Origin: Halosegnis rubeus | GTDB lineage: Archaea > Halobacteriota > Halobacteria > Halobacteriales > Haloarculaceae | Direction of reading: 5' to 3' | NCBI RefSeq assembly: GCF_009184545.1 | Contig: NZ_QJOW01000001.1 | Location: 620,001 to 684,000 of the forward strand | Length of the DNA: 64,000 bases | Shown: piece by piece, positions 1-64,000 of the stretch | Numbering within the stretch: the stretch's first letter is position 1 | How the letters are laid out: every line of letters begins with the position of its first letter | Notes under the pieces: generated by a model | Database searches by the model: none | Told to the model about the DNA's origin: nothing | Seen by the model: only the letters and a program-made list of their open reading frames with translations | Program-made: the position numbers and the translations under genes

Positions 1-1
1 C

Positions 2-1381
2 GGGGAGACGCGCGGCGACCTCGATTCGGCGCTCGACGAGCTTGAAGCCGAGTTCGCGTTCAAGCTCGTGCGCGGGTTCGCCAAGCTCCTTGACCGGGAG
101 ACCGCCTTCGAGACGCGCGCGCCACTCGACCCCGAGCGAACCCGGCGTCTCGTCTTCGAGTGTGCCGAGTCGGTGAGTGTCGCGACCGACGCCGACCGGC
201 GAGAAGCGCTCGACCGCGCCGCCGAGCGGATGCGCGTCCCGACCGACGGCATCGAGCAGTCGCTGTACGCCGACCGCGAGGTGCAGCAGGTGCTCGTGAA
301 CTTCGATTCTCGATGGACACCCGAGACACTGTGTGAACAGTATGACCTCTCACTCGCCCAGACTGCGCTGTTCGACGCGACGGAGGTGTGCGTCCGGTCG
401 TCGGACCCGGCGACGCTCGTCTCGACAGTGAAACGGCTCCGTCTGCTGTACGAGATTCGCCGGACCGACCAGGGTCGGGAGGTCGTCGTCACCGGCCCGG
501 ACGCGCTGTTCAGACGGTCGCGCCGCTACGGGACGCGATTCGCGCGCCTGCTCCGGACGGTCGCGAGCGCGAGCGAGTGGACGCTGGAGGCGACTATCGA
601 CGACCGCAACACCGAGCGCACGCTCCGACTTGACGAGTCCGACGTGTCGGTCCCTGGCGTCGAACCGGTGACCGAGATGACCTTCGACTCGGGGGTGGAA
701 GCCGACTTCGCCGCCCGGTTCCAGTCGCTCGATTTAGACTGGTCGCTGGTGCGTGAACCCGAACCACTCGCCGCCGGTGAACACGTCGTCATCCCGGATT
801 TCGCCTTCGACTGGAACCACGGCGAGTTCCGCGTCTTCTTCGAGGTGATGGGATTCTGGACGCCCGAATACGTCGCGAAGAAGCTCTCGCGCTTTGGCGA
901 CCTCGAAGACGTGGCCTTCCTGGTCGCCGTCGACGAATCACTCGGCGTCGGCGAAGAAGTCGAGGCGCTCACCGACGGCGCGATACCGTACTCGGGGACG
1001 GTCCGGGTCAAGGACGTGGTCGACGCGCTCCGCGAGTACGAGGCTGACCTACTCACTGAGGCGCGGGCGTCACTCCCCGACGAACTGCGGCCCGACGACG
1101 ACGTGATTTCGCTCGCCGACCTCGCCGACGAGCACGGTGTGAGCGAACAGACGCTCGACTCGGTGGCGTTCCCCGACCACGAAATCGTGGGGCGCACGCT
1201 CGTCCGGCCGGCCGTGCTCGACACCGTCGCGGAGACAATCGAGGCCGGGCAGTCGCTGGACGCAGTGGAGTCGACGCTTGCCGGAGAGGACCTCTCGGAC
1301 ACGAGTGCCGTCCTGTCGCGGCTCGGCTACCGAGTCGAGTGGGAGGGGCTCGGTGGCGGCGTCCTCAAGAAGAAAGACTAG
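2..1381 (+). CDS. DUF790 family (Bax1-like) nuclease, 5' partial
   Basis: The reading frame is open from base 2, so the N-terminus lies outside the window; the GTG at 68 is internal. The visible ~459 residues match the archaeal DUF790/COG3372 family as I remember it. Its characterised member, Bax1, is an endonuclease that partners the XPB helicase in archaeal nucleotide excision repair. A PD-(D/E)XK-like core is visible in the middle: IPDFAF (about bases 790-810), then FFEVMGFW (about 835-860), followed by a YVAKKLSRF helix. The C-terminal part is helical and could bind DNA or a partner. The ORF ends in a lysine-rich tail and overlaps the convergent neighbour by 4 bases. An XPB-type helicase gene just left of the window would be expected but cannot be seen. 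Family confident; substrate inferred. Confidence 0.85.
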   Translation, partial: GETRGDLDSALDELEAEFAFKLVRGFAKLLDRETAFETRAPLDPERTRRLVFECAESVSVATDADRREALDRAAERMRVPTDGIEQSLYADREVQQVLVNFDSRWTPETLCEQYDLSLAQTALFDATEVCVRSSDPATLVSTVKRLRLLYEIRRTDQGREVVVTGPDALFRRSRRYGTRFARLLRTVASASEWTLEATIDDRNTERTLRLDESDVSVPGVEPVTEMTFDSGVEADFAARFQSLDLDWSLVREPEPLAAGEHVVIPDFAFDWNHGEFRVFFEVMGFWTPEYVAKKLSRFGDLEDVAFLVAVDESLGVGEEVEALTDGAIPYSGTVRVKDVVDALREYEADLLTEARASLPDELRPDDDVISLADLADEHGVSEQTLDSVAFPDHEIVGRTLVRPAVLDTVAETIEAGQSLDAVESTLAGEDLSDTSAVLSRLGYRVEWEGLGGGVLKKKD

Positions 1382-1872
1382 ATTTCCTCGACGCTCGGGT
1401 CGCCCCCGGTCTTGCGGATGCGGTACTCCGTGCCGTCGGGGTAGAGCAGTTCCACTCCGAACAGCTCGGGGCCCGGGTGTGGGAGTTGCACCGCGGTCTG
1501 TGCATCGACGGTCGGCGCGCGACCCTCGGGACAGTCGAGGGTTCGAGAGGCGGTCGTGTATGTGAGCTCGTAGGTGGTGCGGTCGAGCTGTTCGAGCGTG
1601 GCGTTCGTGACGCGGGCACGATTCCGGTCGACCGGTATCACTCCGTCGATGGAGACGTAACTCCCCTCGGTGTCGTTGTTGATGGTGACCATCGGCGCGT
1701 CTGTGTCCGCGGGCAGACAGGTGGCGTTGCCGCCCTCGAAGTAGGTGACTGCGGGCGCGGCTTCGGCACGCTGGTCGAACGTGCCGGTCGAGTCGAGATA
1801 GACGCCCGCGCCGATGCCGCCGCCGAGCAACAGTACGGAGGCCGCCGTCACTGCGAGGAACTGCCGGTCCAT
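1378..1872 (-). CDS. Hypothetical membrane-anchored secreted protein
   Basis: I do not recognise this 164-residue protein. It begins MDRQFLAVTAASVLLLGG, a short charged N-terminus and one hydrophobic helix (about residues 5-27), so it is probably anchored by an uncleaved signal with the rest outside the cell. The remainder is beta-rich with scattered Asn-x-Thr/Ser sites and two cysteines (GNATCLP and RTLDCPEG) that could form a disulfide. I chose the ATG at 1872 because the open frame further upstream has non-coding composition and the signal segment starts there. It is convergent with the DUF790 gene (4-base overlap) and lies downstream of the methyltransferase pair on the same strand. Function unknown. 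Confidence 0.72.
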   Translation of the reverse strand: MDRQFLAVTAASVLLLGGGIGAGVYLDSTGTFDQRAEAAPAVTYFEGGNATCLPADTDAPMVTINNDTEGSYVSIDGVIPVDRNRARVTNATLEQLDRTTYELTYTTASRTLDCPEGRAPTVDAQTAVQLPHPGPELFGVELLYPDGTEYRIRKTGGDPSVEEI

Positions 1873-1909
1873 ACCCGTACGTCGTGGGCCACCCGTATCA
1901 GTATGCGGA

Positions 1910-2416
1910 CTACAGGTCGCGCTGGCGACCCTTCGGTATCTGCGAGCGCAGTTCGCCGTACAGATACAGTCCGGTCCCGATCGGTTCCTGCTCGCCTCCG
2001 ATGTCGTGCGTGACGACGAGATACCCCCAGTCACCGTCCCAGCGGTCTATCTCCTGGTCGTGGCCCGCGAGGAAGGCCGTCGCCTCCGCCTCTTCGAGGT
2101 GGATGACGCAGTCGGTCGCCAGTCCGCCAAACCGTTGGGCCGCGTTGGTCGTCGGCTTCCAGTGTTCGTGGTCGGTCCGAAGCACCGACATGCCGAGTCC
2201 CTGAATCCGGGCGGGTGAGGGCACCTCACCGTGAAACGCCCAGATTTTGCCGGAGCCGCGCTCCCAGAAGGAGTAGTCGCCCCACGTCGCGGCCGGGATG
2301 CCGTAGCGCTCTTGCCAGAAGTCGACGACTGCTTCGCGGGTCGGGCGACCCTCGACCTCGCGGTCGCGCTCGGTCGCGGGGAGCCGACCGAACTGGTGGC
2401 CGTCGTTGTCTCTCAT
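1910..2416 (-). CDS. DUF7122-like protein, partner of the RNA m5C methyltransferase
   Basis: A 168-residue soluble protein starting MRDNDGHQFGRLP, with an N-terminal helical part and a C-terminal half rich in beta strands (VIHLEEAEATAFLAGHD, WDGDWGYLVVTHD) ending in basic GRQRDL. I recall this as the haloarchaeal DUF7122 family, which is regularly paired with a NOL1/NOP2/sun methyltransferase. The C-terminal half may be a PUA-like RNA-binding module supplied as a separate polypeptide, but that is inference from position. Its ATG overlaps the stop of the upstream methyltransferase gene (ATGA), so the two are almost certainly translated from one mRNA. Longer frames further upstream are shadows of the methyltransferase. 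Confidence 0.8.
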   Translation of the reverse strand: MRDNDGHQFGRLPATERDREVEGRPTREAVVDFWQERYGIPAATWGDYSFWERGSGKIWAFHGEVPSPARIQGLGMSVLRTDHEHWKPTTNAAQRFGGLATDCVIHLEEAEATAFLAGHDQEIDRWDGDWGYLVVTHDIGGEQEPIGTGLYLYGELRSQIPKGRQRDL

Positions 2417-3324
2417 GCGTGCACCTCCAGCTTCGCACAGAAGAAGCCCCCCGTGTCGTTCAGGTGCGGGTAGACGCGTTTGGCCTTCCGCACTGAGCCG
2501 TCGAACTCCACTCCGTCCCACTCGGTCACGCCGGGGCGCGTCTCCAGCGGGAGGTCGTACTCGACGAGGGACACGTCGTGCTCCCCGAGCACGTGGTCGA
2601 GGACGGCCTCGTTCTCCTCGGGCGCGAAGGTACACGTCGAGTAGACGACCGTGCCGCCGGGTTCGGTCACCTCGATAGACCGCGAGAGCACGCCTTTCTG
2701 GATACCCGCGATTCCGTGGACGTGGTCTAACGTCCACTCGTCGAAGATGTCTGGGTTCTTCCGGACGGTCCCCTCACACGAGCAGGGAACGTCGGCGAGC
2801 ACGCGGTCGAACTGCTCGCCGCCGAAGGGTTTCAGCGAGAAGTTCCGCGCGTCGGACTTCGCGACGGCGACGTTGGTCAGCCCGCAGCGTTCGGTGTTCG
2901 ACCGGAGCGCCGACAGTCGCCCGAGATTCGAGTCGTTGGCGACGAGCAAGCCGGTGTCGTCCATCAGCGCGGCGAGGTGTGTCGTCTTCGACCCGGGTGC
3001 TGCACACGGATCGAGGACGCGCTCGCCGGGTTGCGGGTCACAGACGAGACCGGGAATCGCTGAGACCTCCTCCTGTCCGTAGAGCCAGCCGTGGACGTAT
3101 GGCCACGTGTTGCCGGGCTTTTCGAGCTCCAAGCGAAGCAGCTCACCGTACCAGTCGGCCTGTTCGTAGGCGATACCGGCGTCGTCGAGTGCCGCCGTCG
3201 CCCGGTCGGTCGTCGCCTTGACGGTGTTCACCCGGACGACCTGCGGGAGCGGCTCCGCGCAGGTGGCCCGGAACTGCTCGTAGTCGTCGATGAGCGGCTC
3301 GTAGCGGGCGAGCGGGTCGTCCAT
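2413..3324 (-). CDS. RsmB/NOP family RNA 5-methylcytosine methyltransferase
   Basis: A 303-residue class I SAM-dependent methyltransferase of the NOL1/NOP2/sun family, which makes m5C in tRNA or rRNA. Visible motifs are the SAM loop DPCAAPGSKTTHLAAL (about 105-120), the acidic residue after the second strand in LVANDSN (about 131), the release cysteine in DVPCSCEGT (about 181) and the nucleophilic cysteine in YSTCTFAPEENE (about 231). The N-terminal ~90 residues form the usual RNA-recognition region (VVRVNTVKA). There is no fused PUA domain; the overlapping downstream gene may supply one. The target RNA cannot be read from sequence. It is the first gene of a two-gene operon, divergent from nothing close by (the upstream neighbour is on the same strand). 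Confidence 0.93.
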   Translation of the reverse strand: MDDPLARYEPLIDDYEQFRATCAEPLPQVVRVNTVKATTDRATAALDDAGIAYEQADWYGELLRLELEKPGNTWPYVHGWLYGQEEVSAIPGLVCDPQPGERVLDPCAAPGSKTTHLAALMDDTGLLVANDSNLGRLSALRSNTERCGLTNVAVAKSDARNFSLKPFGGEQFDRVLADVPCSCEGTVRKNPDIFDEWTLDHVHGIAGIQKGVLSRSIEVTEPGGTVVYSTCTFAPEENEAVLDHVLGEHDVSLVEYDLPLETRPGVTEWDGVEFDGSVRKAKRVYPHLNDTGGFFCAKLEVHA

Positions 3325-3369
3325 ACCGCCTCGAACGACCCCGGAGGCTTGGGGATTTCGAGTCCCGAC

Positions 3370-4131
3370 TCAGGCCGGCCGGACCTGTTCGCCGTCCCAC
3401 CGGAGTCGACCCTCGACGGCCAACTTCTCGACGTGGGCCTCGACGGTCGCCACCGCGAGCTCGCGAACGGCGGAGATGTCCTTCGTGTACGCGCCGTCGG
3501 TCACGGCGTCGAGGGTGTAGGCACCTTCCGTGACTACGTCGAAAATTCGGCGTTCGCGCTTGCGTCGGTGGGCGATGAGTCGCTCACAGGTGTCGCGCGC
3601 GTCCTCGATGGTCGGGCCGTGGCCCGGATAGATACGGTCCGGGGCGCGTGCCCAGACCCGGCGCAGGGAGGTGACGTACGCGCGCATGTCTCCCTCCGGG
3701 GCGGCGACGGCGACGGAACCCTCTCCGATGGCGAGGTCGCCGGCAACTAACCCCTCGGGCGTGGCGAACGCGACGTGTTCGGGCGCGTGGCCGGGCGTGT
3801 CGACAACGCGTATGCCGGCGAGACTGGTTCCCTCGCGGTAGGTTCGGTCGGGGTCGACGCCGGTCGCCGCTCGGAAGTCGGCAACGCGACCGGCACGGCA
3901 GGCGACGGTCGCGTCGTACTCGCGGGCGTAGTGGGCGATACCGCCCGCGTGGTCGGAGTGGTGGTGTGTTGCGAGCACGTAATCGAGGTCGTGGTCGGCG
4001 ACGAGGCTGTCGAGTTCGGGGTGGCGCTCGGGCGGGTCGACGAGAGTCGTCGACTCGCCGGCGAGCAGATAGGCGTTGACGGAGCCGGTCGGGACGTTCG
4101 GAAACGTCACCGGGACGCGATGGACGTGCAC
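3370..4131 (-). CDS. Metallo-beta-lactamase fold hydrolase with C-terminal winged helix
   Basis: A 253-residue MBL-fold protein. The metal-binding signature THHHSDHAGG is at about 55-64, a further His in DTPGHAPEH at about 114, an Asp in LVAGDLAIG and the final His in YPGHGP at about 170. The last ~60 residues (from FDVVTEGAYT) look like a small winged-helix domain, the arrangement seen in LACTB2-like RNases and glyoxalase-II-like enzymes of this group. Expected activity is hydrolysis of a thioester or phosphodiester with two zinc ions; whether the substrate is RNA or a small metabolite is unresolved. It lies on the same strand as its neighbours, with 45-base and 24-base gaps. Confidence 0.9.
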   Translation of the reverse strand: MHVHRVPVTFPNVPTGSVNAYLLAGESTTLVDPPERHPELDSLVADHDLDYVLATHHHSDHAGGIAHYAREYDATVACRAGRVADFRAATGVDPDRTYREGTSLAGIRVVDTPGHAPEHVAFATPEGLVAGDLAIGEGSVAVAAPEGDMRAYVTSLRRVWARAPDRIYPGHGPTIEDARDTCERLIAHRRKRERRIFDVVTEGAYTLDAVTDGAYTKDISAVRELAVATVEAHVEKLAVEGRLRWDGEQVRPA

Positions 4132-4155
4132 GGTGGCCGAACGCGTCGCCCGGAC

Positions 4156-4428
4156 TTAGTTGGCGAGGAAGTAGACCTGCTTGCGTGCGTCGTGGAAGCT
4201 GTAGCGGGAGCCGACGAGACCCTCCTCTTCCAGACGATTCAGGGCGTAGCGGACGGTGCGGTCGGGCAACAGCGACTCCTCGGCGAGTTGGCCCTGCGAG
4301 AGCGGGCTCTCGTCGTCCAGCACTTTTGCGACGAGCTTCGCGCTCGGCGGGAGCTCGCGCAGGGTCTCGCGGAACTCGGGGTCGGACAGTGGGTTCTCTT
4401 CGACGGACTTCTCGGTTAGTGCGCTCAT
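4156..4428 (-). CDS. Small MarR/TrmB-type winged-helix regulator
   Basis: A 90-residue protein that is essentially one winged helix-turn-helix: LPPSAKLVAKVLDDE, SPLSQGQLAEES, LLPDRTVRYALNRLEEEGLV as recognition helix, then the wing SRYSFHDARKQVYFLAN. It matches the short, strongly conserved haloarchaeal MarR-like family. I took the ATG at 4428 because the longer frame to 4521 translates the AT-rich divergent promoter and contains Trp/Tyr/Cys-rich non-coding-like sequence. It is divergent from the PPOX-fold gene at 4594, with a 165-base AT-rich gap that contains a perfect inverted repeat (4500-4520). Autoregulation and control of the divergent gene are plausible but inferred. Confidence 0.88.
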   Translation of the reverse strand: MSALTEKSVEENPLSDPEFRETLRELPPSAKLVAKVLDDESPLSQGQLAEESLLPDRTVRYALNRLEEEGLVGSRYSFHDARKQVYFLAN

Positions 4429-4499
4429 ACCAACCGCTGCCTGTGGACGGTGGTAAGTGTTCCCTATATTCAGGTCATAACACTCGAAACACCACCAAG

Positions 4500-4520
4500 T
4501 GTATAATTGCCCCTTATACA
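4500..4520. promoter_or_regulatory. Inverted repeat in divergent promoter
   Basis: The arms TGTATAA (4500-4506) and TTATACA (4514-4520) are perfect inverted repeats around a 7-base spacer. They are set in an AT-rich gap between two divergent genes in a GC-rich genome. Each arm also resembles a TATA box, so the element could be two outward promoters, one operator, or both. It is 71 bases from the regulator ATG and 73 bases from the PPOX-gene ATG, nearly equidistant. Confidence 0.5.
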
Positions 4521-4593
4521 TAGCACGCTGTCATATCTTGCCAACACCGAAACTGTGTGCAATACTTACCTACGACGGCGTGGTCGGGCGTGT

Positions 4594-4995
4594 ATGGCGA
4601 GTATTCCCGCCGAGTTCCACGACCTGTTCGAGAAACGGACCTTCGCACACATCTCGACGTTGTTGCCTGATGGTGCACCACAGACCACACCCGTCTGGGT
4701 AGATTACGACGCCGACGCGGACGAACTCCTCGTCAACACGGCGCGGGGTCGCCGCAAGGAGAAGAACATCCGCAAGGACCCGCGCGTTGCCGTCAGCATG
4801 ACGGACCCCGAAGACGGCTATCGGTACCTCGCCGTGCGCGGGACGGCCGAACTCACGACCGATGGCGCGGTTGACCACATCGACAAACTCGCGGCCCGTT
4901 ACATGGGCGTCGACGAGTACCCACACCACGGCGAGGAGGACGGCGAGCGCGTCCTCGTCCGCATCTCACCCGACTCGGTCACCCACACCGGCTGA
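4594..4995 (+). CDS. PPOX-class F420-dependent (or FMN) oxidoreductase
   Basis: A 133-residue protein of the split-barrel flavin/F420-binding fold (pyridoxamine 5'-phosphate oxidase-like). Landmarks are FAHISTLLPDGAPQTTPVWVDYD, then LLVNTARGRRKEKNIRKDPRVAVSMTDPED, and YLAVRGTAELTTDGAVDHIDKLAARYMG. These match the family annotated 'PPOX class F420-dependent enzyme' in haloarchaea. The basic R-R-K-E-K-N stretch is the usual cofactor-phosphate region. Homologues reduce small enones or related substrates with F420H2; the actual substrate is unknown. I chose the ATG at 4594 because the fold starts at once, and the frame upstream runs through the divergent promoter. Transcribed away from the small winged-helix regulator. 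Confidence 0.9.
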   Translation: MASIPAEFHDLFEKRTFAHISTLLPDGAPQTTPVWVDYDADADELLVNTARGRRKEKNIRKDPRVAVSMTDPEDGYRYLAVRGTAELTTDGAVDHIDKLAARYMGVDEYPHHGEEDGERVLVRISPDSVTHTG

Positions 4996-5032
4996 GCGGA
5001 ATCTTTCTCCCCCCGCGGGCCGAACACCGGAT

Positions 5033-5677
5033 ATGGACTCACTCGAAACCGAACTCGCCCGCGCCCGCGAGCTTGACACCGCGAGTCTCGCCGACGCAAT
5101 CGAATCCATCGGCTTCGAGTGTACCCACTGTGGAGCCTGCTGTACGGCCGAACCCGACGACGACCACACCGCTACCGTGTTTCCCGACGAAGTGCGCGAG
5201 CTAACCGACGACGAGTGGCGCGACGTGGCCCGCCCGATGCCGTACGGTCTGGAAGACGGGCCGGACGGTCCCGAGGGCGAGACGTTCGAGTGGGCGCTCC
5301 AGACGGACGCCTGTGGCGACTGTGTCTTCTACGACGGCGACGAGTCGGGGGGCTGTACGGTCCACGCCGACCGGCCGCTCATCTGTCACACCTACCCCTT
5401 CTCCGTCGCGTTGGGCGGCACCTCACAGCCGATGGGCGAGGCCGTCGACTCGGAAGGAATGGTCCGCGCCCACGAGTGTGAGGGACTCGGCCGCGATATC
5501 TCCCGAGCCGAAGCCGAGGAGTTGGCCGCCGCGCTCAAGGAACGGGCCGTGCGCGAACTGGAGGAGGCGATCGGCGTGCGCGACAACTACGAACCCGTCG
5601 CGACGGACGCCGGTGAAGTGGTGGTCTACGACTCCGAGGGACCGAAGCGGCCGGACGGCACCCCTGCTGGGCAGTGA
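5033..5677 (+). CDS. YkgJ family cysteine-cluster protein
   Basis: A 214-residue protein with the YkgJ/CxxCxxCC signature. FECTHCGACC is at about residues 29-38, with further cysteines in TDACGDCVFYD, GGCTVHADRPLICHTYPF and AHECEGLG. The conserved HADRP...C..YPF segment is characteristic of this zinc- or iron-binding family, which is often called a putative Fe-S oxidoreductase but has no settled biochemical role. The N-terminal 25 residues and the C-terminal tail are acidic helices. The gene starts 37 bases after the PPOX-gene stop and ends 38 bases before the TRAM-protein gene, on the same strand. Confidence 0.88.
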   Translation: MDSLETELARARELDTASLADAIESIGFECTHCGACCTAEPDDDHTATVFPDEVRELTDDEWRDVARPMPYGLEDGPDGPEGETFEWALQTDACGDCVFYDGDESGGCTVHADRPLICHTYPFSVALGGTSQPMGEAVDSEGMVRAHECEGLGRDISRAEAEELAAALKERAVRELEEAIGVRDNYEPVATDAGEVVVYDSEGPKRPDGTPAGQ

Positions 5678-5715
5678 AAGAGCTTTAAACTCCCCGGGAG
5701 ATGTATCGCGCGTCT

Positions 5716-6123
5716 ATGGAGATCTCCGAGAAACTCCTCTGTCTGTTCAGCGCCGATGTCGAGAGCGACGACGACCGATACGTGGTCGAGGTGCCGCGCC
5801 GCGAACTCGACACCGGTGAAATCGAAGCGGGTGAGACGTACCGCGTCGCCCTCATCGCTGCCGGCGAGGACGACGCCGCAAGCGTCGAGAGCGACCGCGC
5901 CGAGACCGCCGGTGAAACCGCAAGTGGGGAACCGCGCCCGCCCGTCGAGCCGGGCGAGATTCGCTACGTTGAGGTGGAAGATATCGGGAAGCAGGGCGAC
6001 GGCATCGCTCGCGTCGAGCGCGGCTACGTCATCATCGTCCCCGACACGGACATCGGCGAGCGCGTCAAAATCGAGGTGACGGAAGTGAAGTCCAACTTCG
6101 CGGTTGGCGAGGTCATCGAGTAG
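5716..6123 (+). CDS. TRAM-domain protein
   Basis: A 135-residue protein whose last ~60 residues form a TRAM domain: RYVEVEDIGKQGDGIARVERGYVIIVPDTDIGERVKIEVTEVKSNFAVGEVIE. This is an OB-like RNA-binding fold found in tRNA modification enzymes and as stand-alone archaeal proteins proposed to act as RNA chaperones. The N-terminal part (MEISEKLLCLFSADVE) is a separate small beta unit, joined by an acidic Pro-rich linker. I preferred the ATG at 5716 over 5701: a TATA-like CTTTAAAC lies about 28 bases upstream, which fits a leaderless transcript. Confidence 0.9.
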   Translation: MEISEKLLCLFSADVESDDDRYVVEVPRRELDTGEIEAGETYRVALIAAGEDDAASVESDRAETAGETASGEPRPPVEPGEIRYVEVEDIGKQGDGIARVERGYVIIVPDTDIGERVKIEVTEVKSNFAVGEVIE

Positions 6124-6286
6124 CCACGCGCGTTCCGTCACCGATTTCTCTCCTCTACCAGCGACGCGGCTCACCCACCCGCCACCGACCTCGGTGGTCC
6201 CGTATTTGTGCCTGAAAACGCAAGACAGCGCCGAAATTAACACGCTGTACCAAACGGCATTTTATGTGCTGGTGGTATGGTGAGGT

Positions 6287-6532
6287 ATGAGCGCGACAGC
6301 TACCCCGGCGACCGCGACCGACCTGAGCGAGAAACAACAGCGAATCCTCGCGTATCTGCGCGAGGCGGCCGCCACGGAGACGTATTTCAAGTCACGCGCA
6401 ATCGGCGAGGAGCTTGACCTGTCGGCAAAAGAGGTCGGTACCAACATGAGTGCGATCTGTGAGGGCGACTTCGGTATCGACGTGGAGAAGTGGGGCTACT
6501 CGTCGGGCACGACCTGGATGGTCACGACGTAG
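6287..6532 (+). CDS. DUF7123-like small HTH protein
   Basis: An 81-residue protein: an Ala/Thr-rich N-terminus, then a winged-helix-like unit (LSEKQQRILAYLREAAATETYFKSRAIGEELDLSAKEVGTNMSAICEG) and a short C-terminal strand (YSSGTTWMVTT). I recall this as the haloarchaeal DUF7123 family, a likely DNA-binding protein. A TATA-like ATTTTATG lies about 26 bases before the ATG, so it is probably leaderless. The 163-base gap upstream carries no other feature I can support. Its 3' end overlaps the convergent regulator at 6522 by 11 bases. Confidence 0.85.
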   Translation: MSATATPATATDLSEKQQRILAYLREAAATETYFKSRAIGEELDLSAKEVGTNMSAICEGDFGIDVEKWGYSSGTTWMVTT

Positions 6533-7139
6533 GGTCATACGAGAGCAGGTCGCTCGCATCGGCCGCAAACGCAACCGTCTCCGGCCCGAAGGAGTCCGCG
6601 TACCGAACCACGAGCACGAGCAGCCGCTCGGGCGCGACGAGCGCGTAGCCGTCCTCGCGCGAGAGCAGGCCGGCCGACTCGAGTTCGCCGACGTACCGGC
6701 TCACGGTCGGGCGCGAGACGCCCAACTCCGCCGCGAGGTCCCCGCCCGTCGCGTCGGGATTCGCCAACAGCGCGAGCACGAGCTTCCTGGCCGTATCGCG
6801 CCGAAGATAGCCGAGTGCGCGCTTCTCGAACGCCGAGAAGCGACCGCTCGGGAAGTAGCGCCGGTAGTCGCCGTCCTTCTCGGACTCGACTCTCCCGTCG
6901 GATTCGAGCCGCCGGAGATGGTGTTGCGCCTCGCCGGTGCCGAGCTTGAGGCCGTCGCGTAGCTTCGAGAAGTGTGCACCGGGGGTGGTGGCGAGATAGC
7001 CGACGATGGCCTCACGACGGTCCGAGCGCTCCTGCCCGTCGTCGTCGTTGTCGCCGGCAAAGCGGGCGAACGGCGACACTGCGCCAATTGCGCCAAAGCG
7101 CTTTAGCGTCGCCCGCTTGCTCTCGTCCACCCCGTCCAT
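6522..7139 (-). CDS. Winged-helix transcriptional regulator, two HTH units
   Basis: A 205-residue protein with two DNA-binding-type modules. The first, about 43-95 (REAIVGYLATTPGAHFSKLRDGLKLGTGEAQHHLRRLESDGRV), resembles the archaeal winged helices that read short signal-dependent operators. The second is about 110-175 (FEKRALGYLRRDTARKLVLALLANPDATGGDLAAELGVSRPTVSRYVGELESAGLL), followed by a wing and a short C-terminal tail. No ligand-binding or membrane segment is visible; a hydrophobic FGAIGAVSPFARFAG near the N-terminus is too short for a TM helix. Tandem wHTH proteins of this size are common in haloarchaea, usually without a known target. Its 3' end overlaps the convergent DUF7123-like gene. 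Confidence 0.85.
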   Translation of the reverse strand: MDGVDESKRATLKRFGAIGAVSPFARFAGDNDDDGQERSDRREAIVGYLATTPGAHFSKLRDGLKLGTGEAQHHLRRLESDGRVESEKDGDYRRYFPSGRFSAFEKRALGYLRRDTARKLVLALLANPDATGGDLAAELGVSRPTVSRYVGELESAGLLSREDGYALVAPERLLVLVVRYADSFGPETVAFAADASDLLSYDPTS

Positions 7140-7176
7140 ACTCCGCGTGAGTCAGTGACAGGTAAAACGGCTTCGG

Positions 7177-8340
7177 CTACTCCTGTTCCGTTTCGGCGTC
7201 GCCCATCGCCTCGCGCATCTCCGCTTTCGTCTCGGCGTCCATGTCGGAGTCCATCTCCTCGATGACGTCGTTGGCGCTCTTGATGTCTGCGTCGTCCGCG
7301 CCGGCCTTGATGGCCTCCGCTTCGGCCTCCATCTGTTGGACATCCATCTCGGCGTCCTCGTCGATGCGGCCGAGAATCTCCTCGATGTCGTCGAGTCCGA
7401 GCATCTCGCGGGTCTCCTCGTCGAAGTCCATCGAGTCGAGTACGCTCTCGGACTGTTGGACGTCCGAGCCGGTCATGTGCTTGCCGTAGCGACCGACGAG
7501 CGACGTGAGTTCCTGCGGGAGCACGAACGTCGTGGACTCGCTGGTCCCCATCTCGGCGAGCGTCTCCATCCCCTTGTCGATGACCGCCCGCTCGCCCATC
7601 GACTCGGCGGACTTCGCGCGCAGCACGGTCGAGATGGCGTCTCCCTGTGCTTCCAGGATCTGGCTCTGCTTTTCACCCTGTGCGCGGATGATGTTCGACT
7701 GCTTTTCACCCTCCGCCTCCTCGACGGCAGAGCGTCGCTCACCCTGTGCCTCCAGAATCATGGCACGGCGGCGGCGCTCTGCGGAGGTCTGTTGCTCCAT
7801 CGCCTGCTGGACGTCCTTGCTCGGGTTCACCTCTCGTACCTCGACGGACTCGACGCGGACACCCCACTCGTCGGTCGGTTCGTCGAGGTCCTTCCGGATG
7901 CGCGCGTTGATCTCTTGGCGCTTGTTGAGCGTGTCGTCTAACTCCATGTCGCCGATGACGGCACGCAGCGTCGTCTGTGCGAGATTCGAGACGGCCCGCT
8001 CGTAGTCGTCGACTTCGAGGAACGCCTTCTTGGCGTCCATCACCTTGATGTAGACGACGGCGTCGGCCGTCACCGGGGAGTTGTCCCGGGTGATTGCCTC
8101 CTGTCGGGGCACGTCGAGCGTCTGTGTCCGCATGTCGAACGCGTACGTCGCGGAGACGAACGGCACGACCAGATTGAACCCGGGTTCGAGCAGCTTCTGG
8201 AACTCACCGAACCGCGTGAGCGCTTTCTTCTCGTACGCCTGCACGATGACGACAGACGACGCCACCGTGATGATGGCGAGCGAGAGGAGGACCAACGCGA
8301 CGACCGGTCCCACAAAGCCCGCTTGGAGTGCTATCAGCAT
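7177..8340 (-). CDS. SPFH/stomatin-family membrane protein
   Basis: A 387-residue prohibitin/stomatin-type protein. An N-terminal membrane segment (about 7-33) is followed by the SPFH domain (YEKKALTRFGEFQKLLEPGFNLVVPFVS; LDVPRQEAITRDNSPVTADAVVYIKV; ALRAVIGDMELDDTLNKRQEIN, approximate reading). Next comes the flotillin-like coiled coil with repeated Glu-Ala-Gln-Gly-Glu units (about 195-250) and a very acidic tail rich in DIEE and MEAEAEA. It is probably anchored on the cytoplasmic face and forms large oligomers that organise membrane proteins or proteases. The downstream gene on the same strand order (8391-9038) is an NfeD protein, the classical partner of SPFH proteins. An acidic tail of this length suits a salt-in cytoplasm. 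Confidence 0.92.
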   Translation of the reverse strand: MLIALQAGFVGPVVALVLLSLAIITVASSVVIVQAYEKKALTRFGEFQKLLEPGFNLVVPFVSATYAFDMRTQTLDVPRQEAITRDNSPVTADAVVYIKVMDAKKAFLEVDDYERAVSNLAQTTLRAVIGDMELDDTLNKRQEINARIRKDLDEPTDEWGVRVESVEVREVNPSKDVQQAMEQQTSAERRRRAMILEAQGERRSAVEEAEGEKQSNIIRAQGEKQSQILEAQGDAISTVLRAKSAESMGERAVIDKGMETLAEMGTSESTTFVLPQELTSLVGRYGKHMTGSDVQQSESVLDSMDFDEETREMLGLDDIEEILGRIDEDAEMDVQQMEAEAEAIKAGADDADIKSANDVIEEMDSDMDAETKAEMREAMGDAETEQE

Positions 8341-8390
8341 GGTCTCATGTTAGGCCAAACAGCGCATAAGGATTCCCCCCGTTCCGTCGC

Positions 8391-9038
8391 TCAGGCCGAT
8401 TCCGGCTCCCGCTCGGAGTCCGTCTCGCCGTCGGACTCTGATTCGCCGTCGGAGTTTGCCTCCCCGTTCGATGCCGAGGCTCGGGTCGTCCCGGTCTCCT
8501 CCGTCGCACTCGTGGCTCGGCCCTGTTCGCGGCCCTCTCTGAGCGCGCGGTCGATGTCGTCCTCGCCGGCCGGCGCGACGGTGACGACGTTTCCGCCGCC
8601 GGGGTCCATCACGACGATTTCGGTACTGACCTCGATCGGGCGGTCCATCGCTCGCGCCCGGTAGTAGGGGTTGAAGCCGCCGTCGTCGAGCTTGACCTCG
8701 CCGCCGTCGCTCGTCACCCGTTCCGTCACCGTCCCGGTGTTCCCTCGCAGCGAAGAGGAGTCGGTCGTCTTGCTCCCCGACCCACCAGTGCCGATGCCCA
8801 ACCGTCGGTAGCCGGCGAGGGTCGCGCCGCTCGCCAGCAGAAAGACGAGCGTCATCAGGAGGATAATCGCCACGCCGCCGATGAGTGGACTCAACAGGAC
8901 GCCGACGAGTCCGGCCACCGTCAGCCCCGAGCCGAGCACGATGAAGTTGGCACCCGGCGCGAGCGCCTCCGCCAACATCAACCCCGCCCCCACCAACAGC
9001 AACACCATCGACAGGGGCAGCCCGAAGATATCGACCAT
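8391..9038 (-). CDS. NfeD family membrane protein
   Basis: A 215-residue protein with three to four membrane helices in the first ~95 residues (LPLSMVLLLVGAGLMLAEAL, FIVLGSGLTVAGLVGVLL, GGVAIILLMTLVFLLASGATLAG). An OB-fold-like domain follows (GNTGTVTERVTSDGGEVKLDDG...RPIEVSTEIVVMDPGGGNVVTVAP), then a Ser/Glu-rich disordered tail of ~50 residues. This is the short NfeD1b type without the ClpP-like protease domain; such proteins bind SPFH partners. It is transcribed just before the SPFH gene at 7177, with a 50-base gap, so the pair is probably an operon. Confidence 0.9.
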   Translation of the reverse strand: MVDIFGLPLSMVLLLVGAGLMLAEALAPGANFIVLGSGLTVAGLVGVLLSPLIGGVAIILLMTLVFLLASGATLAGYRRLGIGTGGSGSKTTDSSSLRGNTGTVTERVTSDGGEVKLDDGGFNPYYRARAMDRPIEVSTEIVVMDPGGGNVVTVAPAGEDDIDRALREGREQGRATSATEETGTTRASASNGEANSDGESESDGETDSEREPESA

Positions 9039-9075
9039 GGGGCCGATAGGCTCCCCGGTCGCGTAAGCGTTCGCC

Positions 9076-9324
9076 TCAGAGCACCCCGCTCGCGAGCCGC
9101 ACCAACACCAGCGTCGTGAACAGTGCTCCGAGCAGGACGAACGCCGCGTGCTCGGCGGAGATGTCGCCGGGCGTTATCGGGTCGCGCTCGTCGCTCCGAA
9201 CGAACGACTCGCCTTCCGTCGCGACGTTCAACGCACCGGCGTCATCGGCTTCGTCGGCTCCGTCGTCTTCCTCGTCGTCCCACACGCCGGGCGGGTCGTC
9301 CCACTCGCGCTCGTCGTCGGTCAT
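9076..9324 (-). CDS. DUF7312-like small single-TM acidic protein
   Basis: An 82-residue protein with a strongly acidic N-terminal half (DEREWDDPPGVWDDEEDDG) and one C-terminal membrane helix (ISAEHAAFVLLGALFTTLVLVRLASG, about 55-80), so it is probably tail-anchored with the acidic part in the cytoplasm. I recall a haloarchaeal family of this shape (DUF7312) but cannot confirm it. It sits between metG and the NfeD/SPFH pair on the same strand with a 37-base gap on either side, so co-transcription is likely. Function unknown. Confidence 0.75.
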   Translation of the reverse strand: MTDDEREWDDPPGVWDDEEDDGADEADDAGALNVATEGESFVRSDERDPITPGDISAEHAAFVLLGALFTTLVLVRLASGVL

Positions 9325-9361
9325 ACCCGCAGTACTGCCCTCGATAAGAAAAGTGCGCGGG

Positions 9362-11473
9362 CTACCGGACGCGCGTACCGACGGCGCTGTCGTCGTGAGT
9401 CGTCAACAGGTCCGCCTGCCCGCCCGCCGCGAGCACCATCCCGTTCGACTCGACGCCGAACAGCTCGGCCGGCTCCATGTTCGCGACGACGACGACCTTC
9501 GTTCCCGGAAGCGCGTCGAGGTCGTGTAGCTGTTTGATGCCGGCGACGATCTGGCGGACCTCGTGGCCGATGTCGACCTCCAGTTTCGCGAGCTCGTCGG
9601 CCCCCTCGATACCTTCCGCGGCTCGAATCTCGCCGACACGGAGGTCGAGGTCCTGGAACTCCTCGAAGCCGATGGTGTTCTCGACGATCGGTTCGAGGTC
9701 ACCATCTTCGCCCTCGCTTGCATCTCTGTCGTCCGTCTCTTCGCTCTCCTCGCTCGCGTCCTCGACGCGCGATTCGAGGTCGGCGTTGAGTTCCTCGACG
9801 GTGTCGTCTTCGATTTGCTCGAACAGCTCCGTCGGCTCACCGAACTCCGCTGGCGGGGCCTCAAGCGCGTCCGAGAGGGCGGCCTCGTGGACGCTGCCGT
9901 CCTCGCCCAACTGCGCCCACAGCTCCTCGGCCTTGCCCGGCAGCACCGGCTCCATGAGCACGGCCGTCGCCTTCACGAGCTGGACGCAGTCGCGGATGAC
10001 CTGTGCCGCGCGCTCGGGGTCCTCGTCGGTGAGCTTCCACGGCTCGTTGCGCTGGATGTACTCGTTGCCGAAGCGCGCGAGGTCGATGGGTGCCTCGCCC
10101 AGCCCCCGCACCGAGTAGTCGTTGACGGCCTCGTGGACGGCACCGATTGCCCCGTCGATGTGTTCGCGCACGTCCTCGCTCACGTCGGCGTCGGGCGTGC
10201 CGTCGAAGTTGCGCTCGGCGAACAGCAGCGACCGGTAGGCGAAGTTGCCGAGCACGCCAACGAGGTCGTTGTTCGTCCGCTCCTGTAGCGCGTCCCACGA
10301 GAAGTTCACGTCGGCGGTGAACTCCGAGCCGGTGATGACCTGGTACCGGAACAGGTCGGGGTCGAGACCGGTTTCGAGGTAGTCGTCGGCCCACACCGCA
10401 CGGTTTCGGCTCGTGGAGAAGGCCTCTCCCGCGAGGTTGACGAACCCGCAGGCCATCACGGCACGGGGTTCGTTGTAGCCCGCTCCGCGGAGCATCGCCG
10501 GCCAGAAGACGGTGTGGTGTTGGATGATGTCCTGGCCGATGACGTGGATGAGATCGCCGCCGTCATCATTCCACGTCTCGTCCCACTGTACGCCGGGACG
10601 CGTCTCGCCGTCGAACTGCCACGCGGCCTCCCAGTCGAAGTCGGACTCCTCGCTGTACTGTTTCGTCGCGGCGACGTACTCGATTGGGGCGTCGACCCAG
10701 ACGTAGAGCACGAGGTCCTCCTCGCCTTCGCCGGGGTAGTCGATTCCCCAGTCCATGTCGCGGGTGATACAGAGGTCCTCGAGTTCGCCCTCAACCCACT
10801 CGCGGGGCTGATTTTGCGCGTTGTCGGTTCCTTCGAGTCGGTCGAGAAATCCGGACAGATACTCCTGGAAGTCGCCGAGCCGGAGGAACTTGTGCTCGCG
10901 GGTGCGGTACTCGGCCGGATTTCCCGTGAGGGTCGAGACCGGGTCCTCGATTTCGCCCGGCTCGAGGTGACGCTGGCAGCCGTCGTCGCACTCGTCGCCG
11001 CGGGCCGTCTCCCCGCAGTAGGGGCAGGTCCCCTCGACGTAGCGGTCCGGGAGCGGTTGGTCCTCGTCGGCGTCCCACGCCACCTGAATCTCCCGCTCGA
11101 AGACGTGGTCGTTGTCGAGCCACGACCGGACGAACGACTGGGTGAGTTCGGTGTTGGTCGCGTCGTGGGTGTCGCCGTAGTGGTCGAACTCGACGTTGAA
11201 CTTCGGGAACGTCCGTTCGTACTGGTCGTGGTACTCGTAGGCGTACGACTCGGGGTCGACGCCGGCCTCGGCGGCGTTAACGGCGATGGGCGTCCCGTGC
11301 ATGTCCGAACCGGAGACGAACGCCGTCTCTTGACCGAGACTGTCGAGCGCGCGAGCGAGCGCGTCCCCGCTCACGTACGTGCGCAGGTGGCCGACGTGGA
11401 GGTCACCGTTGGCGTACGGCAGCCCGCAGGTGACCACCGCCGGCTCGTCGGTGGGATAGTCGTCGCGTGTCAT
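9362..11473 (-). CDS. metG: Methionyl-tRNA synthetase
   Basis: A 703-residue class I synthetase that charges tRNA-Met in the cytoplasm. Visible parts are the HIGH-type motif in YANGDLHVGHLRTYVSGD (about 20-37), a zinc knuckle CPYCGETARGDECDDGC (about 145-161), the KMSKS equivalent AFSTSRNRAVW (about 355-365) and the anticodon-binding helical domain. A Glu/Asp-rich linker (about 555-600) leads to a fused EMAP-II/Arc1p-like tRNA-binding domain from about 605 to the end (LDLRVGEIRAAEGIEGADELAKLEVDIG). The linker is a typical haloarchaeal acidic insertion. The ATG is followed at once by a conserved N-terminus (PAVVTCGLPYANGD), which fixes the start. Confidence 0.97.
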   Translation of the reverse strand: MTRDDYPTDEPAVVTCGLPYANGDLHVGHLRTYVSGDALARALDSLGQETAFVSGSDMHGTPIAVNAAEAGVDPESYAYEYHDQYERTFPKFNVEFDHYGDTHDATNTELTQSFVRSWLDNDHVFEREIQVAWDADEDQPLPDRYVEGTCPYCGETARGDECDDGCQRHLEPGEIEDPVSTLTGNPAEYRTREHKFLRLGDFQEYLSGFLDRLEGTDNAQNQPREWVEGELEDLCITRDMDWGIDYPGEGEEDLVLYVWVDAPIEYVAATKQYSEESDFDWEAAWQFDGETRPGVQWDETWNDDGGDLIHVIGQDIIQHHTVFWPAMLRGAGYNEPRAVMACGFVNLAGEAFSTSRNRAVWADDYLETGLDPDLFRYQVITGSEFTADVNFSWDALQERTNNDLVGVLGNFAYRSLLFAERNFDGTPDADVSEDVREHIDGAIGAVHEAVNDYSVRGLGEAPIDLARFGNEYIQRNEPWKLTDEDPERAAQVIRDCVQLVKATAVLMEPVLPGKAEELWAQLGEDGSVHEAALSDALEAPPAEFGEPTELFEQIEDDTVEELNADLESRVEDASEESEETDDRDASEGEDGDLEPIVENTIGFEEFQDLDLRVGEIRAAEGIEGADELAKLEVDIGHEVRQIVAGIKQLHDLDALPGTKVVVVANMEPAELFGVESNGMVLAAGGQADLLTTHDDSAVGTRVR

Positions 11474-11521
11474 ACTTCTGCTAGTCCCGTGGGCGACCTA
11501 AACCCCCCCGATTCGGGACTC

Positions 11522-12064
11522 TCACAACACCGAGGTGAGGGTATCGAAGAAGGCAATCCACACGAGCAGTCGGCCGACGCTGCCGACGAAGGTGGCGGCG
11601 GCGAACTTCGCGTAGTTCTCCTCTAAGACGGTGAACGCGTAAATGGAGATCGTGTCGGGGAAGAAGGGAATCGAGAGTGCGAACGCGAGCCCGATGTAGC
11701 CGTACTCCTGTGCGACCTCGACGGTCTTGCGTTCTGACCACGCGACCACGTCGATCGGCGAGCGCCGGAGCGCGCGAATTACGGGGCCGGACTCCTTGAC
11801 GCCGTGACCGACGCGGAAGGCGAACACCGAGCCGGCGGCTTTCCCCAGCCCGGAAACGAGGATGAGAATGGTCAACTCGACAGCCGGCGGGAGACCGAGA
11901 TTCGGCGTCGCAAAGAGGACAATCTCGCTCGGCAGCGGGAGGACGACGGCGATGAGAAACGAGTAGACAGCTACGGCGAGCAGCGAGAGGAGACCGCTCG
12001 ACGACTCGACGAACTCCACGAGCGGCGAGAAGTCGAAGCCGAAAACCAACGGGATCAGTGACAC
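11522..12064 (-). CDS. VTT/DedA-type membrane protein
   Basis: A 180-residue polytopic membrane protein. Helices are visible around LLSLLAVAVYSFLIAVVLPLPSEIVLFA (with the conserved P-x-P/E-x segment), VELTILILVSGLGKAAGSVFAFRVGHG (small-residue G-x-x-x-G helix), YIGLAFALSIPFFPDTISIYAFTVLE and FAAATFVGSVGRLLVWIAFF. The pattern matches the SNARE-associated/VTT (DedA) fold, whose members act as lipid scramblases or undecaprenyl-type carriers. The substrate here is unknown. It is encoded 48 bases upstream of metG on the same strand. An overlapping frame in this span is a shadow. Confidence 0.85.
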   Translation of the reverse strand: MSLIPLVFGFDFSPLVEFVESSSGLLSLLAVAVYSFLIAVVLPLPSEIVLFATPNLGLPPAVELTILILVSGLGKAAGSVFAFRVGHGVKESGPVIRALRRSPIDVVAWSERKTVEVAQEYGYIGLAFALSIPFFPDTISIYAFTVLEENYAKFAAATFVGSVGRLLVWIAFFDTLTSVL

Positions 12065-12105
12065 ATCGAATCACTTGCCCGGGGCCTGCCTAAGCGTATC
12101 GCTCT

Positions 12106-13164
12106 CTACCGGAGTCTATCGAGGTCTGTGAGGAACGCACACAGCGTCTCGCGAGTGACGTGCGGCTGCATCACGAACCGGGCCTCGCCCCGTTCGGTGC
12201 GCGAGAGCCGCCACCCGGCGTCGCGAACTGCGTCGATTGCCTCGGTACCGATGTCGGCCGCGACCAGTGGGAGCGTCGGCGAGACGACCTCGTCGCCCCG
12301 CAAACGAAGCTCCGCCGCGAGCCACTCCGCGTTCGCCTGTGAGGTCTCGTACTGCTCGCGGTAGCCGTCCGGCCACAGCGCGTCGAGCGCCGCGACCGCG
12401 CTCGCGACGCCCGCTCCCGAGCGCGTCCCCGTGAGCGTGATCTGGCTGGTAGATTCGAGATACGGCGTGTCGACGGCGAGCTCGGCGAGCAGCGACTCCT
12501 CGCGCGCCAGCAGCCCGCCGGCCGGTACGACCGCCTGCCCCATCTTGTGCGGGTCGATGGTGAGCGTGTCGACGGCGGCGTCGGCAAAGCCCCACGCGTA
12601 GTCGGTGAACGGGAGGACGAACCCGCCCCACGCGGCGTCGACGTGGAGGAGTGGGTCGCCGGGCGCGTCGGCGGTGAGGTCGGCGAGGGCGGGAATCGGG
12701 TCCACGCGCCCATACTCGGTCGAGCCGGCGACGCCGACGACGGCGACCGTGTCCGCGTCGAGTAGCTCCTCGACTGCCTCCAGCGAGACGGTGTAGCCGT
12801 CGAGCGGGGCGACCCGGAGTTCGACACCGAGCACGTTGGCGGCCTTGGTAAACGAGAAGTGCCCCGAGGCCGGGACGACGACGTTCGGGTCGGGAGTGTC
12901 AGCGCGGTTTCGGGCGAGCCGGAGCGCCTGAACGTTCGCCTCGGTGCCGCCGGAAGCGACGTAACCCGCCGGCTCATCGAGCCCGGCAACCTCGCCGAGC
13001 CGGTCGACCACCGTCGATTCGAGGTCGGCGACGGTGTCGTAGGTTCCGGGGTCGCCCGGGTTGGTGGCGATGAACCGCTCTGCGGCCTCACGGGCGGCCG
13101 GGTGTGGCTCCGTACACATCGAAGAGAGCACGCGCGAGAACGACTGCGGAATCCCCAACTCCAT
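12106..13164 (-). CDS. mfnA: MfnA-type aspartate (tyrosine) decarboxylase
   Basis: A 352-residue PLP enzyme of the group II decarboxylase family. The PLP lysine is in [17 protein letters not shown] (about Lys-214), the cofactor Asp in [15 protein letters not shown], and the substrate side contains [16 protein letters not shown]. Archaeal MfnA decarboxylates tyrosine for methanofuran in methanogens. In haloarchaea and Thermococcales, which lack methanofuran, the homologue is taken to decarboxylate L-aspartate to beta-alanine for coenzyme A; I favour that role. The start at 13164 gives the conserved [21 protein letters not shown] opening. Monocistronic, divergent from the hydratase gene with a 90-base gap. 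Confidence 0.92.
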
Positions 13165-13254
13165 CTACCGACACGAGGCGGACGAGCGACTTTAATGACT
13201 CTACTTCGCTGATCGCGTGGGTGGACTTATTTGCCGGGCCGGAGACCCTCGGGT

Positions 13255-14022
13255 ATGAGCGAGCGAGTCGCACTGGCGTTCGACGGCGACGTAGCGACGC
13301 TGACTATCGACCGGCCCGCGCACCTGAACGCGCTCGACACCGCCACGCTGGAGGCGCTCGATGCGGCACTGGAGGAGGCCCGCGGCGAGGCGCAAGCGCT
13401 CGTCATCACGGGTGCTGGTGACGACGCCTTCGTCGCCGGCGCGGATATCGCGGAGATGGCCGAGATGAATACGACCGAGGCCGAGGCGTACTCCCGGCTC
13501 GGTCACGACGTGATGTCGGCCGTCGAATCGTTCCCCGCGCCCGTCATCGCGGCCATCAACGGCTACGCAATCGGCGGCGGCTGTGAACTCGCCTTGGCGT
13601 GTGACTTCCGGGTCGCGAGCGAGCGGGCCGTCGTCGGACACACGGAGATCGACCTCGGTATCACGCCGGGATGGGGTGGCACACAGCGGCTCCCCCGACT
13701 CGTCGGCGACGAGACGGCGCGTCGACTCATCATGTTCGGCGAGCGGATCGACGCGAGCGACGCCTACAACCTCGGACTCGTCGGCGAGGTCATCGCCCAC
13801 GACGACTTAGACGACCACGCCGCCGCGATGGCAGCCGACCTCGCGGCGAAGCCGACGACCGCGATGAGGGCCGCCAAGGAATCACTCAACCAGGCCCGAA
13901 CGACCGACCTCGCTGCTGGTCTCGACTTCGAGCGCCGGACCTGGGCGTCGCTGTTCGACACCGACGACCAGCGCGAGGGGATGGCGGCGTTCCTCGACGA
14001 CCGCGACCCCGACTTCGAGTAG
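13255..14022 (+). CDS. Enoyl-CoA hydratase/isomerase family protein
   Basis: A 255-residue crotonase-fold protein. The oxyanion-hole segments are AFVAGADIAEMAEM (about 60-73) and AINGYAIGGGCELALACDFRVAS (about 99-121). The two catalytic glutamates expected of a hydratase are in GGCELALA and GHTEIDLGITPGWGGTQRLPRLVG. It therefore probably hydrates crotonyl/enoyl-CoA to the 3-hydroxyacyl-CoA in fatty-acid or amino-acid breakdown. I used the ATG at 13255; the frame's TTG at 13231 precedes the likely leaderless start. No other beta-oxidation gene is adjacent, but an acyl-CoA dehydrogenase occurs at 56.1 kb. Confidence 0.92.
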   Translation: MSERVALAFDGDVATLTIDRPAHLNALDTATLEALDAALEEARGEAQALVITGAGDDAFVAGADIAEMAEMNTTEAEAYSRLGHDVMSAVESFPAPVIAAINGYAIGGGCELALACDFRVASERAVVGHTEIDLGITPGWGGTQRLPRLVGDETARRLIMFGERIDASDAYNLGLVGEVIAHDDLDDHAAAMAADLAAKPTTAMRAAKESLNQARTTDLAAGLDFERRTWASLFDTDDQREGMAAFLDDRDPDFE

Positions 14023-14031
14023 CAGATCGCG

Positions 14032-15327
14032 TCAGGTCACGGCGGGTGCGGTCTCTTCCACCTCTGAGTAGGTCAACACGAGCGCGACGGCCGCGAGCGC
14101 CGCGACCGCGAAGAAGGGCCACGCGAAGCCGAATCGGACGAGCACGCCCGACACGAGCGGCCCGGCGGCGATGCCGAAGCCGAACGCCGTCGTGAGGACC
14201 GACAAGGTGGTGCCGGACTCCCCCTCGCGGGCGAGGTCACCCGCTACGGCCAGTCCGGGGGCAAACACCATAGCCACCGAGATTCCCTGGAGGAGCCGAA
14301 ACGCGAGCATCAACAGCGAGCCGGTGCCGACGCCGGCGACGGTCGCCGGGAGTGTGGCCGCGAGTGACGGAATCAGCCCCTGTAACGCGAGCGAGGGAAT
14401 CAGGAGGACGAACCCCCACACGAGGAAGGGTCGCCGGCCGTAGCGGTCGGACGCCCGACCGATTGGCACCTGAAAGAGCACGTTCGCGATGACGACCGCC
14501 GCGAACTGAACTGAGAAGAGAAACGGCGTCTGGTTGAGTTGTGCGTTGATGACCTCCTGGAGCGTCGCGAAGATACCGATTCCCGTCGCCATCAAGAACG
14601 TGCCGATCCCGACGACGAAGACGGGGTCGAGTCCGTCTTCGGTGCGGATTCGAATCGAGAGGTCCTCGCTCGCGGAGCCTTCGAGGTCCTCTGGGTCATC
14701 GACGAGAACCGAGACGAGGACGAACGCGACGAGCGCACCGACGACCGCCACGGCAAAGGCGGCGTCGAAGCCCGACACCGTCGCCCCGAGCAGGTCATAG
14801 CTGACGACCGTCTCCGAGGCGACCCCGCCCGTGATGAGCAGTCCGGCGACGATTGGACCGAAGCCGAAGCCGATGAGCCTGAAGGTATTGAAGATCCCGA
14901 AGTCGTTGCCGCGGCCGGCGTCGTCGCTGTAGTCGTTGACCAGCGCGAGCACGATGGGGACCGTCAGCGCCGCGCCGATACCCTGCATCGCCCGCGCGCC
15001 GAGTACGGCCCAGTAGGAGGTGACGAACGGGTAGATTGCGCTCCCGACCGCGAGCACGACCAGCCCGGCGAGGATGTAGCGTTTCCGCGCGCCGGTCCGG
15101 TCGGAGAGTCGGCCGCTGAACGGCTGGAGCGAACTGTTGAGCAGACCGAACAGCGAGAGCACGACGCCGATGAGCAGCTCCGTCGAGAAGCCGTCGAGAC
15201 CGACGAGCGATATCTCCCCTGAAGCGATGTACAGCGGGAGGACGATAATGAGAAAGGAGTTGCCGAGCGAGTCTGCCATCCGGGCGAAGGCCAGCGCGAG
15301 CACGCGGTTGTCTGTCCTCAGAACCAT
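14032..15327 (-). CDS. MFS transporter
   Basis: A 431-residue major-facilitator protein with 12 predicted helices. The MFS loop 2-3 motif is visible as FSGRLSDRTGARKRYILAG (about 75-93), and its repeat in the second half as QVPIGRASDRYGRRPFLVWG. A cytoplasmic acidic stretch (DDPEDLEGSASEDLSIRIRTEDG) separates the two six-helix bundles. Similarity is to proton-driven drug/sugar efflux types, but the substrate cannot be told from sequence. It is convergent with the hydratase gene (9-base gap) and 26 bases downstream of the lipoprotein gene on the same strand. Confidence 0.9.
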   Translation of the reverse strand: MVLRTDNRVLALAFARMADSLGNSFLIIVLPLYIASGEISLVGLDGFSTELLIGVVLSLFGLLNSSLQPFSGRLSDRTGARKRYILAGLVVLAVGSAIYPFVTSYWAVLGARAMQGIGAALTVPIVLALVNDYSDDAGRGNDFGIFNTFRLIGFGFGPIVAGLLITGGVASETVVSYDLLGATVSGFDAAFAVAVVGALVAFVLVSVLVDDPEDLEGSASEDLSIRIRTEDGLDPVFVVGIGTFLMATGIGIFATLQEVINAQLNQTPFLFSVQFAAVVIANVLFQVPIGRASDRYGRRPFLVWGFVLLIPSLALQGLIPSLAATLPATVAGVGTGSLLMLAFRLLQGISVAMVFAPGLAVAGDLAREGESGTTLSVLTTAFGFGIAAGPLVSGVLVRFGFAWPFFAVAALAAVALVLTYSEVEETAPAVT

Positions 15328-15353
15328 TCACCCGACATAGCGGCGAGTCGGTC

Positions 15354-16397
15354 TTAAATCCAGACGCCTGTCGTCGGCGTTGGCGTCGCCGTCCCGTCGT
15401 TGAGCCGTCCGATTGCCTCCGGGCCGACGGCGATGTCGGCGTAGATGACCCGGCCGTCGCGCGCGACGCCAACGTGCTCGATATCGAGGTCTCGCTCCTC
15501 GTCTTCGTCGGCAAACAAATTGTCGAGGAGCGACCGGAGCCGGTCGCGCGACAGCAGGTCCGCGGGGTCGAAGACGACGGCCACCCGCAGTCTGTCGGGG
15601 TCGAACCGATAACTGAAGACGAGTCCCTTCGCCAGCGCGAGCGCATTCCCGCTGTCTCCCGCCGTCTCCTGTTGGAGCACCGCCAGCCCCGCCTCGGAGA
15701 CCCCGGCCACGAGGGGGTGGCCGTCCGTCACCGACAGGCAGTGCCGGACGGGAGCGCGCTCGGTGAGTCGCGTTCCGTTGCCCGTCCGGGCGTCGATAGC
15801 TGCGTGGACGCCCTCGAGCGCGTCCAAATCGAGTCCGAGCGTGACGCTCGCGACGAGCGCGTTCGAGTCGTAGCCGACGCCGAACGTGAAGTCCGGCGGC
15901 TCGGGCTGGTCCGGTCCCTGGAACTGGGGCCAGTTACGCCCCAGTGCGGGAGCGGAGGCGTAACACTGGTAGCCGCGGTACGTCCCTTCGGGCGTGACGA
16001 GCCCACCCTCGACGGGGCGGAAGGTGTCCTGTATCTCGGCGTCGATGGCGTCGGCGTCGAAGTTTCCCGTCGCGACGAGGGTGAGACCTGCCTGTCCGCG
16101 CTCAGGCCGGCCGTACCCCGTCGCGAGGAGTCGGTCCACGTCGTCGAGCGCGATTGCCTCGGAGAACTCTCGCGCGCGGTCGAGTCCCGACTGGAGTTCC
16201 GGCGGGAGTCGGTCGCTGTTCGCGCGCAGCGTCGGCACGTTCAGACCCGCGTAGAGGTAGCTGTCGGTGTCGAACACCGCACTGGCGTCGTGGTGCCAGC
16301 GGGCCGAACGGGGCGGGCCGTCGTCGAGGGCCGTACAGCCGGCGAGGGCGGTGACGCCGAGGGCACCGGCGGCGAGCACATCACGGCGGGAGGGCAC
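15354..16397 (-). CDS. Tat-exported lipoprotein, unknown function
   Basis: A 347-residue secreted protein. The N-terminus PSRRDVLAAGALGVTALAGC is a twin-arginine signal ending in a lipobox, so it is predicted to be exported folded and lipid-anchored at Cys-21. The start is a GTG at 16397; the longer in-frame extension to 16568 lacks coding character and would bury the signal. The mature part has alternating helices and strands with segments such as YLYAGLNVPTLRANSDRLPPELQSGLDRAREFSEAI and GLTLVATGNFDADAID; I recognise no catalytic motif. Such proteins are widespread in haloarchaea with no known role. It lies upstream of the MFS gene, so the two may be co-transcribed. Confidence 0.82.
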   Translation of the reverse strand: MPSRRDVLAAGALGVTALAGCTALDDGPPRSARWHHDASAVFDTDSYLYAGLNVPTLRANSDRLPPELQSGLDRAREFSEAIALDDVDRLLATGYGRPERGQAGLTLVATGNFDADAIDAEIQDTFRPVEGGLVTPEGTYRGYQCYASAPALGRNWPQFQGPDQPEPPDFTFGVGYDSNALVASVTLGLDLDALEGVHAAIDARTGNGTRLTERAPVRHCLSVTDGHPLVAGVSEAGLAVLQQETAGDSGNALALAKGLVFSYRFDPDRLRVAVVFDPADLLSRDRLRSLLDNLFADEDEERDLDIEHVGVARDGRVIYADIAVGPEAIGRLNDGTATPTPTTGVWI

Positions 16398-16493
16398 ACA
16401 CGTCTCTCCGTAGCCACGAAGTAAGGTGTTTCGTCCGCCCTGGCGGCTCCACAACCCCGGGTTTAAGTTCCGTCCCGAGTCAACCAGGGTACG

Positions 16494-16823
16494 ATGCAGT
16501 TCTGCGACGAGTGTGGCTCGATGATGCACGCCGACGGCGACACGTGGGTGTGTCGCTCCTGCGGGCACGAAGAGCTGCGCGATTCAGCAAGCGAGAGCGA
16601 GATGACAACGACCGAAGGACAAGAGGGCAACGAGGTCGTCGACATGTCCGAGGTCGACGACACGGAGATCGGCCCGACGACAGACGCGCGGTGTCCGAAC
16701 GACGACTGCGACGGTGAGCGCGCACGCTACGAGATGAAGCAGATTCGCGCCGCCGACGAGTCCGAGACTCGATTCTTCACCTGCGTCGAGTGCGGGAAGA
16801 AGTGGCGCGAAGACGACAACTGA
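16494..16823 (+). CDS. tfs: Transcription factor S (TFIIS/RPB9-like)
   Basis: A 109-residue RNA polymerase-associated factor with two zinc ribbons. The N-terminal one is MQFCDECGSMM...WVCRSCGHE (ligands about 4, 7, 21, 24). The C-terminal one is ARCPNDDCDGERARYEMKQIRAADESETRFFTCVECGKKWRE (about 67-105). The Asp-Glu pair in AADESET is the hairpin that reaches into the polymerase active site to stimulate transcript cleavage, so this is a functional TFS rather than an RPB9-like subunit. A TATA-like GTTTAAG about 30 bases before the ATG indicates a leaderless transcript. The linker between the ribbons is acidic, as usual here. Confidence 0.96.
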   Translation: MQFCDECGSMMHADGDTWVCRSCGHEELRDSASESEMTTTEGQEGNEVVDMSEVDDTEIGPTTDARCPNDDCDGERARYEMKQIRAADESETRFFTCVECGKKWREDDN

Positions 16824-16863
16824 CCGGACGTAGCTTTTCATAGCTGTGGGTCTTCGCTCCGGT

Positions 16864-17400
16864 ATGAGCGACCAGTGGCCCACGGTGCCCGACGGTGAAC
16901 TCGAACGAGGTGGGTGGCGGCTCGCCGACCGGACGCGTGAGCGCCTGTTCGAGTTGCCACGAGTCACCGTCGATGGCCACACGCGCCTGTACGAGGAGCC
17001 GAGCGTCGGCGAGCAGTTCGGTATCGACGAGCCGCTGTGTTTCTTCTTCGCAACGCGACTCGCCTTTCAGCCGGAACTACCGGGCGGGGCGAGCCGGCTC
17101 GTCGAGCCGATGATTCGGACGCGTGCCCGCTCGCAGTTTCTGGGCGACCTCCGCGAGCGCGGCTTTCTCGACCTGCAGTACCGGACCGACGACGATTTTC
17201 GGACCGCGGACGGCCACGCCGGACAGCTGACGACCGTTCGTGGCCGGTGTCGCGTCGGCGACCGGACGCTCGACGCGACCGGCTGGCTGGCCGTCTGGCA
17301 AAATGAGACGTTCTTCGTCGCCGGCGGCGGCTACCCGAACATCGACACCGAGCGAAACTACCGCGAGGAATTATTAAACCTGCTCCGAAACGTCAGATAG
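16864..17400 (+). CDS. Conserved hypothetical protein
   Basis: A 178-residue soluble protein I do not recognise. It starts MSDQWPTVPDGELERGGWRLAD and contains a beta-rich core (FELPRVTVDGHTRLYEEPSVGEQFGI, CFFFATRLAFQPELPG, LTTVRGRCRVGDRTLDATGWLAVWQNETFFVAGGGYP), ending in a helix ([13 protein letters not shown]). No signal peptide or membrane segment. It begins 40 bases after tfs on the same strand and overlaps the convergent trmI by 8 bases. Codon use looks like its neighbours, so I treat it as a native gene. Confidence 0.78.
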   Translation: MSDQWPTVPDGELERGGWRLADRTRERLFELPRVTVDGHTRLYEEPSVGEQFGIDEPLCFFFATRLAFQPELPGGASRLVEPMIRTRARSQFLGDLRERGFLDLQYRTDDDFRTADGHAGQLTTVRGRCRVGDRTLDATGWLAVWQNETFFVAGGGYPNIDTERNYREELLNLLRNVR

Positions 17401-18118
17401 GCGTCCGCGCGAAGGTGAGGTAGCCGGTGTGGCCGACCCCACGCGTCGACGGTCGCGAGCCGCGATTATCGAACGTCATCTCCCGCTGGATGGTCTCGAC
17501 CGTCTCCACGCCGACGAGACCGACCTCTCGGGCCGTCTCGACACACTCGCGCGAGGACTCGATGAACGGCGAGTACACCGCGACCGGGCCGCCGGGGACG
17601 AGTAGGTCGGGGGCCTGCGCGACAACCGACGCCGCGTCACCGGTGTCGAGCGTCAGGCCATCGAACCCGGAAAGCGAATCGAGGCCGTCGGTCACGTCGC
17701 CCGTCCGCACGTCCACGCGGTCGGCGACGCCCGCCGTCTCCATGTTCTCGCGAGCCACGTCGGCGAAGTCGGCGTCCCGTTCGTAGGTCACGACCTCGAT
17801 GCCGTGGCGGGCGAGATACACGGACAGGATGCCCGTGCCGGTCCCGGCGTCGAGGACACGGTCGCCGTCACCGAGCCCGAACTCGCCGAGGATGAGTCCA
17901 ATATCGCGGGGCATCATCGGTGCGCCGGTGCGGTCGAGGTGGTCGAACAGGTCCGGACCACGCGGCTCGCGAGCCTCGAACGCCTCTCCGATGTGCGTCT
18001 CGACGGTGTCGCCCGGTTGCACGTCCTCGGGCACCTCTAACACGCCGAGGTCGGACTCGTGGCGGTCGCCCGGCGCGAGCAGGAGCTCGCGGTTCTCGCG
18101 GACGAACAGGTAGCTCAC
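17393..18118 (-). CDS. trmI: tRNA (adenine-N1)-methyltransferase TrmI
   Basis: A 241-residue SAM-dependent methyltransferase of the TrmI family, which makes m1A57/m1A58 in archaeal tRNA T-loops. A small N-terminal beta domain ([35 protein letters not shown], approximate reading) precedes the Rossmann domain: [37 protein letters not shown] (SAM loop about 92-103), [18 protein letters not shown] and [18 protein letters not shown]. The C-terminus has VEVQR-like [30 protein letters not shown], with the conserved HTGYLTFAR end. Its start codon overlaps the stop of the nac gene (ATGA), so nac-trmI is one operon. Confidence 0.92.
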
Positions 18119-18513
18119 TCCAGCCGTTCGACGGCCGCCGCGAGGTCGCCGTCGGTCGCCTCCAGCGCTTCGCGGGCCTCTTCCGACGTGACGCCCGTGC
18201 GCCCGGCGACGATTTCGATGTCGGACTCGGGGATTGCGGCTTCCTTCTCGTCGCTGTCTTCCTCAGCGGACGCGTCGCCGGCCTCGGTGGCATCGGCGTC
18301 ACGCGGGCGAACGTCCGGTTCGCCGACGACTTGATACGTCGCCTGTCCCTGAGCGTCCATCTTCTGGACCTCCGCGTCCTCGAAGACGTACTCCTCGTCG
18401 TCGGTGCGGATGATGACCTCATTGGCGTCGATTTCGGTGAGGTCGATACCCATCTGGTTCATCATCTGCTTCATCTTGCGCGGGTTCATGCCGCCGCCGC
18501 CTCCTCCAAACAT
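18115..18513 (-). CDS. nac: Nascent polypeptide-associated complex protein
   Basis: A 132-residue archaeal NAC-alpha homologue. It starts [23 protein letters not shown], the typical ribosome-proximal opening. The NAC beta-barrel core ([43 protein letters not shown]) follows, then an acidic linker and a C-terminal UBA domain ([32 protein letters not shown]). It binds nascent chains at the ribosome as a homodimer. I chose the ATG at 18513, directly before the FGGG segment. The gene overlaps trmI by 4 bases and is translated first. Confidence 0.96.
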
Positions 18514-18664
18514 ACACGACCGGTGGCTCGCGTCGCTGAAAAGTGCTCCCTTTGTCCGGCTCCCGGGGTTCAAGTCGGATGCCGCACCACGGCCGGCGTG
18601 ACGTGACACCCACTCGCGGGGGTTCGCGGTCGTGCCGGCAGTCCCGCGAGGCGACGCCGGCCTG

Positions 18665-19171
18665 TTAGCCCCGATTTCCGGACTTCACCTTCACCGCCAT
18701 CCCGGTATCGAACGTCTCGATAGCCGACGCCGGAAGCTCTGCGCGCCCGACCGCGAGCAGTCGCCCCTCTTCGTGGACGACAGCCACCTCGTCGCCAGGT
18801 CGAATCTCGCTGCCGACGGCCCGAACGAACTTCGCAAACACGTTCTTTCCCTCGCGGACGAACGGTTCGGACTCGTCGCCGACGACTATCCGGCCGGTCG
18901 GCGACGGGAGCGACTCGACCAGTCGGCGACCACCGGCCAGCCCCAGCCGAAACCGCCCGTCGTCGCCGTAGGAGACGAGCCGCTCGCCGGCCGGTCGGCC
19001 GAGGTCGTCGTGGCCGCCGGCGTCCGGCCCGACGTGAATCTGTGAGGGTCGCCCCGAGGTGGTGCGTCGCACCTCCGGCTCCTCGTCGTCGGGAAACAGC
19101 GCCGCGCCAGCACCGCGGCCGAACTGGTGGTCGGCGACGGTCGCGAGCTGTCGGCGTTCGGTAGCGTCCAT
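18665..19171 (-). CDS. PUA-domain RNA-binding protein
   Basis: A 168-residue protein with a C-terminal PUA domain (about 88-163: [59 protein letters not shown]), the fold that binds tRNA or rRNA in modification enzymes. The N-terminal half contains [27 protein letters not shown], a pattern seen in small stand-alone archaeal PUA proteins related to the C-terminal part of archaeosine transglycosylases. No catalytic residues are seen. It lies 151 bases upstream of nac on the same strand; the gap holds nothing I can support. Confidence 0.88.
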
Positions 19172-19210
19172 ACCACGAGATGCGCGGTCCGGGTGATACG
19201 GCTTTCGCGT

Positions 19211-20290
19211 TCACGCGAACGGGTCCGTTCCGAGCGCGCGCGCCACCAGCGCCCGTGCCACGTCACCCAGCCGGTCCGGCTCCACGCCGACGCGCAGGTC
19301 AGCGACGACGCCGGCGTGGTCGGACGGCCACAACCGTCGGTCCCCCGTCTGTACGCGCAAGCCGTCGTCCACAGCCGTGAGCCGGGTCCCGAGCGGCCGT
19401 GCCGGCCCGCCCGTCAGGACGAAATCCAGCCGGAAGCCGAGTCCGCCACCGTCGAGTGTCGGCTCGCGACAGCAGGTGAGTGCCGGCTCGCCGGTCGCGG
19501 TCGCGGCGTCGGTGAGTTCCCCGGCGAGTAGGTTGTACGCCGACGGGTCTTCGGCGAGCGGGCGGCTGTTCAGGTCGGCGAGCAGCACGAGCGCTCGCTC
19601 CTCGGGCAGTTGGTTAGCGAGCGCCTGCGCCTGCACGTAGCGGATGCGCCGGTCGGCTGCAGAGAGGTGCGTCGACACCCCGACGACCGGCACGCCGTCG
19701 ACCAGACAGTCCGCTCGACAGAAGCCGCGCGTCGCGACCAGTCGTCGGCCGTCGAGCCGCCGGCTCGCGTTGACAGCGAACTGTGCGGCGTCGGTGGCCT
19801 CGACCGCCACGTCCTCGCGGACGAACACCGCGTCCCGATCGTGAAACCGCACGTCGAACCGTTCGCCGTCGTGTGCTGCTGGGAGCGTGATGTCCGCGTT
19901 CGGTGAGACGGCCGCCCGGCGATAGCTCCCGCCCGCTTCCTCGAACTCCCGTTCGAGCAGGGAGAGGAAGTCGAACACCGGTTCGCCGTCGCGTTCGACG
20001 AGCGCGCCCTCCTGTACGCCGACGATAGCCGGCGACTCGGCCGTCAGTTCGGCGGCGAGGACCGCCATCCGCTCGGGGACGGGACTCGCTGCCAGCTGCG
20101 TGAATCGCTCTCCGACGAGTTCGGGGTCGAGTCGCTCCCGCGTGAGCAAATCGAGCAGCGGAACGCCGAGCCCGAGGTTCTGGGTCGCGACCGTCGTCGA
20201 CGCCGCGAGCAGCGGGCCGGTCGTCGCGTAGCCGGCTCCGGCCACGAATCCACCACCGGCCCGGAGCGCGTCCCGTCTGGAGAACTGCAC
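19211..20290 (-). CDS. Secreted endonuclease/exonuclease/phosphatase-fold protein
   Basis: A 359-residue protein of the exonuclease III/DNase I-like fold with an N-terminal Tat-type signal (MQFSRRDALRAGGGFVAGAGYA). Fold landmarks are ATQNLGLG near the start, the metal-binding Glu in AIVGVQEGALV, VVGVSTHLSA, LLADLNSRP (Asp and Asn) and the terminal RLWPSDHAGVVADL with the catalytic Asp-His pair. The catalytic set is therefore complete. Substrate could be extracellular DNA, RNA or a phosphodiester/phospholipid; I cannot separate these. It follows lysA by 38 bases on the same strand, at the place where dapF/dapE are often found in other haloarchaea. Confidence 0.87.
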   Translation of the reverse strand: MQFSRRDALRAGGGFVAGAGYATTGPLLAASTTVATQNLGLGVPLLDLLTRERLDPELVGERFTQLAASPVPERMAVLAAELTAESPAIVGVQEGALVERDGEPVFDFLSLLEREFEEAGGSYRRAAVSPNADITLPAAHDGERFDVRFHDRDAVFVREDVAVEATDAAQFAVNASRRLDGRRLVATRGFCRADCLVDGVPVVGVSTHLSAADRRIRYVQAQALANQLPEERALVLLADLNSRPLAEDPSAYNLLAGELTDAATATGEPALTCCREPTLDGGGLGFRLDFVLTGGPARPLGTRLTAVDDGLRVQTGDRRLWPSDHAGVVADLRVGVEPDRLGDVARALVARALGTDPFA

Positions 20291-20328
20291 GGTTACTACT
20301 CAGCCCCCGACAGCAAAAATCGCCCGAG

Positions 20329-21549
20329 CTACTGTTCGACGCGCGTCACGTCGTCCAGCGTCTCGCGGCGGCGGACGACGCGGGTCTCGCCGCCCTCGAT
20401 AGCGACCTCCGCCGGCCGCGGCTGCGAGTGGAACTGGCTTGCGAGCTCGTAGCCGTACGCGCCGGCGTTGCCGATAGCGAGCAGGTCCTCGCGCCGCGGC
20501 TCGGCGATGGGGCGGTCGGTACAGAACACGTCGGCGCTCGTACAGCAGGGGCCACCCACGGAGACCGGTATCGGCTCTCGGTCCGGCGCGGTGACGTTGC
20601 GAATTGGGTGATACGAGTCGAACATCGCCGGGCGGATGAGGGTCGCGAGCGACGCGTCCACGCCGACGACGGTCGATTCGGGTGCCTCTTTCACGGTGTT
20701 CACTTCCGTGAGGATGAGTTCGGAATCGGCGACGACGTACCGTCCGGGTTCGAGTTTGAGCTGTGCGTCGAGGTCTCCGACGGCCTCGCGGACCTGGTCA
20801 GCGACGGCCTCGATGTCGAGGGGCGGTTCGTTCTCGTGGTACGGGACGCCGTAACCGCCGCCCACGTCGACGAACTCCAAGCCGCCGTCGCCGACGGCGC
20901 GGGCGATGTCTGCGACCTTACCGACGGCCCGTGCGTGTTCCTCTACGTCGTCGGTGAGCACGCCGCTCCCGATGTGGGCGTGGATGCCGACGAGGTTGAA
21001 CCGCTCGCGCACGTCGTCGGCCACTTCCTCGACGTACGCCTCGGGAATCCCGAACTTCGCGTCCTTGCCGGTGGCGACCTTCTCGTGGTGGCCGGTCCCG
21101 ATGCCCGGATTGACGCGGATGGCGACGCGGCCGTCGTAGCCGCGTGCTTCGAGCCGGTCGAAGGTGTCGCGAGCACCGCCGGTGATGGTAAGCCCCGGAT
21201 ACTCCGCGGCGAGTTCGACTGCACGGTCAAGGTCGCGGTCCGGCGGATTGACGGCGGTGTACTGGAGCGTGTTCGGGTCCGCGCCGGTGTCGACGGCGCG
21301 CTGGAGTTCCCCCCACGCTGCACACTCGATGTCTGCACCGGATTCAAGTAGCGCCGACAGGACTGCCTGTCCGGTGTGTGCCTTCGCCGCGTACGTGACG
21401 TGTGCGTCGGGGAAGGCGGCGTCGAACCGCTCGTAGTTGGCCTGCACGCGGTCGATGTCGAGCACGTACAGCGGGGTGTCGTGCTCGGCGGCGAGCCGTC
21501 CGAGGCGGTCGTGGTCCCAGTCCGCGAGCCGCTTGACGAGGTCGCTCAT
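20329..21549 (-). CDS. lysA: Diaminopimelate decarboxylase
   Basis: A 406-residue fold-III PLP enzyme that converts meso-diaminopimelate to L-lysine. The PLP lysine lies in VTYAAKAHTGQ (about Lys-57), the glycine-rich phosphate site in FVDVGGGYGVPY, the EPGRYVVADS segment follows (about 271-280) and the active-site cysteine is in GGPCCTSADVFC (about 330-341). The acceptor tyrosine is in GNAGAYGYELASQFHSQPRP. It is the last gene of the dapA-dapB-dapD-lysA operon; its ATG overlaps the dapD stop by 4 bases. Confidence 0.96.
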   Translation of the reverse strand: MSDLVKRLADWDHDRLGRLAAEHDTPLYVLDIDRVQANYERFDAAFPDAHVTYAAKAHTGQAVLSALLESGADIECAAWGELQRAVDTGADPNTLQYTAVNPPDRDLDRAVELAAEYPGLTITGGARDTFDRLEARGYDGRVAIRVNPGIGTGHHEKVATGKDAKFGIPEAYVEEVADDVRERFNLVGIHAHIGSGVLTDDVEEHARAVGKVADIARAVGDGGLEFVDVGGGYGVPYHENEPPLDIEAVADQVREAVGDLDAQLKLEPGRYVVADSELILTEVNTVKEAPESTVVGVDASLATLIRPAMFDSYHPIRNVTAPDREPIPVSVGGPCCTSADVFCTDRPIAEPRREDLLAIGNAGAYGYELASQFHSQPRPAEVAIEGGETRVVRRRETLDDVTRVEQ

Positions 21550-22379
21550 TCGCGGAGGGCGTCCTCGCGCTGGGTGGCTTCGAGGGTCTGTTCTTCGACG
21601 TGCGTGGCAACGACCGCCGGCTTGTAGGCTCCGCCCTCGAAGAGGTCGTGGTCGCCGACGCTGGACTCGACGTATCGGATGAATGCGCGCCGCTCCGGCG
21701 GCAGTTCGCCGTAGAGAATCTCCTCCTCGACGAGATCGTACACCGGGATCCGTGGCGTGAGCAGCGTGTTCTCACCGACGACGGAGTTCTCTCCGACGAC
21801 GAAGCCTGAGGTGACCCGACAGCCCGCGCCGAGCGAGACGCCGTCCTCGACGATGACCGGCGCGCTCTCGACTGGTTCGAGGACGCCGCCGATGAGCGTG
21901 TTCGCACCGAGCTTCACGTCGTCGCCGATCTGGGCACAGGAGCCGACCGTGTCACACGAGTCCACGAGCGTGCCGTCGCCGACGTGTGCGCCGACGTTGA
22001 CGAAGCTCGGGGACATCATGATGGCGTCCGAGCCGACGTGTGCACCGCGACGGATGACGGTCCCGCTCGGGGTGTTTCGCGTTCCTCGTGTCGGGAGGTC
22101 GTTGGTGTCGCGCAGCGGGAGCACGTCGTGGTAGCCCACGCCGCCGTGCTCGAAGGTCTGGATGGCCCGCAGCCCGAAGTTGAGGAGAATCCCCCGTTTG
22201 ACCCACGTATTCGCCTCCCACTCGCCGTCGCGCTTCTCGGCGGCGCGCACCTCTCCCGACTCTAACGCGTCGAGGAAGGCGTCGAGCGTGTCGTAGGCGT
22301 CCGTGTCGGCGGAGTCTGCGTCCACGGCGTCGGTCTGATAGCGGTCCCACAGCGTCGTAATCTCTGATTCGAGTGTCAT
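21546..22379 (-). CDS. dapD: Tetrahydrodipicolinate N-succinyltransferase
   Basis: A 277-residue succinyl-CoA-dependent acyltransferase for the succinylase branch of DAP/lysine synthesis. The left-handed beta-helix of hexapeptide repeats is clear from about 100 to 215 (VIRRGAHVGSDAIMMSPSFVNVGAHVGDGTLVDSCDTVGSCAQIGDDVKLG...). The N-terminal helical domain and the C-terminal extension (VEEEILYGELPPERRAFIRYVE, approximate reading) match DapD. It overlaps dapB upstream and lysA downstream by 4 bases each. This reaction needs a later desuccinylase (DapE), which is not in the window. Confidence 0.95.
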   Translation of the reverse strand: MTLESEITTLWDRYQTDAVDADSADTDAYDTLDAFLDALESGEVRAAEKRDGEWEANTWVKRGILLNFGLRAIQTFEHGGVGYHDVLPLRDTNDLPTRGTRNTPSGTVIRRGAHVGSDAIMMSPSFVNVGAHVGDGTLVDSCDTVGSCAQIGDDVKLGANTLIGGVLEPVESAPVIVEDGVSLGAGCRVTSGFVVGENSVVGENTLLTPRIPVYDLVEEEILYGELPPERRAFIRYVESSVGDHDLFEGGAYKPAVVATHVEEQTLEATQREDALRE

Positions 22380-23110
22380 AGTACGTCTGGGAAGTCGTAC
22401 TCGCCGGCGGGTCGGCCCGCGAGTGCTTCGGCCGCATCGACCGCGCCCGCCGCGAAGACGCGGCGCGACTCGGCGCGATGCGTGAGCGTCACCACTTCGT
22501 CGTTGCCGGCGAGCAGCACCTCGTGTTCGCCCCGGACGTTGCCGGCGCGGCGAACGTGGACGCCGACCTCCGCTGGGGCGCGTTCGTGTTCGCCCTCCCG
22601 GCCGTGCGTCCGGTCGAGTGTTGTCCCTCGGGCGTCGTCGATGTCGTCCAGCAGGGTGAGTGCGGTCCCCGAGGGGGCGTCGCGCTTCCCGTTGTGGTGC
22701 GTCTCCGTCAGTTCGATATCGTACTCGGGGAGGGCTTCGACGCCCGCCTGCACGATGTCGCGCAGCGCGTGGACCCCCTTCGCGAAGTTCGACGCCCGGA
22801 GCACGGGAATCTCGCGGGCGGCGTCGGCAAGCGCGGCAAGGCCGTCGTCGTCGAAACCGGTCGTCCCGACGACGAGGGGGACCGCCGTCTCGGCCGCGAC
22901 GGCCGCGTGTTCGACGGTCGCCTCGGGCACGGTGAAGTCAATGAGTGCGTCCGGGTCGGTCTCGGTCAGGACGGTCGCAAGGTCCCCGATGTCGCGCTGC
23001 CCGCCCGTCGGGTCGCGCGAGAGTGCGAGCACGTCGTGGTCGCGGTCGCGGAGCTCGGCGACGGACTCGCTGCCGGTGCGCCCGGTCGCGCCGGCGACGG
23101 CGACCTTCAT
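22376..23110 (-). CDS. dapB: 4-hydroxy-tetrahydrodipicolinate reductase
   Basis: A 244-residue NAD(P)H reductase. The Rossmann motif is at the very start (MKVAVAGATGRTGSESV), followed by ALIDFTVPEATVEHAAVA, VVGTTGFDDDGLAAL, RASNFAKGVHALRDIV and the substrate-binding ELTETHHNGKRDAPSGTALTL with its His-His pair and Lys. I chose the ATG at 23110 because the glycine-rich strand follows immediately; the longer frame is shadow. ATGA overlap with dapA upstream, and with dapD downstream. Confidence 0.96.
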   Translation of the reverse strand: MKVAVAGATGRTGSESVAELRDRDHDVLALSRDPTGGQRDIGDLATVLTETDPDALIDFTVPEATVEHAAVAAETAVPLVVGTTGFDDDGLAALADAAREIPVLRASNFAKGVHALRDIVQAGVEALPEYDIELTETHHNGKRDAPSGTALTLLDDIDDARGTTLDRTHGREGEHERAPAEVGVHVRRAGNVRGEHEVLLAGNDEVVTLTHRAESRRVFAAGAVDAAEALAGRPAGEYDFPDVL

Positions 23111-23997
23111 ACGTCCAACCCGAGGTCGGCGAGGACCGACCGCAGCTCCTCGCGGTTCTCCCCGCGGAGCCGCGACAGCGGTGGGCGCATCCTCACCGGC
23201 TGCTGGTCGCACATCGCCTGTGCCTCCTTGATGGGGATGGGATTCGTCTCGACGAACAGGGTCCGGAACAGCGGCCCGAGCTCGAACTGGAGCTCGCGGG
23301 CGGCCGCGTACTCATCTTCGAGTGCGTGCTCGACCAGCCGGCTCGTCCGCTCGGGGACGAGATTCGCGGCGACGGAGATGGCTCCCTTCCCGCCGAGCGA
23401 CATAATCGGGAGCGTCAACGCGTCATCGCCCGAGAGCACGGCGAAGTTCTCCTCGCGGGTGCGCTCGATGACCTCGCCGACGCGGCCGAGGTCGCCGGAG
23501 GCGGCCTTGTAGCCGACGACGTTCTCGTGGGTCGCGAGCGATTCGGCCGTCTCGACGGCGATGTTGCGGCCCGTCCGCCCGGGAACGTTGTAGACAATCT
23601 GTGGCAGGTCGACCTCGTCGGCGACGGTGCGGAAGTGGTCTTCCATGCCCGCCGGCTCTGGCGTGTTGTAATACGGCGAGATGAGCAGAAGCCCGTCGGC
23701 ACCGGCCTCGGCTGCACGCCGGGAGAGGTCGAGCGCCTCGTCGGTGTTGTTGGAGCCGGAGCCGGCGACGACGGGAATCGAGTCGGCCGCCTCGACGGCC
23801 GCCTCGATGACGGCGACGTGTTCGTCGTGGGTCATCGTCGCGGACTCCCCGGTGGTGCCGACGGGGACGACGCCGTGGACGCCCTCGCGCTCGACGCGTC
23901 GGACGTTCTGTTTGAATGTCTCGAAGTCGATGCTGCCGTCCTCGTGGAACGGGGTCGTGAGTGCCGGCATCGCGCCGGTGAATGTGTCGTGTGTCAT
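23107..23997 (-). CDS. dapA: 4-hydroxy-tetrahydrodipicolinate synthase
   Basis: A 296-residue class I aldolase that condenses pyruvate with aspartate semialdehyde. Motifs are GVVPVGTTGESATMTHDEHVAVIE (about 41-64), the tyrosine region LLISPYYNTPEP, and the Schiff-base lysine in NVVGYKAASGD (about Lys-162). The start ATG at 23997 gives the conserved FTGAMPALTTPFHEDGSIDF opening. First gene of a four-gene lysine operon with 4-base overlaps throughout, so its promoter in the 250-base gap to 24249 probably drives all four. Confidence 0.96.
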   Translation of the reverse strand: MTHDTFTGAMPALTTPFHEDGSIDFETFKQNVRRVEREGVHGVVPVGTTGESATMTHDEHVAVIEAAVEAADSIPVVAGSGSNNTDEALDLSRRAAEAGADGLLLISPYYNTPEPAGMEDHFRTVADEVDLPQIVYNVPGRTGRNIAVETAESLATHENVVGYKAASGDLGRVGEVIERTREENFAVLSGDDALTLPIMSLGGKGAISVAANLVPERTSRLVEHALEDEYAAARELQFELGPLFRTLFVETNPIPIKEAQAMCDQQPVRMRPPLSRLRGENREELRSVLADLGLDV

Positions 23998-24248
23998 GGG
24001 GTTTCGGTAGGTACTCGAAGGCGATACTCGGCGCGACCAACGACGGGGTGTAAGCCCGCCGAGAGTCAAAACTGCACGCGCTTCGACTTCGAGCGGTCAC
24101 CGTCGCGGGTGGGGGTCGCGGCGACAGGTCCAGAACCCGGAGACGGATGCATACACGAGATGCGAGTGCGCGACCAGTTAGCGTTTGCGTCCTCGGCACG
24201 TCTCTCGCTCCCAGAAGGTTCATACCCGCCTGTTTACAACCGACGGTA

Positions 24249-26087
24249 ATGAGCGAGGTCGCGGTGAGCGTCGTCCTCCCGGCGTACAACGAGGAGGCGA
24301 CAATCGAACACACCGTCCGGACGACCCTCGAGACCCTCGGGACGTTTCTCCCCGACGGGAGCTTCGAGGTCATCGTCGCCGAGGACGGCTGTGACGACGC
24401 CACCCCCGACATCGCAGACCGGCTCGCGGCCGAGGATTCCCGCGTCCGACACTTCCACTCAGACGAGCGACTGGGCCGTGGCGGCGCACTCGAACGCGCC
24501 TTCCGGGAGAGTGGGGGCGAGACGCTCGTCTACTTCGATACCGACCTCGCGACCGATATGTCGCACCTCGAGGAGCTGGTCGAGTCCGTTCGTACGGACG
24601 GGTACGACGTGGCGACGGGTTCTCGCCGAATCCCGGGAGAAAAGCAGGACCGAGAACCGGAACGCGGGCTCGCTTCGACCGGATACAACGCGCTCGTCAA
24701 GCTGTTCTTGCGCTCTGACCTCCACGACCACCAGTGCGGGTTCAAGTCGTTCGACCGCGCGGTGTTGTTCGACCTGCTCGAGGACACCGAAGACGACCAC
24801 TGGTTTTGGGACACCGAGGTACTCGTGCGCGCACAGCGGGCGGGCTACGACATCAAGGAGTTTCCCGTCCGGTGGACGCCGAAAGGCGACACGAAGGTCG
24901 ATCTCGTCCGGGACGTGTTCGGGATGGGGAGCCAAATTCTCCGCGTCTGGTGGGAGTTCTCGATTAAGCCGCGGGCGACCCGCCGAGCCGGACTCGTCGC
25001 GGGAATCCTGCTCACCCTCGCCGCGCTCGCGTTGATGACGGTGTATCTCGACCCCGACGCGATTCTCGATGCTATCCGGGGCGCAGACTACCGGCTCGTC
25101 GCGCTGGCTGCCGGCGTCTACGCCCTCTCGTGGCCGCTGCGCGGACAGCGCTACCGCGACATCTTGCGCGAACTCGGCTACGACGGCGACCTGCTGTTCA
25201 TGACTGGAGCGGTGTTCATCTCACAGACCGGAAACCTCGTCTTCCCGGCCCGCGCGGGCGACGCCGTGCGCGCGTACGTCGTGAAAGCCCGCCGGAAGAT
25301 TCCGTATCCGAGCGGCTTCGCCTCGCTCGCTGTCGAACGCGTCTTCGATCTGCTCGCGATTACGGTGCTCGCGGGCGCGGTCCTCGTCGGGCTGCTCGCC
25401 ACCGGCGGTGCCGACGGGCTGGCGGAGGCAATCGCGGCCGACATCGGCACCGTCGAGATTGGCGGCCAATCCATCGCCCCGGGTGCAGCGGCCAGAACCG
25501 CGCTCCGGGTGGCGGCCGTGGTCGGGGTGCTGGCCATCGCCGGCGTCGCCGTCATCGTCGCGAGCGCGCGCCGAGACACCGACCTCGTCCACCGGTTCGT
25601 CAGCACCATCAGCGACGACTCGTACGCCGACTACGTCTCGACGGCTATCGGTCAGTTCGTCGGCGACGTACAGGCGGTCGCCGGCGACCGTAGCGCCTTC
25701 GCCCGCATCGGCCTGTCGAGTCTCCTCGTGTGGGGTATCGACGTGGTGACGGCCATCGTCGTGCTCGCGGCGTTCCAGGTGCCGGTGACGCCGTATCTCG
25801 TCGCGGTCTCCTTTTTCGCCGTCAGCGTCGGCAACCTCGCAAAAATCGTCCCCCTGTCGCCGGGGGGTATCGGTCTCTACGAGGGGGCGTTCACCCTCAT
25901 CGTCGTCGGCTTCACCGCCAACATCACCCCGGCGGTTGCCATCGCGGTCGCCGTCCTCGACCACGCAGTCAAGAACATCGTCACGATGGTCGGCGGTATC
26001 GCCTCCACACTCGTGTTCAACGTCTCGCTCGTCGAGGCCGTCGAAGGAGCCGCCGAGGTGGAAGAGTCGGTCAGTAGTGAGCAGTGA
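24249..26087 (+). CDS. Glycosyltransferase family 2 fused to UPF0104/flippase-like membrane domain
   Basis: A 612-residue fusion. Residues about 1-235 are a GT2 dolichyl-phosphate-sugar-synthase-like domain (SVVLPAYNEEATIEHTVRTTL; VIVAEDGCDDATPDIADRL; TLVYFDTDLATDMSHLEELV with the D-x-D metal site; HQCGFKSFDRAVLFDLL; DHWFWDTEVLVRAQRAGYDIKEFPVRW). Residues about 250-590 carry about eight membrane helices of the UPF0104/lysylphosphatidylglycerol-synthase TM type (TGAVFISQTGNLVFPARAGDAVRAYVV; KIVPLSPGGIGLYEGAFTLIVVG). The enzyme probably loads a sugar on a lipid carrier, and the membrane half may move or dock it. A TATA-like TTTACAA lies just before the ATG. Ends in a 17-base overlap with the convergent NTPase gene. 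Confidence 0.92.
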   Translation: MSEVAVSVVLPAYNEEATIEHTVRTTLETLGTFLPDGSFEVIVAEDGCDDATPDIADRLAAEDSRVRHFHSDERLGRGGALERAFRESGGETLVYFDTDLATDMSHLEELVESVRTDGYDVATGSRRIPGEKQDREPERGLASTGYNALVKLFLRSDLHDHQCGFKSFDRAVLFDLLEDTEDDHWFWDTEVLVRAQRAGYDIKEFPVRWTPKGDTKVDLVRDVFGMGSQILRVWWEFSIKPRATRRAGLVAGILLTLAALALMTVYLDPDAILDAIRGADYRLVALAAGVYALSWPLRGQRYRDILRELGYDGDLLFMTGAVFISQTGNLVFPARAGDAVRAYVVKARRKIPYPSGFASLAVERVFDLLAITVLAGAVLVGLLATGGADGLAEAIAADIGTVEIGGQSIAPGAAARTALRVAAVVGVLAIAGVAVIVASARRDTDLVHRFVSTISDDSYADYVSTAIGQFVGDVQAVAGDRSAFARIGLSSLLVWGIDVVTAIVVLAAFQVPVTPYLVAVSFFAVSVGNLAKIVPLSPGGIGLYEGAFTLIVVGFTANITPAVAIAVAVLDHAVKNIVTMVGGIASTLVFNVSLVEAVEGAAEVEESVSSEQ

Positions 26088-26577
26088 GGAAGCGACCGAG
26101 TGCCCCTGCCGTCGCCGTCCGCAGCGCCTCTGTCCGGTCCGTCACGCCGCCCGTGAGTGCACCGGCTGCGCCCTGACTTTCGGCCACGTCGTCTTCACCC
26201 AGTACGTCGTCCATCACCGGGCCGAGCTCCTCGCCCGCGTCGACGCGCGCGGCGATGGCGTCGGGGAGCCGGAGCGACGGCCCGCTCCCACGACCCCACT
26301 CGTCTCCGTCGACCGCTGCGGCCCACATGACGAGCCAGAGGCCGTCCGTGTTCGGGAGTCGTGCGACGCCGCCCTCCAGTCCGACACCGAGGTCGGCGTC
26401 GACCGCGGCGAGCGCGTTCGCCGCGCGCGTCTCCGCCCCCTCGATGGTCTCGGCGAGCCCGACAGGCTGTTCGCTCACGCCCGACTCGACGCCGACCGCC
26501 TCGACGGTCGCCGCGTCGTGTGCCGTCGCGACTGCGTCGCGCTTCACCGGATTCCCACTGCCGACTGCGATATGCAT
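26071..26577 (-). CDS. DUF84 (YjjX-like) non-canonical purine NTPase
   Basis: A 168-residue protein of the inosine/xanthosine triphosphatase fold, which removes deaminated purine nucleotides. It starts with the phosphate-binding HIAVGSGNPVKRDAV, then GVSEQPVGLAETIEGAETRAANAL, DLGVGLEGGVARLP (acidic metal site) and LGPVMDDVLGEDDVAESQGAAGALTGGVTDRTEALRTA. That order is characteristic of DUF84. The ATG at 26577 sets the SGNPVK motif at residue 7. A perfect inverted repeat lies 24 bases upstream (26601-26620). Confidence 0.9.
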   Translation of the reverse strand: MHIAVGSGNPVKRDAVATAHDAATVEAVGVESGVSEQPVGLAETIEGAETRAANALAAVDADLGVGLEGGVARLPNTDGLWLVMWAAAVDGDEWGRGSGPSLRLPDAIAARVDAGEELGPVMDDVLGEDDVAESQGAAGALTGGVTDRTEALRTATAGALGRFLTAHY

Positions 26578-26600
26578 ACCTCCTCTGTTCGCTGAGTGCG

Positions 26601-26620
26601 GTTGTGTGTTTGCACACAAC
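26601..26620. promoter_or_regulatory. Perfect 8-bp inverted repeat in promoter gap
   Basis: GTTGTGTG (26601-26608) and CACACAAC (26613-26620) are perfect inverted arms around TTTG. The element is 24 bases before the DUF84 gene ATG, near its expected transcription start, and 177 bases before tfb. An AT-rich GATAAATA follows at about 26627. Its position fits an operator; a hairpin in a leader is possible only if transcription of the DUF84 gene starts upstream of it. Confidence 0.5.
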
Positions 26621-26796
26621 TATCCTGATAAATAGGCGGCGTTTGTCGGAGCGACGGCGTTGTTTTCGCCAGCTACGCGGCGTCTACAACACGCGACCAG
26701 AACTCTCTTATACTGGGTTCGTGAATGTCAAGCCAAGCGTTCGCTATCGGGCCGTCTGGAGTATGCACGTCCGGTAGCCCCCGCCAGCTACCATCC

Positions 26797-27759
26797 ATGA
26801 GCGACCACCTTCGCATTCACACGTCCGAGGATGAGACCGAGACCGAAGAAACGAGCGAGAGCCAGACCGGCTGTCCCGAGTGTGGCGGCAACGTCACCAC
26901 GACCAGCGACCACGAGACCGTCTGTGAGGACTGTGGGCTCGTCGTCGACGAGGACAACATCGACCGCGGGCCGGAGTGGCGCGCGTTCGATTCGGCCGAG
27001 AAGGACAAGAAGTCCCGCGTCGGCGCGCCGACGACGAACATGATGCACGACAAGGGACTGTCGACCAACATCGACTGGCGCGACCAGGACGCGTACGGCA
27101 ACTCCCTGTCTTCGAACCAGCGCCAGAAGATGCAGCGGCTCCGGAAGTGGAACGAGCGGTTCCGCACGCGCGACTCCAAGGAGCGGAACCTGAAGCAGGC
27201 GCTCGGCGAAATCGACCGCATGGCAAGCGCTCTCGGGCTGCCGGAGAACGTCCGCGAGACCGCCTCCGTTATCTATCGCCGCGCGCTCGACGAGAATCTC
27301 TTGCCCGGTCGCTCCATCGAGGGCGTCTCCACCTCGGCCGTCTACGCCGCCGCACGACAGGCCGGCGTCCCCCGAAGCCTCGACGAGATTGCCGACGTGT
27401 CCCGGGTCGAGAAGGACGAAATCGCCCGAACGTATCGGTACGTCGTGCGCGAACTCGGGCTCGAAGTCGCCCCCGCCGACCCCGAGAGCTACGTCCCCCG
27501 GTTCGCCTCATCGCTCGGGCTCTCCGACGAGGCCGAAAACCGCGCGCGCCAGCTCCTGAAAAACGCCAAAGAGCAGGGCGTCCACTCCGGCAAGTCGCCG
27601 GTCGGACTCGCCGCCGCCGCGGTGTACGCGGCCGCGCTGCTCACGAACGAAAAGACGACGCAGGCTGCCGTCTCGGAGGTCGCCGACATCTCCGAGGTCA
27701 CCATCCGAAACCGCTACCACGAGCTGCTGGAGGCCGAGCAGGGTCTCCCGATGGCCTAG
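26797..27759 (+). CDS. tfb: Transcription initiation factor TFB
   Basis: A 320-residue TFIIB homologue that bridges TBP, the BRE and RNA polymerase. The acidic N-terminus is followed by the zinc ribbon TGCPECGGN...TVCEDCGLVVDEDNIDRGPEWRAFD (ligands about 25-48), the B-finger/linker region (SRVGAPTTNMMHDKGLSTNIDW), and two cyclin folds (about 125-205 and 220-310), each with its typical KSPVGLAAAAVYAAALL-like helix. The ATG at 26797 gives the usual MSD start. A TATA-like CTTATACT near 26708-26715 implies a leader of roughly 55 bases, unlike the leaderless neighbours. Haloarchaea carry several TFBs; this one has no truncation. Confidence 0.96.
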   Translation: MSDHLRIHTSEDETETEETSESQTGCPECGGNVTTTSDHETVCEDCGLVVDEDNIDRGPEWRAFDSAEKDKKSRVGAPTTNMMHDKGLSTNIDWRDQDAYGNSLSSNQRQKMQRLRKWNERFRTRDSKERNLKQALGEIDRMASALGLPENVRETASVIYRRALDENLLPGRSIEGVSTSAVYAAARQAGVPRSLDEIADVSRVEKDEIARTYRYVVRELGLEVAPADPESYVPRFASSLGLSDEAENRARQLLKNAKEQGVHSGKSPVGLAAAAVYAAALLTNEKTTQAAVSEVADISEVTIRNRYHELLEAEQGLPMA

Positions 27760-28946
27760 ATTCCCTTACTCATCAGGTGTGAGCGAATCACGTCGGCGTC
27801 CTTGCTCCCCGCGCCGGTGTTGAGTAAGACGACGGTGTCGTCCTCGCCGAACTCACCCTCTTGGGCAAGCGTCTGTGCGCCCGACGTCGCCGCCGAGCAG
27901 GTGACGCCCATCTCCACGCCCTCCTTCTGTGCGACGGTAAGTGCGGCCTCCAGAATCTCCTCGTCCGGGGTGGCGACCGCGCCGCCGCCCGACTCTTCGA
28001 GCGCGTCGAGGATGAGCGGGCTCGCGCCGGGGTCCGGAATCTCGATGCCGCCACAGATGGTGTCGGGCTGTTCCCACGGTTCGTGCTCGTCCGCCCCGGA
28101 TTCGAACGCCTTCACGATGGGCGCACACCCCTCCGACTGGGCGGCCCACATCGCCGGGAGGTCGTCGGTGAGACCCAACTCCCGGAGTTCGGTCGCGGCC
28201 TTGTGCATCCCGACGAGCCCGACGCCGCCACCCGTCGGGTAGACGACGTGGTCGGGCAGCTCCCAGTCCAGCTGCTCGACGGTCTCGTACAACATCGTCT
28301 TCTTCCCCTCGTGGCGGTACGGCGTCACGAACGTCTTGACCGAGTGCCACTCCGGGTGGTCGGCGATGGCGTCGTCGTAGGCCGCGCCGGCGTCGCCGAT
28401 GCGCCCCTCGACGACCGTCATCTCGCCGCCGTGGACGTTGATCATAGCCTTGTTGATGAAAGAGGCGCGCGTCGGAATGAACGTCTCCGAGTCCATGCCC
28501 GCATTGGCGGCGTAGGCGCTCGCTGCTTGGCCGGCGTTGCCCGCCGTCGCGAGGGCGATTGTCTCCGCGTCGTGTTGGGCGGCCGCGGTCACGGCCATCG
28601 CCTGCCCTCGGTCTTTGAACGTCCCCGTCGGGTTTCGCCCCTCGTCTTTGATGTACATCTGTCCGACGCCGAGTTCCTCGGCCAAGTTCGGCGCTTCCAC
28701 GAGCGGGGTGTTCCCCTCGTCGAGGGTGACGGCGACTGACTCGGGAAACGGCAGCAGCGACTCGTAACGCCACAGCCCGCGTCCCTCTCCGGAGAAGGTC
28801 TCCGGGGTCACGTCCAGCGCGTCGTAATCGTACTCGGGGTCGAGGATGCCGCCGCAGTCGGGACACCGACCAGGCGTCTCGGCCGCGTCGAACAGCGTCT
28901 CGCAGTCCGTACACCGCAGTCCCGTGAACGCGTCCGTCGTCTCCAT
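27756..28946 (-). CDS. thrC: Threonine synthase
   Basis: A 396-residue PLP enzyme converting O-phosphohomoserine to threonine. A zinc-ribbon-like N-terminus (LRCTDCETLF...GRCPDCGGILDPEY) is typical of the archaeal form. The PLP lysine is in NPTGTFKDRGQAMAV (about Lys-108), the phosphate loop in ALATAGNAGQAASAYAA, and the second half has VVYPTGGGVGLVGMHKA. It ends DADVIRSHLMSKGI and overlaps tfb by 4 bases in convergent orientation. Monocistronic, divergent from the flavoprotein gene with an 81-base gap. Confidence 0.95.
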   Translation of the reverse strand: METTDAFTGLRCTDCETLFDAAETPGRCPDCGGILDPEYDYDALDVTPETFSGEGRGLWRYESLLPFPESVAVTLDEGNTPLVEAPNLAEELGVGQMYIKDEGRNPTGTFKDRGQAMAVTAAAQHDAETIALATAGNAGQAASAYAANAGMDSETFIPTRASFINKAMINVHGGEMTVVEGRIGDAGAAYDDAIADHPEWHSVKTFVTPYRHEGKKTMLYETVEQLDWELPDHVVYPTGGGVGLVGMHKAATELRELGLTDDLPAMWAAQSEGCAPIVKAFESGADEHEPWEQPDTICGGIEIPDPGASPLILDALEESGGGAVATPDEEILEAALTVAQKEGVEMGVTCSAATSGAQTLAQEGEFGEDDTVVLLNTGAGSKDADVIRSHLMSKGI

Positions 28947-29027
28947 ACCTATCGTAGTCGCGGCGCGAACTAACCTCTATCCCTCTCGATGGTGGTGGTT
29001 TTTCGTCGGGGGTCCCGTATCCGGGGT

Positions 29028-30284
29028 ATGCATATCACCGTCGCCGGCGCAGGGTTGTCGGGACTCACGGCAGCCGCCCGACTCGCCGAGGCCGGCCACG
29101 AGGTCACGGTCTTCGAGGAGCGCGAGACGGTCGGCGGTCGCGTCCGCTCGACCCGCGCGGACGGCTACACCTTCGACCGCGGCTATCAGGTCCTCTTCAC
29201 CGGCTATCCCGCCGTCCAGCGGGAACTCGACGTGGACGCGCTCGACGTCGGCTCGTTCTTGCCGGGGGCGACTCTCTCTCGCGACAACCACCGGTCGACG
29301 CTCGCCGACCCGCTGCGAGCCCCCTCCACGCTCGTCGACTCTGCGCTCAACCGCGACGTGCGCTTCCGGGACAAGCTGAACACCCTCCGTCTCCAGCGCG
29401 CGCTCGCACGCGACGACTACGCCGACCTGCTCGACCGCGACGACCAGACCATCGCCGAGTACCTCCGCGAGTTCGGTTTCTCGGACGCCTACATCGAGCG
29501 GTTCGTCGCCCCTTTCTACGGCGGTATCACGCTCGACCGCTCGCTCCAGACCGCGACGAACGTCTTCCAATACACGTACAAGGCGCTCTCCGACGGGAAA
29601 GTCGGGCTTCCAGCCGACGGGATGGGAGCTATCCCCGAGCAGTTGGCCGCACGCGCCCGCGAGGCCGGCGCGCGCATCGAACTCGGTCGCGGTGTCGAGG
29701 CGGTGCAGGCCGACGACTCGGGCGCGACGGTCACGGTCGGCTCGGAGACAGTCGACTCCGATGGCGTGGTCGTCGCGACCGACCCGCACGCGGCGGGAGA
29801 CCTGACCGGCGTCTCGACGCCCGACGGTGCCAAGTCGTGTGTGACCCAACACTTCACCTTCCCCGCCCACCGGAAGCTCAGGACCGGACGGCGCATCATT
29901 CTGAACATGGCCGACGGCCAGCCGAACACGGTCTCGCCGACGACGGACGCACAGCCCGCCTACACGCCCGACGATACACAGTTATTCGTCGCGAACTTCA
30001 TCGGCGAGCGCGACGAATCAGACGAGGAACTGGCCACGCAGGTGCGCGAGGCGATGGCGTCGTGGTATCCGGAGACGCGCTTCGACGAGTTCGAGCTTCG
30101 CCACACCGACCGCGTCAAGTTCGCACAGTTCCCACAGCCGCCGGGCTACCGGGCGGGGCTGCCCGCGCCGGATTCACCCGACGGGAACGTCGTTCTCGCG
30201 GGCGATTACACGCGCTGGTGTTCGATTCAGGGGTCGCTCGAATCCGGACGGGTGGCCGCTGACCTCGCTGTCGGCTTCGCGTAG
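29028..30284 (+). CDS. NAD(P)/FAD-dependent oxidoreductase (phytoene-desaturase-like)
   Basis: A 418-residue flavin amine oxidase/desaturase-type protein. The ADP-binding fold opens at residue 1 (MHITVAGAGLSGLTAAARLAEAGHEVTVFEERETVGGRVRS). A substrate-region helix AEYLREFGFSDAYIERFVAPFYGGITLD and the C-terminal FAD-binding segment NVVLAGDYTRWCSIQGSLESGRVAADLA complete the pattern. Related haloarchaeal proteins sit near carotenoid or menaquinone genes, but no such gene is adjacent here, so the substrate is open. The 418-residue length is shorter than CrtI (~500). Confidence 0.88.
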   Translation: MHITVAGAGLSGLTAAARLAEAGHEVTVFEERETVGGRVRSTRADGYTFDRGYQVLFTGYPAVQRELDVDALDVGSFLPGATLSRDNHRSTLADPLRAPSTLVDSALNRDVRFRDKLNTLRLQRALARDDYADLLDRDDQTIAEYLREFGFSDAYIERFVAPFYGGITLDRSLQTATNVFQYTYKALSDGKVGLPADGMGAIPEQLAARAREAGARIELGRGVEAVQADDSGATVTVGSETVDSDGVVVATDPHAAGDLTGVSTPDGAKSCVTQHFTFPAHRKLRTGRRIILNMADGQPNTVSPTTDAQPAYTPDDTQLFVANFIGERDESDEELATQVREAMASWYPETRFDEFELRHTDRVKFAQFPQPPGYRAGLPAPDSPDGNVVLAGDYTRWCSIQGSLESGRVAADLAVGFA

Positions 30285-30336
30285 CCCGCCAGCCACAGAC
30301 CGAAGCGTTTTCTCTCGCGCGGACCGGCGTCCGGGT

Positions 30337-30756
30337 ATGCAAGGTGGAGGCTCTACGGACATGACACTCGCGTTCGAGCTGTCGGCACTCAAACGGCTCG
30401 CGGACCCCGAATCGGTGTTCGCGGACGCTCGGACGTGGAGTGAGTACGTCGGCGTCGTCAGTGACAAACCCACCTACGTGGTGACCAACTTCACGCGCAA
30501 AAACCGCATCCGACAGGACTTCTTCTCCGGCCCCCGCGGCAAGGCGGAGTCGCTGGAGAACGTCAAACGACAGTTCGATACCGACCGCCACGTCCTCATC
30601 GCCCCACCCGGGGAAGACGAGGACGTAGCTGCCGAGGTCGGCTGGGAGTTCGTCCCTATCGAGCAGGCCGCCGAGGCCGCCGAGTGGGAGCTCGGCGACC
30701 CGGAGGCGACGCGCAAAGCCCGCGAAGGTGACGACGACCGCGACGACTGGCCGTAG
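30337..30756 (+). CDS. DUF7124-like conserved protein
   Basis: A 139-residue soluble protein: MTLAFELSALKRLADPESVFADARTWSEYVGVVSDKPTYVVTNFTRKNRIRQDFFSG followed by a helical, acidic C-terminus. I recall this as the haloarchaeal family DUF7124; no function is known to me. The basic RKNRIRQDFF segment could contact nucleic acid but this is a guess. The start could be 30337 or the ATG at 30361 (MTLAFELSAL). Its stop is immediately followed by the ATG of the next gene, without a spacer, so the two are co-translated. Confidence 0.8.
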   Translation: MQGGGSTDMTLAFELSALKRLADPESVFADARTWSEYVGVVSDKPTYVVTNFTRKNRIRQDFFSGPRGKAESLENVKRQFDTDRHVLIAPPGEDEDVAAEVGWEFVPIEQAAEAAEWELGDPEATRKAREGDDDRDDWP

Positions 30757-31590
30757 ATGGACGGACCGACCGCACTCACCGAAGCCGTCCGTGAACTCCG
30801 CGACCGCGGTGGAGCCGTGCTCGCGGCCTTCCTCGCGGCGGTCGGCGTCACGACGCTCGTGGCGCGCGACTCGATTCTACAGGCTATCACGCAACAACAG
30901 GACCTGCTCGACTCGATATACGCCGCCTACGCCGACGCCGGCATCGACCGGAGCCAACTGCCGGAACTGACCGAATTCGCGACACCACTCGCCGTCGACA
31001 TCTCCTACGGTGCGGGCGTTGCACTGCTGTTCGTCGCCGCGCTGCTCGCCGAGTTCGGGACCATCGTCGTGCTCCGCGTCGTCGCGGGCGAGTCGCCCCG
31101 ACAGGCCGCGCCGCGACGCATCGGCCGGACGCTCGTCTTCGGCTTCCTCGCCGGAACGGTCGTCCGACTCTTGACCGTCGTCGGACTGGTGTTGTTCATC
31201 CTCCCCGGTCTCTTCATCGGGGTGTCGCTGCTGTTCGTCCACGCGAGCATCGTTATCGACGACACCGGACCGCTGGCGGCGTTCGAGCACTCGTGGGAGC
31301 TCACCTCGGGTCGGCGCTTCGAGGTGGTGAGCGTCGGGCTGATGCTCGTCGCGCTGTACGCCACGCCGCGCGCGTTCGCCCCGCTCATCCCCGGGACGGC
31401 CGGCGTGGTCGTCATGGGTGCGACAAGCGGGCTGGCTGTCCTCCTCTCGGCGGGCGTCGTCGGGCGGACCTATCTGGCCTTGCGAGACGGCGAACCGGAC
31501 GCCGAGTCGACCGACGAGGAGACGGAGGACGACGACGCGGACCCGTACGACGCGCCGCTCGGCCCGGACGACCTCCCGGAGCCGGAGTAA
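30757..31590 (+). CDS. DUF7847-like polytopic membrane protein
   Basis: A 277-residue membrane protein with about five to six helices (VLAAFLAAVGVTTLVA; GAGVALLFVAALLAEFGTIVVLRVV; VFGFLAGTVVRLLTVVGLVLFILPGLFIGVSLLFVHASIVI; VVSVGLMLVALYA; GVVVMGATSGLAVLLSAGVVG) and a 35-residue acidic cytoplasmic tail. The ILPGLFIGVSLLFVHASIVIDDTGPLAAFEHSWELTSG segment resembles the membrane part of glycerophosphodiester-phosphodiesterase-associated proteins. No enzymatic domain is attached. Starts on the base after the previous stop. Confidence 0.82.
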   Translation: MDGPTALTEAVRELRDRGGAVLAAFLAAVGVTTLVARDSILQAITQQQDLLDSIYAAYADAGIDRSQLPELTEFATPLAVDISYGAGVALLFVAALLAEFGTIVVLRVVAGESPRQAAPRRIGRTLVFGFLAGTVVRLLTVVGLVLFILPGLFIGVSLLFVHASIVIDDTGPLAAFEHSWELTSGRRFEVVSVGLMLVALYATPRAFAPLIPGTAGVVVMGATSGLAVLLSAGVVGRTYLALRDGEPDAESTDEETEDDDADPYDAPLGPDDLPEPE

Positions 31591-31627
31591 GAGAGAGCTT
31601 TTACGTCGGGCGGTCGGAACGCGGACA

Positions 31628-32158
31628 ATGGCTGAGCCACGCGTACCCGGCGGTCGCGGCGAGGTGTTGGAGCTGCCGTGTGGCGAGGACAAGCCCGTCT
31701 ACGACCTCGACATGGGACTGCGTGAGTTCGAGTGCGACTGCGGGGCGACCCACGCGGTCGTGGTTGACGTGCATCCGCTCTCGCGGTTCGTGCCGGAGTC
31801 GCTCGCCGACGTGCTCCGTGGCGCAATCGAGACGAGTTCGGGCGCGGCCTTTTCCATGACGCACCTGATGGGCGTCGTCTTAGAGGAGTTTCCCGAGAAG
31901 GTCGTCGCCGCCGACGTGAGCGACGACGGCGAGGTGGGCTACGCGATGGTGTGGGTCACCGACTTCGACTCCCGGCGGCTCCACGCCGTCGTCGTCGAAC
32001 TCGTTGTGGAGCTGATGGAACACGCTATCAGCCACGCCGACGACGAGAGCGCGATTTCGAACTTCGAAGACCAGATGCACGAGTTCGACGTGGACGCGTT
32101 CGTGGAGGCGTATCGCCGGGACCGCGAGTTCGCAAGCGAGCACGACTCGCCCGCGTAG
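31628..32158 (+). CDS. DUF5815-like conserved haloarchaeal protein
   Basis: A 176-residue soluble protein. The N-terminus has a possible metal site (LELPCGEDKP...FECDCGATHAVVVDVHPLSRFVPES); the rest is helical (AVVVELVVELMEHAISHADDESAISNFEDQMHEFDVDAFVEAYRRDREF). The pattern matches the family I know as DUF5815, conserved across haloarchaea with no assigned function. Starts 37 bases after the membrane-protein gene; a TTTTACG box about 26 bases before the ATG suggests its own leaderless promoter. Confidence 0.8.
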   Translation: MAEPRVPGGRGEVLELPCGEDKPVYDLDMGLREFECDCGATHAVVVDVHPLSRFVPESLADVLRGAIETSSGAAFSMTHLMGVVLEEFPEKVVAADVSDDGEVGYAMVWVTDFDSRRLHAVVVELVVELMEHAISHADDESAISNFEDQMHEFDVDAFVEAYRRDREFASEHDSPA

Positions 32159-32216
32159 CGTCCGACGCCGACAGACAGTCCGTGCCCGTTTCGTCTCCGG
32201 ATTTCACGTAACGGTC

Positions 32217-32234
32217 GTCAGACGCCTGTCTGAC
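32217..32234. promoter_or_regulatory. Inverted repeat upstream of a TATA box
   Basis: GTCAGAC (32217-32223) and GTCTGAC (32228-32234) are perfect inverted arms around GCCT. A second, overlapping palindrome CCTGTC-T-GACAGG spans 32225-32237. Both abut the TATA-like GGTATAAG (32239-32246) of the small gene at 32269. They could serve as an operator or as a terminator hairpin for the gene ending at 32158. Confidence 0.45.
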
Positions 32235-32253
32235 AGGGGTATAAGCCGTTAGC

Positions 32254-32268
32254 GTGTGATGTGCACAC
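32254..32268. promoter_or_regulatory. GTGTG/CACAC inverted repeat at the start of a small gene
   Basis: GTGTG (32254-32258) and CACAC (32264-32268) flank ATGTG and end on the base before the ATG at 32269. With the TATA-like box at about 32242 this covers the expected transcription start of a leaderless mRNA, the usual place for a repressor site. The arms share the GTGTG/CACAC core of the repeat at 26601-26620. Confidence 0.4.
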
Positions 32269-32496
32269 ATGCGCATACGCCGGGGTGAGTTCGACCAGAT
32301 TCGCTGTATCGTCGCCGAGAGCGACGCCGACGAGCCGCTGACGGCAAAGGAGATCCTCGCGTTACTGGAGGCCAACGGCGAGGAGTTCGACAGCGCCCAC
32401 CGCGTGGCGACCGTGCTCGGTCGAGAGGCCCAACGCGATGCGGGAGTCGAGGTCGTCCGCGACCAGCCGTACCGCTACCGGTTCACCAACTGCTGA
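32269..32496 (+). CDS. Small winged-helix-like protein
   Basis: A 75-residue basic-start protein (MRIRRGEFDQIRCIVAESDADEPLTAKEILALLEANGEEFDSAHRVATVLGREAQ) ending YRYRFTNC. The helix-turn-helix spacing and the terminal strand pair look like a compact winged helix, so DNA binding is likely though unproven. The ATG is about 27 bases after a TATA box, giving a leaderless transcript, and is crowded by two palindromes that may mediate control. A CGTTTTTGTC stretch just after the stop is a plausible U-rich terminator. Confidence 0.8.
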   Translation: MRIRRGEFDQIRCIVAESDADEPLTAKEILALLEANGEEFDSAHRVATVLGREAQRDAGVEVVRDQPYRYRFTNC

Positions 32497-32569
32497 GTGT
32501 CGTTTTTGTCCCCGCAGTGACCGAGAGCCGGGGGTCTCGCGCTTTTCGAGTACGAAACGCGGAATGTGA

Positions 32570-32584
32570 TTGCGAATTTCGTAG
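32570..32584 (+). promoter_or_regulatory. 15-bp element shared with carA, upstream of carB
   Basis: TTGCGAATTTCGTAG occurs here and, on the other strand, at 41455-41469 upstream of carA. Here it ends 43 bases before the carB ATG and 12-13 bases before a TATA-like CTTATTA (32597-32603). The core CGAATTTCG is an inverted repeat with a one-base centre. The position just upstream of the BRE/TATA suits an activator or a bound Lrp-type regulator. Confidence 0.65.
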
Positions 32585-32627
32585 TACTTCGCCGGGCTTA
32601 TTACGATGTACGAACTCCCTCGTCGTA

Positions 32628-35600
32628 ATGAGCGACGAGACCGAGGACAGGACCATCCTCCTCATCGGCAGTGGACCGATCCAGATTGGACAGGCCGCCG
32701 AGTTCGACTACTCCGGTGCGCAGGCGTGTCGCGCACTCCAGGAGGAGGGCGCGCGGGTCGTCCTCGTCAACTCGAATCCGGCCACCATCATGACCGACTC
32801 CGAGATGGCAGATAAGGTGTACGTCGAACCCATCACCGTCGACGCCATCTCGGAGATCATCGCGACCGAACAGCCCGACGGCGTCATCGCGGGGCTCGGC
32901 GGCCAGACCGGGCTGAACGTCACCGCCGAACTCGCCGAGGAGGGCGTCCTCGACGAGTACGATGTGGAGGTCATGGGCACGCCGCTCGACACCATCTACG
33001 CGACGGAAGACCGCGACCTCTTCCGCCAGCGCATGGAGGCCATCGGCCAGCCGGTCCCGCAGTCGACGACCATCGAGATGGACGAGGGCGAGTCCGTCAC
33101 CGACCTCACGACCGAGGGCCTCCAAGACCGCGTCGACGAGGCGGTCGAAGCCGTCGGCGGGCTACCGGTCATCTCCCGCACCACCTACACCCTCGGCGGC
33201 TCCGGCTCCGGCGTCGTCGACGACATCGACGAGCTGTACGAGCGCGTTCGCAAGGGACTGCGTCTCTCTCGCAACTCCGAGGTGCTCATCACCGAGTCCA
33301 TCTCGGGATGGGTAGAACTGGAGTACGAGGTGATGCGCGACGCCGACGACTCGTGTATCATCATCTGCAACATGGAGAACATCGACCCGATGGGTATCCA
33401 CACCGGGGAGTCGACGGTCGTCACGCCCTCGCAGGTCATCCCCGACGAGGGCCACCAGGAGATGCGCGACGCCGCGCTCGGCGTCATCCGCGAGCTCGGG
33501 ATTCAGGGCGGCTGTAACATCCAGTTCGCGTGGCACGACGACGGCACCCCCGGTGGCGAGTACCGCGTCGTCGAGGTGAACCCCCGCGTCTCCCGTTCGT
33601 CCGCGCTCGCATCGAAGGCGACCGGCTACCCGATTGCCCGCGTCACCGCGAAGGTCGCGCTCGGGAAGCGCCTCCACGAAATCGACAACGAGATCACCGG
33701 CGAGACGACCGCCGCCTTCGAGCCGGCGATCGATTACGTCGTCACGAAGGTGCCCCGCTGGCCCATCGACAAGTTCGGCGACGTGGAGTTCGAGCTGTCG
33801 ACGGCGATGAAATCGACCGGCGAGGCGATGTCCATCGGCCGCACCTTCGAGGAGTCGCTGCTGAAGGCGTTGCGCTCCTCGGAGTACGACCCGGCGGTCG
33901 ATTTCGCGACCGTCGATGACGAGACGCTCGAAGCCGAGTATCTGACCAAGCCGACGCCAGACCGTCCGTACGCGCTGTTCGAGGCGTTCTATCGCGGCTA
34001 CGACACCGACGAACTCGTCGAGCTGACCGACATCCACGAGTGGTACGTCGAGCGCTTCGGCAACGTCACAACAGCGGCGAAGCAGGCGATGGAAGGCGAC
34101 ACCGACGCCGCGACCGCCATCGGCTTCACGAACCAGGAGGCGACGGCGCTGGCCGGCGGAGAGTTCAACGACACCCACGCCTCGTGGCTACCGGCGGCCC
34201 TCCACGTCGAGACCGGCGACGAGCCGGACGAGGTGGCGGCCGACGGTGCCGGTGCCGGCGCGAAGGTCGAGACCGTCGAGGAGACGGCGATCGACCGCCG
34301 CTTCAAGCAGGTGGACACCTGCGCCGGCGAGTTCGCTGCCTCGACGCCGTACTACTACTCGGCGCGCGAGCCGCTCTCGGAAATCGCCCGCGACGAGGTG
34401 AAAGTCGACACCGACGCCGAGAGCGTCGTCGTGGTCGGCGGCGGTCCGATTCGCATCGGGCAGGGTGTCGAGTTCGACTACTGTGCCGTGCACGCGGTGC
34501 GTGCCCTCCGCGAGCAGGGACTCGATGCCCACGTCGTCAACAACAATCCAGAGACGGTGTCGACTGACTACGACACCTCCGACGGACTGTTCTTCGAGCC
34601 GGTCACGGCAGAAGAGGTCGCCGACGCCGTGGAGGCGACGAACGCCGACGGCGTGATGGTGCAGTTTGGCGGTCAGACCTCCGTGAACGTCGGCGAGCCG
34701 CTCGAACGCGAACTCGACCGCCGCGGTCTCGACTGTGAGATTCTCGGCACGAGCACCGAGGCGATGGACCTCGCGGAGGACCGCGACCGCTTCAACGTCC
34801 TGATGGACGAGATGGGCATCGCACAGCCGGAAGGCGGCACGGCGACCTCCGAGGACGAAGCCTTGGACCTCGCCGACGACCTCGGCTACCCGGTGCTCGT
34901 GCGCCCGTCGTACGTGCTCGGCGGCCGCGCGATGGACGTGGTCTACTCCGACGCGGAGCTGAAGGAGTACATCGAAGAGGCGGTGCGCGTCTCCCCGGAC
35001 AAGCCGATTCTCGTCGACGAGTTCCTCGCCGACGCTGTGGAACTCGATGTCGACGCGGTCGCCGACGGCGAGGACGTGCTCATCGGCGGCGTGATGGAGC
35101 ACGTCGAAGCTGCGGGTGTCCACTCTGGCGACTCCGCGTGCATGATTCCGCCCCGTTCCCTGTCGGCCGAGACCCTTGAGCGCGTGCGCGAAGTGACCGA
35201 AGACATCGCAACCGCGCTCGACACCGTCGGCCTGCTGAACGTCCAGCTCGCGGTCCGCGACGGCGAGGTGTACGTGCTTGAGGCGAACCCGCGCTCCTCG
35301 CGTACGGTCCCGTTCGTCTCGAAGGCGACCGGCGTCCCGATTGCGAAGCTGGCGGCGAAGGTGATGGCCGGAGCGTCGCTCGCCGACCTCGGCGTCCACG
35401 AGCAGGTGCCGGAACACGTCTCCGTGAAGGAGGTCGTCCTGCCGTTCGACCGCCTGCCCGGCTCTGACCCGCGTCTCGGTCCCGAGATGAAGTCCACCGG
35501 CGAAGTGATGGGAACCGCCCGCTCGTTCGGCAAGGCGTATCTGAAGGCGCAGGACGCCACCGGCAAGCCGATTCCGACCGAGGGGACCGCGCTGCTCGAC

Positions 35601-35918
35601 ATCGAGACGCTGCGCGGCCTCTCACAGAAGAACGAAGACCTCTCGGACATCGAGGAGCGTCTCGTCCGCAACTTCGAGGTGACTACGCCCGACGACTACG
35701 ACGACCTCGCGAGTGCGGTCCAGCGCGGCGAACTCGATTTGATCTGCTCGCGCGACCGCGACCTGCTCGAAACTGCGGTCGAAGAAGAGATTACGTACTT
35801 CTCCACGGTGCCGAGCACCCGCGCCGCGATGGAAGCCATCGAGACGAAAGACGAACCGCTCGACGTGCTCGCCCTGTCGGAGCGTCCGACAGAGCGTCGC
35901 GATTGGGGGACGTTGTGA
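32628..35918 (+). CDS. carB: Carbamoyl-phosphate synthase large subunit
   Basis: A 1096-residue enzyme making carbamoyl phosphate for pyrimidines and arginine, using ammonia from CarA. Both ATP-grasp halves are present: the first opens [23 protein letters not shown] (about 8-30), the second [21 protein letters not shown] (about 600-620). Each is followed by its pre-ATP-grasp and ATP-grasp segments ([18 protein letters not shown] and [18 protein letters not shown]). An MGS-like allosteric domain ends the protein ([27 protein letters not shown]). An acidic insertion follows the first half. I use the ATG at 32628; the frame is open to 32517 but that part is promoter. carA is 4.4 kb away in the opposite direction. 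Confidence 0.97.
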   Translation: [1096 protein letters not shown]

Positions 35919-35938
35919 CCGTAGCCTGGGGCTGAGTC

Positions 35939-36640
35939 TCAGTTCGCTCGCCGCGCGAGCAGTCCGGCGCCGAGGAGTCCGGCCACCGCACCGACGGCGG
36001 TGAAGCCGGGCTGTCCGGCGGCGGTCGTTCCATCCGGACCGCTCGGACTCGCCGTGACCTCGAGTCCGTCGAGTGACGTGTTCGCACTCTAGCGGAGGGT
36101 ACCGGCCACGTCAGCGTCAGGGGTCGGCATCGCCGACAGCCGGTAGCCGTCGGGTGCCGTGACGACGAACTGTCGGTCGGGACTGTAGTCGCTGGCGAAC
36201 GGCTCTGCGAGCGTCAACTGCTCGCCGTCGACCGCCGCGAGATTCGTCCACGTCGCGGAGAGTTCGACCACGCCGGTGTCCGACTCCGTCCGCACGGTCG
36301 CGGTCGGGTCCGTTATCTCCATCTGTCGACCCGTCTCCGCTGCGGCCGACGACGCGACGCCGTCGAGCCGGCTCGCGAACGAGTCACGCATCTCGTTTAC
36401 GTTCGTCTGGTTTGCCCGCAGCGTCTCGAACGCCTCGCGCTCGCTGTCGGTCGTCAGGTCGAACGTCAGCCGGAGGGTCACCTCGGCGTCGCCGTCGGCC
36501 GCGAGGTCGACGACGAACGCCTCACCGGGGTGTGAATCAGCCGCTGTCGCGGTACCGGCTCCGCTCGCGACGACTGCGATGACCAGCGCGGCGATACCGG
36601 CTCGCCGTAGTGCCGTTCCGACTGTGGTGTCACGGTTCAC
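35939..36640 (-). pseudogene. DUF7345-like secreted protein with PGF-CTERM tail, interrupted by in-frame TAG
   Basis: A signal peptide (about 1-34, RRAGIAALVIAVVASGAGTATA) is followed by a beta-rich extracellular domain to residue 183, then TAG at 36089-36091. Reading on in the same frame gives ~49 more residues ending GQPGFTAVGAVAGLLGAGLLARRAN, a textbook PGF-CTERM archaeosortase signal (PGF, membrane helix, basic end), and a TGA at 35939. The paralogue at 38676 has, at the same spacing after PTPD, a Trp where this gene has the stop (T-V-R-W against T-L-R-TAG), so a TGG to TAG change is the simplest reading. If translated only to the TAG the product would be secreted but not anchored. Start overlaps the upstream gene by 4 bases. 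Confidence 0.75.
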
Positions 36641-38481
36641 TGTTCCGTCTGGCTCGCCGTGTCCGTCTCCTCGTCGTCCACTTCGTCGTCGTCTTCGTCC
36701 GCCTTGTCATCGTCATCGTCGTCTTCGTCGTCATCTTCCTCGGTCTCGGCTTCGTCGTCCGCTTCGTCTTCATCGCCGGCGTTCGCGTGGTCCGGCGGGC
36801 CGCGCTCACCGTCGTCGTCATCGCGCTCCGGCGCGCGCTCGCTTCGATTATCGTCGCCTTCACCGCGGTCGTCCTCGTCACCCTCGTCGTCTGCGTCGTC
36901 GTCGCTGTGACCGGGGGCCTCGTCGCTACGGCCACGGTCACCGTTGTCACCGGCGTGTGGACTCTCCGTCATCGAGAGCGTCCCGTCGGTGAGTTCGTAC
37001 TCGAACTCCGCCTCGAACTCGCCTTTCACGATTTCCACTTCGAACGACTCCGTACCGTTCGGAACGGCGAACGAGACGGTCCCGTTCGCGTCGGTCGTGC
37101 CGACCTGCTCGTCGTTCGCGTAGACGGACGCGCCGGCCACACCGCTCCCTTCGTACTGGACCGTCGCGGTGACCGTGTCACCCTCGAGCGTCGCGTCCGC
37201 AGTCAGGTTCCGGTACACCTCGTCGTCGTCCTCGCCGAGTTCGAACTCGAGTTCACCCTCGCCGGCTTCGAGTTCGACCTCGCCGCTCTCGGGCAGCGTC
37301 ACCGACACGGTGCCGTCCGCACCGGTCGTGCCGACCGGCTCACCGTTGAGCGTCACCGTCACGTTCGACGCCGCCTCGCCGTCTGCGAGCGCGCGGACGG
37401 TGATGGTGCTGTTCGGTGCGATGTCGCCCTCGGCGACGACGAGTGCGAGTTCACGCTCTTCGTCTTCTTGTTCGGTGTCGTCTTCGTCGTCACCGCGTTC
37501 GCCGGCTTCCTCCGGCGGGCCGCGTCCGGGGTTGTTCTCGCTCGCCTCGTCCGCGTTGGCCGGACCCTTCTGTCGCGTGGTCGATTCCAGTTCCACGACC
37601 GTGCCCGCGGAGCCGTCGACGGTCGCGCTGGCCTGTCCGACGGTCGTGTTCGTGTTCACGTGGAAGCGGAACTCGTAGTTGCCGTCCTCGCTGTCGATCC
37701 GGCTGTTCACGAGCCGCCACTGCTTCTCGACCGTCGGGAGCGCGTCGCGTGCGGTATCGAGTGCTGTGCTCTGGTTGACGGTCAGGTTCGCGGACTCGTC
37801 GCCCGGACGATTGAGCTCACGCGACTGTTCGCCGTCCTCGCTTTCCACCTCAATGGTGAGTCCGTTCGCCGACTCGATTTCGACTTCGCCCTCGCGCTCG
37901 CCGGTGAACTGCTGGAGCAGCGCCGACGCGCCCGTGCCGCTGACGCTGTCGAGGCTATCGACCGCGCCGTCGAGCGCCGACTCGTTGAACCCCGCCGCGC
38001 GGAGTTCAAGCGCCGAGAACGCGTTCGAGCGCTCCGACAGTGCGTCGTAGGAGGCGAGCAGGTTCGACGCTCGAGAGTTCAGCGTCGCGATGCGCTGTGC
38101 GTACTCGGATTTCGTCAACTCGCCGTCCTCGTAGGCCTCGGTGGCTGTCTCGTAGGCGTCGGTGATGCGGTTTGTCCGCTCTTCGAGCGCGGCTGCTCGG
38201 TTAGCGAGCGCTCGTGCACGCGCCTCCTCGCTCGCGTTGTCGTACTCCACCTCGAATTCGGTCTCTTCGACCTCGCTCTGTACGTCGTCGCTCGTCACCG
38301 CCAGCACGGTCGAGAGCTGCTGGCCGGTCGTGACGTTGACGCTGCTGTTGTCGTCCTGTTGCAGCTCGGTCAGTTGGTCTGTGGTCGATGCGTCCGACGG
38401 GGTCACTGCCCCCACACCGCCCGCGGCCCCTGCGGTGAGCATGAGCATCGCGAACAGTGTCGCGGTCAGTTTGCGAACCAT
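36637..38481 (-). CDS. Large secreted DUF7096-like protein with acidic tail
   Basis: A 614-residue exported protein. Signal peptide about 1-25 (VRKLTATLFAMLMLTAGAAGGVGAV), then a long helical region (about 60-180, with EARARALANRAAALEERTN and similar). Two Ig/carboxypeptidase-regulatory-like repeats follow, each with G-E/Q-x-V-G-T-T-x-A-N/D-G-T-V-S, at about 375-430 and 445-500. The last ~110 residues are almost only Asp, Glu, Arg and Gly. I recall the N-terminal half as DUF7096. It carries many N-x-S/T sites and no sortase signal. Start at 38481 rather than 38511: a TATA-like box lies about 27 bases upstream on this strand. Same-operon overlap with the interrupted PGF-CTERM gene suggests a shared surface role. 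Confidence 0.8.
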   Translation of the reverse strand: MVRKLTATLFAMLMLTAGAAGGVGAVTPSDASTTDQLTELQQDDNSSVNVTTGQQLSTVLAVTSDDVQSEVEETEFEVEYDNASEEARARALANRAAALEERTNRITDAYETATEAYEDGELTKSEYAQRIATLNSRASNLLASYDALSERSNAFSALELRAAGFNESALDGAVDSLDSVSGTGASALLQQFTGEREGEVEIESANGLTIEVESEDGEQSRELNRPGDESANLTVNQSTALDTARDALPTVEKQWRLVNSRIDSEDGNYEFRFHVNTNTTVGQASATVDGSAGTVVELESTTRQKGPANADEASENNPGRGPPEEAGERGDDEDDTEQEDEERELALVVAEGDIAPNSTITVRALADGEAASNVTVTLNGEPVGTTGADGTVSVTLPESGEVELEAGEGELEFELGEDDDEVYRNLTADATLEGDTVTATVQYEGSGVAGASVYANDEQVGTTDANGTVSFAVPNGTESFEVEIVKGEFEAEFEYELTDGTLSMTESPHAGDNGDRGRSDEAPGHSDDDADDEGDEDDRGEGDDNRSERAPERDDDDGERGPPDHANAGDEDEADDEAETEEDDDEDDDDDDKADEDDDEVDDEETDTASQTEQ

Positions 38482-38550
38482 ATCTCCCCCAAGTAGCGCT
38501 ACCCATATCAACCGGGTCGACGCTGGCGGTAGTTTGCGGTCGATTTCGAA

Positions 38551-38570
38551 CGTTTGCAGACGTTTGCAGA
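38551..38570. repeat. Tandem 10-bp direct repeat in divergent promoter
   Basis: CGTTTGCAGA is repeated twice without a gap (38551-38560, 38561-38570) and followed by the related CGGTTGTACC; another GTTTGC lies at 38533. One helical turn per unit would place identical faces on one side of the DNA. It is 70-90 bases upstream of the minus-strand gene start and about 105 bases upstream of the plus-strand gene start. Confidence 0.6.
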
Positions 38571-38592
38571 CGGTTGTACCCCGTCGCCCGGT

Positions 38593-38615
38593 GTTGATTT
38601 CCCAAATATATCAAC
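38593..38615. promoter_or_regulatory. Inverted repeat and AT-rich segment in divergent promoter
   Basis: GTTGAT (38593-38598) and ATCAAC (38610-38615) flank an AT-rich 11-base centre that includes AAATATAT. A further TATA-like GATATTTAT (about 38645-38653) is about 27 bases before the ATG at 38676, consistent with a leaderless transcript. The repeat may bind the regulator encoded there, by inference. Confidence 0.4.
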
Positions 38616-38675
38616 TGAATTTCAATTGCTTGCACACGTCTCAAGATATTTATCTCGGACGTTAGTAGCTCGGCT

Positions 38676-39698
38676 ATGAGACGGCTGGTCGTCGTGGCAA
38701 CCCTGCTGCTCGTGGCCAGCACCATCGTCGTCGGGGGCGTCCAGCAGACGCCCGATGCCGACAACACCGTCACGCGCATCGCGGTCCAGCCGGACGGCGA
38801 CGCCGAGTGGACGGTCACTGTTCGAACGCGGCTCGAAACCGAAGAGGAGCTGCGCGCGTACGAGGAGTTCCAGTCGCGGTTCAGAGCCAACACCTCCGAG
38901 TACGTCTCGCCGTTCCGAACCCGCATCGAGGGTGTCGTCGCGTCGAGCGCGACCGCGACCGACCGGGAGATGCGCGCACGGAACGTCACGGCCGCGACGG
39001 ACATCCGCCAACTCCCCCGTCGGTGGGGAGTCGTCACCTACTCGTTCACGTGGACGCAGTTTGCAGCCGCCGACCGGGACGTCCTCGCCGTCGGTGACGT
39101 GTTCGCGGGGGGCTTCTTCATCGCCGAGAACGACACGCTCGTCGTTACGACGCCGCCGGAGTACACGCTCGCGGAGGTCGAGCCGACCCCCGACAGCCGC
39201 GACGGCGACACGGTTCGGTGGCGTGGCCAGCGCGATTTCAGTGACGGTCGCCCGGCGCTCCGGCTCGAACCGGCCCCAGCGGAAACGACGACGGGGACGG
39301 CGGACGGCGGTGGCGGGCTACCGCTCGCAGCGCTGGGCGGTCTGCTCGCTCTCGTCGCCGCAGCGCTCGGCGTGTATCTGTACCGCGGTCGGGACGGGAG
39401 TACTGGGGCCGAGCCGCCGGGGACCGATCGGCCGGACGCTGGTCCCGGTTCCGGTCCAGTACCGAACGGGGCGGAAACGACGACGGCAGCGTCGGACCCG
39501 ACCCTCACGGACGGTGAGCGGGTCGAGCAACTGCTCGCGGACAACGGCGGCCGGCTGAAACAGGGAGACATCGCGGAGGCGTTCGAGTGGTCGGCCTCGA
39601 AGACCTCTCGCGTGGTCTCGCAGCTGGCCGACGACGGGCGGGTCGAGAAGCTTCGCATCGGACGCGAGAACGTCGTCTCGCTCTCCAAGACGGAGTGA
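38676..39698 (+). CDS. Membrane-anchored winged-helix regulator with extracellular DUF7345-like domain
   Basis: A 340-residue one-component sensor layout: signal/anchor helix (about 5-21), extracellular beta-rich domain (about 25-205) resembling the product of the interrupted gene at 35939, one membrane helix (about 212-234), a disordered Pro/Gly linker, and a cytoplasmic winged helix (about 276-338: TLTDGERVEQLLADNGGRLKQGDIAEAFEWSASKTSRVVSQLADDGRVEKL). I recall these as DUF7345 plus DUF7343. The DNA-binding end is inside the cell, so a surface signal could be passed to DNA without a kinase. Divergent from the DUF7096-like gene; the shared gap has a tandem repeat. Confidence 0.85.
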   Translation: MRRLVVVATLLLVASTIVVGGVQQTPDADNTVTRIAVQPDGDAEWTVTVRTRLETEEELRAYEEFQSRFRANTSEYVSPFRTRIEGVVASSATATDREMRARNVTAATDIRQLPRRWGVVTYSFTWTQFAAADRDVLAVGDVFAGGFFIAENDTLVVTTPPEYTLAEVEPTPDSRDGDTVRWRGQRDFSDGRPALRLEPAPAETTTGTADGGGGLPLAALGGLLALVAAALGVYLYRGRDGSTGAEPPGTDRPDAGPGSGPVPNGAETTTAASDPTLTDGERVEQLLADNGGRLKQGDIAEAFEWSASKTSRVVSQLADDGRVEKLRIGRENVVSLSKTE

Positions 39699-39773
39699 CC
39701 GCGACTCTGCCGGCCGGTCGCGACGCACTCGATGTCTCCCCCACCGACCTTTTGTGTCGCCCGTTATGAAACG

Positions 39774-40286
39774 GTGGCGTATGAATTGACGGAAATCGTC
39801 ATTACGGCGACCGCGGCAGCGACCGCAGCGGTGGCGGGTTGCTCCGGAACCAGCGAGAGCCCCGGCGGCGGCGGAAACGAGACGGTCGCCGCGGAGGACC
39901 CCTCTGCCGGTGTGACTTCCCGTCAGTCCCTACGGATGACCGTCGGTGAGAGCGTCGCCGGCTCCGAGTGGACCTCGATCGCGGCCGAGTATCCGCGCGA
40001 GCACTTTACGCTTCAGTCGGCACAACACGAGGAGCTGTCGCTCGGCGTCGACACGACGGGCGATGGGACCGTCAACGAGTCGTTCGACGAATCGAACGTG
40101 AGCGGTGCAAACAACAACGCGTACTCGTTCAACATCGGTCTCGACACCGGGTACGAACTCCAGCAGGGAGACGTCGTCGTCGTCGAGTACCCCGCCGTCG
40201 ACAATCCCGACGAGGCGGGCGAGTACGAGGTCGACCTGACGCTCAACGACGAGCAGTCGGCGACGGGCACGCTTTCGATTCAGTAA
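39774..40286 (+). CDS. Putative lipoprotein, start uncertain
   Basis: About 170 residues. The frame contains a hydrophobic segment ending in a lipobox (ITATAAATAAVAGC), then a Gly/Ser-rich spacer and a beta-rich acidic domain (DDTGDGTV-like Asp-Gly turns; GYELQQGDVVVVEYPAVDNPDEAGEYEVDLTLN). No ATG is in frame near the start; GTG at 39774 is the best in-frame choice. The expected ATG (39766 MKRWRMN, or 39781) lies in the +1 frame and hits TGA at 39787, so a one-base deletion may have broken the natural start and its usual basic region. Probably surface anchored; function unknown. Confidence 0.6.
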   Translation: MAYELTEIVITATAAATAAVAGCSGTSESPGGGGNETVAAEDPSAGVTSRQSLRMTVGESVAGSEWTSIAAEYPREHFTLQSAQHEELSLGVDTTGDGTVNESFDESNVSGANNNAYSFNIGLDTGYELQQGDVVVVEYPAVDNPDEAGEYEVDLTLNDEQSATGTLSIQ

Positions 40287-40344
40287 CGGCCCCCTGAGAA
40301 GCGATTTCCTGCGTCGCGTTCCGTGTGCTGACCGACGACAGTGA

Positions 40345-41403
40345 TTACGCCGCCAGCTCGGCGTCCTTGGCGAGCGCGAGCACGTCGTCGAAGAAGTCCA
40401 GCGAGTCGTTCGGACCGGGATTCGCCTCGGGGTGGTACTGGCGGGTGAGCACGTCGAGCTCGTCACTCTCCAGCCCCTCGGGGGTGTCGTCGTTGACGTT
40501 CACCTGCGTCACTTCGAGCTGGCCGGGTTCGGAGACGGTGTAGCCGTGATTCTGGGTCGTCATGACGACGCGTCCGGACCGGAGGTCACGCACCGGCTGA
40601 TTGACGCCGCGGTGACCGAAGTCCATCTTCTCGGTCTCGCCGTCGAGCGCGCCCGCGATGACCTGCTGGCCGAGACAGATGCCCGCGAGTGGCACCTCGC
40701 CGACGAACTCCTCGACGAGCGCGTGGGCGGCGGTGAAGTTCTCCGGGTCGCCCGGCCCGTTCGAGATGAACAGGATGTCGGGGTCGAGATGCTCCACGTC
40801 GGCGGCGGTCGCGTCGTACGGGAGCACGTCGACGACGGCGTCACGCTCCACGAGCGAGGACGTGATGGAGCCTTTCGCGCCACAGTCGACCAGCGCGACG
40901 TGAGGGCCGTCTCCGTTCGGATTGTGCGTGTGTCGCTTTGCGACGGAGACCTGTTGGCCGATGTCGGTGTGTTCGCTCATCCCCTTGCACGCCGACAGCT
41001 CCTCGCGGGCGGCCGCCTCGGTGGCGTCAGGTCCGGCGGCGATACCACACTTCATCGCCCCCTCCTCGCGGATTCCGGTGACGAGGTCGCGGGTGTCGAG
41101 GTGGTCGATTGCTGGCACGTCCTCCTCGGTGAGCCACTCGGCCACGTCGTCGGTGAGTTCGCGCGCGACGACCGCACGCGGGTGGACGCGGTCGGACTCG
41201 AACCGCTCCTCGCGGACGCCGTAGTTCCCGATGAGCGGGTACGAGAAGGTGAGCACCTGCTCCTCGTAGGAGGGGTCGGTCAGCGACTCCTCGTAGCCGG
41301 TGTAGGCGGTCGTGAAGACGAGCTCTCCGCGGGTGGTCCCCGGTGCGCGGCTGCGGGCTTCCACCACACGGCCGCTCTCCAGTGCGACGTATGCCGTTTC
41401 CAT
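40345..41403 (-). CDS. carA: Carbamoyl-phosphate synthase small subunit
   Basis: A 352-residue glutaminase subunit that feeds ammonia to CarB. The N-terminal CPSase_sm domain opens ETAYVALESGRVVEARSRAPGTTRGELVFTTAYTGYEESLTDPSYE. The class I amidotransferase has its nucleophile in VPLAGICLGQQVIAG (Cys about 241) and the His/Glu pair in RQYHPEANPGPND. The start at 41403 is fixed by the conserved opening. TATA-like GATTAACA on this strand lies about 27 bases upstream (leaderless). The 15-bp carA/carB element is 52 bases before the ATG. Confidence 0.97.
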   Translation of the reverse strand: METAYVALESGRVVEARSRAPGTTRGELVFTTAYTGYEESLTDPSYEEQVLTFSYPLIGNYGVREERFESDRVHPRAVVARELTDDVAEWLTEEDVPAIDHLDTRDLVTGIREEGAMKCGIAAGPDATEAAAREELSACKGMSEHTDIGQQVSVAKRHTHNPNGDGPHVALVDCGAKGSITSSLVERDAVVDVLPYDATAADVEHLDPDILFISNGPGDPENFTAAHALVEEFVGEVPLAGICLGQQVIAGALDGETEKMDFGHRGVNQPVRDLRSGRVVMTTQNHGYTVSEPGQLEVTQVNVNDDTPEGLESDELDVLTRQYHPEANPGPNDSLDFFDDVLALAKDAELAA

Positions 41404-41454
41404 TACGAGACTCGTACTCTCGCACCGTTGTTAATCGTTCGGTTCGAAGCGAAG

Positions 41455-41469
41455 CTACGAAATTCGCAA
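41455..41469 (-). promoter_or_regulatory. 15-bp element shared with carB, in the carA-lrp divergent promoter
   Basis: On the minus strand this reads TTGCGAATTTCGTAG, identical to the copy at 32570-32584. It begins 52 bases before the carA ATG and lies ~20 bases upstream of its TATA box. On the plus strand it ends 36 bases before the lrp ATG, over or near the lrp promoter. A CTTCG follows in both copies, directly here and after two bases at carB. Confidence 0.65.
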
Positions 41470-41504
41470 CCATCAAGTGTTGCCGGTCGAACTCTCACAC
41501 CTCA

Positions 41505-41918
41505 ATGGACGACCTCGACCGGTCGATACTGAACATCCTGCGGCGAGACGCACGCACGCCCTACACCGAGATTGCAGAGCGGGTCGGCACCTCCGAGGGG
41601 ACGGTCCGCAACCGCGTCGAGCGTATGCTGGAAGAGGGCGCTATCGAGCGATTCACCGTCGCCACCCGAACGGGCAACGTGAAGGCGATGGTCGAGGTCG
41701 GGGTCGCCGTCGACGTGGACACCCGCGCCGTCTCGGAGTCGATGGCCGACTGGGACGCCGTCGATTACGTCTGGCAGGTGTCAGGCGACGAGGATATCGT
41801 CCTCGTCGTCGACGCGACCGACACCAGCGCCTTGAACCAACTCATCACCAAGGCGCGGGAACTCGACGACGTGGTCTCGACGAAGACGCGGCTCATCCTC
41901 AACGAACGGCTCGGCTGA
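41505..41918 (+). CDS. Lrp/AsnC family transcriptional regulator
   Basis: A 137-residue one-domain-pair Lrp protein: winged helix at about 1-60 (MDDLDRSILNILRRDARTPYTEIAERVGTSEGTVRNRVERMLEEGAIERF) and the RAM/AsnC ligand-binding and oligomerisation domain at about 65-135 (KAMVEVGVAVDVDTRAVSESMADWDAVDYVWQVSGDEDIVLVVDATDTSALNQLI). Divergent from carA; the gap carries the element repeated upstream of carB. I infer control of carA, carB and itself, perhaps by an amino acid or pyrimidine ligand. The gap to carA is 101 bases. Confidence 0.95.
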   Translation: MDDLDRSILNILRRDARTPYTEIAERVGTSEGTVRNRVERMLEEGAIERFTVATRTGNVKAMVEVGVAVDVDTRAVSESMADWDAVDYVWQVSGDEDIVLVVDATDTSALNQLITKARELDDVVSTKTRLILNERLG

Positions 41919-41937
41919 CCGACACCGTTAATCGGGT

Positions 41938-41951
41938 ACTGAACGTTCAGT
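41938..41951. promoter_or_regulatory. Perfect 14-bp palindrome before the ABC exporter genes
   Basis: ACTGAACGTTCAGT reads the same on both strands and ends 5 bases before the ATG at 41957. A TATA-like GTTAAT lies at about 41927, so the palindrome covers the expected start of transcription. The TGAAC-GTTCA half-sites resemble TetR/AcrR-type operators; no TetR gene is adjacent. Confidence 0.55.
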
Positions 41952-41956
41952 CAGTC

Positions 41957-42913
41957 ATGAGTGCGATACGAACGACGGGGTTGAGTAAGCGCTACGGCGA
42001 GACCGTGGCCGTCGACGACCTCTCCGTCACCGTGGAATCGGGGGAGGTGTTCGGCATGCTGGGACCGAACGGTGCCGGCAAGTCGACGCTCATCGGCATG
42101 TTGTGCACCCTTTCGACGCCGACCGACGGGGAGGCGACCGTGAACGGCTACGACATTCGAAGCGAGCGCGACGCGGTCCGTGACAGCATCGGCGTCGTGT
42201 TCCAGGAGCCGGCGTTGGACGAGGAGCTAACCGCGGCGGAGAATCTGGCATTTCACGCCCGGATGTACGGGCTTTCCCGGGAAGAGCGCCGCGAGCGCAT
42301 CGGTGACCTGCTCGATCTCGTCGAACTCGCCGACGTGGCTGACGACCCCGTCGGGGAGTACTCAGGCGGGATGAAACGCCGCCTCGAAATCGCCCGCGGG
42401 CTGATTCACGAGCCGGAGGTGCTGTTCTTAGACGAACCGACGCTCGGGCTCGATGCACAGACCAGACGCGCGACGTGGCGCTACATCGAGCGCATGAACG
42501 ACGAGCGCGGCGTCACCGTTGTCTTGACGACCCACTACATGGAGGAGGCCGACCACCTCTGTGACCGGGTCGCCATCGTCGACGACGGAAACGTCATCGC
42601 ACTCGACACCCCGACGACGCTGAAGGCTCAGCAGGGAGGTGACATGCTCGAACTCGGGCTGGAGGGCGACGTGGTGACACTCACAGCCCGACTCGAGGAC
42701 ACGCCGTGGGTCGAATCCGTCACCGCCACGGACGCGGGCGTACAGGTCGCGCTCGCGGGCGACCGGACGCGCGTCCCGGACGTGGTGCGGTTGGCAGACG
42801 AGACCGGGGTCACCATCACGGCGGTCGAGGTCCACCGGCCGAGCCTGGAAACCGTCTTCCTCGCATTGACCGGGAACACGATTGCCGAGGCCGCAGCAGA
42901 GGGAAAACAGTGA
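41957..42913 (+). CDS. ABC transporter ATP-binding protein (DrrA-like)
   Basis: A 318-residue ATPase with Walker A GPNGAGKST (about 38-46), Q-loop in VVFQEPALDEELTAAEN, signature YSGGMKRRLEIARG, Walker B VLFLDEPTLGLD, and the H-loop in VVLTTHYMEEADHLCDR. The C-terminal ~90 residues match the daunorubicin-resistance-type ATPases (DUF4162-like). It pairs with the following permease to export a drug, lipid or similar hydrophobic substrate. The stop overlaps the permease GTG by 4 bases. Confidence 0.93.
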   Translation: MSAIRTTGLSKRYGETVAVDDLSVTVESGEVFGMLGPNGAGKSTLIGMLCTLSTPTDGEATVNGYDIRSERDAVRDSIGVVFQEPALDEELTAAENLAFHARMYGLSREERRERIGDLLDLVELADVADDPVGEYSGGMKRRLEIARGLIHEPEVLFLDEPTLGLDAQTRRATWRYIERMNDERGVTVVLTTHYMEEADHLCDRVAIVDDGNVIALDTPTTLKAQQGGDMLELGLEGDVVTLTARLEDTPWVESVTATDAGVQVALAGDRTRVPDVVRLADETGVTITAVEVHRPSLETVFLALTGNTIAEAAAEGKQ

Positions 42914-43680
42914 GTCTCCTCGACCCACAGGCCGTGTACGCGCTATGGCTGCGCGACGTGAAGCGGTTCGTCCGAACGCCCTCGCAGGTAGCCGGGACAC
43001 TCGTCTTCCCGCTGATGTTTCTGGTCTTCCTCGGGACGGGGTTCAGCGACGCGGCCCTCCCGGGGATTCCGGCGGGCGTCGAGTATATCCAGTATCTCGT
43101 CCCCGGCATCGTCGGATTCACCATGCTGTTTGGTGCCTCCTTTGCCGGACTCGCCATCCTCGGCGCACAGGACACGGGCTTCCTGAAGGAGATTCTGGTC
43201 GCGCCGGTGAGCCGTACCTCCATCGTCCTCGGCTGGATCGCCGGCGGCGCGACGACGGCGCTGATTCAGGGGTCGCTCGTCTTCCTCATCGCGATTCCGC
43301 TCGGCTTCCGGGTGGCGAACCCGCTGTTATTGCCCGTCGTCGCCGTCGTCCTGCTGTTGCTCGCGGTGACGTTCGTCGGCTTCGGCGTCGCGCTCGCCTC
43401 GCAGTTTTCCGACACGCAGGGATTCGGACTGCTCATCCAGTTCATCGTCTTCCCGATTTTCTTCCTCTCGGGGGCGCTGTTTCCGCTGAGCGAACTGCCC
43501 GCCGTGGCGCAGTATCTCGGCCGCGTGAACCCCCTCACCTACGGCGTCGACGCGCTCCGTGGTGCACTCGTCGGAGCCTCGACGTATCCGCTCGCCCTTG
43601 ATGTACTCGCGCTCGGTGTGTCGGCCGCCGTGATGGTCGCCGTCGGCGCGTGGCTGTTCGGTCGCGTCGAGTCCGTCTGA
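42910..43680 (+). CDS. ABC-2 type permease
   Basis: A 256-residue permease with about six membrane helices. The ABC-2 signature is in the order LWLRDVKRFVRTPSQVAGTLVFPLMFLVFLGTGF, LFGASFAGLAILGAQDTGFLKEILVAPVSRTSIVLGW, and FPIFFLSGALFPLSELPAVAQYLGRVNPLTYGVDALRGALVG. Start is a GTG at 42910 overlapping the stop of the ATPase gene (GTGA), which ties translation of the two. Confidence 0.93.
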   Translation: MSLLDPQAVYALWLRDVKRFVRTPSQVAGTLVFPLMFLVFLGTGFSDAALPGIPAGVEYIQYLVPGIVGFTMLFGASFAGLAILGAQDTGFLKEILVAPVSRTSIVLGWIAGGATTALIQGSLVFLIAIPLGFRVANPLLLPVVAVVLLLLAVTFVGFGVALASQFSDTQGFGLLIQFIVFPIFFLSGALFPLSELPAVAQYLGRVNPLTYGVDALRGALVGASTYPLALDVLALGVSAAVMVAVGAWLFGRVESV

Positions 43681-43731
43681 ACGCCGTGGGCAGTCGAAGG
43701 GTAATTAACCGCTGTTGCCGTCCCCACGCGT

Positions 43732-44310
43732 ATGAGTACGGACTCCGACCCGACCGGCGCGGTCAACGAAGACGCCGCCCACGAGAACGCCGGCCAGGAC
43801 GTCATCGCGGTCGACGCCGACGACAACGAGGAGCGACTCGTCAACCGACTTGATGCCCACACCGGCGACGGGATTCGCCACCGCGCGTTCACCTGTCTCG
43901 TCTTCGACGGCGACGGCCACGTCCTGCTCGGCCAGCGCGCGCCGGGTAAGCGGCTCTGGGACACCCACTGGGACGGCACCGTCGCCTCCCACCCGGTCCA
44001 GGGCCAGACGCAGAAGGAAGCCACCCGACAGCGGCTCGAAGAGGAACTCGGGGTCACCCCCGACCAGTACGACGACCTCCGCGTGACGGACAGGTTCGAG
44101 TACAAGCGTTACTACCTCGAAGAGGGGCTCGAGTGGGAGGTGTGTGCGGTCCTCAAGTGTACGCTCGACGACCGGACCCTCGACCCCGACCCCGAAGAGA
44201 TTGCCGGCACGATGTGGGTCCCGTACGAGCGGCTCCACGAGCATCCGCGCTGGTACCGTCAGCTCCGACTGTGTCCGTGGTTCGAGATCGCGATGCGGCG
44301 CGACTTCTAA
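43732..44310 (+). CDS. idi: Isopentenyl-diphosphate delta-isomerase (type I)
   Basis: A 192-residue Nudix-fold isomerase interconverting IPP and DMAPP for the isoprenoid membrane lipids and carotenoids. An acidic N-terminal extension of ~40 residues precedes the fold. The active-site cysteine is in HRAFTCLVFDGD (about Cys-55) and the metal-binding HWDGTVASHPVQGQTQKEATRQRLEEELG follows, with a second catalytic Glu in EEGLEWEVCAVLKC. A TATA-like TAATTAA lies about 30 bases upstream. It overlaps the convergent hydrolase gene by 4 bases. Type II (Fni) is absent from the window. Confidence 0.94.
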   Translation: MSTDSDPTGAVNEDAAHENAGQDVIAVDADDNEERLVNRLDAHTGDGIRHRAFTCLVFDGDGHVLLGQRAPGKRLWDTHWDGTVASHPVQGQTQKEATRQRLEEELGVTPDQYDDLRVTDRFEYKRYYLEEGLEWEVCAVLKCTLDDRTLDPDPEEIAGTMWVPYERLHEHPRWYRQLRLCPWFEIAMRRDF

Positions 44311-45218
44311 CGCGACGCGAACGCGTCGAGAAACGCGGTCGGCTGTTCTGCGTGCGGGAGGAGGTCCGTCCCGTCGATACTCGTGAACGACGCCCCGGCA
44401 GTGTCAGCCATCGCCCGCCCGACCTCCGGTTCGGGCATCTCCGCCTCGCTTCCCCAGATGATGGTGACGGGCACGCCGACTGTCTCCAGTTCGACGCCGA
44501 GGTCGGCGTCGATGTCGAGGAAACCAGCGATAAACGACGCCGGTGCGAACCGCGCGTTCGGCTGGTGGGCCGTCTGCCAGTCGTACTCGACCCACTCGTC
44601 GGTGACGGCGTCGGCGTCCGAAAAGCCGTGGTCCGCGAGAAACCACCGGATGGACGGCTTCGAGGTGAGCAGATTGTACAGCCCCTCGCCCAGGACGGGT
44701 GAGCGAAACAGCGACCGCACGAACGGGTGTTCGCCGGGTATCGTCGTCGGAGTCGGACAGACGAGCACCAGCTCCGCGACCGAAACCTCACTCGCGGCGC
44801 GGGTTGCGTACGCGGCCGTGAGCGAGGAGCCGACCACGACCGGCTCGTCGCTCTGTTCCCGCAGGAAGTCCGTGACGAAGGCGGTGTACAGCGACCCCGA
44901 GTAGAGGAGCGGTGGGCGCTCGGAGCCACCGAACCCCGGGAGGTCGGGTGCGATGACGTGGTACTCCTCGGCGAGCGTCTCGGCGACGTGGACGAACTCG
45001 TGAGAGGAGCCGGCGGCGTTCAGCCCGTGCAACAGGACGAGGTCACGATTCTCCGGGTCGCCGAGTTCGGTGTAGGCGATGTCGAAGCCGCGCCAGCGGA
45101 ACGTGGTCTGTTCTTGGCCTAGCGGTGGTTCGAACTCGTCGGCACGCAGCGTTCGGTTCCCGAGCAGGAGTCCGCCGACAGCGCCGGCTGCGCCAAGCGC
45201 GAGCGTTCTGGGTCGCAT
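44307..45218 (-). CDS. Alpha/beta hydrolase
   Basis: A 303-residue alpha/beta hydrolase with an N-terminal hydrophobic stretch (TLALGAAGAVGGLLLGN, about 4-20) that may anchor it. The oxyanion strand is DLVLLHGLNAAGSS, the nucleophile elbow VVVGSSLTAAYA (Ser about 128), an acid in the VPVTIIWGSEAEMP region, and the catalytic His in TDLLPHAEQP. The HG..G-S triad pieces are complete. The substrate is unknown. Divergent from no close gene; 43 bases after the coiled-coil protein gene region. Confidence 0.88.
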   Translation of the reverse strand: MRPRTLALGAAGAVGGLLLGNRTLRADEFEPPLGQEQTTFRWRGFDIAYTELGDPENRDLVLLHGLNAAGSSHEFVHVAETLAEEYHVIAPDLPGFGGSERPPLLYSGSLYTAFVTDFLREQSDEPVVVGSSLTAAYATRAASEVSVAELVLVCPTPTTIPGEHPFVRSLFRSPVLGEGLYNLLTSKPSIRWFLADHGFSDADAVTDEWVEYDWQTAHQPNARFAPASFIAGFLDIDADLGVELETVGVPVTIIWGSEAEMPEPEVGRAMADTAGASFTSIDGTDLLPHAEQPTAFLDAFASR

Positions 45219-45261
45219 ACCCGCAGTTGGGGCGCGACGCCGAAAAGTACCGCTGTCTCCT

Positions 45262-45576
45262 CTACTCGCTGTTCGTCGTGTCGTCCGTCGACTCTCCGCT
45301 CGTCGTCTCGCTCTCGCTGTCGCCTTCGGCCTCTTCGATCGCTGCCGTCGCCGCGACCTGCTCCACGTCGATATCGTGTTCGTCGGCGATTGCCTCGATG
45401 AGCGCGCGCTGTTCGTCCACTTTGTGTTCGAGCCGGCCGACGCGCTGGTGGGTGTCGTCCACCCGTTCCTGTGTCTCGTCGACCTTCTCGCGCACCTCGT
45501 TCATCCGGGCGTAGAGCTTCTCGGCGAGGTCAGAGAGCTGTTGTATCTTCTTTGCCGCGTTTCCGAGTCCAACCAT
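45262..45576 (-). CDS. DUF5798-like coiled-coil protein
   Basis: A 104-residue protein with an extended helix of heptads from about 8 to 75 (GLGNAAKKIQQLSDLAEKLYARMNEVREKVDETQERVDDTHQRVGRLEHKVDEQRALIEAIA) and a Ser/Thr/Glu-rich disordered tail. I recall the haloarchaeal family DUF5798 of this shape. It probably forms a coiled-coil dimer; no motif gives a function. Confidence 0.8.
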   Translation of the reverse strand: MVGLGNAAKKIQQLSDLAEKLYARMNEVREKVDETQERVDDTHQRVGRLEHKVDEQRALIEAIADEHDIDVEQVAATAAIEEAEGDSESETTSGESTDDTTNSE

Positions 45577-45658
45577 ACCGTCACCTGTGTGGCGAGGGTG
45601 GTGACTGTTTCCCTTCGACTCTCGGCACGGTTAACTGTCGGCCGGTTCGAGTTCACGC

Positions 45659-46093
45659 ATGGTCTCTCTTCGCACGCCGCCCACGGTGGGTATCGGTGCC
45701 GCGCTGGTCGTGCTCGGACTGCTCGCCGCGCCGTATCTCCTCATCCCCGAGGCCTCGGCGGTCGGCACGTACTACAACGCTGGAGCGGTGACGCCCCTGG
45801 TCGCCGGGCTGTTCGCGCTCGTCACCGTCGTCGTCTTCGCCGCCGGGCGGGAGGGTCGCACCGACCCTCCGACCGCGGCCGGCGTCGCGATTGTCTTCGG
45901 CGGATTCGCCACGCTCGTCGCGCTCGTGTGGACCGTCACTATCCCCGATCCCGCCTCGCTCGTCGGCTCGCTCGGCAGTGTGCGTGGGGCCGGGGCGACC
46001 TTCCTCGAGTACCACCGCTATCTGGTGTTCTTAGCGACGACGGGTATCGCTGCGTGTGGCGGCTGGTTCGCGCGCGAGCTCGGACTGTTGTGA
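45659..46093 (+). CDS. DUF7548-like four-helix membrane protein
   Basis: A 144-residue membrane protein with four helices (VGIGAALVVLGLLAAPYLL; TPLVAGLFALVTVVVFAAG; AGVAIVFGGFATLVALVWTVTI; LEYHRYLVFLATTGIAACGGWFARELGLL). Between helices 1 and 2 is EASAVGTYYNAGAVTP. I recall this as a haloarchaeal DUF (7548), function unknown. Isolated from neighbours by the SRP RNA locus. Confidence 0.8.
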   Translation: MVSLRTPPTVGIGAALVVLGLLAAPYLLIPEASAVGTYYNAGAVTPLVAGLFALVTVVVFAAGREGRTDPPTAAGVAIVFGGFATLVALVWTVTIPDPASLVGSLGSVRGAGATFLEYHRYLVFLATTGIAACGGWFARELGLL

Positions 46094-46120
46094 CTCGGCG
46101 GTCGATGACGGAATGAATGG

Positions 46121-46430
46121 GTGGACCCCGGCGTTGCCTGGCCGTTCCAGCATGGGGAATCCCGGTTGCCTCCTCCACCCCGCGGCCCCACGGGCGACAG
46201 CTGTCTGCAGGCCCGCTGCTCACTTCCGTGCCTGACGGATTACCTGCGGTCAATCGCGCCGCATACCTCCCTGCAGAGGCTGGAACGCGAACCGCTGCCC
46301 TCGTGGGACGAGGTTTCTACGTTGGCTCCCGGGGCCCACACTGGGCGGGCCAGACGCGACCGGGCTTCGGTCCCTGCTGAAGACCATACTGCAGGTGGCG
46401 AGCGGGGCCTAACCGCCCGACCTAGTCCAC
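46121..46430 (-). ncRNA. ffs: SRP 7S RNA
   Basis: The minus strand carries the helix-8 core GTCAGGCACGGAAGTGAGCAGC split as GTCAGGCACGG and AAGTGAGCAGC (around 46215-46236), which matches the universal SRP54-binding asymmetric loop and GGAA tetraloop. The 5' end GTGGAC (46430-46425) can pair with the 3' end GTCCAC (46126-46121), giving the archaeal helix 1. Length ~310 nt fits archaeal 7S RNA. No protein frame here has coding character. It forms the targeting particle with SRP54 and SRP19. Confidence 0.93.
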
Positions 46431-46446
46431 TTGGAAGAAGTACAGT

Positions 46447-46460
46447 GGCCCATAAGGGCC
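46447..46460 (-). promoter_or_regulatory. SRP RNA promoter (TATA box inside a palindrome)
   Basis: On the minus strand GGCCC-TTAT-GGGCC is a perfect inverted repeat whose centre is the TATA-like CTTATG. Its centre is about 24 bases before the RNA's expected 5' end near 46430, the right distance for an archaeal promoter. CGAAAG just upstream is a candidate BRE. Confidence 0.6.
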
Positions 46461-46472
46461 TTTCGTTCACCG

Positions 46473-47399
46473 TCAGTCGTCGCTCTCGACCAACTGACGG
46501 GTCGCCAGCGCGTCGGCGGCCTTGCCGCGGCCCGACACCACGCGCTGTGGATACGGGATGGAGATGCCGGCGTCGTCGAACGCCTGTTTCACCTTTGTCA
46601 CGTACTCCCCGCGCGTGCGGACGAAGTCAGCACGCGACGGCTGAGAAATCCAGATGCGCGACTGGAGTCCGACGTACGAGTCGGCGAGTTCGGTGAGCCG
46701 GACGGACGGCTCCGGGTCGTCAAGAATCTCGGGGTGCTTTTCGGCCTCGTCGATGATAATCTCGGTTGCCTTGTCGATGTCGTCCTCGTAGTCGATACCG
46801 AAGACGAACTTGAGGCGGAGCTTGTCCTTCGCGACGGGGTTCTTGATGACGCCGTCGGTGAGCTGGCTGTTCGGCACGGTCAGCAGTTCGTTGTCGAACG
46901 TGCGGACGCGCGTGACGCGCAGCGAGATGTCCTCGACGATACCGCGGTTGTCGTCCCACTCGATCCAGTCGCCGATGCGGAACGGCTTGTCCGTGTAGAT
47001 GAACAGCCCGGCGACAAAGTTCGCGAGCACGTCCTGCATCGCGAACCCGATAGCGAGCGTCGCGGCCGCCGCGATGGTGGCGAGCGACTGGAGGAAGTTC
47101 CCGAAGCCGGCCAGCCCGAAGGCCACCGCGATAGCGATGAAGACGACCACGCCCCCGACGAGCTTCTTGATCGGTCGTTTCGCGTGGGCGTCGAGGTCGC
47201 GGCGGTCGAGCAGACGGTCGGTGAAGGGCCGCGCCAGCAGTCGTCCGAGCAGATACACCGCCACGAAGACGACGATGAAGATGACCACTGCACCCAGCGG
47301 GTTCGCGATAGACGCGGGAACGCCAAGTTCGGCGAGGAAATTTGCCACCGCAGCTGGAGCCTCAGTGGGGTCCGGCGTCGCCTGCTGGAGCGGGAACAT
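46473..47399 (-). CDS. Mechanosensitive channel, MscS family
   Basis: A 308-residue small-conductance channel. Three membrane helices are visible: NPLGAVVIFIVVFVAVYLLGRLLA, KKLVGGVVVFIAIAVAFGLAGFG and the pore helix ATIAAAATLAIGFAMQDVLANFVAGLFIYT with its alternating Ala/Gly pattern. The cytoplasmic beta domain follows (KPFRIGDWIEWDDNRGIVEDISLRVTRVRTFDNELLTVPNSQL), then the alpha/beta vestibule. It opens under membrane tension to release solutes. Ends 43 bases before the SRP RNA start. Its ATG overlaps the yhbY stop by one base. Confidence 0.94.
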   Translation of the reverse strand: MFPLQQATPDPTEAPAAVANFLAELGVPASIANPLGAVVIFIVVFVAVYLLGRLLARPFTDRLLDRRDLDAHAKRPIKKLVGGVVVFIAIAVAFGLAGFGNFLQSLATIAAAATLAIGFAMQDVLANFVAGLFIYTDKPFRIGDWIEWDDNRGIVEDISLRVTRVRTFDNELLTVPNSQLTDGVIKNPVAKDKLRLKFVFGIDYEDDIDKATEIIIDEAEKHPEILDDPEPSVRLTELADSYVGLQSRIWISQPSRADFVRTRGEYVTKVKQAFDDAGISIPYPQRVVSGRGKAADALATRQLVESDD

Positions 47400-47641
47400 C
47401 AGTGGAACACCCCGGTGTGTCCACGCGTCTCGACGAGTTCGGCGTCGACGGTCTCGGCCAACTCCTCGGCCAGTTCTTCCGTGGTCGTTCCGCCCCGTGC
47501 AGACCGGAGGAACTTCACCTTCACCAGCTCACGCTCCTGCAGCTGGGAGGTGAGTTCGTCGGCGACCGATTCGATGCCGCCTTTTCCGACGCGGACTGTC
47601 GTCTCGACGTCGTGTGCGCGCGCTTGCAGGTCCTTCGACAT
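47399..47641 (-). CDS. YhbY family RNA-binding protein
   Basis: An 80-residue CRM/YhbY-fold protein (SKDLQARAHDVETTVRVGKGGIESVADELTSQLQERELVKVKFLRSARGG...DAELVETRGHTGVFH) with the GxxG-like VGKGGI loop and the RGHTGVF end. Bacterial YhbY associates with pre-50S ribosomes. The gene is commonly next to rnp4 in haloarchaea, and that order is kept here with a 44-base gap. Co-transcribed with the MscS gene. Confidence 0.9.
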   Translation of the reverse strand: MSKDLQARAHDVETTVRVGKGGIESVADELTSQLQERELVKVKFLRSARGGTTTEELAEELAETVDAELVETRGHTGVFH

Positions 47642-47685
47642 ACCACGACTTCAAGGCCGGATGGTTTGAAACTTGCCGCCGGCGC

Positions 47686-47964
47686 TTACTGGTACGGATA
47701 GCGAGCGTGCGAGCCACAGTCACACCTAATCGTGACGTGGCCGTTACGCGTCCGGACGCGAGCGTTGCGCCCGGGTATCAGATACCGGTCGCAGTCGCCA
47801 CAGGAGAACCGCTTCAGTCGCGTCGGCAAGTCGAGTCGGTGACGCTCCGCCACGCGGCGAGCGCGGCGAACGTACGACCGGGCGCGCTCGTCGTTACCGT
47901 CGCGTGCGGCCGTGCGGGCGAGGTCACAGAGCCGGTCAATGCGGTCGGCCGCGAGCGTTGCCAT
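47686..47964 (-). CDS. rnp4: Ribonuclease P protein component 4
   Basis: A 92-residue Rpp21/Rpr2 homologue. An N-terminal two-helix part (ATLAADRIDRLCDLARTAARDGNDERARSYVRRARRVAERHRLDLP) precedes the zinc ribbon FSCGDCDRYLIPGRNARVRTRNGHVTIRCDCGSHARYPYQ, with four cysteines. With component 1 and the RNase P RNA it takes part in tRNA 5' maturation. I chose the ATG at 47964 because the upstream frame is unrelated. Confidence 0.92.
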   Translation of the reverse strand: MATLAADRIDRLCDLARTAARDGNDERARSYVRRARRVAERHRLDLPTRLKRFSCGDCDRYLIPGRNARVRTRNGHVTIRCDCGSHARYPYQ

Positions 47965-48044
47965 ATCCGGAGAATGGACGCCCGCGGCTTGTCGGTTCCG
48001 GTGTTCCGGCAGTTTCAAGCCGACGCCCGGGACAGTTCCGACAA

Positions 48045-49064
48045 ATGGCGATGCGCGTCAGCCACTACTTCGAGTGGGAGCGGGCCATCACCGGCGGGCA
48101 GGCCCAGTCGGTGGCAAACCAACGACAGATACTCGACGACCACGGCATCGCCTACACGACCACACCCGACGTGTCGGCTGATATCCTCCATCTCAACAAC
48201 ATGGGGCCGCGGTCGGTGTATTACGCGCGTCGGGCGCGACAGGCGGGCACGCCGGTCGTGGTCCACACCCACCAGACTGCCGCCGACTTCGAGGACAGCT
48301 TCGCCTTCTCGAACGTGCTGGCCAAGCCGATGGGTCCGTATCTGGAGTATGCCTACGGGTTGGCGGACGTGCTCGTCTGTCCCTCCGAGCACAATCGCGC
48401 GGTCGTCGACCGCTACACCGGCGTCCCGAAGCGCGTCATCTCCAACGGGTTCGACCCGAACAAACTCGACGGCTACGACGACCCCGACCTTCGCGCCGAG
48501 TATCTCGACCGATACGACCTCGACCCGCCGGTCGTCTTCAACGTCGCGCACGTCCTCGAACGGAAGGGACTGGAGACGTTCATCGAGACGGCTCGCGCGA
48601 TGCCCGACACCGACTTCGTCTGGTTCGGCTATCTGAATCCGACCGGTGGCTTCTTGGGGCAGTTCCTCCAGTCGAGCGAGTCCAAGCGGCTCGTCGAGAG
48701 TGCGCCGGACAACTGCATCTTCACCGGCTACGTGGACGACATCGCCGGCGCGTTCGCCGCGGGCGACATCTTCTACTTCCCGACCCACAACGAGAACGAG
48801 GGGATGGCGCTGTTGGAGGCGATGTCGACCGGCGTTCCGCCCGTCATCCGTGGCATCGACACTTACGACTGGCTCGACGACGGGGAGACGTGTCTGAAGG
48901 CCGACTCCGTCGCCGGCTTCGAGACCGCGCTCCGTGCCCTCATCGACGACCCAGAGGAGCGCGCTCGCATCGGGCAGAACGCCCGGACCGAAACCGAGCG
49001 GTTTACCCTCGACACTGTCGGTGACCAGCTCGTCGCACTGTACCGCGACCTCACCGACGCATGA
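48045..49064 (+). CDS. Glycosyltransferase family 4 (first of a pair)
   Basis: About 339 residues of GT-B fold. The N-terminal opening MRVSHYFEWERAITGGQAQSVANQRQILD contains the glycine-rich donor-side loop. The C-terminal half has VVFNVAHVLERKGLETFIE and the family E-x7-E element ENEGMALLEAM with the preceding TH. The start may be 48045 or the next in-frame ATG at 48051; homologues I recall begin MRVSHYF. The stop overlaps the ATG of the second glycosyltransferase (ATGA). The pair probably adds sugars to a glycolipid; donor and acceptor unknown. Confidence 0.88.
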   Translation: MAMRVSHYFEWERAITGGQAQSVANQRQILDDHGIAYTTTPDVSADILHLNNMGPRSVYYARRARQAGTPVVVHTHQTAADFEDSFAFSNVLAKPMGPYLEYAYGLADVLVCPSEHNRAVVDRYTGVPKRVISNGFDPNKLDGYDDPDLRAEYLDRYDLDPPVVFNVAHVLERKGLETFIETARAMPDTDFVWFGYLNPTGGFLGQFLQSSESKRLVESAPDNCIFTGYVDDIAGAFAAGDIFYFPTHNENEGMALLEAMSTGVPPVIRGIDTYDWLDDGETCLKADSVAGFETALRALIDDPEERARIGQNARTETERFTLDTVGDQLVALYRDLTDA

Positions 49065-50173
49065 CCGGCGACCTCCCGGCCGTCGCGGCCTTCACCGACA
49101 CGTACCTCCCGACGGTGAACGGGGCGACCTACACCATCGAGTCGTGGCGCGACCGCTGGGAGCGACGCGGGGGCCGAATGCACGTCATCTACCCAGCCAG
49201 CGACCACGAGCCGACGGCTCGCGAGCATCCCGTCGAGAGCCTCTCGTTCCCGTTTTACGAGGGTCTCTACGTCAGCACGCCGCGCGTTCCGCGTGGTCTC
49301 TACGACATCGACATCGTCCACGCGCACACGCCCTTCTCGCTCGGCATCGCGGGCTACCGGTACGCCCGCAGACACGACGTGCCCCTCGTCGCCTCCTACC
49401 ACACGCCGACGAGCGAGTACGTCGAGTATCTGCCCGCCGGCGTCCTCTCGGATTCACTCGCCTCGATCGCGTCGGGCTACGAGCGCCGGTATCTCGACCG
49501 CGCCGACGCCGTCACCGTCCCGTCGGAACCCACACGCGACCACCTCCGTGACCTCGATGTCGACACCCCGATCACGGTCGTCCCGAACGGTATCGACACC
49601 GAGCGGTTCCGCCCGGTCGGGGAGGACGAGCGAGCCGCGTTCCGCGCCCGCCACGGACTCCCGAGCGGGCCGCTCGTCGGCTACACGGGTCGCCACGGCT
49701 ACGAGAAGGAACTCGACGCGATTTTGGATATCGCCCCCGACATCGACGCGACGGTCGTCTTCGGCGGTGACGGGCCGGCCCGGGAATCGCTCGAAAGCCG
49801 TGCTCGCGATACCGGCGCCGACGTGCGCTTTCTCGGCTTCCTCGACCGCGACGAGCTTCCCGCGTTCTACGCGTCACTCGACGTGTTCGCCTTCCCGAGT
49901 CCCGTCGAGACCCAGGGGCTTGTCGCGCTGGAGGCGAACGCCTGTGGCACGCCGGTCGTCGGCGTCGACGCCGGTGCGCTCGCCGAAACGATCGTCGACG
50001 GCGAGACGGGGTATCACTTCCAACGCGGCGACACCAGCGGGTTCCGACAGGCGACGGAGCGTGCACTCGCTGCGAGCGAGACGCTCCGCGATACGTGTCT
50101 CGCACGTCGTGAGAACGTTGGCGTCGACGCGGCCGTCGATGCGTTGGCCGCCGTCTACGACTCTGTCCGGTAG
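49061..50173 (+). CDS. Glycosyltransferase family 4 (second of a pair)
   Basis: A 370-residue GT-B enzyme. The opening is AVAAFTDTYLPTVNGATYTIESWRDRW, with the PTVNG donor loop; then the linker PITVVPNGIDTERFRPVG; and the second domain has VGYTGRHGYEKELDAILDI, VVFGGDGPARESLE and the E-x7-E pair in PVETQGLVALEANACGTP. The pattern resembles the group making mono/diglucosyl or sulfoquinovosyl lipids. Activity not assignable from sequence alone. Co-translated with the first transferase. Confidence 0.92.
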   Translation: MTGDLPAVAAFTDTYLPTVNGATYTIESWRDRWERRGGRMHVIYPASDHEPTAREHPVESLSFPFYEGLYVSTPRVPRGLYDIDIVHAHTPFSLGIAGYRYARRHDVPLVASYHTPTSEYVEYLPAGVLSDSLASIASGYERRYLDRADAVTVPSEPTRDHLRDLDVDTPITVVPNGIDTERFRPVGEDERAAFRARHGLPSGPLVGYTGRHGYEKELDAILDIAPDIDATVVFGGDGPARESLESRARDTGADVRFLGFLDRDELPAFYASLDVFAFPSPVETQGLVALEANACGTPVVGVDAGALAETIVDGETGYHFQRGDTSGFRQATERALAASETLRDTCLARRENVGVDAAVDALAAVYDSVR

Positions 50174-50602
50174 CTACTCCAGCGCCTCGCCGATACGCTC
50201 CAGTTCGCGCCGGATGTCGTGGAGTTCGTCGCGAACCTTCCGGACCTCGCGAACGAGTTCCTCGTCGGCCTTCGAGGAGCCGCCACTCTCTTCGCCAGCG
50301 CCGGGTGCACCTCCGGGACCGCCACCCATGCCGCCCATGCCGCCGGGACCGCCGCCACCGCCCATTGCACCGCCCGGGCCGCCGCCCATCATGCCGCCCA
50401 TCATCTGAGCGAACGGATTCCCGCCCATGCCGCCGGGACCGTCACCGCCCATCATCTCTTCGAGTCGCTCCTCGCGCGAGCGGTCGTCGTCGCCTTCCTC
50501 GCGCTCGTCGGCGCGCTGTTGGCGAATCTCCTCGACGCGCTCGCGGAACGATTTCTCCTCGTCTCCTTCGCCGGACTCCTCGGGCTGTTCGTCGTCGGAC
50601 AT
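50174..50602 (-). CDS. Gly/Met-rich low-complexity protein with coiled-coil ends
   Basis: A 142-residue protein. The first ~50 residues are acidic and helical (SFRERVEEIRQQRADEREEGDDDRSREERLEEMMGG), the middle ~60 residues are a run of GGMGG, PGG and MMGG repeats, and the last ~35 residues (KADEELVREVRKVRDELHDIRRELERIGEALE) are a coiled coil. It has no recognisable domain. The repeats look like a flexible spacer joining two assembly helices. Convergent with the glycosyltransferase gene by adjacency. Confidence 0.75.
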   Translation of the reverse strand: MSDDEQPEESGEGDEEKSFRERVEEIRQQRADEREEGDDDRSREERLEEMMGGDGPGGMGGNPFAQMMGGMMGGGPGGAMGGGGGPGGMGGMGGGPGGAPGAGEESGGSSKADEELVREVRKVRDELHDIRRELERIGEALE

Positions 50603-50649
50603 ACCACGGCCTTGCTTCGCGCCCCGGATAAGGATGCTGGATGCGCCGG

Positions 50650-51372
50650 CTACTCGAACGACCCGAGCGACGACTGAAGCGGTCGCTCGTCGCAGTCGGT
50701 GAGTTCGTGGCCGACGAGATCGCGCATGTCGACCGCGTAGGTCGTGCCGTCGCGGTCGAGGACGAGAATCCGACCCTGCACGCCACGGACCGTCCCGGAC
50801 GCCAGCGTCTCGTGGACCGGCTGGGTCGCGAGGTCGAGAGCGTAATCGAACCGGAACGTCGCGAGCGGGTCGTACTCCTCGAGCAGTTCGTCCCACGCAG
50901 CAGCGTCGACCGACCGGGCGAGACTCGCGAGCTTGCGCCGCGTACGGACGCGCTGTGTCAGGTCTCGACCGAGCCGTTCTTCCACGTCTCTGGCAGTGTC
51001 GCCATCCGGGACCGTTTGGAGGTGTGCGCCGCGGTCTGCACCCTGCTCGCGGAGCCGGGTCTCCAGCCGGTCGCGGCGCGTGATACCGACTTTGAACACG
51101 TCGGGCGCGAAGGCGGCGAGATAGACGGCGTGCTCGCCGGTGCGCTCCCGGAGCGTCGATTCGTCGAACTGGGATTCGTGTCGTCGACAGTAGGGCGTCC
51201 GCGGCTCCTGACACGGGATGTGGTGGTCGTTCTGTATCGTCCCGGCGCAGTGGCGCTCGCCGAGTCCGTGCGTGAGTTCCGTCCCGGCTGTGAGCGTCAG
51301 CCGTTCGACGGGGCCGCCGCCCGCGAGCAAGAGAGCCGACTCCGGCACGGGACGATATCCGACGACCTGCAT
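50650..51372 (-). CDS. DUF2797 family protein
   Basis: A 240-residue protein. A zinc-like cluster spans CAGTIQNDHHIPCQEPRTPYCRRHES, then AVYLAAFAPDVFKVGITRRDRLETRLREQGADRG, which recalls a GIY-YIG nuclease core but has not been verified. The C-terminal part has beta strands (GTVRGVQGRILVLDRDGTTYAVDMRDLVG) like an OB fold. I recall DUF2797 by this order. The start could be GTG 51381 or ATG 51372; I prefer the latter. Function unknown. Confidence 0.82.
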   Translation of the reverse strand: MQVVGYRPVPESALLLAGGGPVERLTLTAGTELTHGLGERHCAGTIQNDHHIPCQEPRTPYCRRHESQFDESTLRERTGEHAVYLAAFAPDVFKVGITRRDRLETRLREQGADRGAHLQTVPDGDTARDVEERLGRDLTQRVRTRRKLASLARSVDAAAWDELLEEYDPLATFRFDYALDLATQPVHETLASGTVRGVQGRILVLDRDGTTYAVDMRDLVGHELTDCDERPLQSSLGSFE

Positions 51373-51412
51373 GTGTCCCACTTCGGCGAGACGCGCAAGT
51401 GTCTGCCGGTCG

Positions 51413-52336
51413 CTACTCGGCGAGCAGTTCCTGCACGCACCGCCGGACGGCGTCGTCGCTCGACTCCTCCGGTTCCCAGCCGAGCGCCGAGAGCTTCTCG
51501 ACGGACAGACGCATCCGGGGCACGTCCCCGGTCCAGCCGCGGTCGCCGCCGGTGAAGCTGTACTCAGGGTCGAGTCCCATCTCGTCGGCGACGATGTCGG
51601 CGATGGTCGTCACGCTCGTCGTCGTGCGCGTGCCGAGGTTGTAGGTGTTGACCGGCGCGTCGGCGTGTTCGACGACGTGACACATCGCGTCGACGCAGTC
51701 GCCGATGTGGAGATACGACTTCTCCTGTCGCCCGTCGCCGAGAATCTCCAACTCGTCTGGTGACTCCTCCAGCTTCTGGATAAAGTCGGGAATGACAGAG
51801 CCGAGTTGGAGCCGCGGTCCGACGATGTTGGCAAATCGGAAGTTCCACACCGTGAAGCCGTGGCTGTGGGCGAACACCGAGAGCAGCCCCTCCTCACCGA
51901 GCTTCGAGGCACCGTAGATGGAGATGGGTTCGAGGGGGGCGAAGTCCTCCGGCGTCGGACGCGGCGCTTCCCCGTAGACGACCGACGATGAGGTGAACGC
52001 GATGTGCTCGACGCCGACCGCGTGCATCCGTTCGACGACCGTCTCGGTGAGTTCGTTGTTGACGCGGTACTGTTCGATGTCATCGCGTGCCGCGTCCTTG
52101 TCGGCAGCGAAGTGGAAGACGATGTCAGTCTCCGGCGTGATGGCCTCGACGACTGTCTCGTCGTCGATGAGGTCCCCTTCGACGACGGTTGCGTCCTCGT
52201 GCACCCAGTCGCGCTCGCTGTTGCGGAAGTCGTCTACGACGACGACCTCGTTGTCGGCGACGAGTCGCTCGGTGAGGTGCGAGCCGACGAAGCCCGCGCC
52301 GCCCGTGATGACGATACGCTTGTTCTGGAGGTCCAT
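51413..52336 (-). CDS. NAD-dependent epimerase/dehydratase family protein
   Basis: A 307-residue extended SDR. It has the Rossmann GGAGFVGSHLTERL (about 12-25), an acidic NAD-selecting VVVDDFRNSE, the FHFAADKDAAR strand, the catalytic SSSVVYGEAPRPTPEDFAPLEPISIYGASKLGEE (Tyr and Lys of Y-x3-K), and RFANIVGPRL. It probably acts on a UDP- or dTDP-sugar, which fits the nearby glycosyltransferases; the exact sugar is unknown. Confidence 0.93.
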   Translation of the reverse strand: MDLQNKRIVITGGAGFVGSHLTERLVADNEVVVVDDFRNSERDWVHEDATVVEGDLIDDETVVEAITPETDIVFHFAADKDAARDDIEQYRVNNELTETVVERMHAVGVEHIAFTSSSVVYGEAPRPTPEDFAPLEPISIYGASKLGEEGLLSVFAHSHGFTVWNFRFANIVGPRLQLGSVIPDFIQKLEESPDELEILGDGRQEKSYLHIGDCVDAMCHVVEHADAPVNTYNLGTRTTTSVTTIADIVADEMGLDPEYSFTGGDRGWTGDVPRMRLSVEKLSALGWEPEESSDDAVRRCVQELLAE

Positions 52337-52406
52337 ACCGACCCTCGCGAGCGCGCTCCCGTAGACGTTCCGAAAGCAGGAAGCCCGGGCGCTCACGAGT
52401 GTACGT

Positions 52407-52943
52407 ATGAACGACTCCGATGTCGTCGTCTGTCGGCTCAGCCACCGGCCGGGCCGGGACGACCGCATGACGACACACGTAGGGCTGACGGCGCGGGCAC
52501 TGGGTGCCGACCGCGTCGTCCTCCCCGACAACGCCACCGGGTCAGCCGAGACGGTCCGAGACATCACCGACCGCTTCGGCGGTCCCTTCGAGGTCGAACT
52601 CAGCGGCGAGACGAAGGCGCTCGTCCGCGGCTGGGATGGGACGGTCGCACACCTGACGATGTACGGGCTCCCGGTGCAGGACGTGGAGACGGAGCTACGC
52701 GAGGCAGTCGCGTCCGAACCGCTGCTGGTCGTCGTCGGTGGCGAGAAGGTCCCGTTCGAGGTGTACGACCGCGCTGACTACAACGTGGCCGTGACGAACC
52801 AACCCCACTCCGAGATTGCGGGGCTGGCCGTGTTCCTCGATAGAGTGTTCGACGGCGCGGAGCTGGAACAGCCGTGGGCGAATGCAGACCGAGTCGTCGT
52901 GCCGAAAGAGACCGGGAAGAAAGTCGTCGAGCCGGACGAGTAG
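52407..52943 (+). CDS. trm56: tRNA (cytidine(56)-2'-O)-methyltransferase
   Basis: A 178-residue SPOUT-fold enzyme that 2'-O-methylates C56 in the tRNA T-loop, an archaea-specific modification. Segments are VVVCRLSHRPGRDDRMTTHVGLTARALGADRV, HLTMYGLPVQDVETELRE, LLVVVGGEKVPFEVYDRADYNVAVTNQPHSEIAGLAVFLDR with the knot motif VVGGEKV. It precedes tfe in many haloarchaea, as here. Confidence 0.94.
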   Translation: MNDSDVVVCRLSHRPGRDDRMTTHVGLTARALGADRVVLPDNATGSAETVRDITDRFGGPFEVELSGETKALVRGWDGTVAHLTMYGLPVQDVETELREAVASEPLLVVVGGEKVPFEVYDRADYNVAVTNQPHSEIAGLAVFLDRVFDGAELEQPWANADRVVVPKETGKKVVEPDE

Positions 52944-52952
52944 GGCAAACAG

Positions 52953-52985
52953 GTGACACCCGCAGGTCCCCGACCGGTGTGTCAC
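52953..52985 (+). terminator. Possible bulged hairpin after trm56
   Basis: GTGACACC (52953-52960) can pair with GGTGTGTCAC (52976-52985) apart from a two-base bulge, ten bases after the trm56 stop. No run of T follows, so it is at best a weak terminator or a mRNA-stabilising element in the 160-base gap before tfe. That gap also holds the TATA-like TTTAAAC around 53072, matching the tfe promoter. Confidence 0.3.
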
Positions 52986-53103
52986 GCAGTCATCTGGGTC
53001 GGCCGGGGCAGGCCACAGCGCACGGGGCCGGTGGTGCGCCATCGGTCATAAACGCGGGGTCTTCCCGGAGGCTTTAAACAACTTCCTCACCCTATTTTAG
53101 GTA

Positions 53104-53640
53104 ATGGCGTACGATGACCTTCTGGAGAATCCAGTCATCCAAAAGTATCTCCACGAGCTCGTCGGTCCGACGGGTATGCCGGTCGCGGCGGCACCACCCG
53201 AGGGGGAAGTGACCGACGAGGAGTTGGCCGAGGAGTTGAATCTGGAGCTGAACGCGGTGCGGCGCGCGCTGTTCATTCTCTACGAGAACGACCTCGCGAG
53301 CTACCGACGGCTCCGCGACGAGGATTCGGGGTGGCTCACCTACCTGTGGACCTTCGAGTACGAGAACATCCCCGAACAGCTCGAAGAGGAGATGCACCGG
53401 CTGCTCGACGCGCTCATCGAACGGCGCGAGTACGAACTCGAAAACGAGTTTTATCTCTGTGAACAGGACTCGATTCGCTTCGAGTTCGGCGAGGCGATGG
53501 AGTACGGCTTCGAGTGTCCCAACTGCGGCGAACAGCTCGTCGACATGAGCAACGCACGGCTCGTGGACACGATGGACGAACGCATCGACTCGCTGCGCGA
53601 TGAACTCCACCGCCATCCGAAGCAAGAGGCGGACGCCTGA
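53104..53640 (+). CDS. tfe: Transcription factor E (TFE)
   Basis: A 178-residue TFIIE-alpha homologue that helps open the promoter. The winged helix is about 1-85 (LLENPVIQKYLHELVG...VTDEELAEELNLELNAVRRALFILYENDLASYRRLRDE). A zinc-ribbon fold is at about 115-150; only two cysteines (FECPNCGEQ) plus YLCEQD are evident, so three of the four usual ligands are visible. ATG 53104 follows TATTTTAG. Its stop TGA overlaps the next ATG by one base. Confidence 0.93.
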   Translation: MAYDDLLENPVIQKYLHELVGPTGMPVAAAPPEGEVTDEELAEELNLELNAVRRALFILYENDLASYRRLRDEDSGWLTYLWTFEYENIPEQLEEEMHRLLDALIERREYELENEFYLCEQDSIRFEFGEAMEYGFECPNCGEQLVDMSNARLVDTMDERIDSLRDELHRHPKQEADA

Positions 53641-54317
53641 TGGTCGTTCTCGCGACGAAACTCTACGTCGGCGGCGATGCCGGCGACCGCGCGCTCGACT
53701 CGCTCGACTCGCTCGTGGCCAACGACCTCGGTGACCTCGACGTGGAGTGGACGACTGGCCTGCGCGACGACGACTTCCCGTCGGTGACGCTCACCGGCGA
53801 CGACGCGCCCGTGGCCAGAAACGTCCTCACCGAGGAGTGGGGCGCGATTACGCCCCACCGCGACGCCGGCGAGACGTACGTCGGCACGCTCGACTCGTGG
53901 GACGAGGACGGGTTCGTTCTCGACGCCGGCGAGCCGGTGTACATCCCGACGGACGAACTCGGACTCGGAGCCGGAACGCCCTCACAGATTCGGACTCGAT
54001 ACGGTCTCGTCCAACACGTGCCGTTGCGATTCGTCGAGGGTGAGGAGGGGGAGCCGGCACGACTCGCCGACTCGGAGCGGGACCGCCTCTACGACTGGAC
54101 GCGCGCCGACAACGGCCGCGTGAACGTGAACTCTGCGACGCGTGCGGAGGTGCGTGCAACGGTCAACCGTTCGGGCCACGCCGAGGATATCATCACGGTC
54201 GAGCGACTCGGCCTGCTCGAACAGAGTATCGTCTGTCGACCGGCGACGGACCCGCCGGGGCTGTTGTCCGACATCGGTCCGCATCTCCCCGCGGAGATGC
54301 TCTGTATCATCCCATGA
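53640..54317 (+). CDS. DUF2110 family protein
   Basis: A 225-residue protein with an N-terminal alpha/beta unit (VLATKLYVGGDAGDRALDSLDSLVANDLGDLDVEW), an OB-like central beta region (ETYVGTLDSWDEDGFVLDAGEPVYIPTDELG) and a helical end (SATRAEVRATVNRSGHAEDIITVERLGLLEQSI). I recall DUF2110, which follows tfe in archaea, with suggested RNA binding. ATG shares a base with the tfe stop; overlaps the next gene by 4 bases. Confidence 0.88.
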   Translation: MVVLATKLYVGGDAGDRALDSLDSLVANDLGDLDVEWTTGLRDDDFPSVTLTGDDAPVARNVLTEEWGAITPHRDAGETYVGTLDSWDEDGFVLDAGEPVYIPTDELGLGAGTPSQIRTRYGLVQHVPLRFVEGEEGEPARLADSERDRLYDWTRADNGRVNVNSATRAEVRATVNRSGHAEDIITVERLGLLEQSIVCRPATDPPGLLSDIGPHLPAEMLCIIP

Positions 54318-55165
54318 ACCGACGGCTCGCACTCGGAATCCTCGGTCTCGGTCTCCTCGCGCTCACCGCCGGGTGTACGAGCTTTCTCGGCCCGGGCGAG
54401 CCGGACCCCGGTGACCTGACCGCAAACGAGACGTACGACTGGGACGCCGGCGTCGACGCAGACCTCGACGTGAACAAGCGGAACGTGACTGCCGTCTTCG
54501 ACGTTCGGAACCGCACGGACGGGCTCGACGACTCGGACCCGACGTTCCGGTTCTACGGTCGCGGCACGCTCGCGACCGAACAGCCCCAGCGACTCACGGC
54601 GGTCCAGTTCCGGTACGCGAACGGGACACAGGTCGCCTTCGAGAGCGTCGACGGCGAGGCGCGCTCGGTCGTCACCTACACCAACGGCACGACGGCACAG
54701 CTCCCGGTGTTGTCGGTCGAGCGAACGAACGACCGGACCGTCGTTCACCTACCGACGAACGAGAGCGGACAGTTGGGCGTCACGCTCCCGAAAGACGGCA
54801 AACAGGTATCGTTTCCCGACTACGTCGAGGGAAGCTACCAGATGCGACTCCCCGAGAGCGCCCGCGTCGGCGTCCCACTCCTCTCACAGGTGCGGCCCGG
54901 GACGAGCGACCGAACCGTGGCGAACGACCGGCTCCTCCTCTCGTGGGAGGGCGTGGACGCGCCGACGCTCGTCGTGCGCTACTACCTCCAGCGTGACCTG
55001 CTGTTGTTCGGCGGTCTCGCAGTCGGTGCGACCCTCATCGGGCTCGGCGGTGCGCTCTACTACTACCGCCAACTCCGCGCGACCCAGAAGAAACGCGAGG
55101 AGGTGGGCCTCGACATGGATATCGAGGACGACGACCGGAATCGACCGCCGCCCGGGATGGGGTAG
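54314..55165 (+). CDS. DUF5803-like lipoprotein with C-terminal TM
   Basis: A 283-residue protein. A signal (RRLALGILGLGLLALTAGC, lipobox at Cys-21) precedes an extracellular beta-rich domain with many N-x-T/S sites (TANETYDWDAGVDADLDVNKRNVTAVFDVRNRTDGL). A membrane helix at about 230-255 (LLLFGGLAVGATLIGLGGALYYYRQL) is followed by a cytoplasmic basic/acidic tail. I recall the family DUF5803. Co-translated with the DUF2110 gene. Confidence 0.85.
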   Translation: MNRRLALGILGLGLLALTAGCTSFLGPGEPDPGDLTANETYDWDAGVDADLDVNKRNVTAVFDVRNRTDGLDDSDPTFRFYGRGTLATEQPQRLTAVQFRYANGTQVAFESVDGEARSVVTYTNGTTAQLPVLSVERTNDRTVVHLPTNESGQLGVTLPKDGKQVSFPDYVEGSYQMRLPESARVGVPLLSQVRPGTSDRTVANDRLLLSWEGVDAPTLVVRYYLQRDLLLFGGLAVGATLIGLGGALYYYRQLRATQKKREEVGLDMDIEDDDRNRPPPGMG

Positions 55166-55203
55166 CGGCGAAGACTGAAGCCGCGGGCTGCCGAAAGGCG
55201 GGC

Positions 55204-55887
55204 ATGCGCGCTGGAATTTTAACCGTCGGCGATGAGCTGCTCGCCGGCGACACCGTCGACACGAACGCGACGTGGCTCGCTGAGCGGTTGACGGATCGGG
55301 GCGTCACCGTCGAGCGAATCAGTACCGTTCCCGATCGCACGGAGGCGATTGCCGAACTCGTCGCCGAGTACAGCGACCGCTACGACGTGGTCATCGTCAC
55401 CGGTGGGCTGGGACCGACACACGACGACGTGACCATGGACGGCGTCGCCGCCGCGTTCGGCCGTGAACTCCGGACCGACGAGCAGGCGCTCGAGTGGCTC
55501 GAAGCAGACGGCTACAGCCGGGGCGACCTCGCAACCGGGACCGCGGACTTGCCCGAGGGAAGCGACCCGCTCCATAATGAGGCCGGCGTCGCTCCGGGAT
55601 GTATCCTGGAGAACGTCTACGTCTTCCCGGGCGTCCCCGACGAGATGAAGGCGATGTTCGAGTCGGTCGCCGACCGCTTTGCCGGCACGATACGCCACGT
55701 CGAACACGTCACGATAGACGAAGCCGAGAGCGCGCTCATCGAGCGATTCGCGCAGCTGCGCGAGCAGTTCGGCGTGAAGGTCGGTTCGTATCCCGGCGAG
55801 ACGGTCCGGGTGAAGATCGAACACGAAGACGAGTCGGTCGTTCGGGAGGCCGCTGCGTGGCTGGAGGCGAACGCCGTCGTCAGTTGA
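55204..55887 (+). CDS. CinA-like molybdopterin-binding domain protein
   Basis: A 227-residue MoaB/Mog-like fold protein of the competence-damage (CinA) family, N-terminal domain only. Motifs: ILTVGDELLAGDTVDTNATWLAERLTDRGV (about 5-34), YDVVIVTGGLGPTHDDVTMDGVAAAFGREL, then GVAPGCILENVYVFPGVPDEMKAMFE. The amidase domain of full CinA is absent. Possible roles are NMN/ADP-ribose-related nucleotide handling or none known. Overlaps the small convergent gene by 8 bases. Confidence 0.9.
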   Translation: MRAGILTVGDELLAGDTVDTNATWLAERLTDRGVTVERISTVPDRTEAIAELVAEYSDRYDVVIVTGGLGPTHDDVTMDGVAAAFGRELRTDEQALEWLEADGYSRGDLATGTADLPEGSDPLHNEAGVAPGCILENVYVFPGVPDEMKAMFESVADRFAGTIRHVEHVTIDEAESALIERFAQLREQFGVKVGSYPGETVRVKIEHEDESVVREAAAWLEANAVVS

Positions 55888-55996
55888 CGAGCTTGTAGTA
55901 CCAGCCGCCGACGAGCGCCAGCCCGCCGAGGGCGACAATCCAGCCAGCCACGTCGATGATGCCGGTGTTGACCGACTCCTGAAGCAGTGTAAACAT
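55880..55996 (-). CDS. 38-residue single-TM microprotein
   Basis: ATG at 55996, TGA-type stop at 55880, giving MFTLLQESVNTGIIDVAGWIVALGGLALVGGWYYKLVN read in parts: a short amphipathic start and one membrane helix (about 13-33) with a basic/aromatic end. Coding character is good and small TM proteins of this size are known from haloarchaeal proteomes. It overlaps the convergent CinA-like gene by 8 bases. No function can be inferred. Confidence 0.6.
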   Translation of the reverse strand: MFTLLQESVNTGIIDVAGWIVALGGLALVGGWYYKLVN

Positions 55997-56098
55997 AACC
56001 GGGCCAACGACTCCGGCCGTCTTAATCAGTTCGGAGTCGCCTTTCGGTTGCGGCGAATATCTCGAACTGTTTATCTTTCCACGGTCGAACGTACGGGT

Positions 56099-57268
56099 AT
56101 GTCTGGCACAATCGAGCGCCCGAGCATGGAGTTCGACCTGCCGAGCGAACACCGGATGATTCGCGACACCGTCCGGGACTTCTGCGAGGCCGAAATCGAG
56201 CCGATTGCACAGGAGATCGAGGACGAGCATCGGTTCCCGCGGGAAATCTTCGACCAGCTCGCCGACCTCGACCTGATGGGCGTCCCCGTCCCCGAGGAGT
56301 ACGGCGGCGCTGGCGGCGACTACCTGATGTACGCGGCCGTCGCCGAGGAACTTGGCCGAGTCTCGGGGGCAATCGGACTTTCCTACGTTGCTCACACCTC
56401 GCTGGGGCTGATGCCAATCGTGAAGTTCGGGACGGAGACTCAGAAGGAGAGGTGGGCCAAGCCGCTCGCCCGCGGCGAGGGGATGGGTGCGTGGGCGCTC
56501 ACCGAGCCGTCGTCAGGGTCCGACGCCAGCGACATGGATACGATGGCCGAGAAGGATGGCGACGAGTACGTCATCAACGGGACGAAACAGTTCATCACGA
56601 ACGCGAACGTCGCGAACTCCGTGCTCGTGAAGGCGGTCACCGACCCCGACGCCGGTTACGGCGGTATCTCGACGTTCATCGTCGACCCCGAGGAGGACGA
56701 CGGCTTCGAGGTCGTCGAGGTGTGGGACAAGATGGGGCTGAACGCCTCGCCGACCTGCGAACTGAAGTTCGACGACCTCCGCGTGCCCGAGGACCGACTG
56801 CTCGGCGAGGAGGGCGACGGCTGGGAGCAGACGAAGGCGACCCTCGACGGTGGCCGCATCTCCATTGCCGCCCTGTCGACGGGGCTGGCACAGGGAGCCT
56901 TCGAGGCGGCCCGCGACTACTCGACCGACCGCGAGCAGTTCGGCTCGCCCATCTCGAAGTTCGACGCCGTCCGCGACATGGTGGTCGACATGGACCGGAA
57001 GATCGAGCGCTCGCGGCTGCTCACCCACAAGGCGGCGACGATGTACGACGCCGGCGAAGACGTGACCCGGATGTCTGCCCTCGCGAAACTCGACGCGTCC
57101 GAGGCGGCCCGCGAGGTCGCAGAAGACGCCGTGCAGGTCCACGGCGGCTACGGCTACACAACCGACTTCGCGCCACAGCGGTTCTACCGCGACGCGAAGC
57201 TGATGGAGATCGGCGAGGGAACGAGCGAGATTCAGCATCTCGTCATCGGTCGCGAACTCGGCCTGTAG
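56099..57268 (+). CDS. Acyl-CoA dehydrogenase
   Basis: A 389-residue FAD enzyme of fatty-acid or amino-acid breakdown. N-terminal helical domain (PSEHRMIRDTVRDFCEAEIEPIAQEIE), beta domain with the FAD-binding GMGAWALTEPSSGSDASDM and the KQFITNANVANSV strand. C-terminal domain with TDREQFGSPISKFDAVRDMVVDMD, VHGGYGYTTDFAPQRFYRDAKLMEIGEGTSEIQHLVIGREL. The catalytic Glu in the MEIGEGTSE region (about Glu-373) is present. The ATG at 56099 is about 27 bases after a TATA-like GTTTATCT, so leaderless. Confidence 0.95.
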   Translation: MSGTIERPSMEFDLPSEHRMIRDTVRDFCEAEIEPIAQEIEDEHRFPREIFDQLADLDLMGVPVPEEYGGAGGDYLMYAAVAEELGRVSGAIGLSYVAHTSLGLMPIVKFGTETQKERWAKPLARGEGMGAWALTEPSSGSDASDMDTMAEKDGDEYVINGTKQFITNANVANSVLVKAVTDPDAGYGGISTFIVDPEEDDGFEVVEVWDKMGLNASPTCELKFDDLRVPEDRLLGEEGDGWEQTKATLDGGRISIAALSTGLAQGAFEAARDYSTDREQFGSPISKFDAVRDMVVDMDRKIERSRLLTHKAATMYDAGEDVTRMSALAKLDASEAAREVAEDAVQVHGGYGYTTDFAPQRFYRDAKLMEIGEGTSEIQHLVIGRELGL

Positions 57269-57307
57269 GACCGACGGGACTTACTTTTCGACCGCCGACC
57301 GTCGGGT

Positions 57308-57991
57308 ATGGGAACACCGCTCGACACGCGAACCGAACAGGCACGCGAGGTTGTAGACCGGCTCTACGCCGAATACCCCGAGCCGACGATTTCGCTCAAC
57401 TTCGAGTCCCGGCTCGAACTGCTCATCGCGGTCGTGCTCTCGGCGCAGTGCACCGACGAGCGCGTGAATCAGGTGACCGAAGACCTGTTCGAGAAGTACG
57501 AGTCGGCCGAGGAGTTCGCCGCGGCGAGTGAAGAGCAGTTGGCGGAGGACATCTACGGTATCACCTTCCACAACAGCAAGGGCGGCTACCTGAAGGGCAT
57601 CGGCGAGCAGTTGGTCGAGAACCACGACGGCGAGGTGCCGGACACGATGTCGGCGCTGACGGACCTGCCGGGGGTCGGTCGCAAGACCGCGAACGTCGTG
57701 CTCCAGCACGGCCACGACCTGACGGAGGGAATCGTCGTCGACACACACGTCCAGCGCATCTCCCGACGGCTCGGTCTCACCGAGGAGGAGACGCCGGCGA
57801 AAATCGAACGGGAGCTGATGGAGTTGATTCCCGAGTCCGACTGGAAGGAGTGTACCCACCTGTTCATCGAGTTCGGTCGCGACACGTGTACGGCCCGCAG
57901 TCCGGCGTGTGACGGCTGTCTGCTCGCCGATATCTGTCCATCCGAGCAGGGCGATTCGGAGACCGACCTCGCGAGCGGCGAGCCGTGGTGA
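57308..57991 (+). CDS. nth: Endonuclease III
   Basis: A 227-residue base-excision DNA glycosylase/lyase for oxidised pyrimidines. The helix-hairpin-helix and catalytic lysine are in DLPGVGRKTANVVLQHG (Lys about 124), the catalytic Asp in VVDTHVQRISRRLGL (about 142), and the [4Fe-4S] ligands are C-x6-C-x2-C-x5-C in TCTARSPACDGCLLADIC (about 200-216). Full length and intact. The 3' end overlaps the Nudix start by 4 bases. Confidence 0.96.
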   Translation: MGTPLDTRTEQAREVVDRLYAEYPEPTISLNFESRLELLIAVVLSAQCTDERVNQVTEDLFEKYESAEEFAAASEEQLAEDIYGITFHNSKGGYLKGIGEQLVENHDGEVPDTMSALTDLPGVGRKTANVVLQHGHDLTEGIVVDTHVQRISRRLGLTEEETPAKIERELMELIPESDWKECTHLFIEFGRDTCTARSPACDGCLLADICPSEQGDSETDLASGEPW

Positions 57992-58467
57992 AGAACTGGC
58001 GCGACGTTCGCCCCCAGGTGCTCGGCGTTGCGCGCCGGGGCGAGGAGCTACTGGTCGAGTACTACGAGGGACCCGACGAGCAGTTTCACCGACCTCTCGG
58101 CGGCGGTATCGAGTTCAACGAATCGAGCGCCGAGGCTGTCGTCCGGGAGTTCGATGAAGAACTTGGAAACGCAGTTGAGCCGGGTGAGGTGCTCGGCACG
58201 ATAGAAAATCAGTTTCGATGGGACGGCGAGTCGTTCCACGAACTGGCAGTCGTGCGTGCGGTATCGTTTCGGGACGAGGCGGTCTACGAGCGCGAACAAC
58301 TCACCGTCACGGAGACGGACGGGTCGCGTCGGCCGGCGACGTGGGAACGACTGGAGTCCTTCGACGATGAGACGCCGCTCCTGCCTGCCGGTATCGAGCG
58401 ACTACTGCAGGGTGAAGAGACGCACGTCGTCTCGCCGGCTACAGATACCGAATCGCGTAGCGAGTGA
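57988..58467 (+). CDS. Nudix hydrolase
   Basis: A 159-residue Nudix protein. The box G-x5-E-x7-R-E-x2-E-E-x-G is read in GGGIEFNESSAEAVVREFDEELG (split: GGGIEFNESS, AEAVVREFDEELG, about 36-58), complete. Substrate could be a damaged nucleotide or dinucleotide; its co-translation with nth suits nucleotide-pool cleaning. The start is GTG 57988 overlapping the nth stop (GTGA); GTG 57985 is an alternative. Its last 29 bases overlap the convergent DUF7321-like gene. Confidence 0.87.
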   Translation: MKNWRDVRPQVLGVARRGEELLVEYYEGPDEQFHRPLGGGIEFNESSAEAVVREFDEELGNAVEPGEVLGTIENQFRWDGESFHELAVVRAVSFRDEAVYEREQLTVTETDGSRRPATWERLESFDDETPLLPAGIERLLQGEETHVVSPATDTESRSE

Positions 58468-58945
58468 GTCCGGTGAGCCACGCGAGAATCCAGAAGAAGG
58501 TGTAGCCGAAGACGCCGATGCGGAGACGGGTGCGCCAGTGGTCCATCCGGTCGCCGCCGATCTCACCGAGGAGCACGTCCTCGTCGTAGTCGTGATAGAG
58601 GTCGTGTTCCCACTTGGCGCGGAAGATACGGACGATGCCGGTGAACCCGAACGCGAGGAAGGCGTAAGCGGTGAGCCCGACGAACGCGTGGACGACGGCG
58701 TAGCCGCTGAACTGCGTGCTGTTGTCGCCGAGTCCGAACAGGCGGGGAGCCATCCAGAGGAGTAGCGGGACCGTCGTGAGAGTGAGTCCGGTGACGATGT
58801 ATTTCAGATGCCACGTCAATACGCCCCACGTTATCGGGTCGTTGTCGATCATAATCCACGCGCCGTAGAGGAAACACGGGAGGCTCACAGTCACGGCGAG
58901 CGCGACGACAGTGGCGATAGTCCCGGTCGCGACCATAACCGACAT
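58439..58945 (-). CDS. DUF7321-like membrane protein
   Basis: A 168-residue membrane protein with four helices (IATVVALAVTVSLPCFLYGAWIMI; LTWHLKYIVTGLTLTTVPLLLWM; YAVVHAFVGLTAYAFLAFGFTGIVRIF; LRIGVFGYTFFWILAWLTGLTRYAIRYL). His residues in TWHLKYI and VVHAFVG on helices 2 and 3 could bind haem, as in membrane cytochromes b, but no such proof is in the sequence. I recall DUF7321, found beside haloarchaeal bc-complex genes. Start at 58945 or 58936. Confidence 0.85.
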   Translation of the reverse strand: MSVMVATGTIATVVALAVTVSLPCFLYGAWIMIDNDPITWGVLTWHLKYIVTGLTLTTVPLLLWMAPRLFGLGDNSTQFSGYAVVHAFVGLTAYAFLAFGFTGIVRIFRAKWEHDLYHDYDEDVLLGEIGGDRMDHWRTRLRIGVFGYTFFWILAWLTGLTRYAIRYL

Positions 58946-59022
58946 GAGGGGCGGGCCGCGCTTAAGCGGTCGCGTTCGAAATCCCGACAAGAGTTTACCA
59001 ACCAAGGCCGAACGTTGGGGCA

Positions 59023-59907
59023 ATGAGTGACGCCCGTACCGACTCGGGCGACGACACGGTCGAGTCGGCTGTCCGGCAGGTCGACGAGGCGGAGTCGGAC
59101 GACTCGCTCTCGACCGAGGAACTGCGCGCACAGGTCGAAGCCGAGTACGACTTCGATGACTTCACGCCGAGCGACATGGCGCGGATGTCTCCCGAGGAGT
59201 GGGACGCCGTCTTCGACCCCGACTCGTGGATTACGGGCGATGAACTGCTCGAACGGCTGGAGGCCGACCTGAAGAGCCGCATCGCCTCCCGGGACGTGTT
59301 CGCGCGCATCGAGCGACTCGACAACCCCGACCGGCTGGTCGCCTACTCCGACGAGGGGTACGCGGTCGTCTACGCCGACGGGAGCATCGAGGGGGAAGGG
59401 ACCGTACTCCGAGACGTGAAGCCGTCGGTCGCGCTGTGTTCGATGGACGACTACACCGTCACGGAGCCGCCCGAAGACGCCGAGCTACCTGAGCCGACGA
59501 CGGTCCCCGAAGGCTCCGGCGAGTTCGGTAATCTGATGATGCAGCTCATCGCCGGCGCGATGTTCCTCTCGGGGCTCATCCTCGCGGGTGGAGCGGCCCT
59601 CTCGGGCGGACTCGGTATCATCAGCGGTACCATCGGGCTGTTGTTCCTCGTCGGTGGCTTCCTGCTCTTCTTCACGGTGGCGAACGCCCGGCTCTCCGAC
59701 CGGTTCCGCGCGGAGGAGTATCGGAACCGACTGCGCGCGGTCGGTGTCGGAGAGGACGAACGGCCGGAGTTCCTGCCCGAGAGTGCACGGGAAACAGCCT
59801 CGCTCGAAGCCGACGCCGAGCAGGCAGGCGGCGAAGCGGCGAGCGACGGGGAGACGGACGACGGGCCGTCGGCCGATGAGACTCCGGAAACGGAGTCTGA
59901 ACGGTAA
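59023..59907 (+). CDS. DUF7319-like membrane protein
   Basis: A 294-residue protein. The first ~160 residues are acidic and soluble (AESDDSLSTEELRAQVEAEYDFDDFTPSDMARMSPEEWDAVFDPDSWITG-like segment). Two membrane helices follow at about 185-235 (LIAGAMFLSGLILAGGAALSGGLGIISGTIGLLFLVGGFLLFFTV, in two parts), and an acidic tail of about 50 residues. I recall DUF7319 beside the bc genes. It may assist assembly; unproven. Confidence 0.84.
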   Translation: MSDARTDSGDDTVESAVRQVDEAESDDSLSTEELRAQVEAEYDFDDFTPSDMARMSPEEWDAVFDPDSWITGDELLERLEADLKSRIASRDVFARIERLDNPDRLVAYSDEGYAVVYADGSIEGEGTVLRDVKPSVALCSMDDYTVTEPPEDAELPEPTTVPEGSGEFGNLMMQLIAGAMFLSGLILAGGAALSGGLGIISGTIGLLFLVGGFLLFFTVANARLSDRFRAEEYRNRLRAVGVGEDERPEFLPESARETASLEADAEQAGGEAASDGETDDGPSADETPETESER

Positions 59908-59953
59908 GGGCTGAACGCAGGAAAGCCGCCGGATGAGGCGGACCTTCGGAGAA

Positions 59954-59960
59954 TTTATAC
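59954..59960 (+). promoter_or_regulatory. Promoter of the halocyanin/bc operon
   Basis: TTTATAC lies 28-34 bases before the halocyanin ATG (59988), matching an archaeal TATA box and a near-leaderless transcript. A hairpin CCGCC/GGCGG (59926-59941) lies just upstream. The genes that follow to 63834 have gaps of at most 44 bases, so this may drive most of the operon. Confidence 0.55.
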
Positions 59961-59987
59961 GCGGACAGGCCCGAGACTTCGACGTTC

Positions 59988-60608
59988 ATGAATAGACGGC
60001 AGTTTCTGCGAACTGCGGGGGGTGCGACGGCCGCAGCGGGAGCGGTCGCCGCGTCCGGGACCGCAGCGGCGCAGTCACAACAACCGGACTTCGGCGGGTG
60101 GCTGGGCGGTGTCGACGGTGGGTACACAGACGCCCGTGGCGAAAGCGAGGTGACCGTGGAGGTCGGTGCATCCGGTAACGGCGGCAGTCTCGCCTTCTCG
60201 CCGGCCGGGCTGTGGGTCGACCCAGGCACGACCGTCATCTTCGAGTGGACCGGCGAGGGTGGCAACCACAACGTAGTCGCACAGGAAGGCCCGGCGGCGC
60301 TCGACAGCGGCGAAACCGTCGGCGAAGCCGGTTACACCTACGAGTACACGTTCGAGGAGGGTGGAATCACGAACTACGCGTGTGCGCCACACCAGTCGCT
60401 GGGAATGGTCGGTGCGGTCGCCGTGGGCGGCGACGTGCCGACGGTGTCGACCGGCGGCGGCGGCGAGGCAGACCCCGAACACATGGGCGTGGCGATTCAG
60501 GCCCACTACGTCGGCATTGCGACGATTCTCGCCATCCTCGTGTCCATCATGTTCACGTTCTTCCAGCTGAAGTACGGTGAATCACCGAACGCGAGCGGAG
60601 GGACCTAA
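59988..60608 (+). CDS. Halocyanin-like blue copper protein, C-terminal TM
   Basis: A 206-residue Tat-exported cupredoxin (NRRQFLRTAGGATAAAGAVAASG signal, about 1-30). The type-1 copper ligands are His in GGNHNVVA, then Cys, His and Met in YACAPHQSLGM (C-x2-H-x4-M). The usual halocyanin lipid anchor is absent; instead a C-terminal membrane helix at about 170-195 (AHYVGIATILAILVSIMFTFFQL) holds it, so it is an integral subunit, likely the electron acceptor of the adjacent bc complex in place of cytochrome c. Confidence 0.93.
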   Translation: MNRRQFLRTAGGATAAAGAVAASGTAAAQSQQPDFGGWLGGVDGGYTDARGESEVTVEVGASGNGGSLAFSPAGLWVDPGTTVIFEWTGEGGNHNVVAQEGPAALDSGETVGEAGYTYEYTFEEGGITNYACAPHQSLGMVGAVAVGGDVPTVSTGGGGEADPEHMGVAIQAHYVGIATILAILVSIMFTFFQLKYGESPNASGGT

Positions 60609-60610
60609 CC

Positions 60611-61000
60611 ATGAGCTCGGGCAACAACACATACGGCGACATCCACCGGTACGAGCCAGCACGCGAGTCGACGGCAGCGGCGATTGCGATCGTCCTGCTG
60701 ACGGTGCTCGAAGTGCTGTTCATCGGTCTGTTCACCTACGGTCTCACGGCCGGCGGGTGGGGCCGTTCGGAGTTCGGGAACATGTTCCTCGGTGGGCTGT
60801 TGACGCTCACGCTCATTGACCTGGCGTTCATCCTCTTGTTGTACCGCAAGGAGTTCCTCCCGGACGTGATGATCGTGAAGAAGCGCCGCCGCAAGTGGGA
60901 GGACCTCTACATCCGGGAGGAGGACATGGACGGCGAGCAGCTCGGCGGTGACGCATGGGACAGCATCAAACGCGCAGTGTACCCCTACTACAAGAAATAA
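60611..61000 (+). CDS. DUF7318-like small membrane subunit
   Basis: A 129-residue protein with two membrane helices (about 25-48 and 58-80: AIAIVLLTVLEVLFIGLFTYGL and NMFLGGLLTLTLIDLAFILLLY) and a basic-then-acidic cytoplasmic end (KKRRRKWEDLYIREEDMDG). I recall DUF7318, always between halocyanin and Rieske genes. Two bases after the halocyanin stop and two bases before petA. A supernumerary subunit of the complex is the natural guess. Confidence 0.85.
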   Translation: MSSGNNTYGDIHRYEPARESTAAAIAIVLLTVLEVLFIGLFTYGLTAGGWGRSEFGNMFLGGLLTLTLIDLAFILLLYRKEFLPDVMIVKKRRRKWEDLYIREEDMDGEQLGGDAWDSIKRAVYPYYKK

Positions 61001-61002
61001 CA

Positions 61003-61839
61003 ATGCCACTTGACGAAGACAAATATCCGATGGAATCCGGGCGGCGACGGTTCGTGAAAGGCGTCGTCGGCTCGGCCGCGCTCGCCGGCGTCGGGACCGG
61101 CTCGGCGATGGCGATCGGTGCGACGACAAGCTCCAGCGGTATCGGGGGCGGGACGACGATGGCGATGGCCATCGAGAACACCGACGGTCCAGCGCCGCGC
61201 GGGATGCCGATTATCCCGCTCACCATCGAAGACGGTGAGCTACAGGGCGTCTGGCCGGAGGTCAGCGAGGTCACCAAGGGCGGACAGACGGTGAACGTTG
61301 CAGAGACGGAGTTGGGCGGCGTAACCTACTCCTCGCAGTGGTTCCAGTACTGCGGGGTCCAGACGTATCCGGGCACACAGCCGACCGCAGACCAGGACAA
61401 CACCTTCCGTGTCGGTGCCAGCGCCGGCTACGACTGGATGAGCGATCTCGAACCCGGCGAGCCGCTCACCGTCGATATGTTCGATGACTACGAAGAGTGG
61501 GGCAACGGCATCGGACAAAGCGGCGTCGGAAAGCCGGCGACAGGGCGCTGGCGGTCCGAGGACGTCGATCAGACGATGCCGATTCAGGTGCTCCGTTCTA
61601 CTCGTATCGAGGAGATGGCACAGGACGACGAGTTCCTGAGCGCCGCGACCGACCAGGGGTTCATCGCGTGGCTCAACAAGTGTACCCACTTCTGTTGTGT
61701 CCCGGGGTTCAAACAGCTCGAAGGCTCGGCGAACTTCGGCGCGGAAGACCGGGTGTACTGTCAGTGCCACCAGTCGGTGTACGACCCGTTCAGTCCGGTC
61801 CAGACGACGTTCGTGGCACTTCCACGACCGGAGGAGTAA
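61003..61839 (+). CDS. petA: Rieske iron-sulfur subunit
   Basis: A 278-residue Rieske protein with a Tat-like anchor (GRRRFVKGVVGSAALAGVGTGSA, about 13-35). The [2Fe-2S] ligands are in CTHFCCVPG (box I) and CQCHQSVYDPF (box II), with an extra cysteine in box I where Gly is common. The ~150 residues between anchor and cluster are an acidic insertion typical of haloarchaea. It passes electrons from quinol to the copper protein. Two bases after the DUF7318 gene. Confidence 0.95.
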   Translation: MPLDEDKYPMESGRRRFVKGVVGSAALAGVGTGSAMAIGATTSSSGIGGGTTMAMAIENTDGPAPRGMPIIPLTIEDGELQGVWPEVSEVTKGGQTVNVAETELGGVTYSSQWFQYCGVQTYPGTQPTADQDNTFRVGASAGYDWMSDLEPGEPLTVDMFDDYEEWGNGIGQSGVGKPATGRWRSEDVDQTMPIQVLRSTRIEEMAQDDEFLSAATDQGFIAWLNKCTHFCCVPGFKQLEGSANFGAEDRVYCQCHQSVYDPFSPVQTTFVALPRPEE

Positions 61840-61883
61840 CGTAGCTGGGATGAGTTTATGAACACACAGCCAAAGGGGCGACA

Positions 61884-62687
61884 ATGAGCTTAGAACGAAA
61901 AGACGAACACGACCACAAAGGGTGGATGCAAGAGCGGGATCTCACTCCCGTCGAGTCGATCTACCTGACGGTTCTGATGTGGCTGGACAAGCGGCTGCGC
62001 ATCGTTGATTATCTGGAGATTCTGGAGAATCTCTACTACAAAGTCAACATGCAGATGCCGAAGAGCCACACGGAACAGTACAACCTCGACAACAAGTTCT
62101 GGTACTGGTACCCGCTGTACGCGTTAGGGAGCTTCAGTACCATCGCGTACGTTGTCGCAGCAGTCTCCGGTGCGCTGCTCGGCTTCTACTACAGCCCTGC
62201 TGCCGCAGGGGCGTCCGGCTCACCGACCGTCGCGTACGAACAGATCACCTTCATCATGACCGACCTAAACCTCGGATTCTTCCTCCGGAGTCTCCACCGC
62301 TGGTCGGCACAGGTGATGGTGGCGGCGGTGTTCCTCCACATGCTCCGTGTCTACTTCACGGGCGCGTACAAGGAGCCACGAGAGCTCAACTGGATCATCG
62401 GCATCGTGCTCATCTCGCTGACGATGGTCTTCGGGTACACCGGGTACCTGCTCCCGTGGGACCAGCTCGCCTTCTGGGCGGGACAGATCGGCGTCGAGAT
62501 GGCGCTGTCGGTCCCGGTCGCCGGCGAGTGGGCGGCACAGTTGGTGTTCGGGGGATTCACGCTCACGCAGTCCACGCTGCAGCGGATGTACATCCTGCAC
62601 GTGTTCTTCCTCCCGTTCATCGCGACCACCGTGATTGCGATTCACATCGGCATCGTCTGGATGCAGGGAATCGCGGAGCCACACTAA
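61884..62687 (+). CDS. petB: Cytochrome b6-type subunit
   Basis: A 267-residue cytochrome b N-terminal (four-helix) protein. Haem histidines are paired on helix B (RSLHRWSAQVMVAAVFLHM, 13 residues between the His) and helix D (YILHVFFLPFIATTVIAIHIG, 14 between). The 14-residue spacing on helix D is the cytochrome b6 type. The position of the Cys that carries the extra covalent haem in chloroplast b6 (about the ...YWYPLYALGS region) has no Cys. A TATA-like GTTTATG lies upstream, so an internal promoter is possible. Confidence 0.94.
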   Translation: MSLERKDEHDHKGWMQERDLTPVESIYLTVLMWLDKRLRIVDYLEILENLYYKVNMQMPKSHTEQYNLDNKFWYWYPLYALGSFSTIAYVVAAVSGALLGFYYSPAAAGASGSPTVAYEQITFIMTDLNLGFFLRSLHRWSAQVMVAAVFLHMLRVYFTGAYKEPRELNWIIGIVLISLTMVFGYTGYLLPWDQLAFWAGQIGVEMALSVPVAGEWAAQLVFGGFTLTQSTLQRMYILHVFFLPFIATTVIAIHIGIVWMQGIAEPH

Positions 62688-62688
62688 C

Positions 62689-63450
62689 ATGAGCGACACA
62701 AACGACGACAAAGACGTAGCCGCAGACGGCACTGGTATCGTCGCTCCCGACGACGAGACGCCGACGTGGCGCGAGCGGAAGGAGCGAACCGAGGGACTCT
62801 CGCGGCTCACGTACGAGTACTTCGAGCGTGCACGCCGAGAGGACCAGGACCTGCGCATCGAGTCTGACTACGTCGAGCGCGACGTGCTCGCGTTCCCGAC
62901 GTGGCCACACGAGATGGTGCGGAACCTCGCCCTGACGAGCTTCTTTGTCGGGATGATAATCTTCCTGGCGGCGGCGCTCCCGCCCCACATCGGCGCGCCG
63001 GCGAACTCGACGCAGACGCCGGCCGTGATTCTACCCGACTGGTATCTCTACTGGTCGTTCGGTCTGCTCAAGCTGGGACCGCTCAACCCCGAGCTGTCGC
63101 TTTTGGGTGGCTCGAAGCTGATGGCCGACCGCGCGTACGGCGTCGTCGCGAACATCGTCGTGGTTGGGTTCATCTCCATCGTGCCGTTCCTCAACAAGGG
63201 CGCGGCACGGCGACCGGTCGAACAGCCGTTCTGGGCGGCACTCGGCGTCGGTGGCGTCGTGTTCGCGTTCACCATCTCGGCGCTGGCCGTCAAGAACCTC
63301 ATCTCGATGAGCAGTACCCTGCTGTTCGATCTGGCGTTCCTGCTCCCCATCGCGGCGACGTGTATCTCGTACGCCGTGCTGAAGTCGATGCGGGAAGGGT
63401 ACATGTTCGAGCTGAACCGTCGCTACTACCGGCTTCGCCCCCCGAAGTAG
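62689..63450 (+). CDS. petD: Cytochrome bc complex subunit IV-type
   Basis: A 253-residue protein equivalent to the C-terminal half of cytochrome b. An acidic N-terminal extension (about 1-60), then the DVLAFPTWPHEMVRN strand and membrane helices. The quinol-site motif is PDWY (LPDWYLYWSFGLLK), not PEWY. Three helices follow (VANIVVVGFISIVPFLN; FWAALGVGGVVFAFTISALAV; LLFDLAFLLPIAATCISYAVL). The ATG is one base after the petB stop. Confidence 0.93.
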   Translation: MSDTNDDKDVAADGTGIVAPDDETPTWRERKERTEGLSRLTYEYFERARREDQDLRIESDYVERDVLAFPTWPHEMVRNLALTSFFVGMIIFLAAALPPHIGAPANSTQTPAVILPDWYLYWSFGLLKLGPLNPELSLLGGSKLMADRAYGVVANIVVVGFISIVPFLNKGAARRPVEQPFWAALGVGGVVFAFTISALAVKNLISMSSTLLFDLAFLLPIAATCISYAVLKSMREGYMFELNRRYYRLRPPK

Positions 63451-63486
63451 ACAAGACTCAAACCGCTTCGCCCCCTTCTTGCGTAC

Positions 63487-63834
63487 ATGTCTGAGGACCC
63501 CGACAGCGACGCCGCCGGCGGCGGGCGCGATATCGCCGTGCCGATGGAGCTGTACAAGTCCATCACGGTGTTTTCGACGCTGTTTGCCGTCGTGTTCGTC
63601 CTGCTCGCGTTCGTGATGTTCGACGCGGCGACGCTCGACCGGAGTTTCGTCCGCGGGCTGGTGCAGGACGCCTTCGGCGCTGTCGGTCTCGGCGTCGGTG
63701 GCCAACCGTTGACTATCGCGTTCGCGCTTGTTGGGTTCGCGTTCCTCACCACCGGCTCTGGAATCTACATCGTCGGGTCGCGGTTCCGCGCCGAGGAGAT
63801 GGGAAATGCTAAAAACGAGGCGGACGAAACGTAG
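63487..63834 (+). CDS. DUF7315-like small membrane protein
   Basis: A 115-residue protein with two membrane helices (about 20-45 FSTLFAVVFVLLAFVMFDAA and 70-95 TIAFALVGFAFLTTGSGIYIVGS) and an acidic N-terminus. I recall DUF7315 in the bc operon. It follows petD by 36 bases. Function not known; likely a small accessory subunit. Confidence 0.82.
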   Translation: MSEDPDSDAAGGGRDIAVPMELYKSITVFSTLFAVVFVLLAFVMFDAATLDRSFVRGLVQDAFGAVGLGVGGQPLTIAFALVGFAFLTTGSGIYIVGSRFRAEEMGNAKNEADET

Positions 63835-63837
63835 ATA

Positions 63838-64000
63838 ATGGCCGACGAATTTGCAAAGGGGTTCACGATATTCATCAGCGCCGGGCTTGCGTGGATGACA
63901 CTCGCCGGCTGGTACAACACGCCGAGCTTCGAGGGAACGCAGCTGCTCGCGCCCAACCCGACCTCCGGGCTGACGGTGTACACGCAGGTTGGGCTAGTCG
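63838..64000 (+). CDS. DUF7314-like small membrane protein, 3' partial
   Basis: ADEFAKGFTIFISAGLAWMTLAGWYNTP and further residues of a membrane segment are visible; the gene runs off the right edge after about 54 codons. Its ATG follows the previous stop by three bases, so it belongs to the same operon. I recall DUF7314 at this place. Everything past base 64000 is unseen. Confidence 0.75.
   Translation, partial: MADEFAKGFTIFISAGLAWMTLAGWYNTPSFEGTQLLAPNPTSGLTVYTQVGLV

Follow-up and report, generated by a model that had tools for sequence, protein, structure and literature searches.

A palindromic element shared by the carA, carB and lrp/trh3 promoters of Halosegnis rubeus, the putative operator of an Lrp/AsnC regulator

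Two identical 15-bp elements in a 64,000-nucleotide stretch of Halosegnis rubeus DNA (hereafter the window) are putative operators of the Lrp/AsnC regulator encoded at 41505, through which carA, carB and the regulator gene lrp/trh3 would be controlled together; judged from the sequence and its relatives, this reading has a probability of roughly 0.9. The preliminary description of this DNA had proposed such a regulon, in which the Lrp product controls carA, carB and itself, and the proposal is supported: it matches the published Trh3 circuit of Halobacterium salinarum, and the motif is both specific and conserved. The predicted linkage between regulator and site is firmly supported. The regulator gene appears to have been lost twice, independently, and in each case the site is missing from carA and carB alike.

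The element in the carB and carA–trh3 promoters

The 15-mer TTGCGAATTTCGTAG occurs exactly at 32570-32584 on the plus strand, before carB, and at 41455-41469 on the minus strand, between carA and lrp, as the preliminary description had located it. Its 13-bp palindromic core, TNCGAAWTTCGNA, is not common elsewhere, with only two exact matches in the 2.66-Mb genome (12 contigs), both in car promoters; the expectation from base composition for exact genomic copies of the 15-mer is about 0.0008. When up to three mismatches are allowed, the 15-mer has 5 matches in the window where 0.63 would be expected, a number reached in 0 of 100 shuffles. Chance recurrence is ruled out by these match counts, the shuffles and the base-composition expectation. 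Allowing one mismatch to the core adds 15 genomic places, of which 13 were inspected (all except C9:49708 and C10:36784); nearly all of the 13 lie in reading frames, and no obvious promoter of an arginine or pyrimidine gene is among them, so that no wider regulon emerged from these places. The genome-wide scans were pattern searches, and a position weight matrix (PWM) was used on the window and on related loci.

The gene carB (32628..35918, plus strand) encodes the large subunit of carbamoyl-phosphate synthase, with the Pfam domains CPSase_L_D1/D2/D3. The core of its putative operator (32571-32583) is centred 21 bases upstream of the TTATT box, in a proximal slot that is conserved in relatives, and its PWM score of 22.4 out of 27.0 is the joint best in the window. 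Between the site and the TATA-like box there are 13 bases, which hold the BRE, and the distance of 43 bases from the end of the site to the ATG at 32628, as first described, is correct. The box itself, TTATTACGA, with a conserved CGCCGGGC before it (32598..32606, plus strand), is near-invariant in the carB alignment; the TATA-like element of haloarchaea is a TTWT box (PMC4983044). Further upstream, TACGAAACGCGGA (32551..32563, plus strand) marks a decayed distal slot, centred 41 bases before the TTATT box, in which one intact half, TACGAA, is still readable; the two slots are thus 20 bp apart, or about two helical turns. The carB reading frame is open as far back as a GTG at 32517, and the additional stretch (32517-32627) covers both the operator and the TATA box. 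The true start is most likely the ATG at 32628, in agreement with relatives; since both the relatives and the promoter layout place it there, automatic annotation may add a false N-terminal extension.

At the other locus, carA (40345..41403, minus strand; small subunit, Pfam CPSase_sm_chain and GATase) and the regulator gene are transcribed divergently, with 101 bp between them. The putative Trh3/Lrp operator O1, common to both genes, is the exact 15-mer at 41455..41469 on the minus strand (core 41456-41468). The BRE/TATA region of carA, CTTCGAACCGAACGATTAAC (41430..41449, minus strand), corresponds to the consensus CTTCGAAaGCAAcgcTTAT of relatives, and its TATA lies 31 bases before the ATG. 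The site is separated from the TATA-like box by 20 bases that include the BRE-like CTTCGAAC; it precedes the BRE-like CTTCGAA by a few bases, and its centre is about 28 bases from the TATA. The gap from the site to the carA ATG (41403), previously given as 52 bases, measures 51. Towards the regulator, O1 precedes the lrp ATG (41505) by 35 bases and is 3-4 bases away from TCAAGT (41473..41478, plus strand), which, from its distance to the ATG, would be the TATA-like box of lrp/trh3; ACTTgA is conserved on the carA strand in relatives. The region between carB and carA (36637-39698) encodes a long acidic, low-complexity protein (624 aa) on the minus strand as well as a DUF7345/DUF7343 protein whose C-terminus is MarR-like, both unrelated to the operators.

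The regulator gene (41505..41918, plus strand) encodes a protein of 137 aa with the Pfam domains HTH_AsnC-type and AsnC_trans_reg: an N-terminal AsnC-type helix-turn-helix at residues 1-41 (PF13404, 65.9 bits against a cut-off of 27) and a C-terminal RAM ligand-binding domain at residues 65-134 (PF01037, 48.4 bits against a cut-off of 25). The protein can be aligned along its length with archaeal Lrp proteins of solved structure and, on the basis of synteny and class-wide conservation, is a putative orthologue of H. salinarum Trh3 (VNG1816G). With a threshold of E <= 1e-25, 389 of 391 haloarchaeal genomes have a Trh3 orthologue, in a near-single-copy group, and the recognition helix SEGT(V/I)RNRV is invariant in 135 orthologues; at E 1e-20, a sample of the phylum yielded no match in any genome outside the haloarchaea.

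Conservation of the element and its loss with the regulator

When the upstream regions of relatives were compared, the site proved to be conserved at both carA and carB. In these relatives the element is a longer, perfect palindrome with the consensus TTACGAAWTTCGTAA, so the two copies in the window are slightly degenerate. This consensus is symmetric around a central W, as is typical of the 13-15-bp palindromic, A/T-centred operators of the Lrp/AsnC family. Exact matches to it occur in 98 of the 194 haloarchaeal genomes listed, usually once and rarely twice, and the reversed control pattern has 0 matches in each of these 194. Of the exact matches in other genomes, 30 were located, and every one of these belongs to carA/trh3 (26) or carB (4). 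Across 2.03 Mb of related sequence, the PWM gave 243 hits scoring at least 14, and 231 of them stand no more than 150 bases upstream of one of the three genes (carA, carB and that of the regulator). Because car loci are over-represented in this sample, the genome-wide pattern searches are the stronger test of specificity. Weak sites elsewhere in the related loci were set aside, as those inspected lie mostly in coding sequence.

At carA the position of the site is almost fixed. At least 11 of 13 positions match in 125 of 126 distinct haloarchaeal carA promoters, and in 119 of the 125 site-bearing promoters the site starts at -65 or -64 from the ATG. The regulator gene lies beside carA in 79 of 80 haloarchaeal carA loci, mostly with a gap of exactly 102 bp. 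In one genus (L158, L159 and L162) trh3 is found 650-790 bp from carA; the carA site is in place there, and trh3 has its own TACGATCTTCGTA/CA at -39, with a second near -90. That the two genes possess separate sites when they part supports the view that the shared site serves both.

For carB, a site scoring at least 10 was found in 70 of 72 distinct promoters, in slots -41 and/or -21. The two promoters below this score are L134, which comes from a Trh3-less genome, and L194, which was rejected as an exception: its start codon is misplaced and a perfect site lies just outside the scanned stretch. The distal slot is used by most genomes and is occupied in 69 of the 72 promoters. Unlike most relatives, in whose Trh3 circuits the distal site (-41) is strong, the window carries the strong site in the proximal slot (-21), as do its close relatives L016 and L018, with a weaker or half-site in the distal one, which in the window is decayed. 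In two genomes (L185 and L192), the carB matches contain one in-frame stop codon inside the matched stretch.

The gene trh3 is missing from two of the 391 genomes, which belong to different families: G216 (the same genome as G194 and the source of L024, Natronomonas aquatica, with identical carB coordinates) and G129, whose genome is a single contig. Their carA and carB promoters lack the site, the best PWM scores there being at most 4.6, compared with 22.4 in the window. In both, carA lies beside idi, which in the window (43732-44310) is located beyond trh3 and two ABC-transporter genes, so the intervening segment appears to have been deleted. The absence of trh3 and the two ABC-transporter genes (L024 9000-10100; L221) apparently goes back to the same segment having been deleted twice, independently. 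In both genomes a trh3 deletion so close to carA could have removed the carA site mechanically, but not the site at the unlinked carB. In G129, carA and carB are about 850 kb apart, and a deletion beside carA thus cannot explain the loss of the carB site. Two pattern matches in G194 were dismissed as sites, both being inside reading frames of unrelated genes.

The same genomes bear on the idea that the element is a basal promoter, a BRE/TATA context common to highly expressed biosynthetic genes and no regulator site at all. The element does adjoin BRE and TATA, and CGAA-type sequences resemble the haloarchaeal BRE CGAAA (PMC4983044). However, it is palindromic and almost confined to car promoters, it occupies two different slots at carB, and it is gone from both Trh3-less genomes, although the carB core promoter of G216, CGCCGGGCTTATTACGATG, is intact and its TATA-like box is retained. 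The operator is therefore separable from the basal promoter, and this alternative is extremely improbable. Another Lrp paralogue or a different regulator could instead bind the sites, in place of or alongside the 41505 protein: the genome holds eight further Lrp-like matches, and in H. salinarum paralogues share target promoters (PMC4236453). Yet paralogues (best 38% identity) remain in G194/G216 though the sites are gone, the sites track Trh3 and its recognition helix is invariant, which makes a substitute or partner regulator very unlikely and favours the 41505 protein. One Lrp paralogue with 31% identity in G194 (L134; L127, contig C27:12181-12546) lies about 1.3 kb downstream of carB and may be an old neighbour or a replacement.

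The published Trh3 circuit and related systems

In H. salinarum, the Lrp/AsnC protein Trh3 is encoded divergently from carA, and ChIP has revealed its binding at the carA, carB and trh3 promoters (Ashworth et al. 2014, PMC4177876). The window has the layout of that circuit, with the regulator divergent from carA and carB nearby on the opposite strand. As in strain NRC-1, carA and carB lie on opposite strands under separate promoters, and the same cis element is present at the carA, carB and trh3 promoters. Since this circuit has already been published, and its conservation reported in 18 species (PMC4177876), the present finding is a rediscovery in another haloarchaeon. The ChIP binding belongs to the published work on that relative; the sites, their fixed positions, their near-exclusive placement at car genes and their loss together with the regulator come from the present analysis. 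The exact palindrome, the positional constraint, the exchange of slots at carB, the duplication of sites and the double co-loss extend that account, as far as the available part of PMC4177876 goes. Two published observations count against the operator reading: trh3 RNA correlates weakly with that of carA (0.45) and carB (0.40) in H. salinarum (PMC4177876), and deletion of trh3 produced no growth phenotype in the published assay (PMC4177876; PMC4236453).

Additionally, among Trh3 orthologues whose specificity has been measured, TvFL3 of Thermoplasma volcanium has been named the closest, and the car promoter sequences agree with its in vitro profile (PMC4177876); its effector is listed as Lys (PMC2995911). 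This protein comes from a different class of archaea. Its SELEX optimum, in the work of Yokoyama et al. in 2009, is reportedly TACGA[AAT/ATT]TCGTA, which coincides with the consensus of the haloarchaeal sites described above.

A broader reading, towards which the evidence leans, is that Trh3 would be a dedicated, class-wide regulator of only the carA/trh3 and carB promoter regions, keeping the two subunits in step through operators that are under strong positional selection and that swap slots, duplicate and are lost together with it. If true, this would contrast with the broad, overlapping ChIP target sets reported for H. salinarum paralogues. In Escherichia coli, carAB is an operon under the control of ArgR and PurR, which coordinates the subunits of carbamoyl-phosphate synthase with arginine and pyrimidine supply. 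The regulators there are unrelated, and the haloarchaeal genes have two separate promoters with one type of operator instead of an operon. The car genes would thereby offer a clean natural case in which a trans-acting regulator does the job of an operon, co-regulating two subunits of one enzyme that have promoters of their own. With so sharp a motif, a fixed geometry and two natural losses, the Trh3 circuit already published can be tested by single-base operator mutants, and in vitro work on the mechanism of archaeal Lrp proteins gains a well-defined site.

Proposed mechanism and the second palindrome

In the mechanism proposed here, Trh3 dimers or oligomers would bind the 13-15-bp palindrome just upstream of the BRE/TATA of carA and carB. 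Because the same site abuts the trh3 core promoter, the two subunit genes and the regulator would be controlled together. The archaeal Lrp activators Ptr2, LysM and Ss-LrpB share a dimer site located a few bp upstream of the BRE at a tightly constrained position, together with additional upstream sites (PMC2995911), and at carA and carB the operator likewise precedes the BRE by a few bp and hardly varies in position. This similarity favours activation of the recruitment type, by which Trh3 may tune both genes together; the known activators have other targets, and activation, shown or strongly indicated for them, is what we infer here. At trh3, where the site abuts the TATA-like TCAAGT, occlusion and autorepression are suggested, although Trh3 might also act positively there. 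Trh3 might be modulated by a basic amino acid (Arg/Lys) or Gln, and Arg, Gln or Lys has been predicted as the effector of the H. salinarum protein (PMC4236453).

A candidate second palindrome, O2 (TACGAGTCTCGTA, 41404..41416, minus strand), abuts the carA ATG and, with a PWM score of 11.7, ranks fourth in the window. Its role might lie in wrapping or repression, or it might be the context of the start codon. O2 gives some substance to the alternative that Trh3 mainly represses carA and carB, with Arg, Lys or pyrimidine signals as co-repressor, O1 and O2 wrapping or looping the promoter and blocking RNA polymerase. An O2-like TACGNATCTCGTA abutting the carA ATG is conserved, with scores of at least 10 at this position in 89 of 123 carA promoters; the spacing of 52 bp between O1 and O2 is about 5 helical turns; and LrpA of Pyrococcus furiosus exerts repression from a site that borders the TATA box on its downstream side (PMC2995911). 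On the other hand, O1 is in the activator position, counterparts of O2 are partial at trh3 with no clear one at carB, and an O2-like TACGAATCCGGTA (score 4.6) persists in G216, which is without Trh3. O2 may therefore reflect start-codon context and, given this persistence of a degenerate form, is not accepted as a definite second operator. Predominant repression is a doubtful alternative to activation, and it concerns only the sign of regulation, leaving the identity of the sites as it is. In many relatives a similar CGCATCTCG occurs just before the trh3 ATG (about 41493-41505 in the window), and O2 and CGCATCTCG could represent either a second operator or a leaderless start context common to the two genes.

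Follow-up and report, generated by a model that had tools for sequence, protein, structure and literature searches.

To our knowledge, transmembrane information transfer in archaea is poorly understood, two-component systems and chemotaxis aside. In the window analyzed here (the whole 64,000-nt stretch of Halosegnis rubeus contig NZ_QJOW01000001.1, positions 620,001 to 684,000), a gene for a membrane-tethered DNA-binding protein (C) lies beside two genes for secreted proteins (B and A; Table 1), and a preliminary description had proposed that C controls its neighbors. Does this gene set form a sensing system, and how might it operate? The best explanation, which we hold with a probability of about 0.5, is that the set belongs to a conserved archaeal module that has been duplicated repeatedly and centers on a transmembrane one-component transcription regulator, C, which most likely activates the B-A operon. 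The module, found in salt-loving archaea and often present twice per genome, looks like a candidate undescribed route of cell-surface sensing.

Table 1. Genes and promoter elements of the locus, numbered from the first letter of the window
Feature	Position	Strand	Description
Gene A, DUF7345 surface protein	35938..36640	(-)	GTG start at 36640; in-frame TAG 36091-36089; PGF-CTERM-like tail encoded after the TAG, to 35938
Gene B, secreted, 614 aa	36637..38481	(-)	Signal peptide; DUF7096-type helical bundle, PepSY/YpeB-like sheet region, two Ig-like domains, acidic tail
Probable TATA element of the B-A operon	38505..38512	(-)	Lies about 27 bp upstream of the start codon of B (leaderless); inferred from sequence
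Operator-like array	38532..38581	(+)	Five 10-bp steps: GTTTGCGGTC GATTTCGAAC GTTTGCAGAC GTTTGCAGAC GGTTGTACCC, read from sequence
Probable TATA element of C	38646..38653	(+)	Lies about 26 bp upstream of the start codon of C (leaderless); inferred from sequence
Gene C, 340 aa	38676..39698	(+)	Signal peptide, DUF7345 ectodomain, TM helix, linker, DUF7343 MarR-like winged helix

Products of the three genes

The layout that the preliminary description gave to C, an ectodomain, one TM helix and a winged helix, was recovered. A signal peptide, a DUF7345 domain (residues 34–163, 124.9 bits, above the Pfam gathering cut-off of 27.5), a TM helix (residues 218–238 in the model) and a DUF7343 winged helix (residues 277–336, 92.1 bits, Pfam) were identified. 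With a DNA-binding domain and a TM region in one protein, C has the make-up of a putative transmembrane (one-component) regulator. The winged helix is MarR-like by VIA (Z up to 11.0, 64 residues, 1.9 Å), a comparison that covered mainly residues 266–340 of C and so barely probed the DUF7345 fold. No Pfam match of C to Trans_reg_C, the OmpR-type winged helix, was obtained at E up to 1, and MarR/IclR-like matches were found instead. The best Foldseek matches of the ectodomain, FMO proteins, were treated as spurious (TM 0.17–0.20). Its similarity to LppM (2nc8, TMt 0.49) is a lead only.

The ectodomain and the winged helix were modeled with pLDDT mostly above 90, and a long disordered linker (residues 241–275, pLDDT under 50) lies between the TM helix and the winged helix. 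A single TM helix with such a linker would also suit regulated proteolysis of C, in which the state of the ectodomain would prompt cleavage within or close to the TM, releasing the winged helix to reach the DNA; the module, however, comes without a protease gene, and the same-face repeat array described below suits a tethered protein, so that the odds of this scheme are slim.

The large secreted protein with Ig repeats and an acidic tail, which had been placed in the operon of A, is B. Its reading frame overlaps that of A by 4 bases (36637–36640), and the two genes therefore look like one operon. The model of B comprises a helical bundle (residues 52–192), PepSY/YpeB-like sheets (residues ∼195–304) and two Ig-like domains (residues 345–498). 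DUF7096 (PF23379) scored 25.5 bits in the window protein against a gathering cut-off of 27, and 28.9 bits in the genome-wide search; it was matched by 24/24 aligned B proteins (E up to 0.1, best 3e-16). PepSY matches in three relatives stayed slightly under the cut-off (E 5.5e-5 to 3.9e-4), and the window fragment gave no match. Residues 191–412 of the model align with YpeB (PDB 5boi; Z 8.9, 137 residues, 3.8 Å); the VIA structural comparison of B covered mainly residues 342–500, so the helical bundle was barely probed.

The product of A carries the same DUF7345 domain as C (PF24036, 92.0 bits, E 4.6e-26, cut-off 27.5), and the resemblance between A and the ectodomain of C proposed earlier holds at the level of sequence (∼33–35% identity), C being the only one of the two ectodomains that was modeled. 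The A domains of 26 haloarchaeal rows form one clade (support 100/99). The frame of A had been described as running to 35939, and the stop was missed: the open frame has 183 codons (36640–36089), and 35939 is reached only by read-through of the TAG. The position of the TAG (column 248 of alignment A2) is occupied by Trp in at least 90% of A relatives. A is truncated in this assembly, because the TAG falls ahead of the final strands of the domain and of the anchor; a nonsense mutation or a sequence error fits the data. Relatives have intact copies of A that end in a predicted PGF-CTERM anchor: with TIGR04126/PF18204 the copy of a close relative (L044) scored 29.0 bits against a cut-off of 24.5, and PF18204 matched 6/15 aligned A proteins (E up to 1). 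The window frame stops ahead of the tail.

Linkage and duplication of the genes

The preliminary description had named a lack of co-conservation as refuting; the genes do stay together across haloarchaeal genera. In named genomes, a B-type (DUF7096) gene adjoins C in 74/80 regulator loci. A is present in 22/80 loci, in all 22 directly after B; it is absent from the other 58 and broken in this strain, indicating that A is not essential. Across 48 genomes of the order, 67/88 DUF7096 matches lie within 4 kb of DUF7345 when compared with a chance expectation of roughly 0.6 (arithmetic on genome length), and chance linkage was rejected. At least one such pair was found in 41/48 genomes and two or more in 21/48. 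Haloarchaea commonly have surface proteins that combine Ig repeats with an acidic tail, and the locus could be read as an ordinary adhesin or surface operon with the regulator as an accidental neighbor; linkage in these 41 genomes, often twice and in several arrangements, makes that reading most improbable.

A search of 116 genomes of the family recovered DUF7345 in every one; the domain also occurs outside the order, where one locus (L210) has the same gene set, with A-B divergent from a C whose frame is broken. Without a DUF7096 neighbor were 42/113 DUF7345 genes. The carAB neighborhood was rejected as the meaning of the module: among the loci examined, no genome other than that of the window and its close relatives (L044–L046) has carB/carA flanking it.

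The recognition-helix class of the regulator follows the locus type (I, WSNAKVSQLL; II, WSxSK(T/V)SR; III, WTxAKTSQ), and the regulators of types II and III form supported clades (97/85 and 98/94). Paralogous loci with differing recognition helices in one cell make the specificity of tethered regulators testable.

A 10-bp repeat array between divergent promoters

B (-) and C (+) diverge, as had been noted, and the "shared repeat" of the preliminary description is real. Between the two genes, the divergent promoters contain 10-bp direct repeats in tandem, (CGTTTGCAGA)n, which are new; their role as an operator is predicted. In the 26 divergent type-II loci, TTGCR pairs spaced exactly 10 bp were observed 27 times (0.12 expected) and pairs spaced 20 bp 12 times (0.14 expected), all oriented on the C-sense strand. 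A pair was present in 21/26 of these loci when compared with a mean of 0.14 and a maximum of 1/26 in 50 shuffles. The exact pair is missing in the other five, one of which (L109) has looser 10-bp-phased copies by eye. In Haloferax marinum, locus L108 combines A, B and C with the array. No pair at 10 bp was found in the 35 paralogous locus-I intergenics (one duplicate included, L022 = L064), and 2/52 non-divergent loci had one isolated pair. In locus I, GGATGGAAAGCGTTTT is a conserved element close to C', with TTTCCAT in 28/35 intergenics (0.4 expected), and weak 20-bp repeats in 6/35.

The array is probably the docking site of C, and its conservation in the divergent promoter region of type-II regulators lends indirect support to the predicted control of the secreted proteins by C. 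Could it belong to another, soluble regulator, with C linked for a different reason, such as sensing B and acting elsewhere? A three-unit pattern had 31 matches in 20/116 genomes when compared with 9 for the reversed control; 11 of these, spread over 9 genomes, coincide with the module's B/C intergenic region, and a twelfth is next to a DUF7345-winged helix gene. The remaining 19 are away from DUF7345 genes or in neighborhoods that were not examined; 11 of them fall in two genomes that have a dispersed repeat, and 4 represent one conserved site within a single genus. The 10-bp motif is thus not exclusive to the module locus, a point in favor of a soluble regulator. The array, however, goes with type-II regulators, is absent from locus-I intergenics, and the recognition-helix class changes with locus type, all of which render a soluble regulator improbable. 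A large regulon was not apparent in the window genome: TTGCR-N5-TTGCR matched 10 times and the reversed control 22 times; judged by eye, the fuller repeat is present at the window site alone. Because the predicted operator comes with the module, regulation is directly testable.

Docking of C at the array could have either sign. The array begins ∼51 bp upstream of the B start, as read from the window sequence alone, directly behind the TATA element of B, and ends 64 bp ahead of the TATA element of C. This position suggests that C would most likely activate the B-A operon and perhaps tune its own gene. MarR-type winged helices are often repressors, and a divergent shared promoter with the array between both start regions fits autorepression; C might thus repress the B-A operon and its own gene until the ectodomain binds ligand, A or B. 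We consider repression unlikely, although by a lesser degree than the schemes above, since the array does not lie over the TATA element or start site of B and stops well short of the promoter of C.

Proposed circuit and known systems

With C as a putative activator, several copies would be inserted in the membrane, their DUF7345 domains facing outward, and their winged helices would bind the array head-to-tail on one DNA face, the face reachable by a membrane-tethered protein. It counts against this arrangement that MarR-like winged helices usually act as dimers on palindromic sites. A, predicted to be surface-anchored via PGF-CTERM and sharing the DUF7345 domain, would probably pair or compete with the ectodomain of C as a co-component. 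B would be the output and probably also a monitored envelope component, so that the loop would report the amount of the secreted or anchored partner outside; with A truncated, only C and B would be left to drive the loop in this strain. We tentatively propose that the module is archaea's own form of co-component membrane signaling, convergent with ToxR/ToxS, in which (i) tethered MarR-type winged helices line up on one face of the 10-bp array, (ii) they are governed from outside by a secreted YpeB-like/Ig protein together with an anchored copy of their own sensor domain, and (iii) duplicates with distinct recognition helices and operators act as insulated parallel channels in each cell.

By analogy, the module resembles ToxR/ToxS in logic, not in homology, and no sequence relation between them was found. 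The winged helix of ToxR is OmpR-type and N-terminal, whereas that of C is MarR-like and C-terminal. ToxR of Vibrio is a membrane-tethered winged helix whose sensor domain heterodimerizes with an extracytoplasmic partner, ToxS, and its site, TNAAA-N5-TNAAA, has the same 10-bp step as the TTGCR-N5-TTGCR of the module, where the array is a predicted site (PMC8359183, PMC4829181). A, co-conserved in 22/80 loci, is the candidate counterpart of ToxS; it differs in being a sensor-domain paralogue with a PGF-CTERM anchor, and the module adds a third, large secreted protein.

YpeB of Bacillus has a role in spore germination, which has no counterpart in the module, and the Ig repeats and acidic tail of B are extra when compared with YpeB. 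No papers were found on DUF7345, DUF7343, DUF7096 or DUF4897. The preliminary description knew of no system of this layout, and none was found in the literature, but the general kind, a transmembrane transcription regulator with a partner protein, is already known (PMC10269533). Such regulators are single-pass membrane proteins with a DNA-binding domain and a sensor outside, as is C, and the survey counted about 4 of them in each archaeal genome (PMC10269533). Its main text contains no word starting with "halo", and we know of no DUF7345, comparable partner genes or operator in it.

Archaea of another lineage offer a further comparison, that of ArnR/ArnR1 in Sulfolobus. We know of no comparable partner module for these proteins. 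They are likewise membrane-bound one-component regulators, and they act on surface structures (PMC6396743).

The window locus and its variants

In the haloarchaeal window, the three genes encode a DUF7345 surface protein (A), a secreted DUF7096-type protein with Ig-like repeats and an acidic tail (B), and a regulator (C) that carries, from N to C terminus, a signal peptide, a DUF7345 domain, a TM helix, a linker and a DUF7343 winged helix. In the window genus the module splits carB from carA (window 32517-41403); in the nearest relative, L044, C directly adjoins carA and the small ORF is absent from that place.

Features of the window locus, in window positions
Feature	Position	Strand	Remark
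carB	32517-35918	+	
A + B	between carB and carA	-	reading frames overlapping by 4 bases
Likely TATA of B	38505-38512		
Operator-like array of direct repeats	38532-38581		five 10-bp steps; B/C gap
C	between carB and carA	+	divergent from B
Small ORF	39732-40286		secreted or lipoprotein-like; between C and carA
carA	41403-40345	-	

The preliminary description took A to be uninterrupted and overlooked an in-frame TAG (36089-36091) that truncates it in the window assembly. Trp occupies this position in 90% or more of A relatives, and A is intact in the close relatives L044, L045 and L046, with a PGF-CTERM tail (29.0 bits) in L044.

Besides A and C, the window genome contains one more DUF7345 gene, a C paralogue (G000:C6:23045-24067), which brings the total to three. 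This paralogue is divergent from a DUF7096 gene, forming a two-gene paralogous locus without A (C'/B'; L064, G000:C6 ~23045-25523). In locus L061 (5600-8526), A and B are accompanied by a further DUF7345 gene that encodes a C-terminal TM and in which no winged helix was detected; the DNA-binding part of this regulator has apparently been lost.

Gene linkage and regulator types

The gene cluster of the preliminary description is real, and its genes stay together. We scanned 48 genomes of the order Halobacteriales with DUF7345 and DUF7096 profiles, taking 4 kb as the linkage limit. DUF7345 gave 113 matches (46 genomes) and DUF7096 88 listed matches (43 genomes), 67 of which lay within 4 kb of a DUF7345 gene. 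At least one pair was present in 41 genomes, and at least two in 21. Pairs were divergent (43), or had a long DUF7345 gene just upstream on the same strand (17), a short A-type DUF7345 gene downstream of DUF7096 (7) or a long DUF7345 gene downstream (4); 42 of the 113 DUF7345 genes and 21 of the 88 listed DUF7096 matches were unlinked. Among the best 80 of 293 loci from named genomes, B adjoined C in 74, A directly followed B in 22 and C stood alone in 6. A-B-C occurs, for example, in Halobellus captivus, Halorubrum saccharovorum, Haloferax marinum, Natronorubrum thiooxidans, Natrinema salsiterrestre, Halomarina halobia and Salinibaculum sp. KK48.

Of 148 genomes across the phylum, 38 had a DUF7345 match above cut-off, and 14 of these lie outside the order. 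Twelve loci (L204-L215) were drawn from 11 of the 14; each contains a DUF7345 gene, and most have the ectodomain-TM-winged-helix layout. L210 has an intact A-B divergent from C (split over two frames, 5737-6713), and a B-type gene lies close by in L212. Thus, the architecture of the regulator extends beyond the haloarchaeal order, as does, in at least one case, the three-gene layout.

In a tree of 86 DUF7345 domains, whose 130 columns leave many forks weak, type II (the window locus type; 20 rows, 97/85) and type III (a further regulator class, loci mostly collinear; 16 rows, 98/94) formed supported groups. Eight of nine rows of type I (the paralogous locus) formed one clade (100/98), with L083 placed elsewhere. 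All 28 A rows were on the same side of a poorly supported branch (27/4), and 26 of them formed a well-supported clade (100/99). The winged-helix motif defined the types and the tree was built from the ectodomain, so that their agreement is independent.

The 10-bp array and predicted control

The breadth of the module and the conservation of its array were not visible to the earlier reading of one sequence. In 26 divergent gaps from 30 type II loci, TTGCR pairs occurred 27 times at 10-bp spacing (0.12 expected), 12 times at 20 bp (0.14) and 4 times at 30 bp (0.02), and few were found at other short spacings. Of the 26 type II loci, 21 contained a pair spaced 10 or 11 bp apart, in every case (21/21) pointing toward C, vs. 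none of 35 locus I gaps (37 loci taken); 52 non-divergent loci had 2 isolated pairs.

The window array begins 51 bp upstream of the B start codon, behind its likely TATA. Archaeal activators commonly sit behind the TATA, upstream. Mainly for this reason, activation of B by the predicted regulator C is preferred over repression.

The C model (mean pLDDT 81.6) has a confident, MarR-like winged helix (Z up to 11.0) and an ectodomain of two long helices and many strands. The B model (residues 1-504, mean pLDDT 83.0) shows a helical bundle, a sheet/helix region and two Ig-like domains resembling macroglobulin-type domains (Z about 10). Its residues 191-412 match YpeB (Z 8.9, 137 residues, 3.8 A). 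Three relatives fall just below the PepSY profile cut-off and the window B fragment gives no PepSY match, so the modelled YpeB likeness is a lead rather than membership.

The gene set, its conservation, the domains and the array are observed. Direct repeats one helical turn apart place all half-sites on one DNA face, which a membrane-fixed protein reaches in many copies; array and tether therefore match. Many tethered C copies are predicted to reach and bind the array, A would be a co-component contacting C, and B would be the output and probably a monitored partner too, with a ligand presumably sensed outside. Two sources describe membrane-tethered ToxR with the site TNAAA-N5-TNAAA (PMC4829181) and its partner outside the cell, ToxS (PMC8359183). 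By analogy with this tethered regulator, 10-bp-step site and outside partner, the same logic may apply to the module. The module is undescribed in the literature searched, in line with the preliminary description, and belongs to an already known kind, transmembrane transcription regulators, rather than a new category.

Sites outside the type II gaps

In the window genome the pair pattern was not enriched (10 vs. 22 control matches). A stricter three-unit pattern gave 31 matches in 20 of 116 family genomes (control 9): 11 in B/C intergenics of the module (9 genomes), one beside another DUF7345-winged-helix gene and 19 elsewhere. The 19 comprise 11 in G099 and G112, 4 at a conserved site and 4 single ones. 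The 11, of which 10 were examined (L187, L189, L195, L196, L198-L203), belong to a dispersed repeat, TTTCGAGGTGTTGCGG..., probably a repeat family.

Locus I intergenics (e.g., L018, L022 and L024) carry a strongly conserved GGATGGAAAGCGTTTT immediately upstream of C'; TTTCCAT occurs in 28 of 35, and some have GAGACGTTTYAT copies ~20 bp apart. GGATGGAAAGCGTTTT and GAGACGTTTYAT are possibly the locus I operator or promoter.

The conserved TTTCGGTCCGTTGCAGACCGTTTCA-like site (L176-L179; four genomes of one genus) is not near DUF7345. In L177 and L178 it lies near a gene whose start, by eye, is KaiC/RadA-type ATPase-like.
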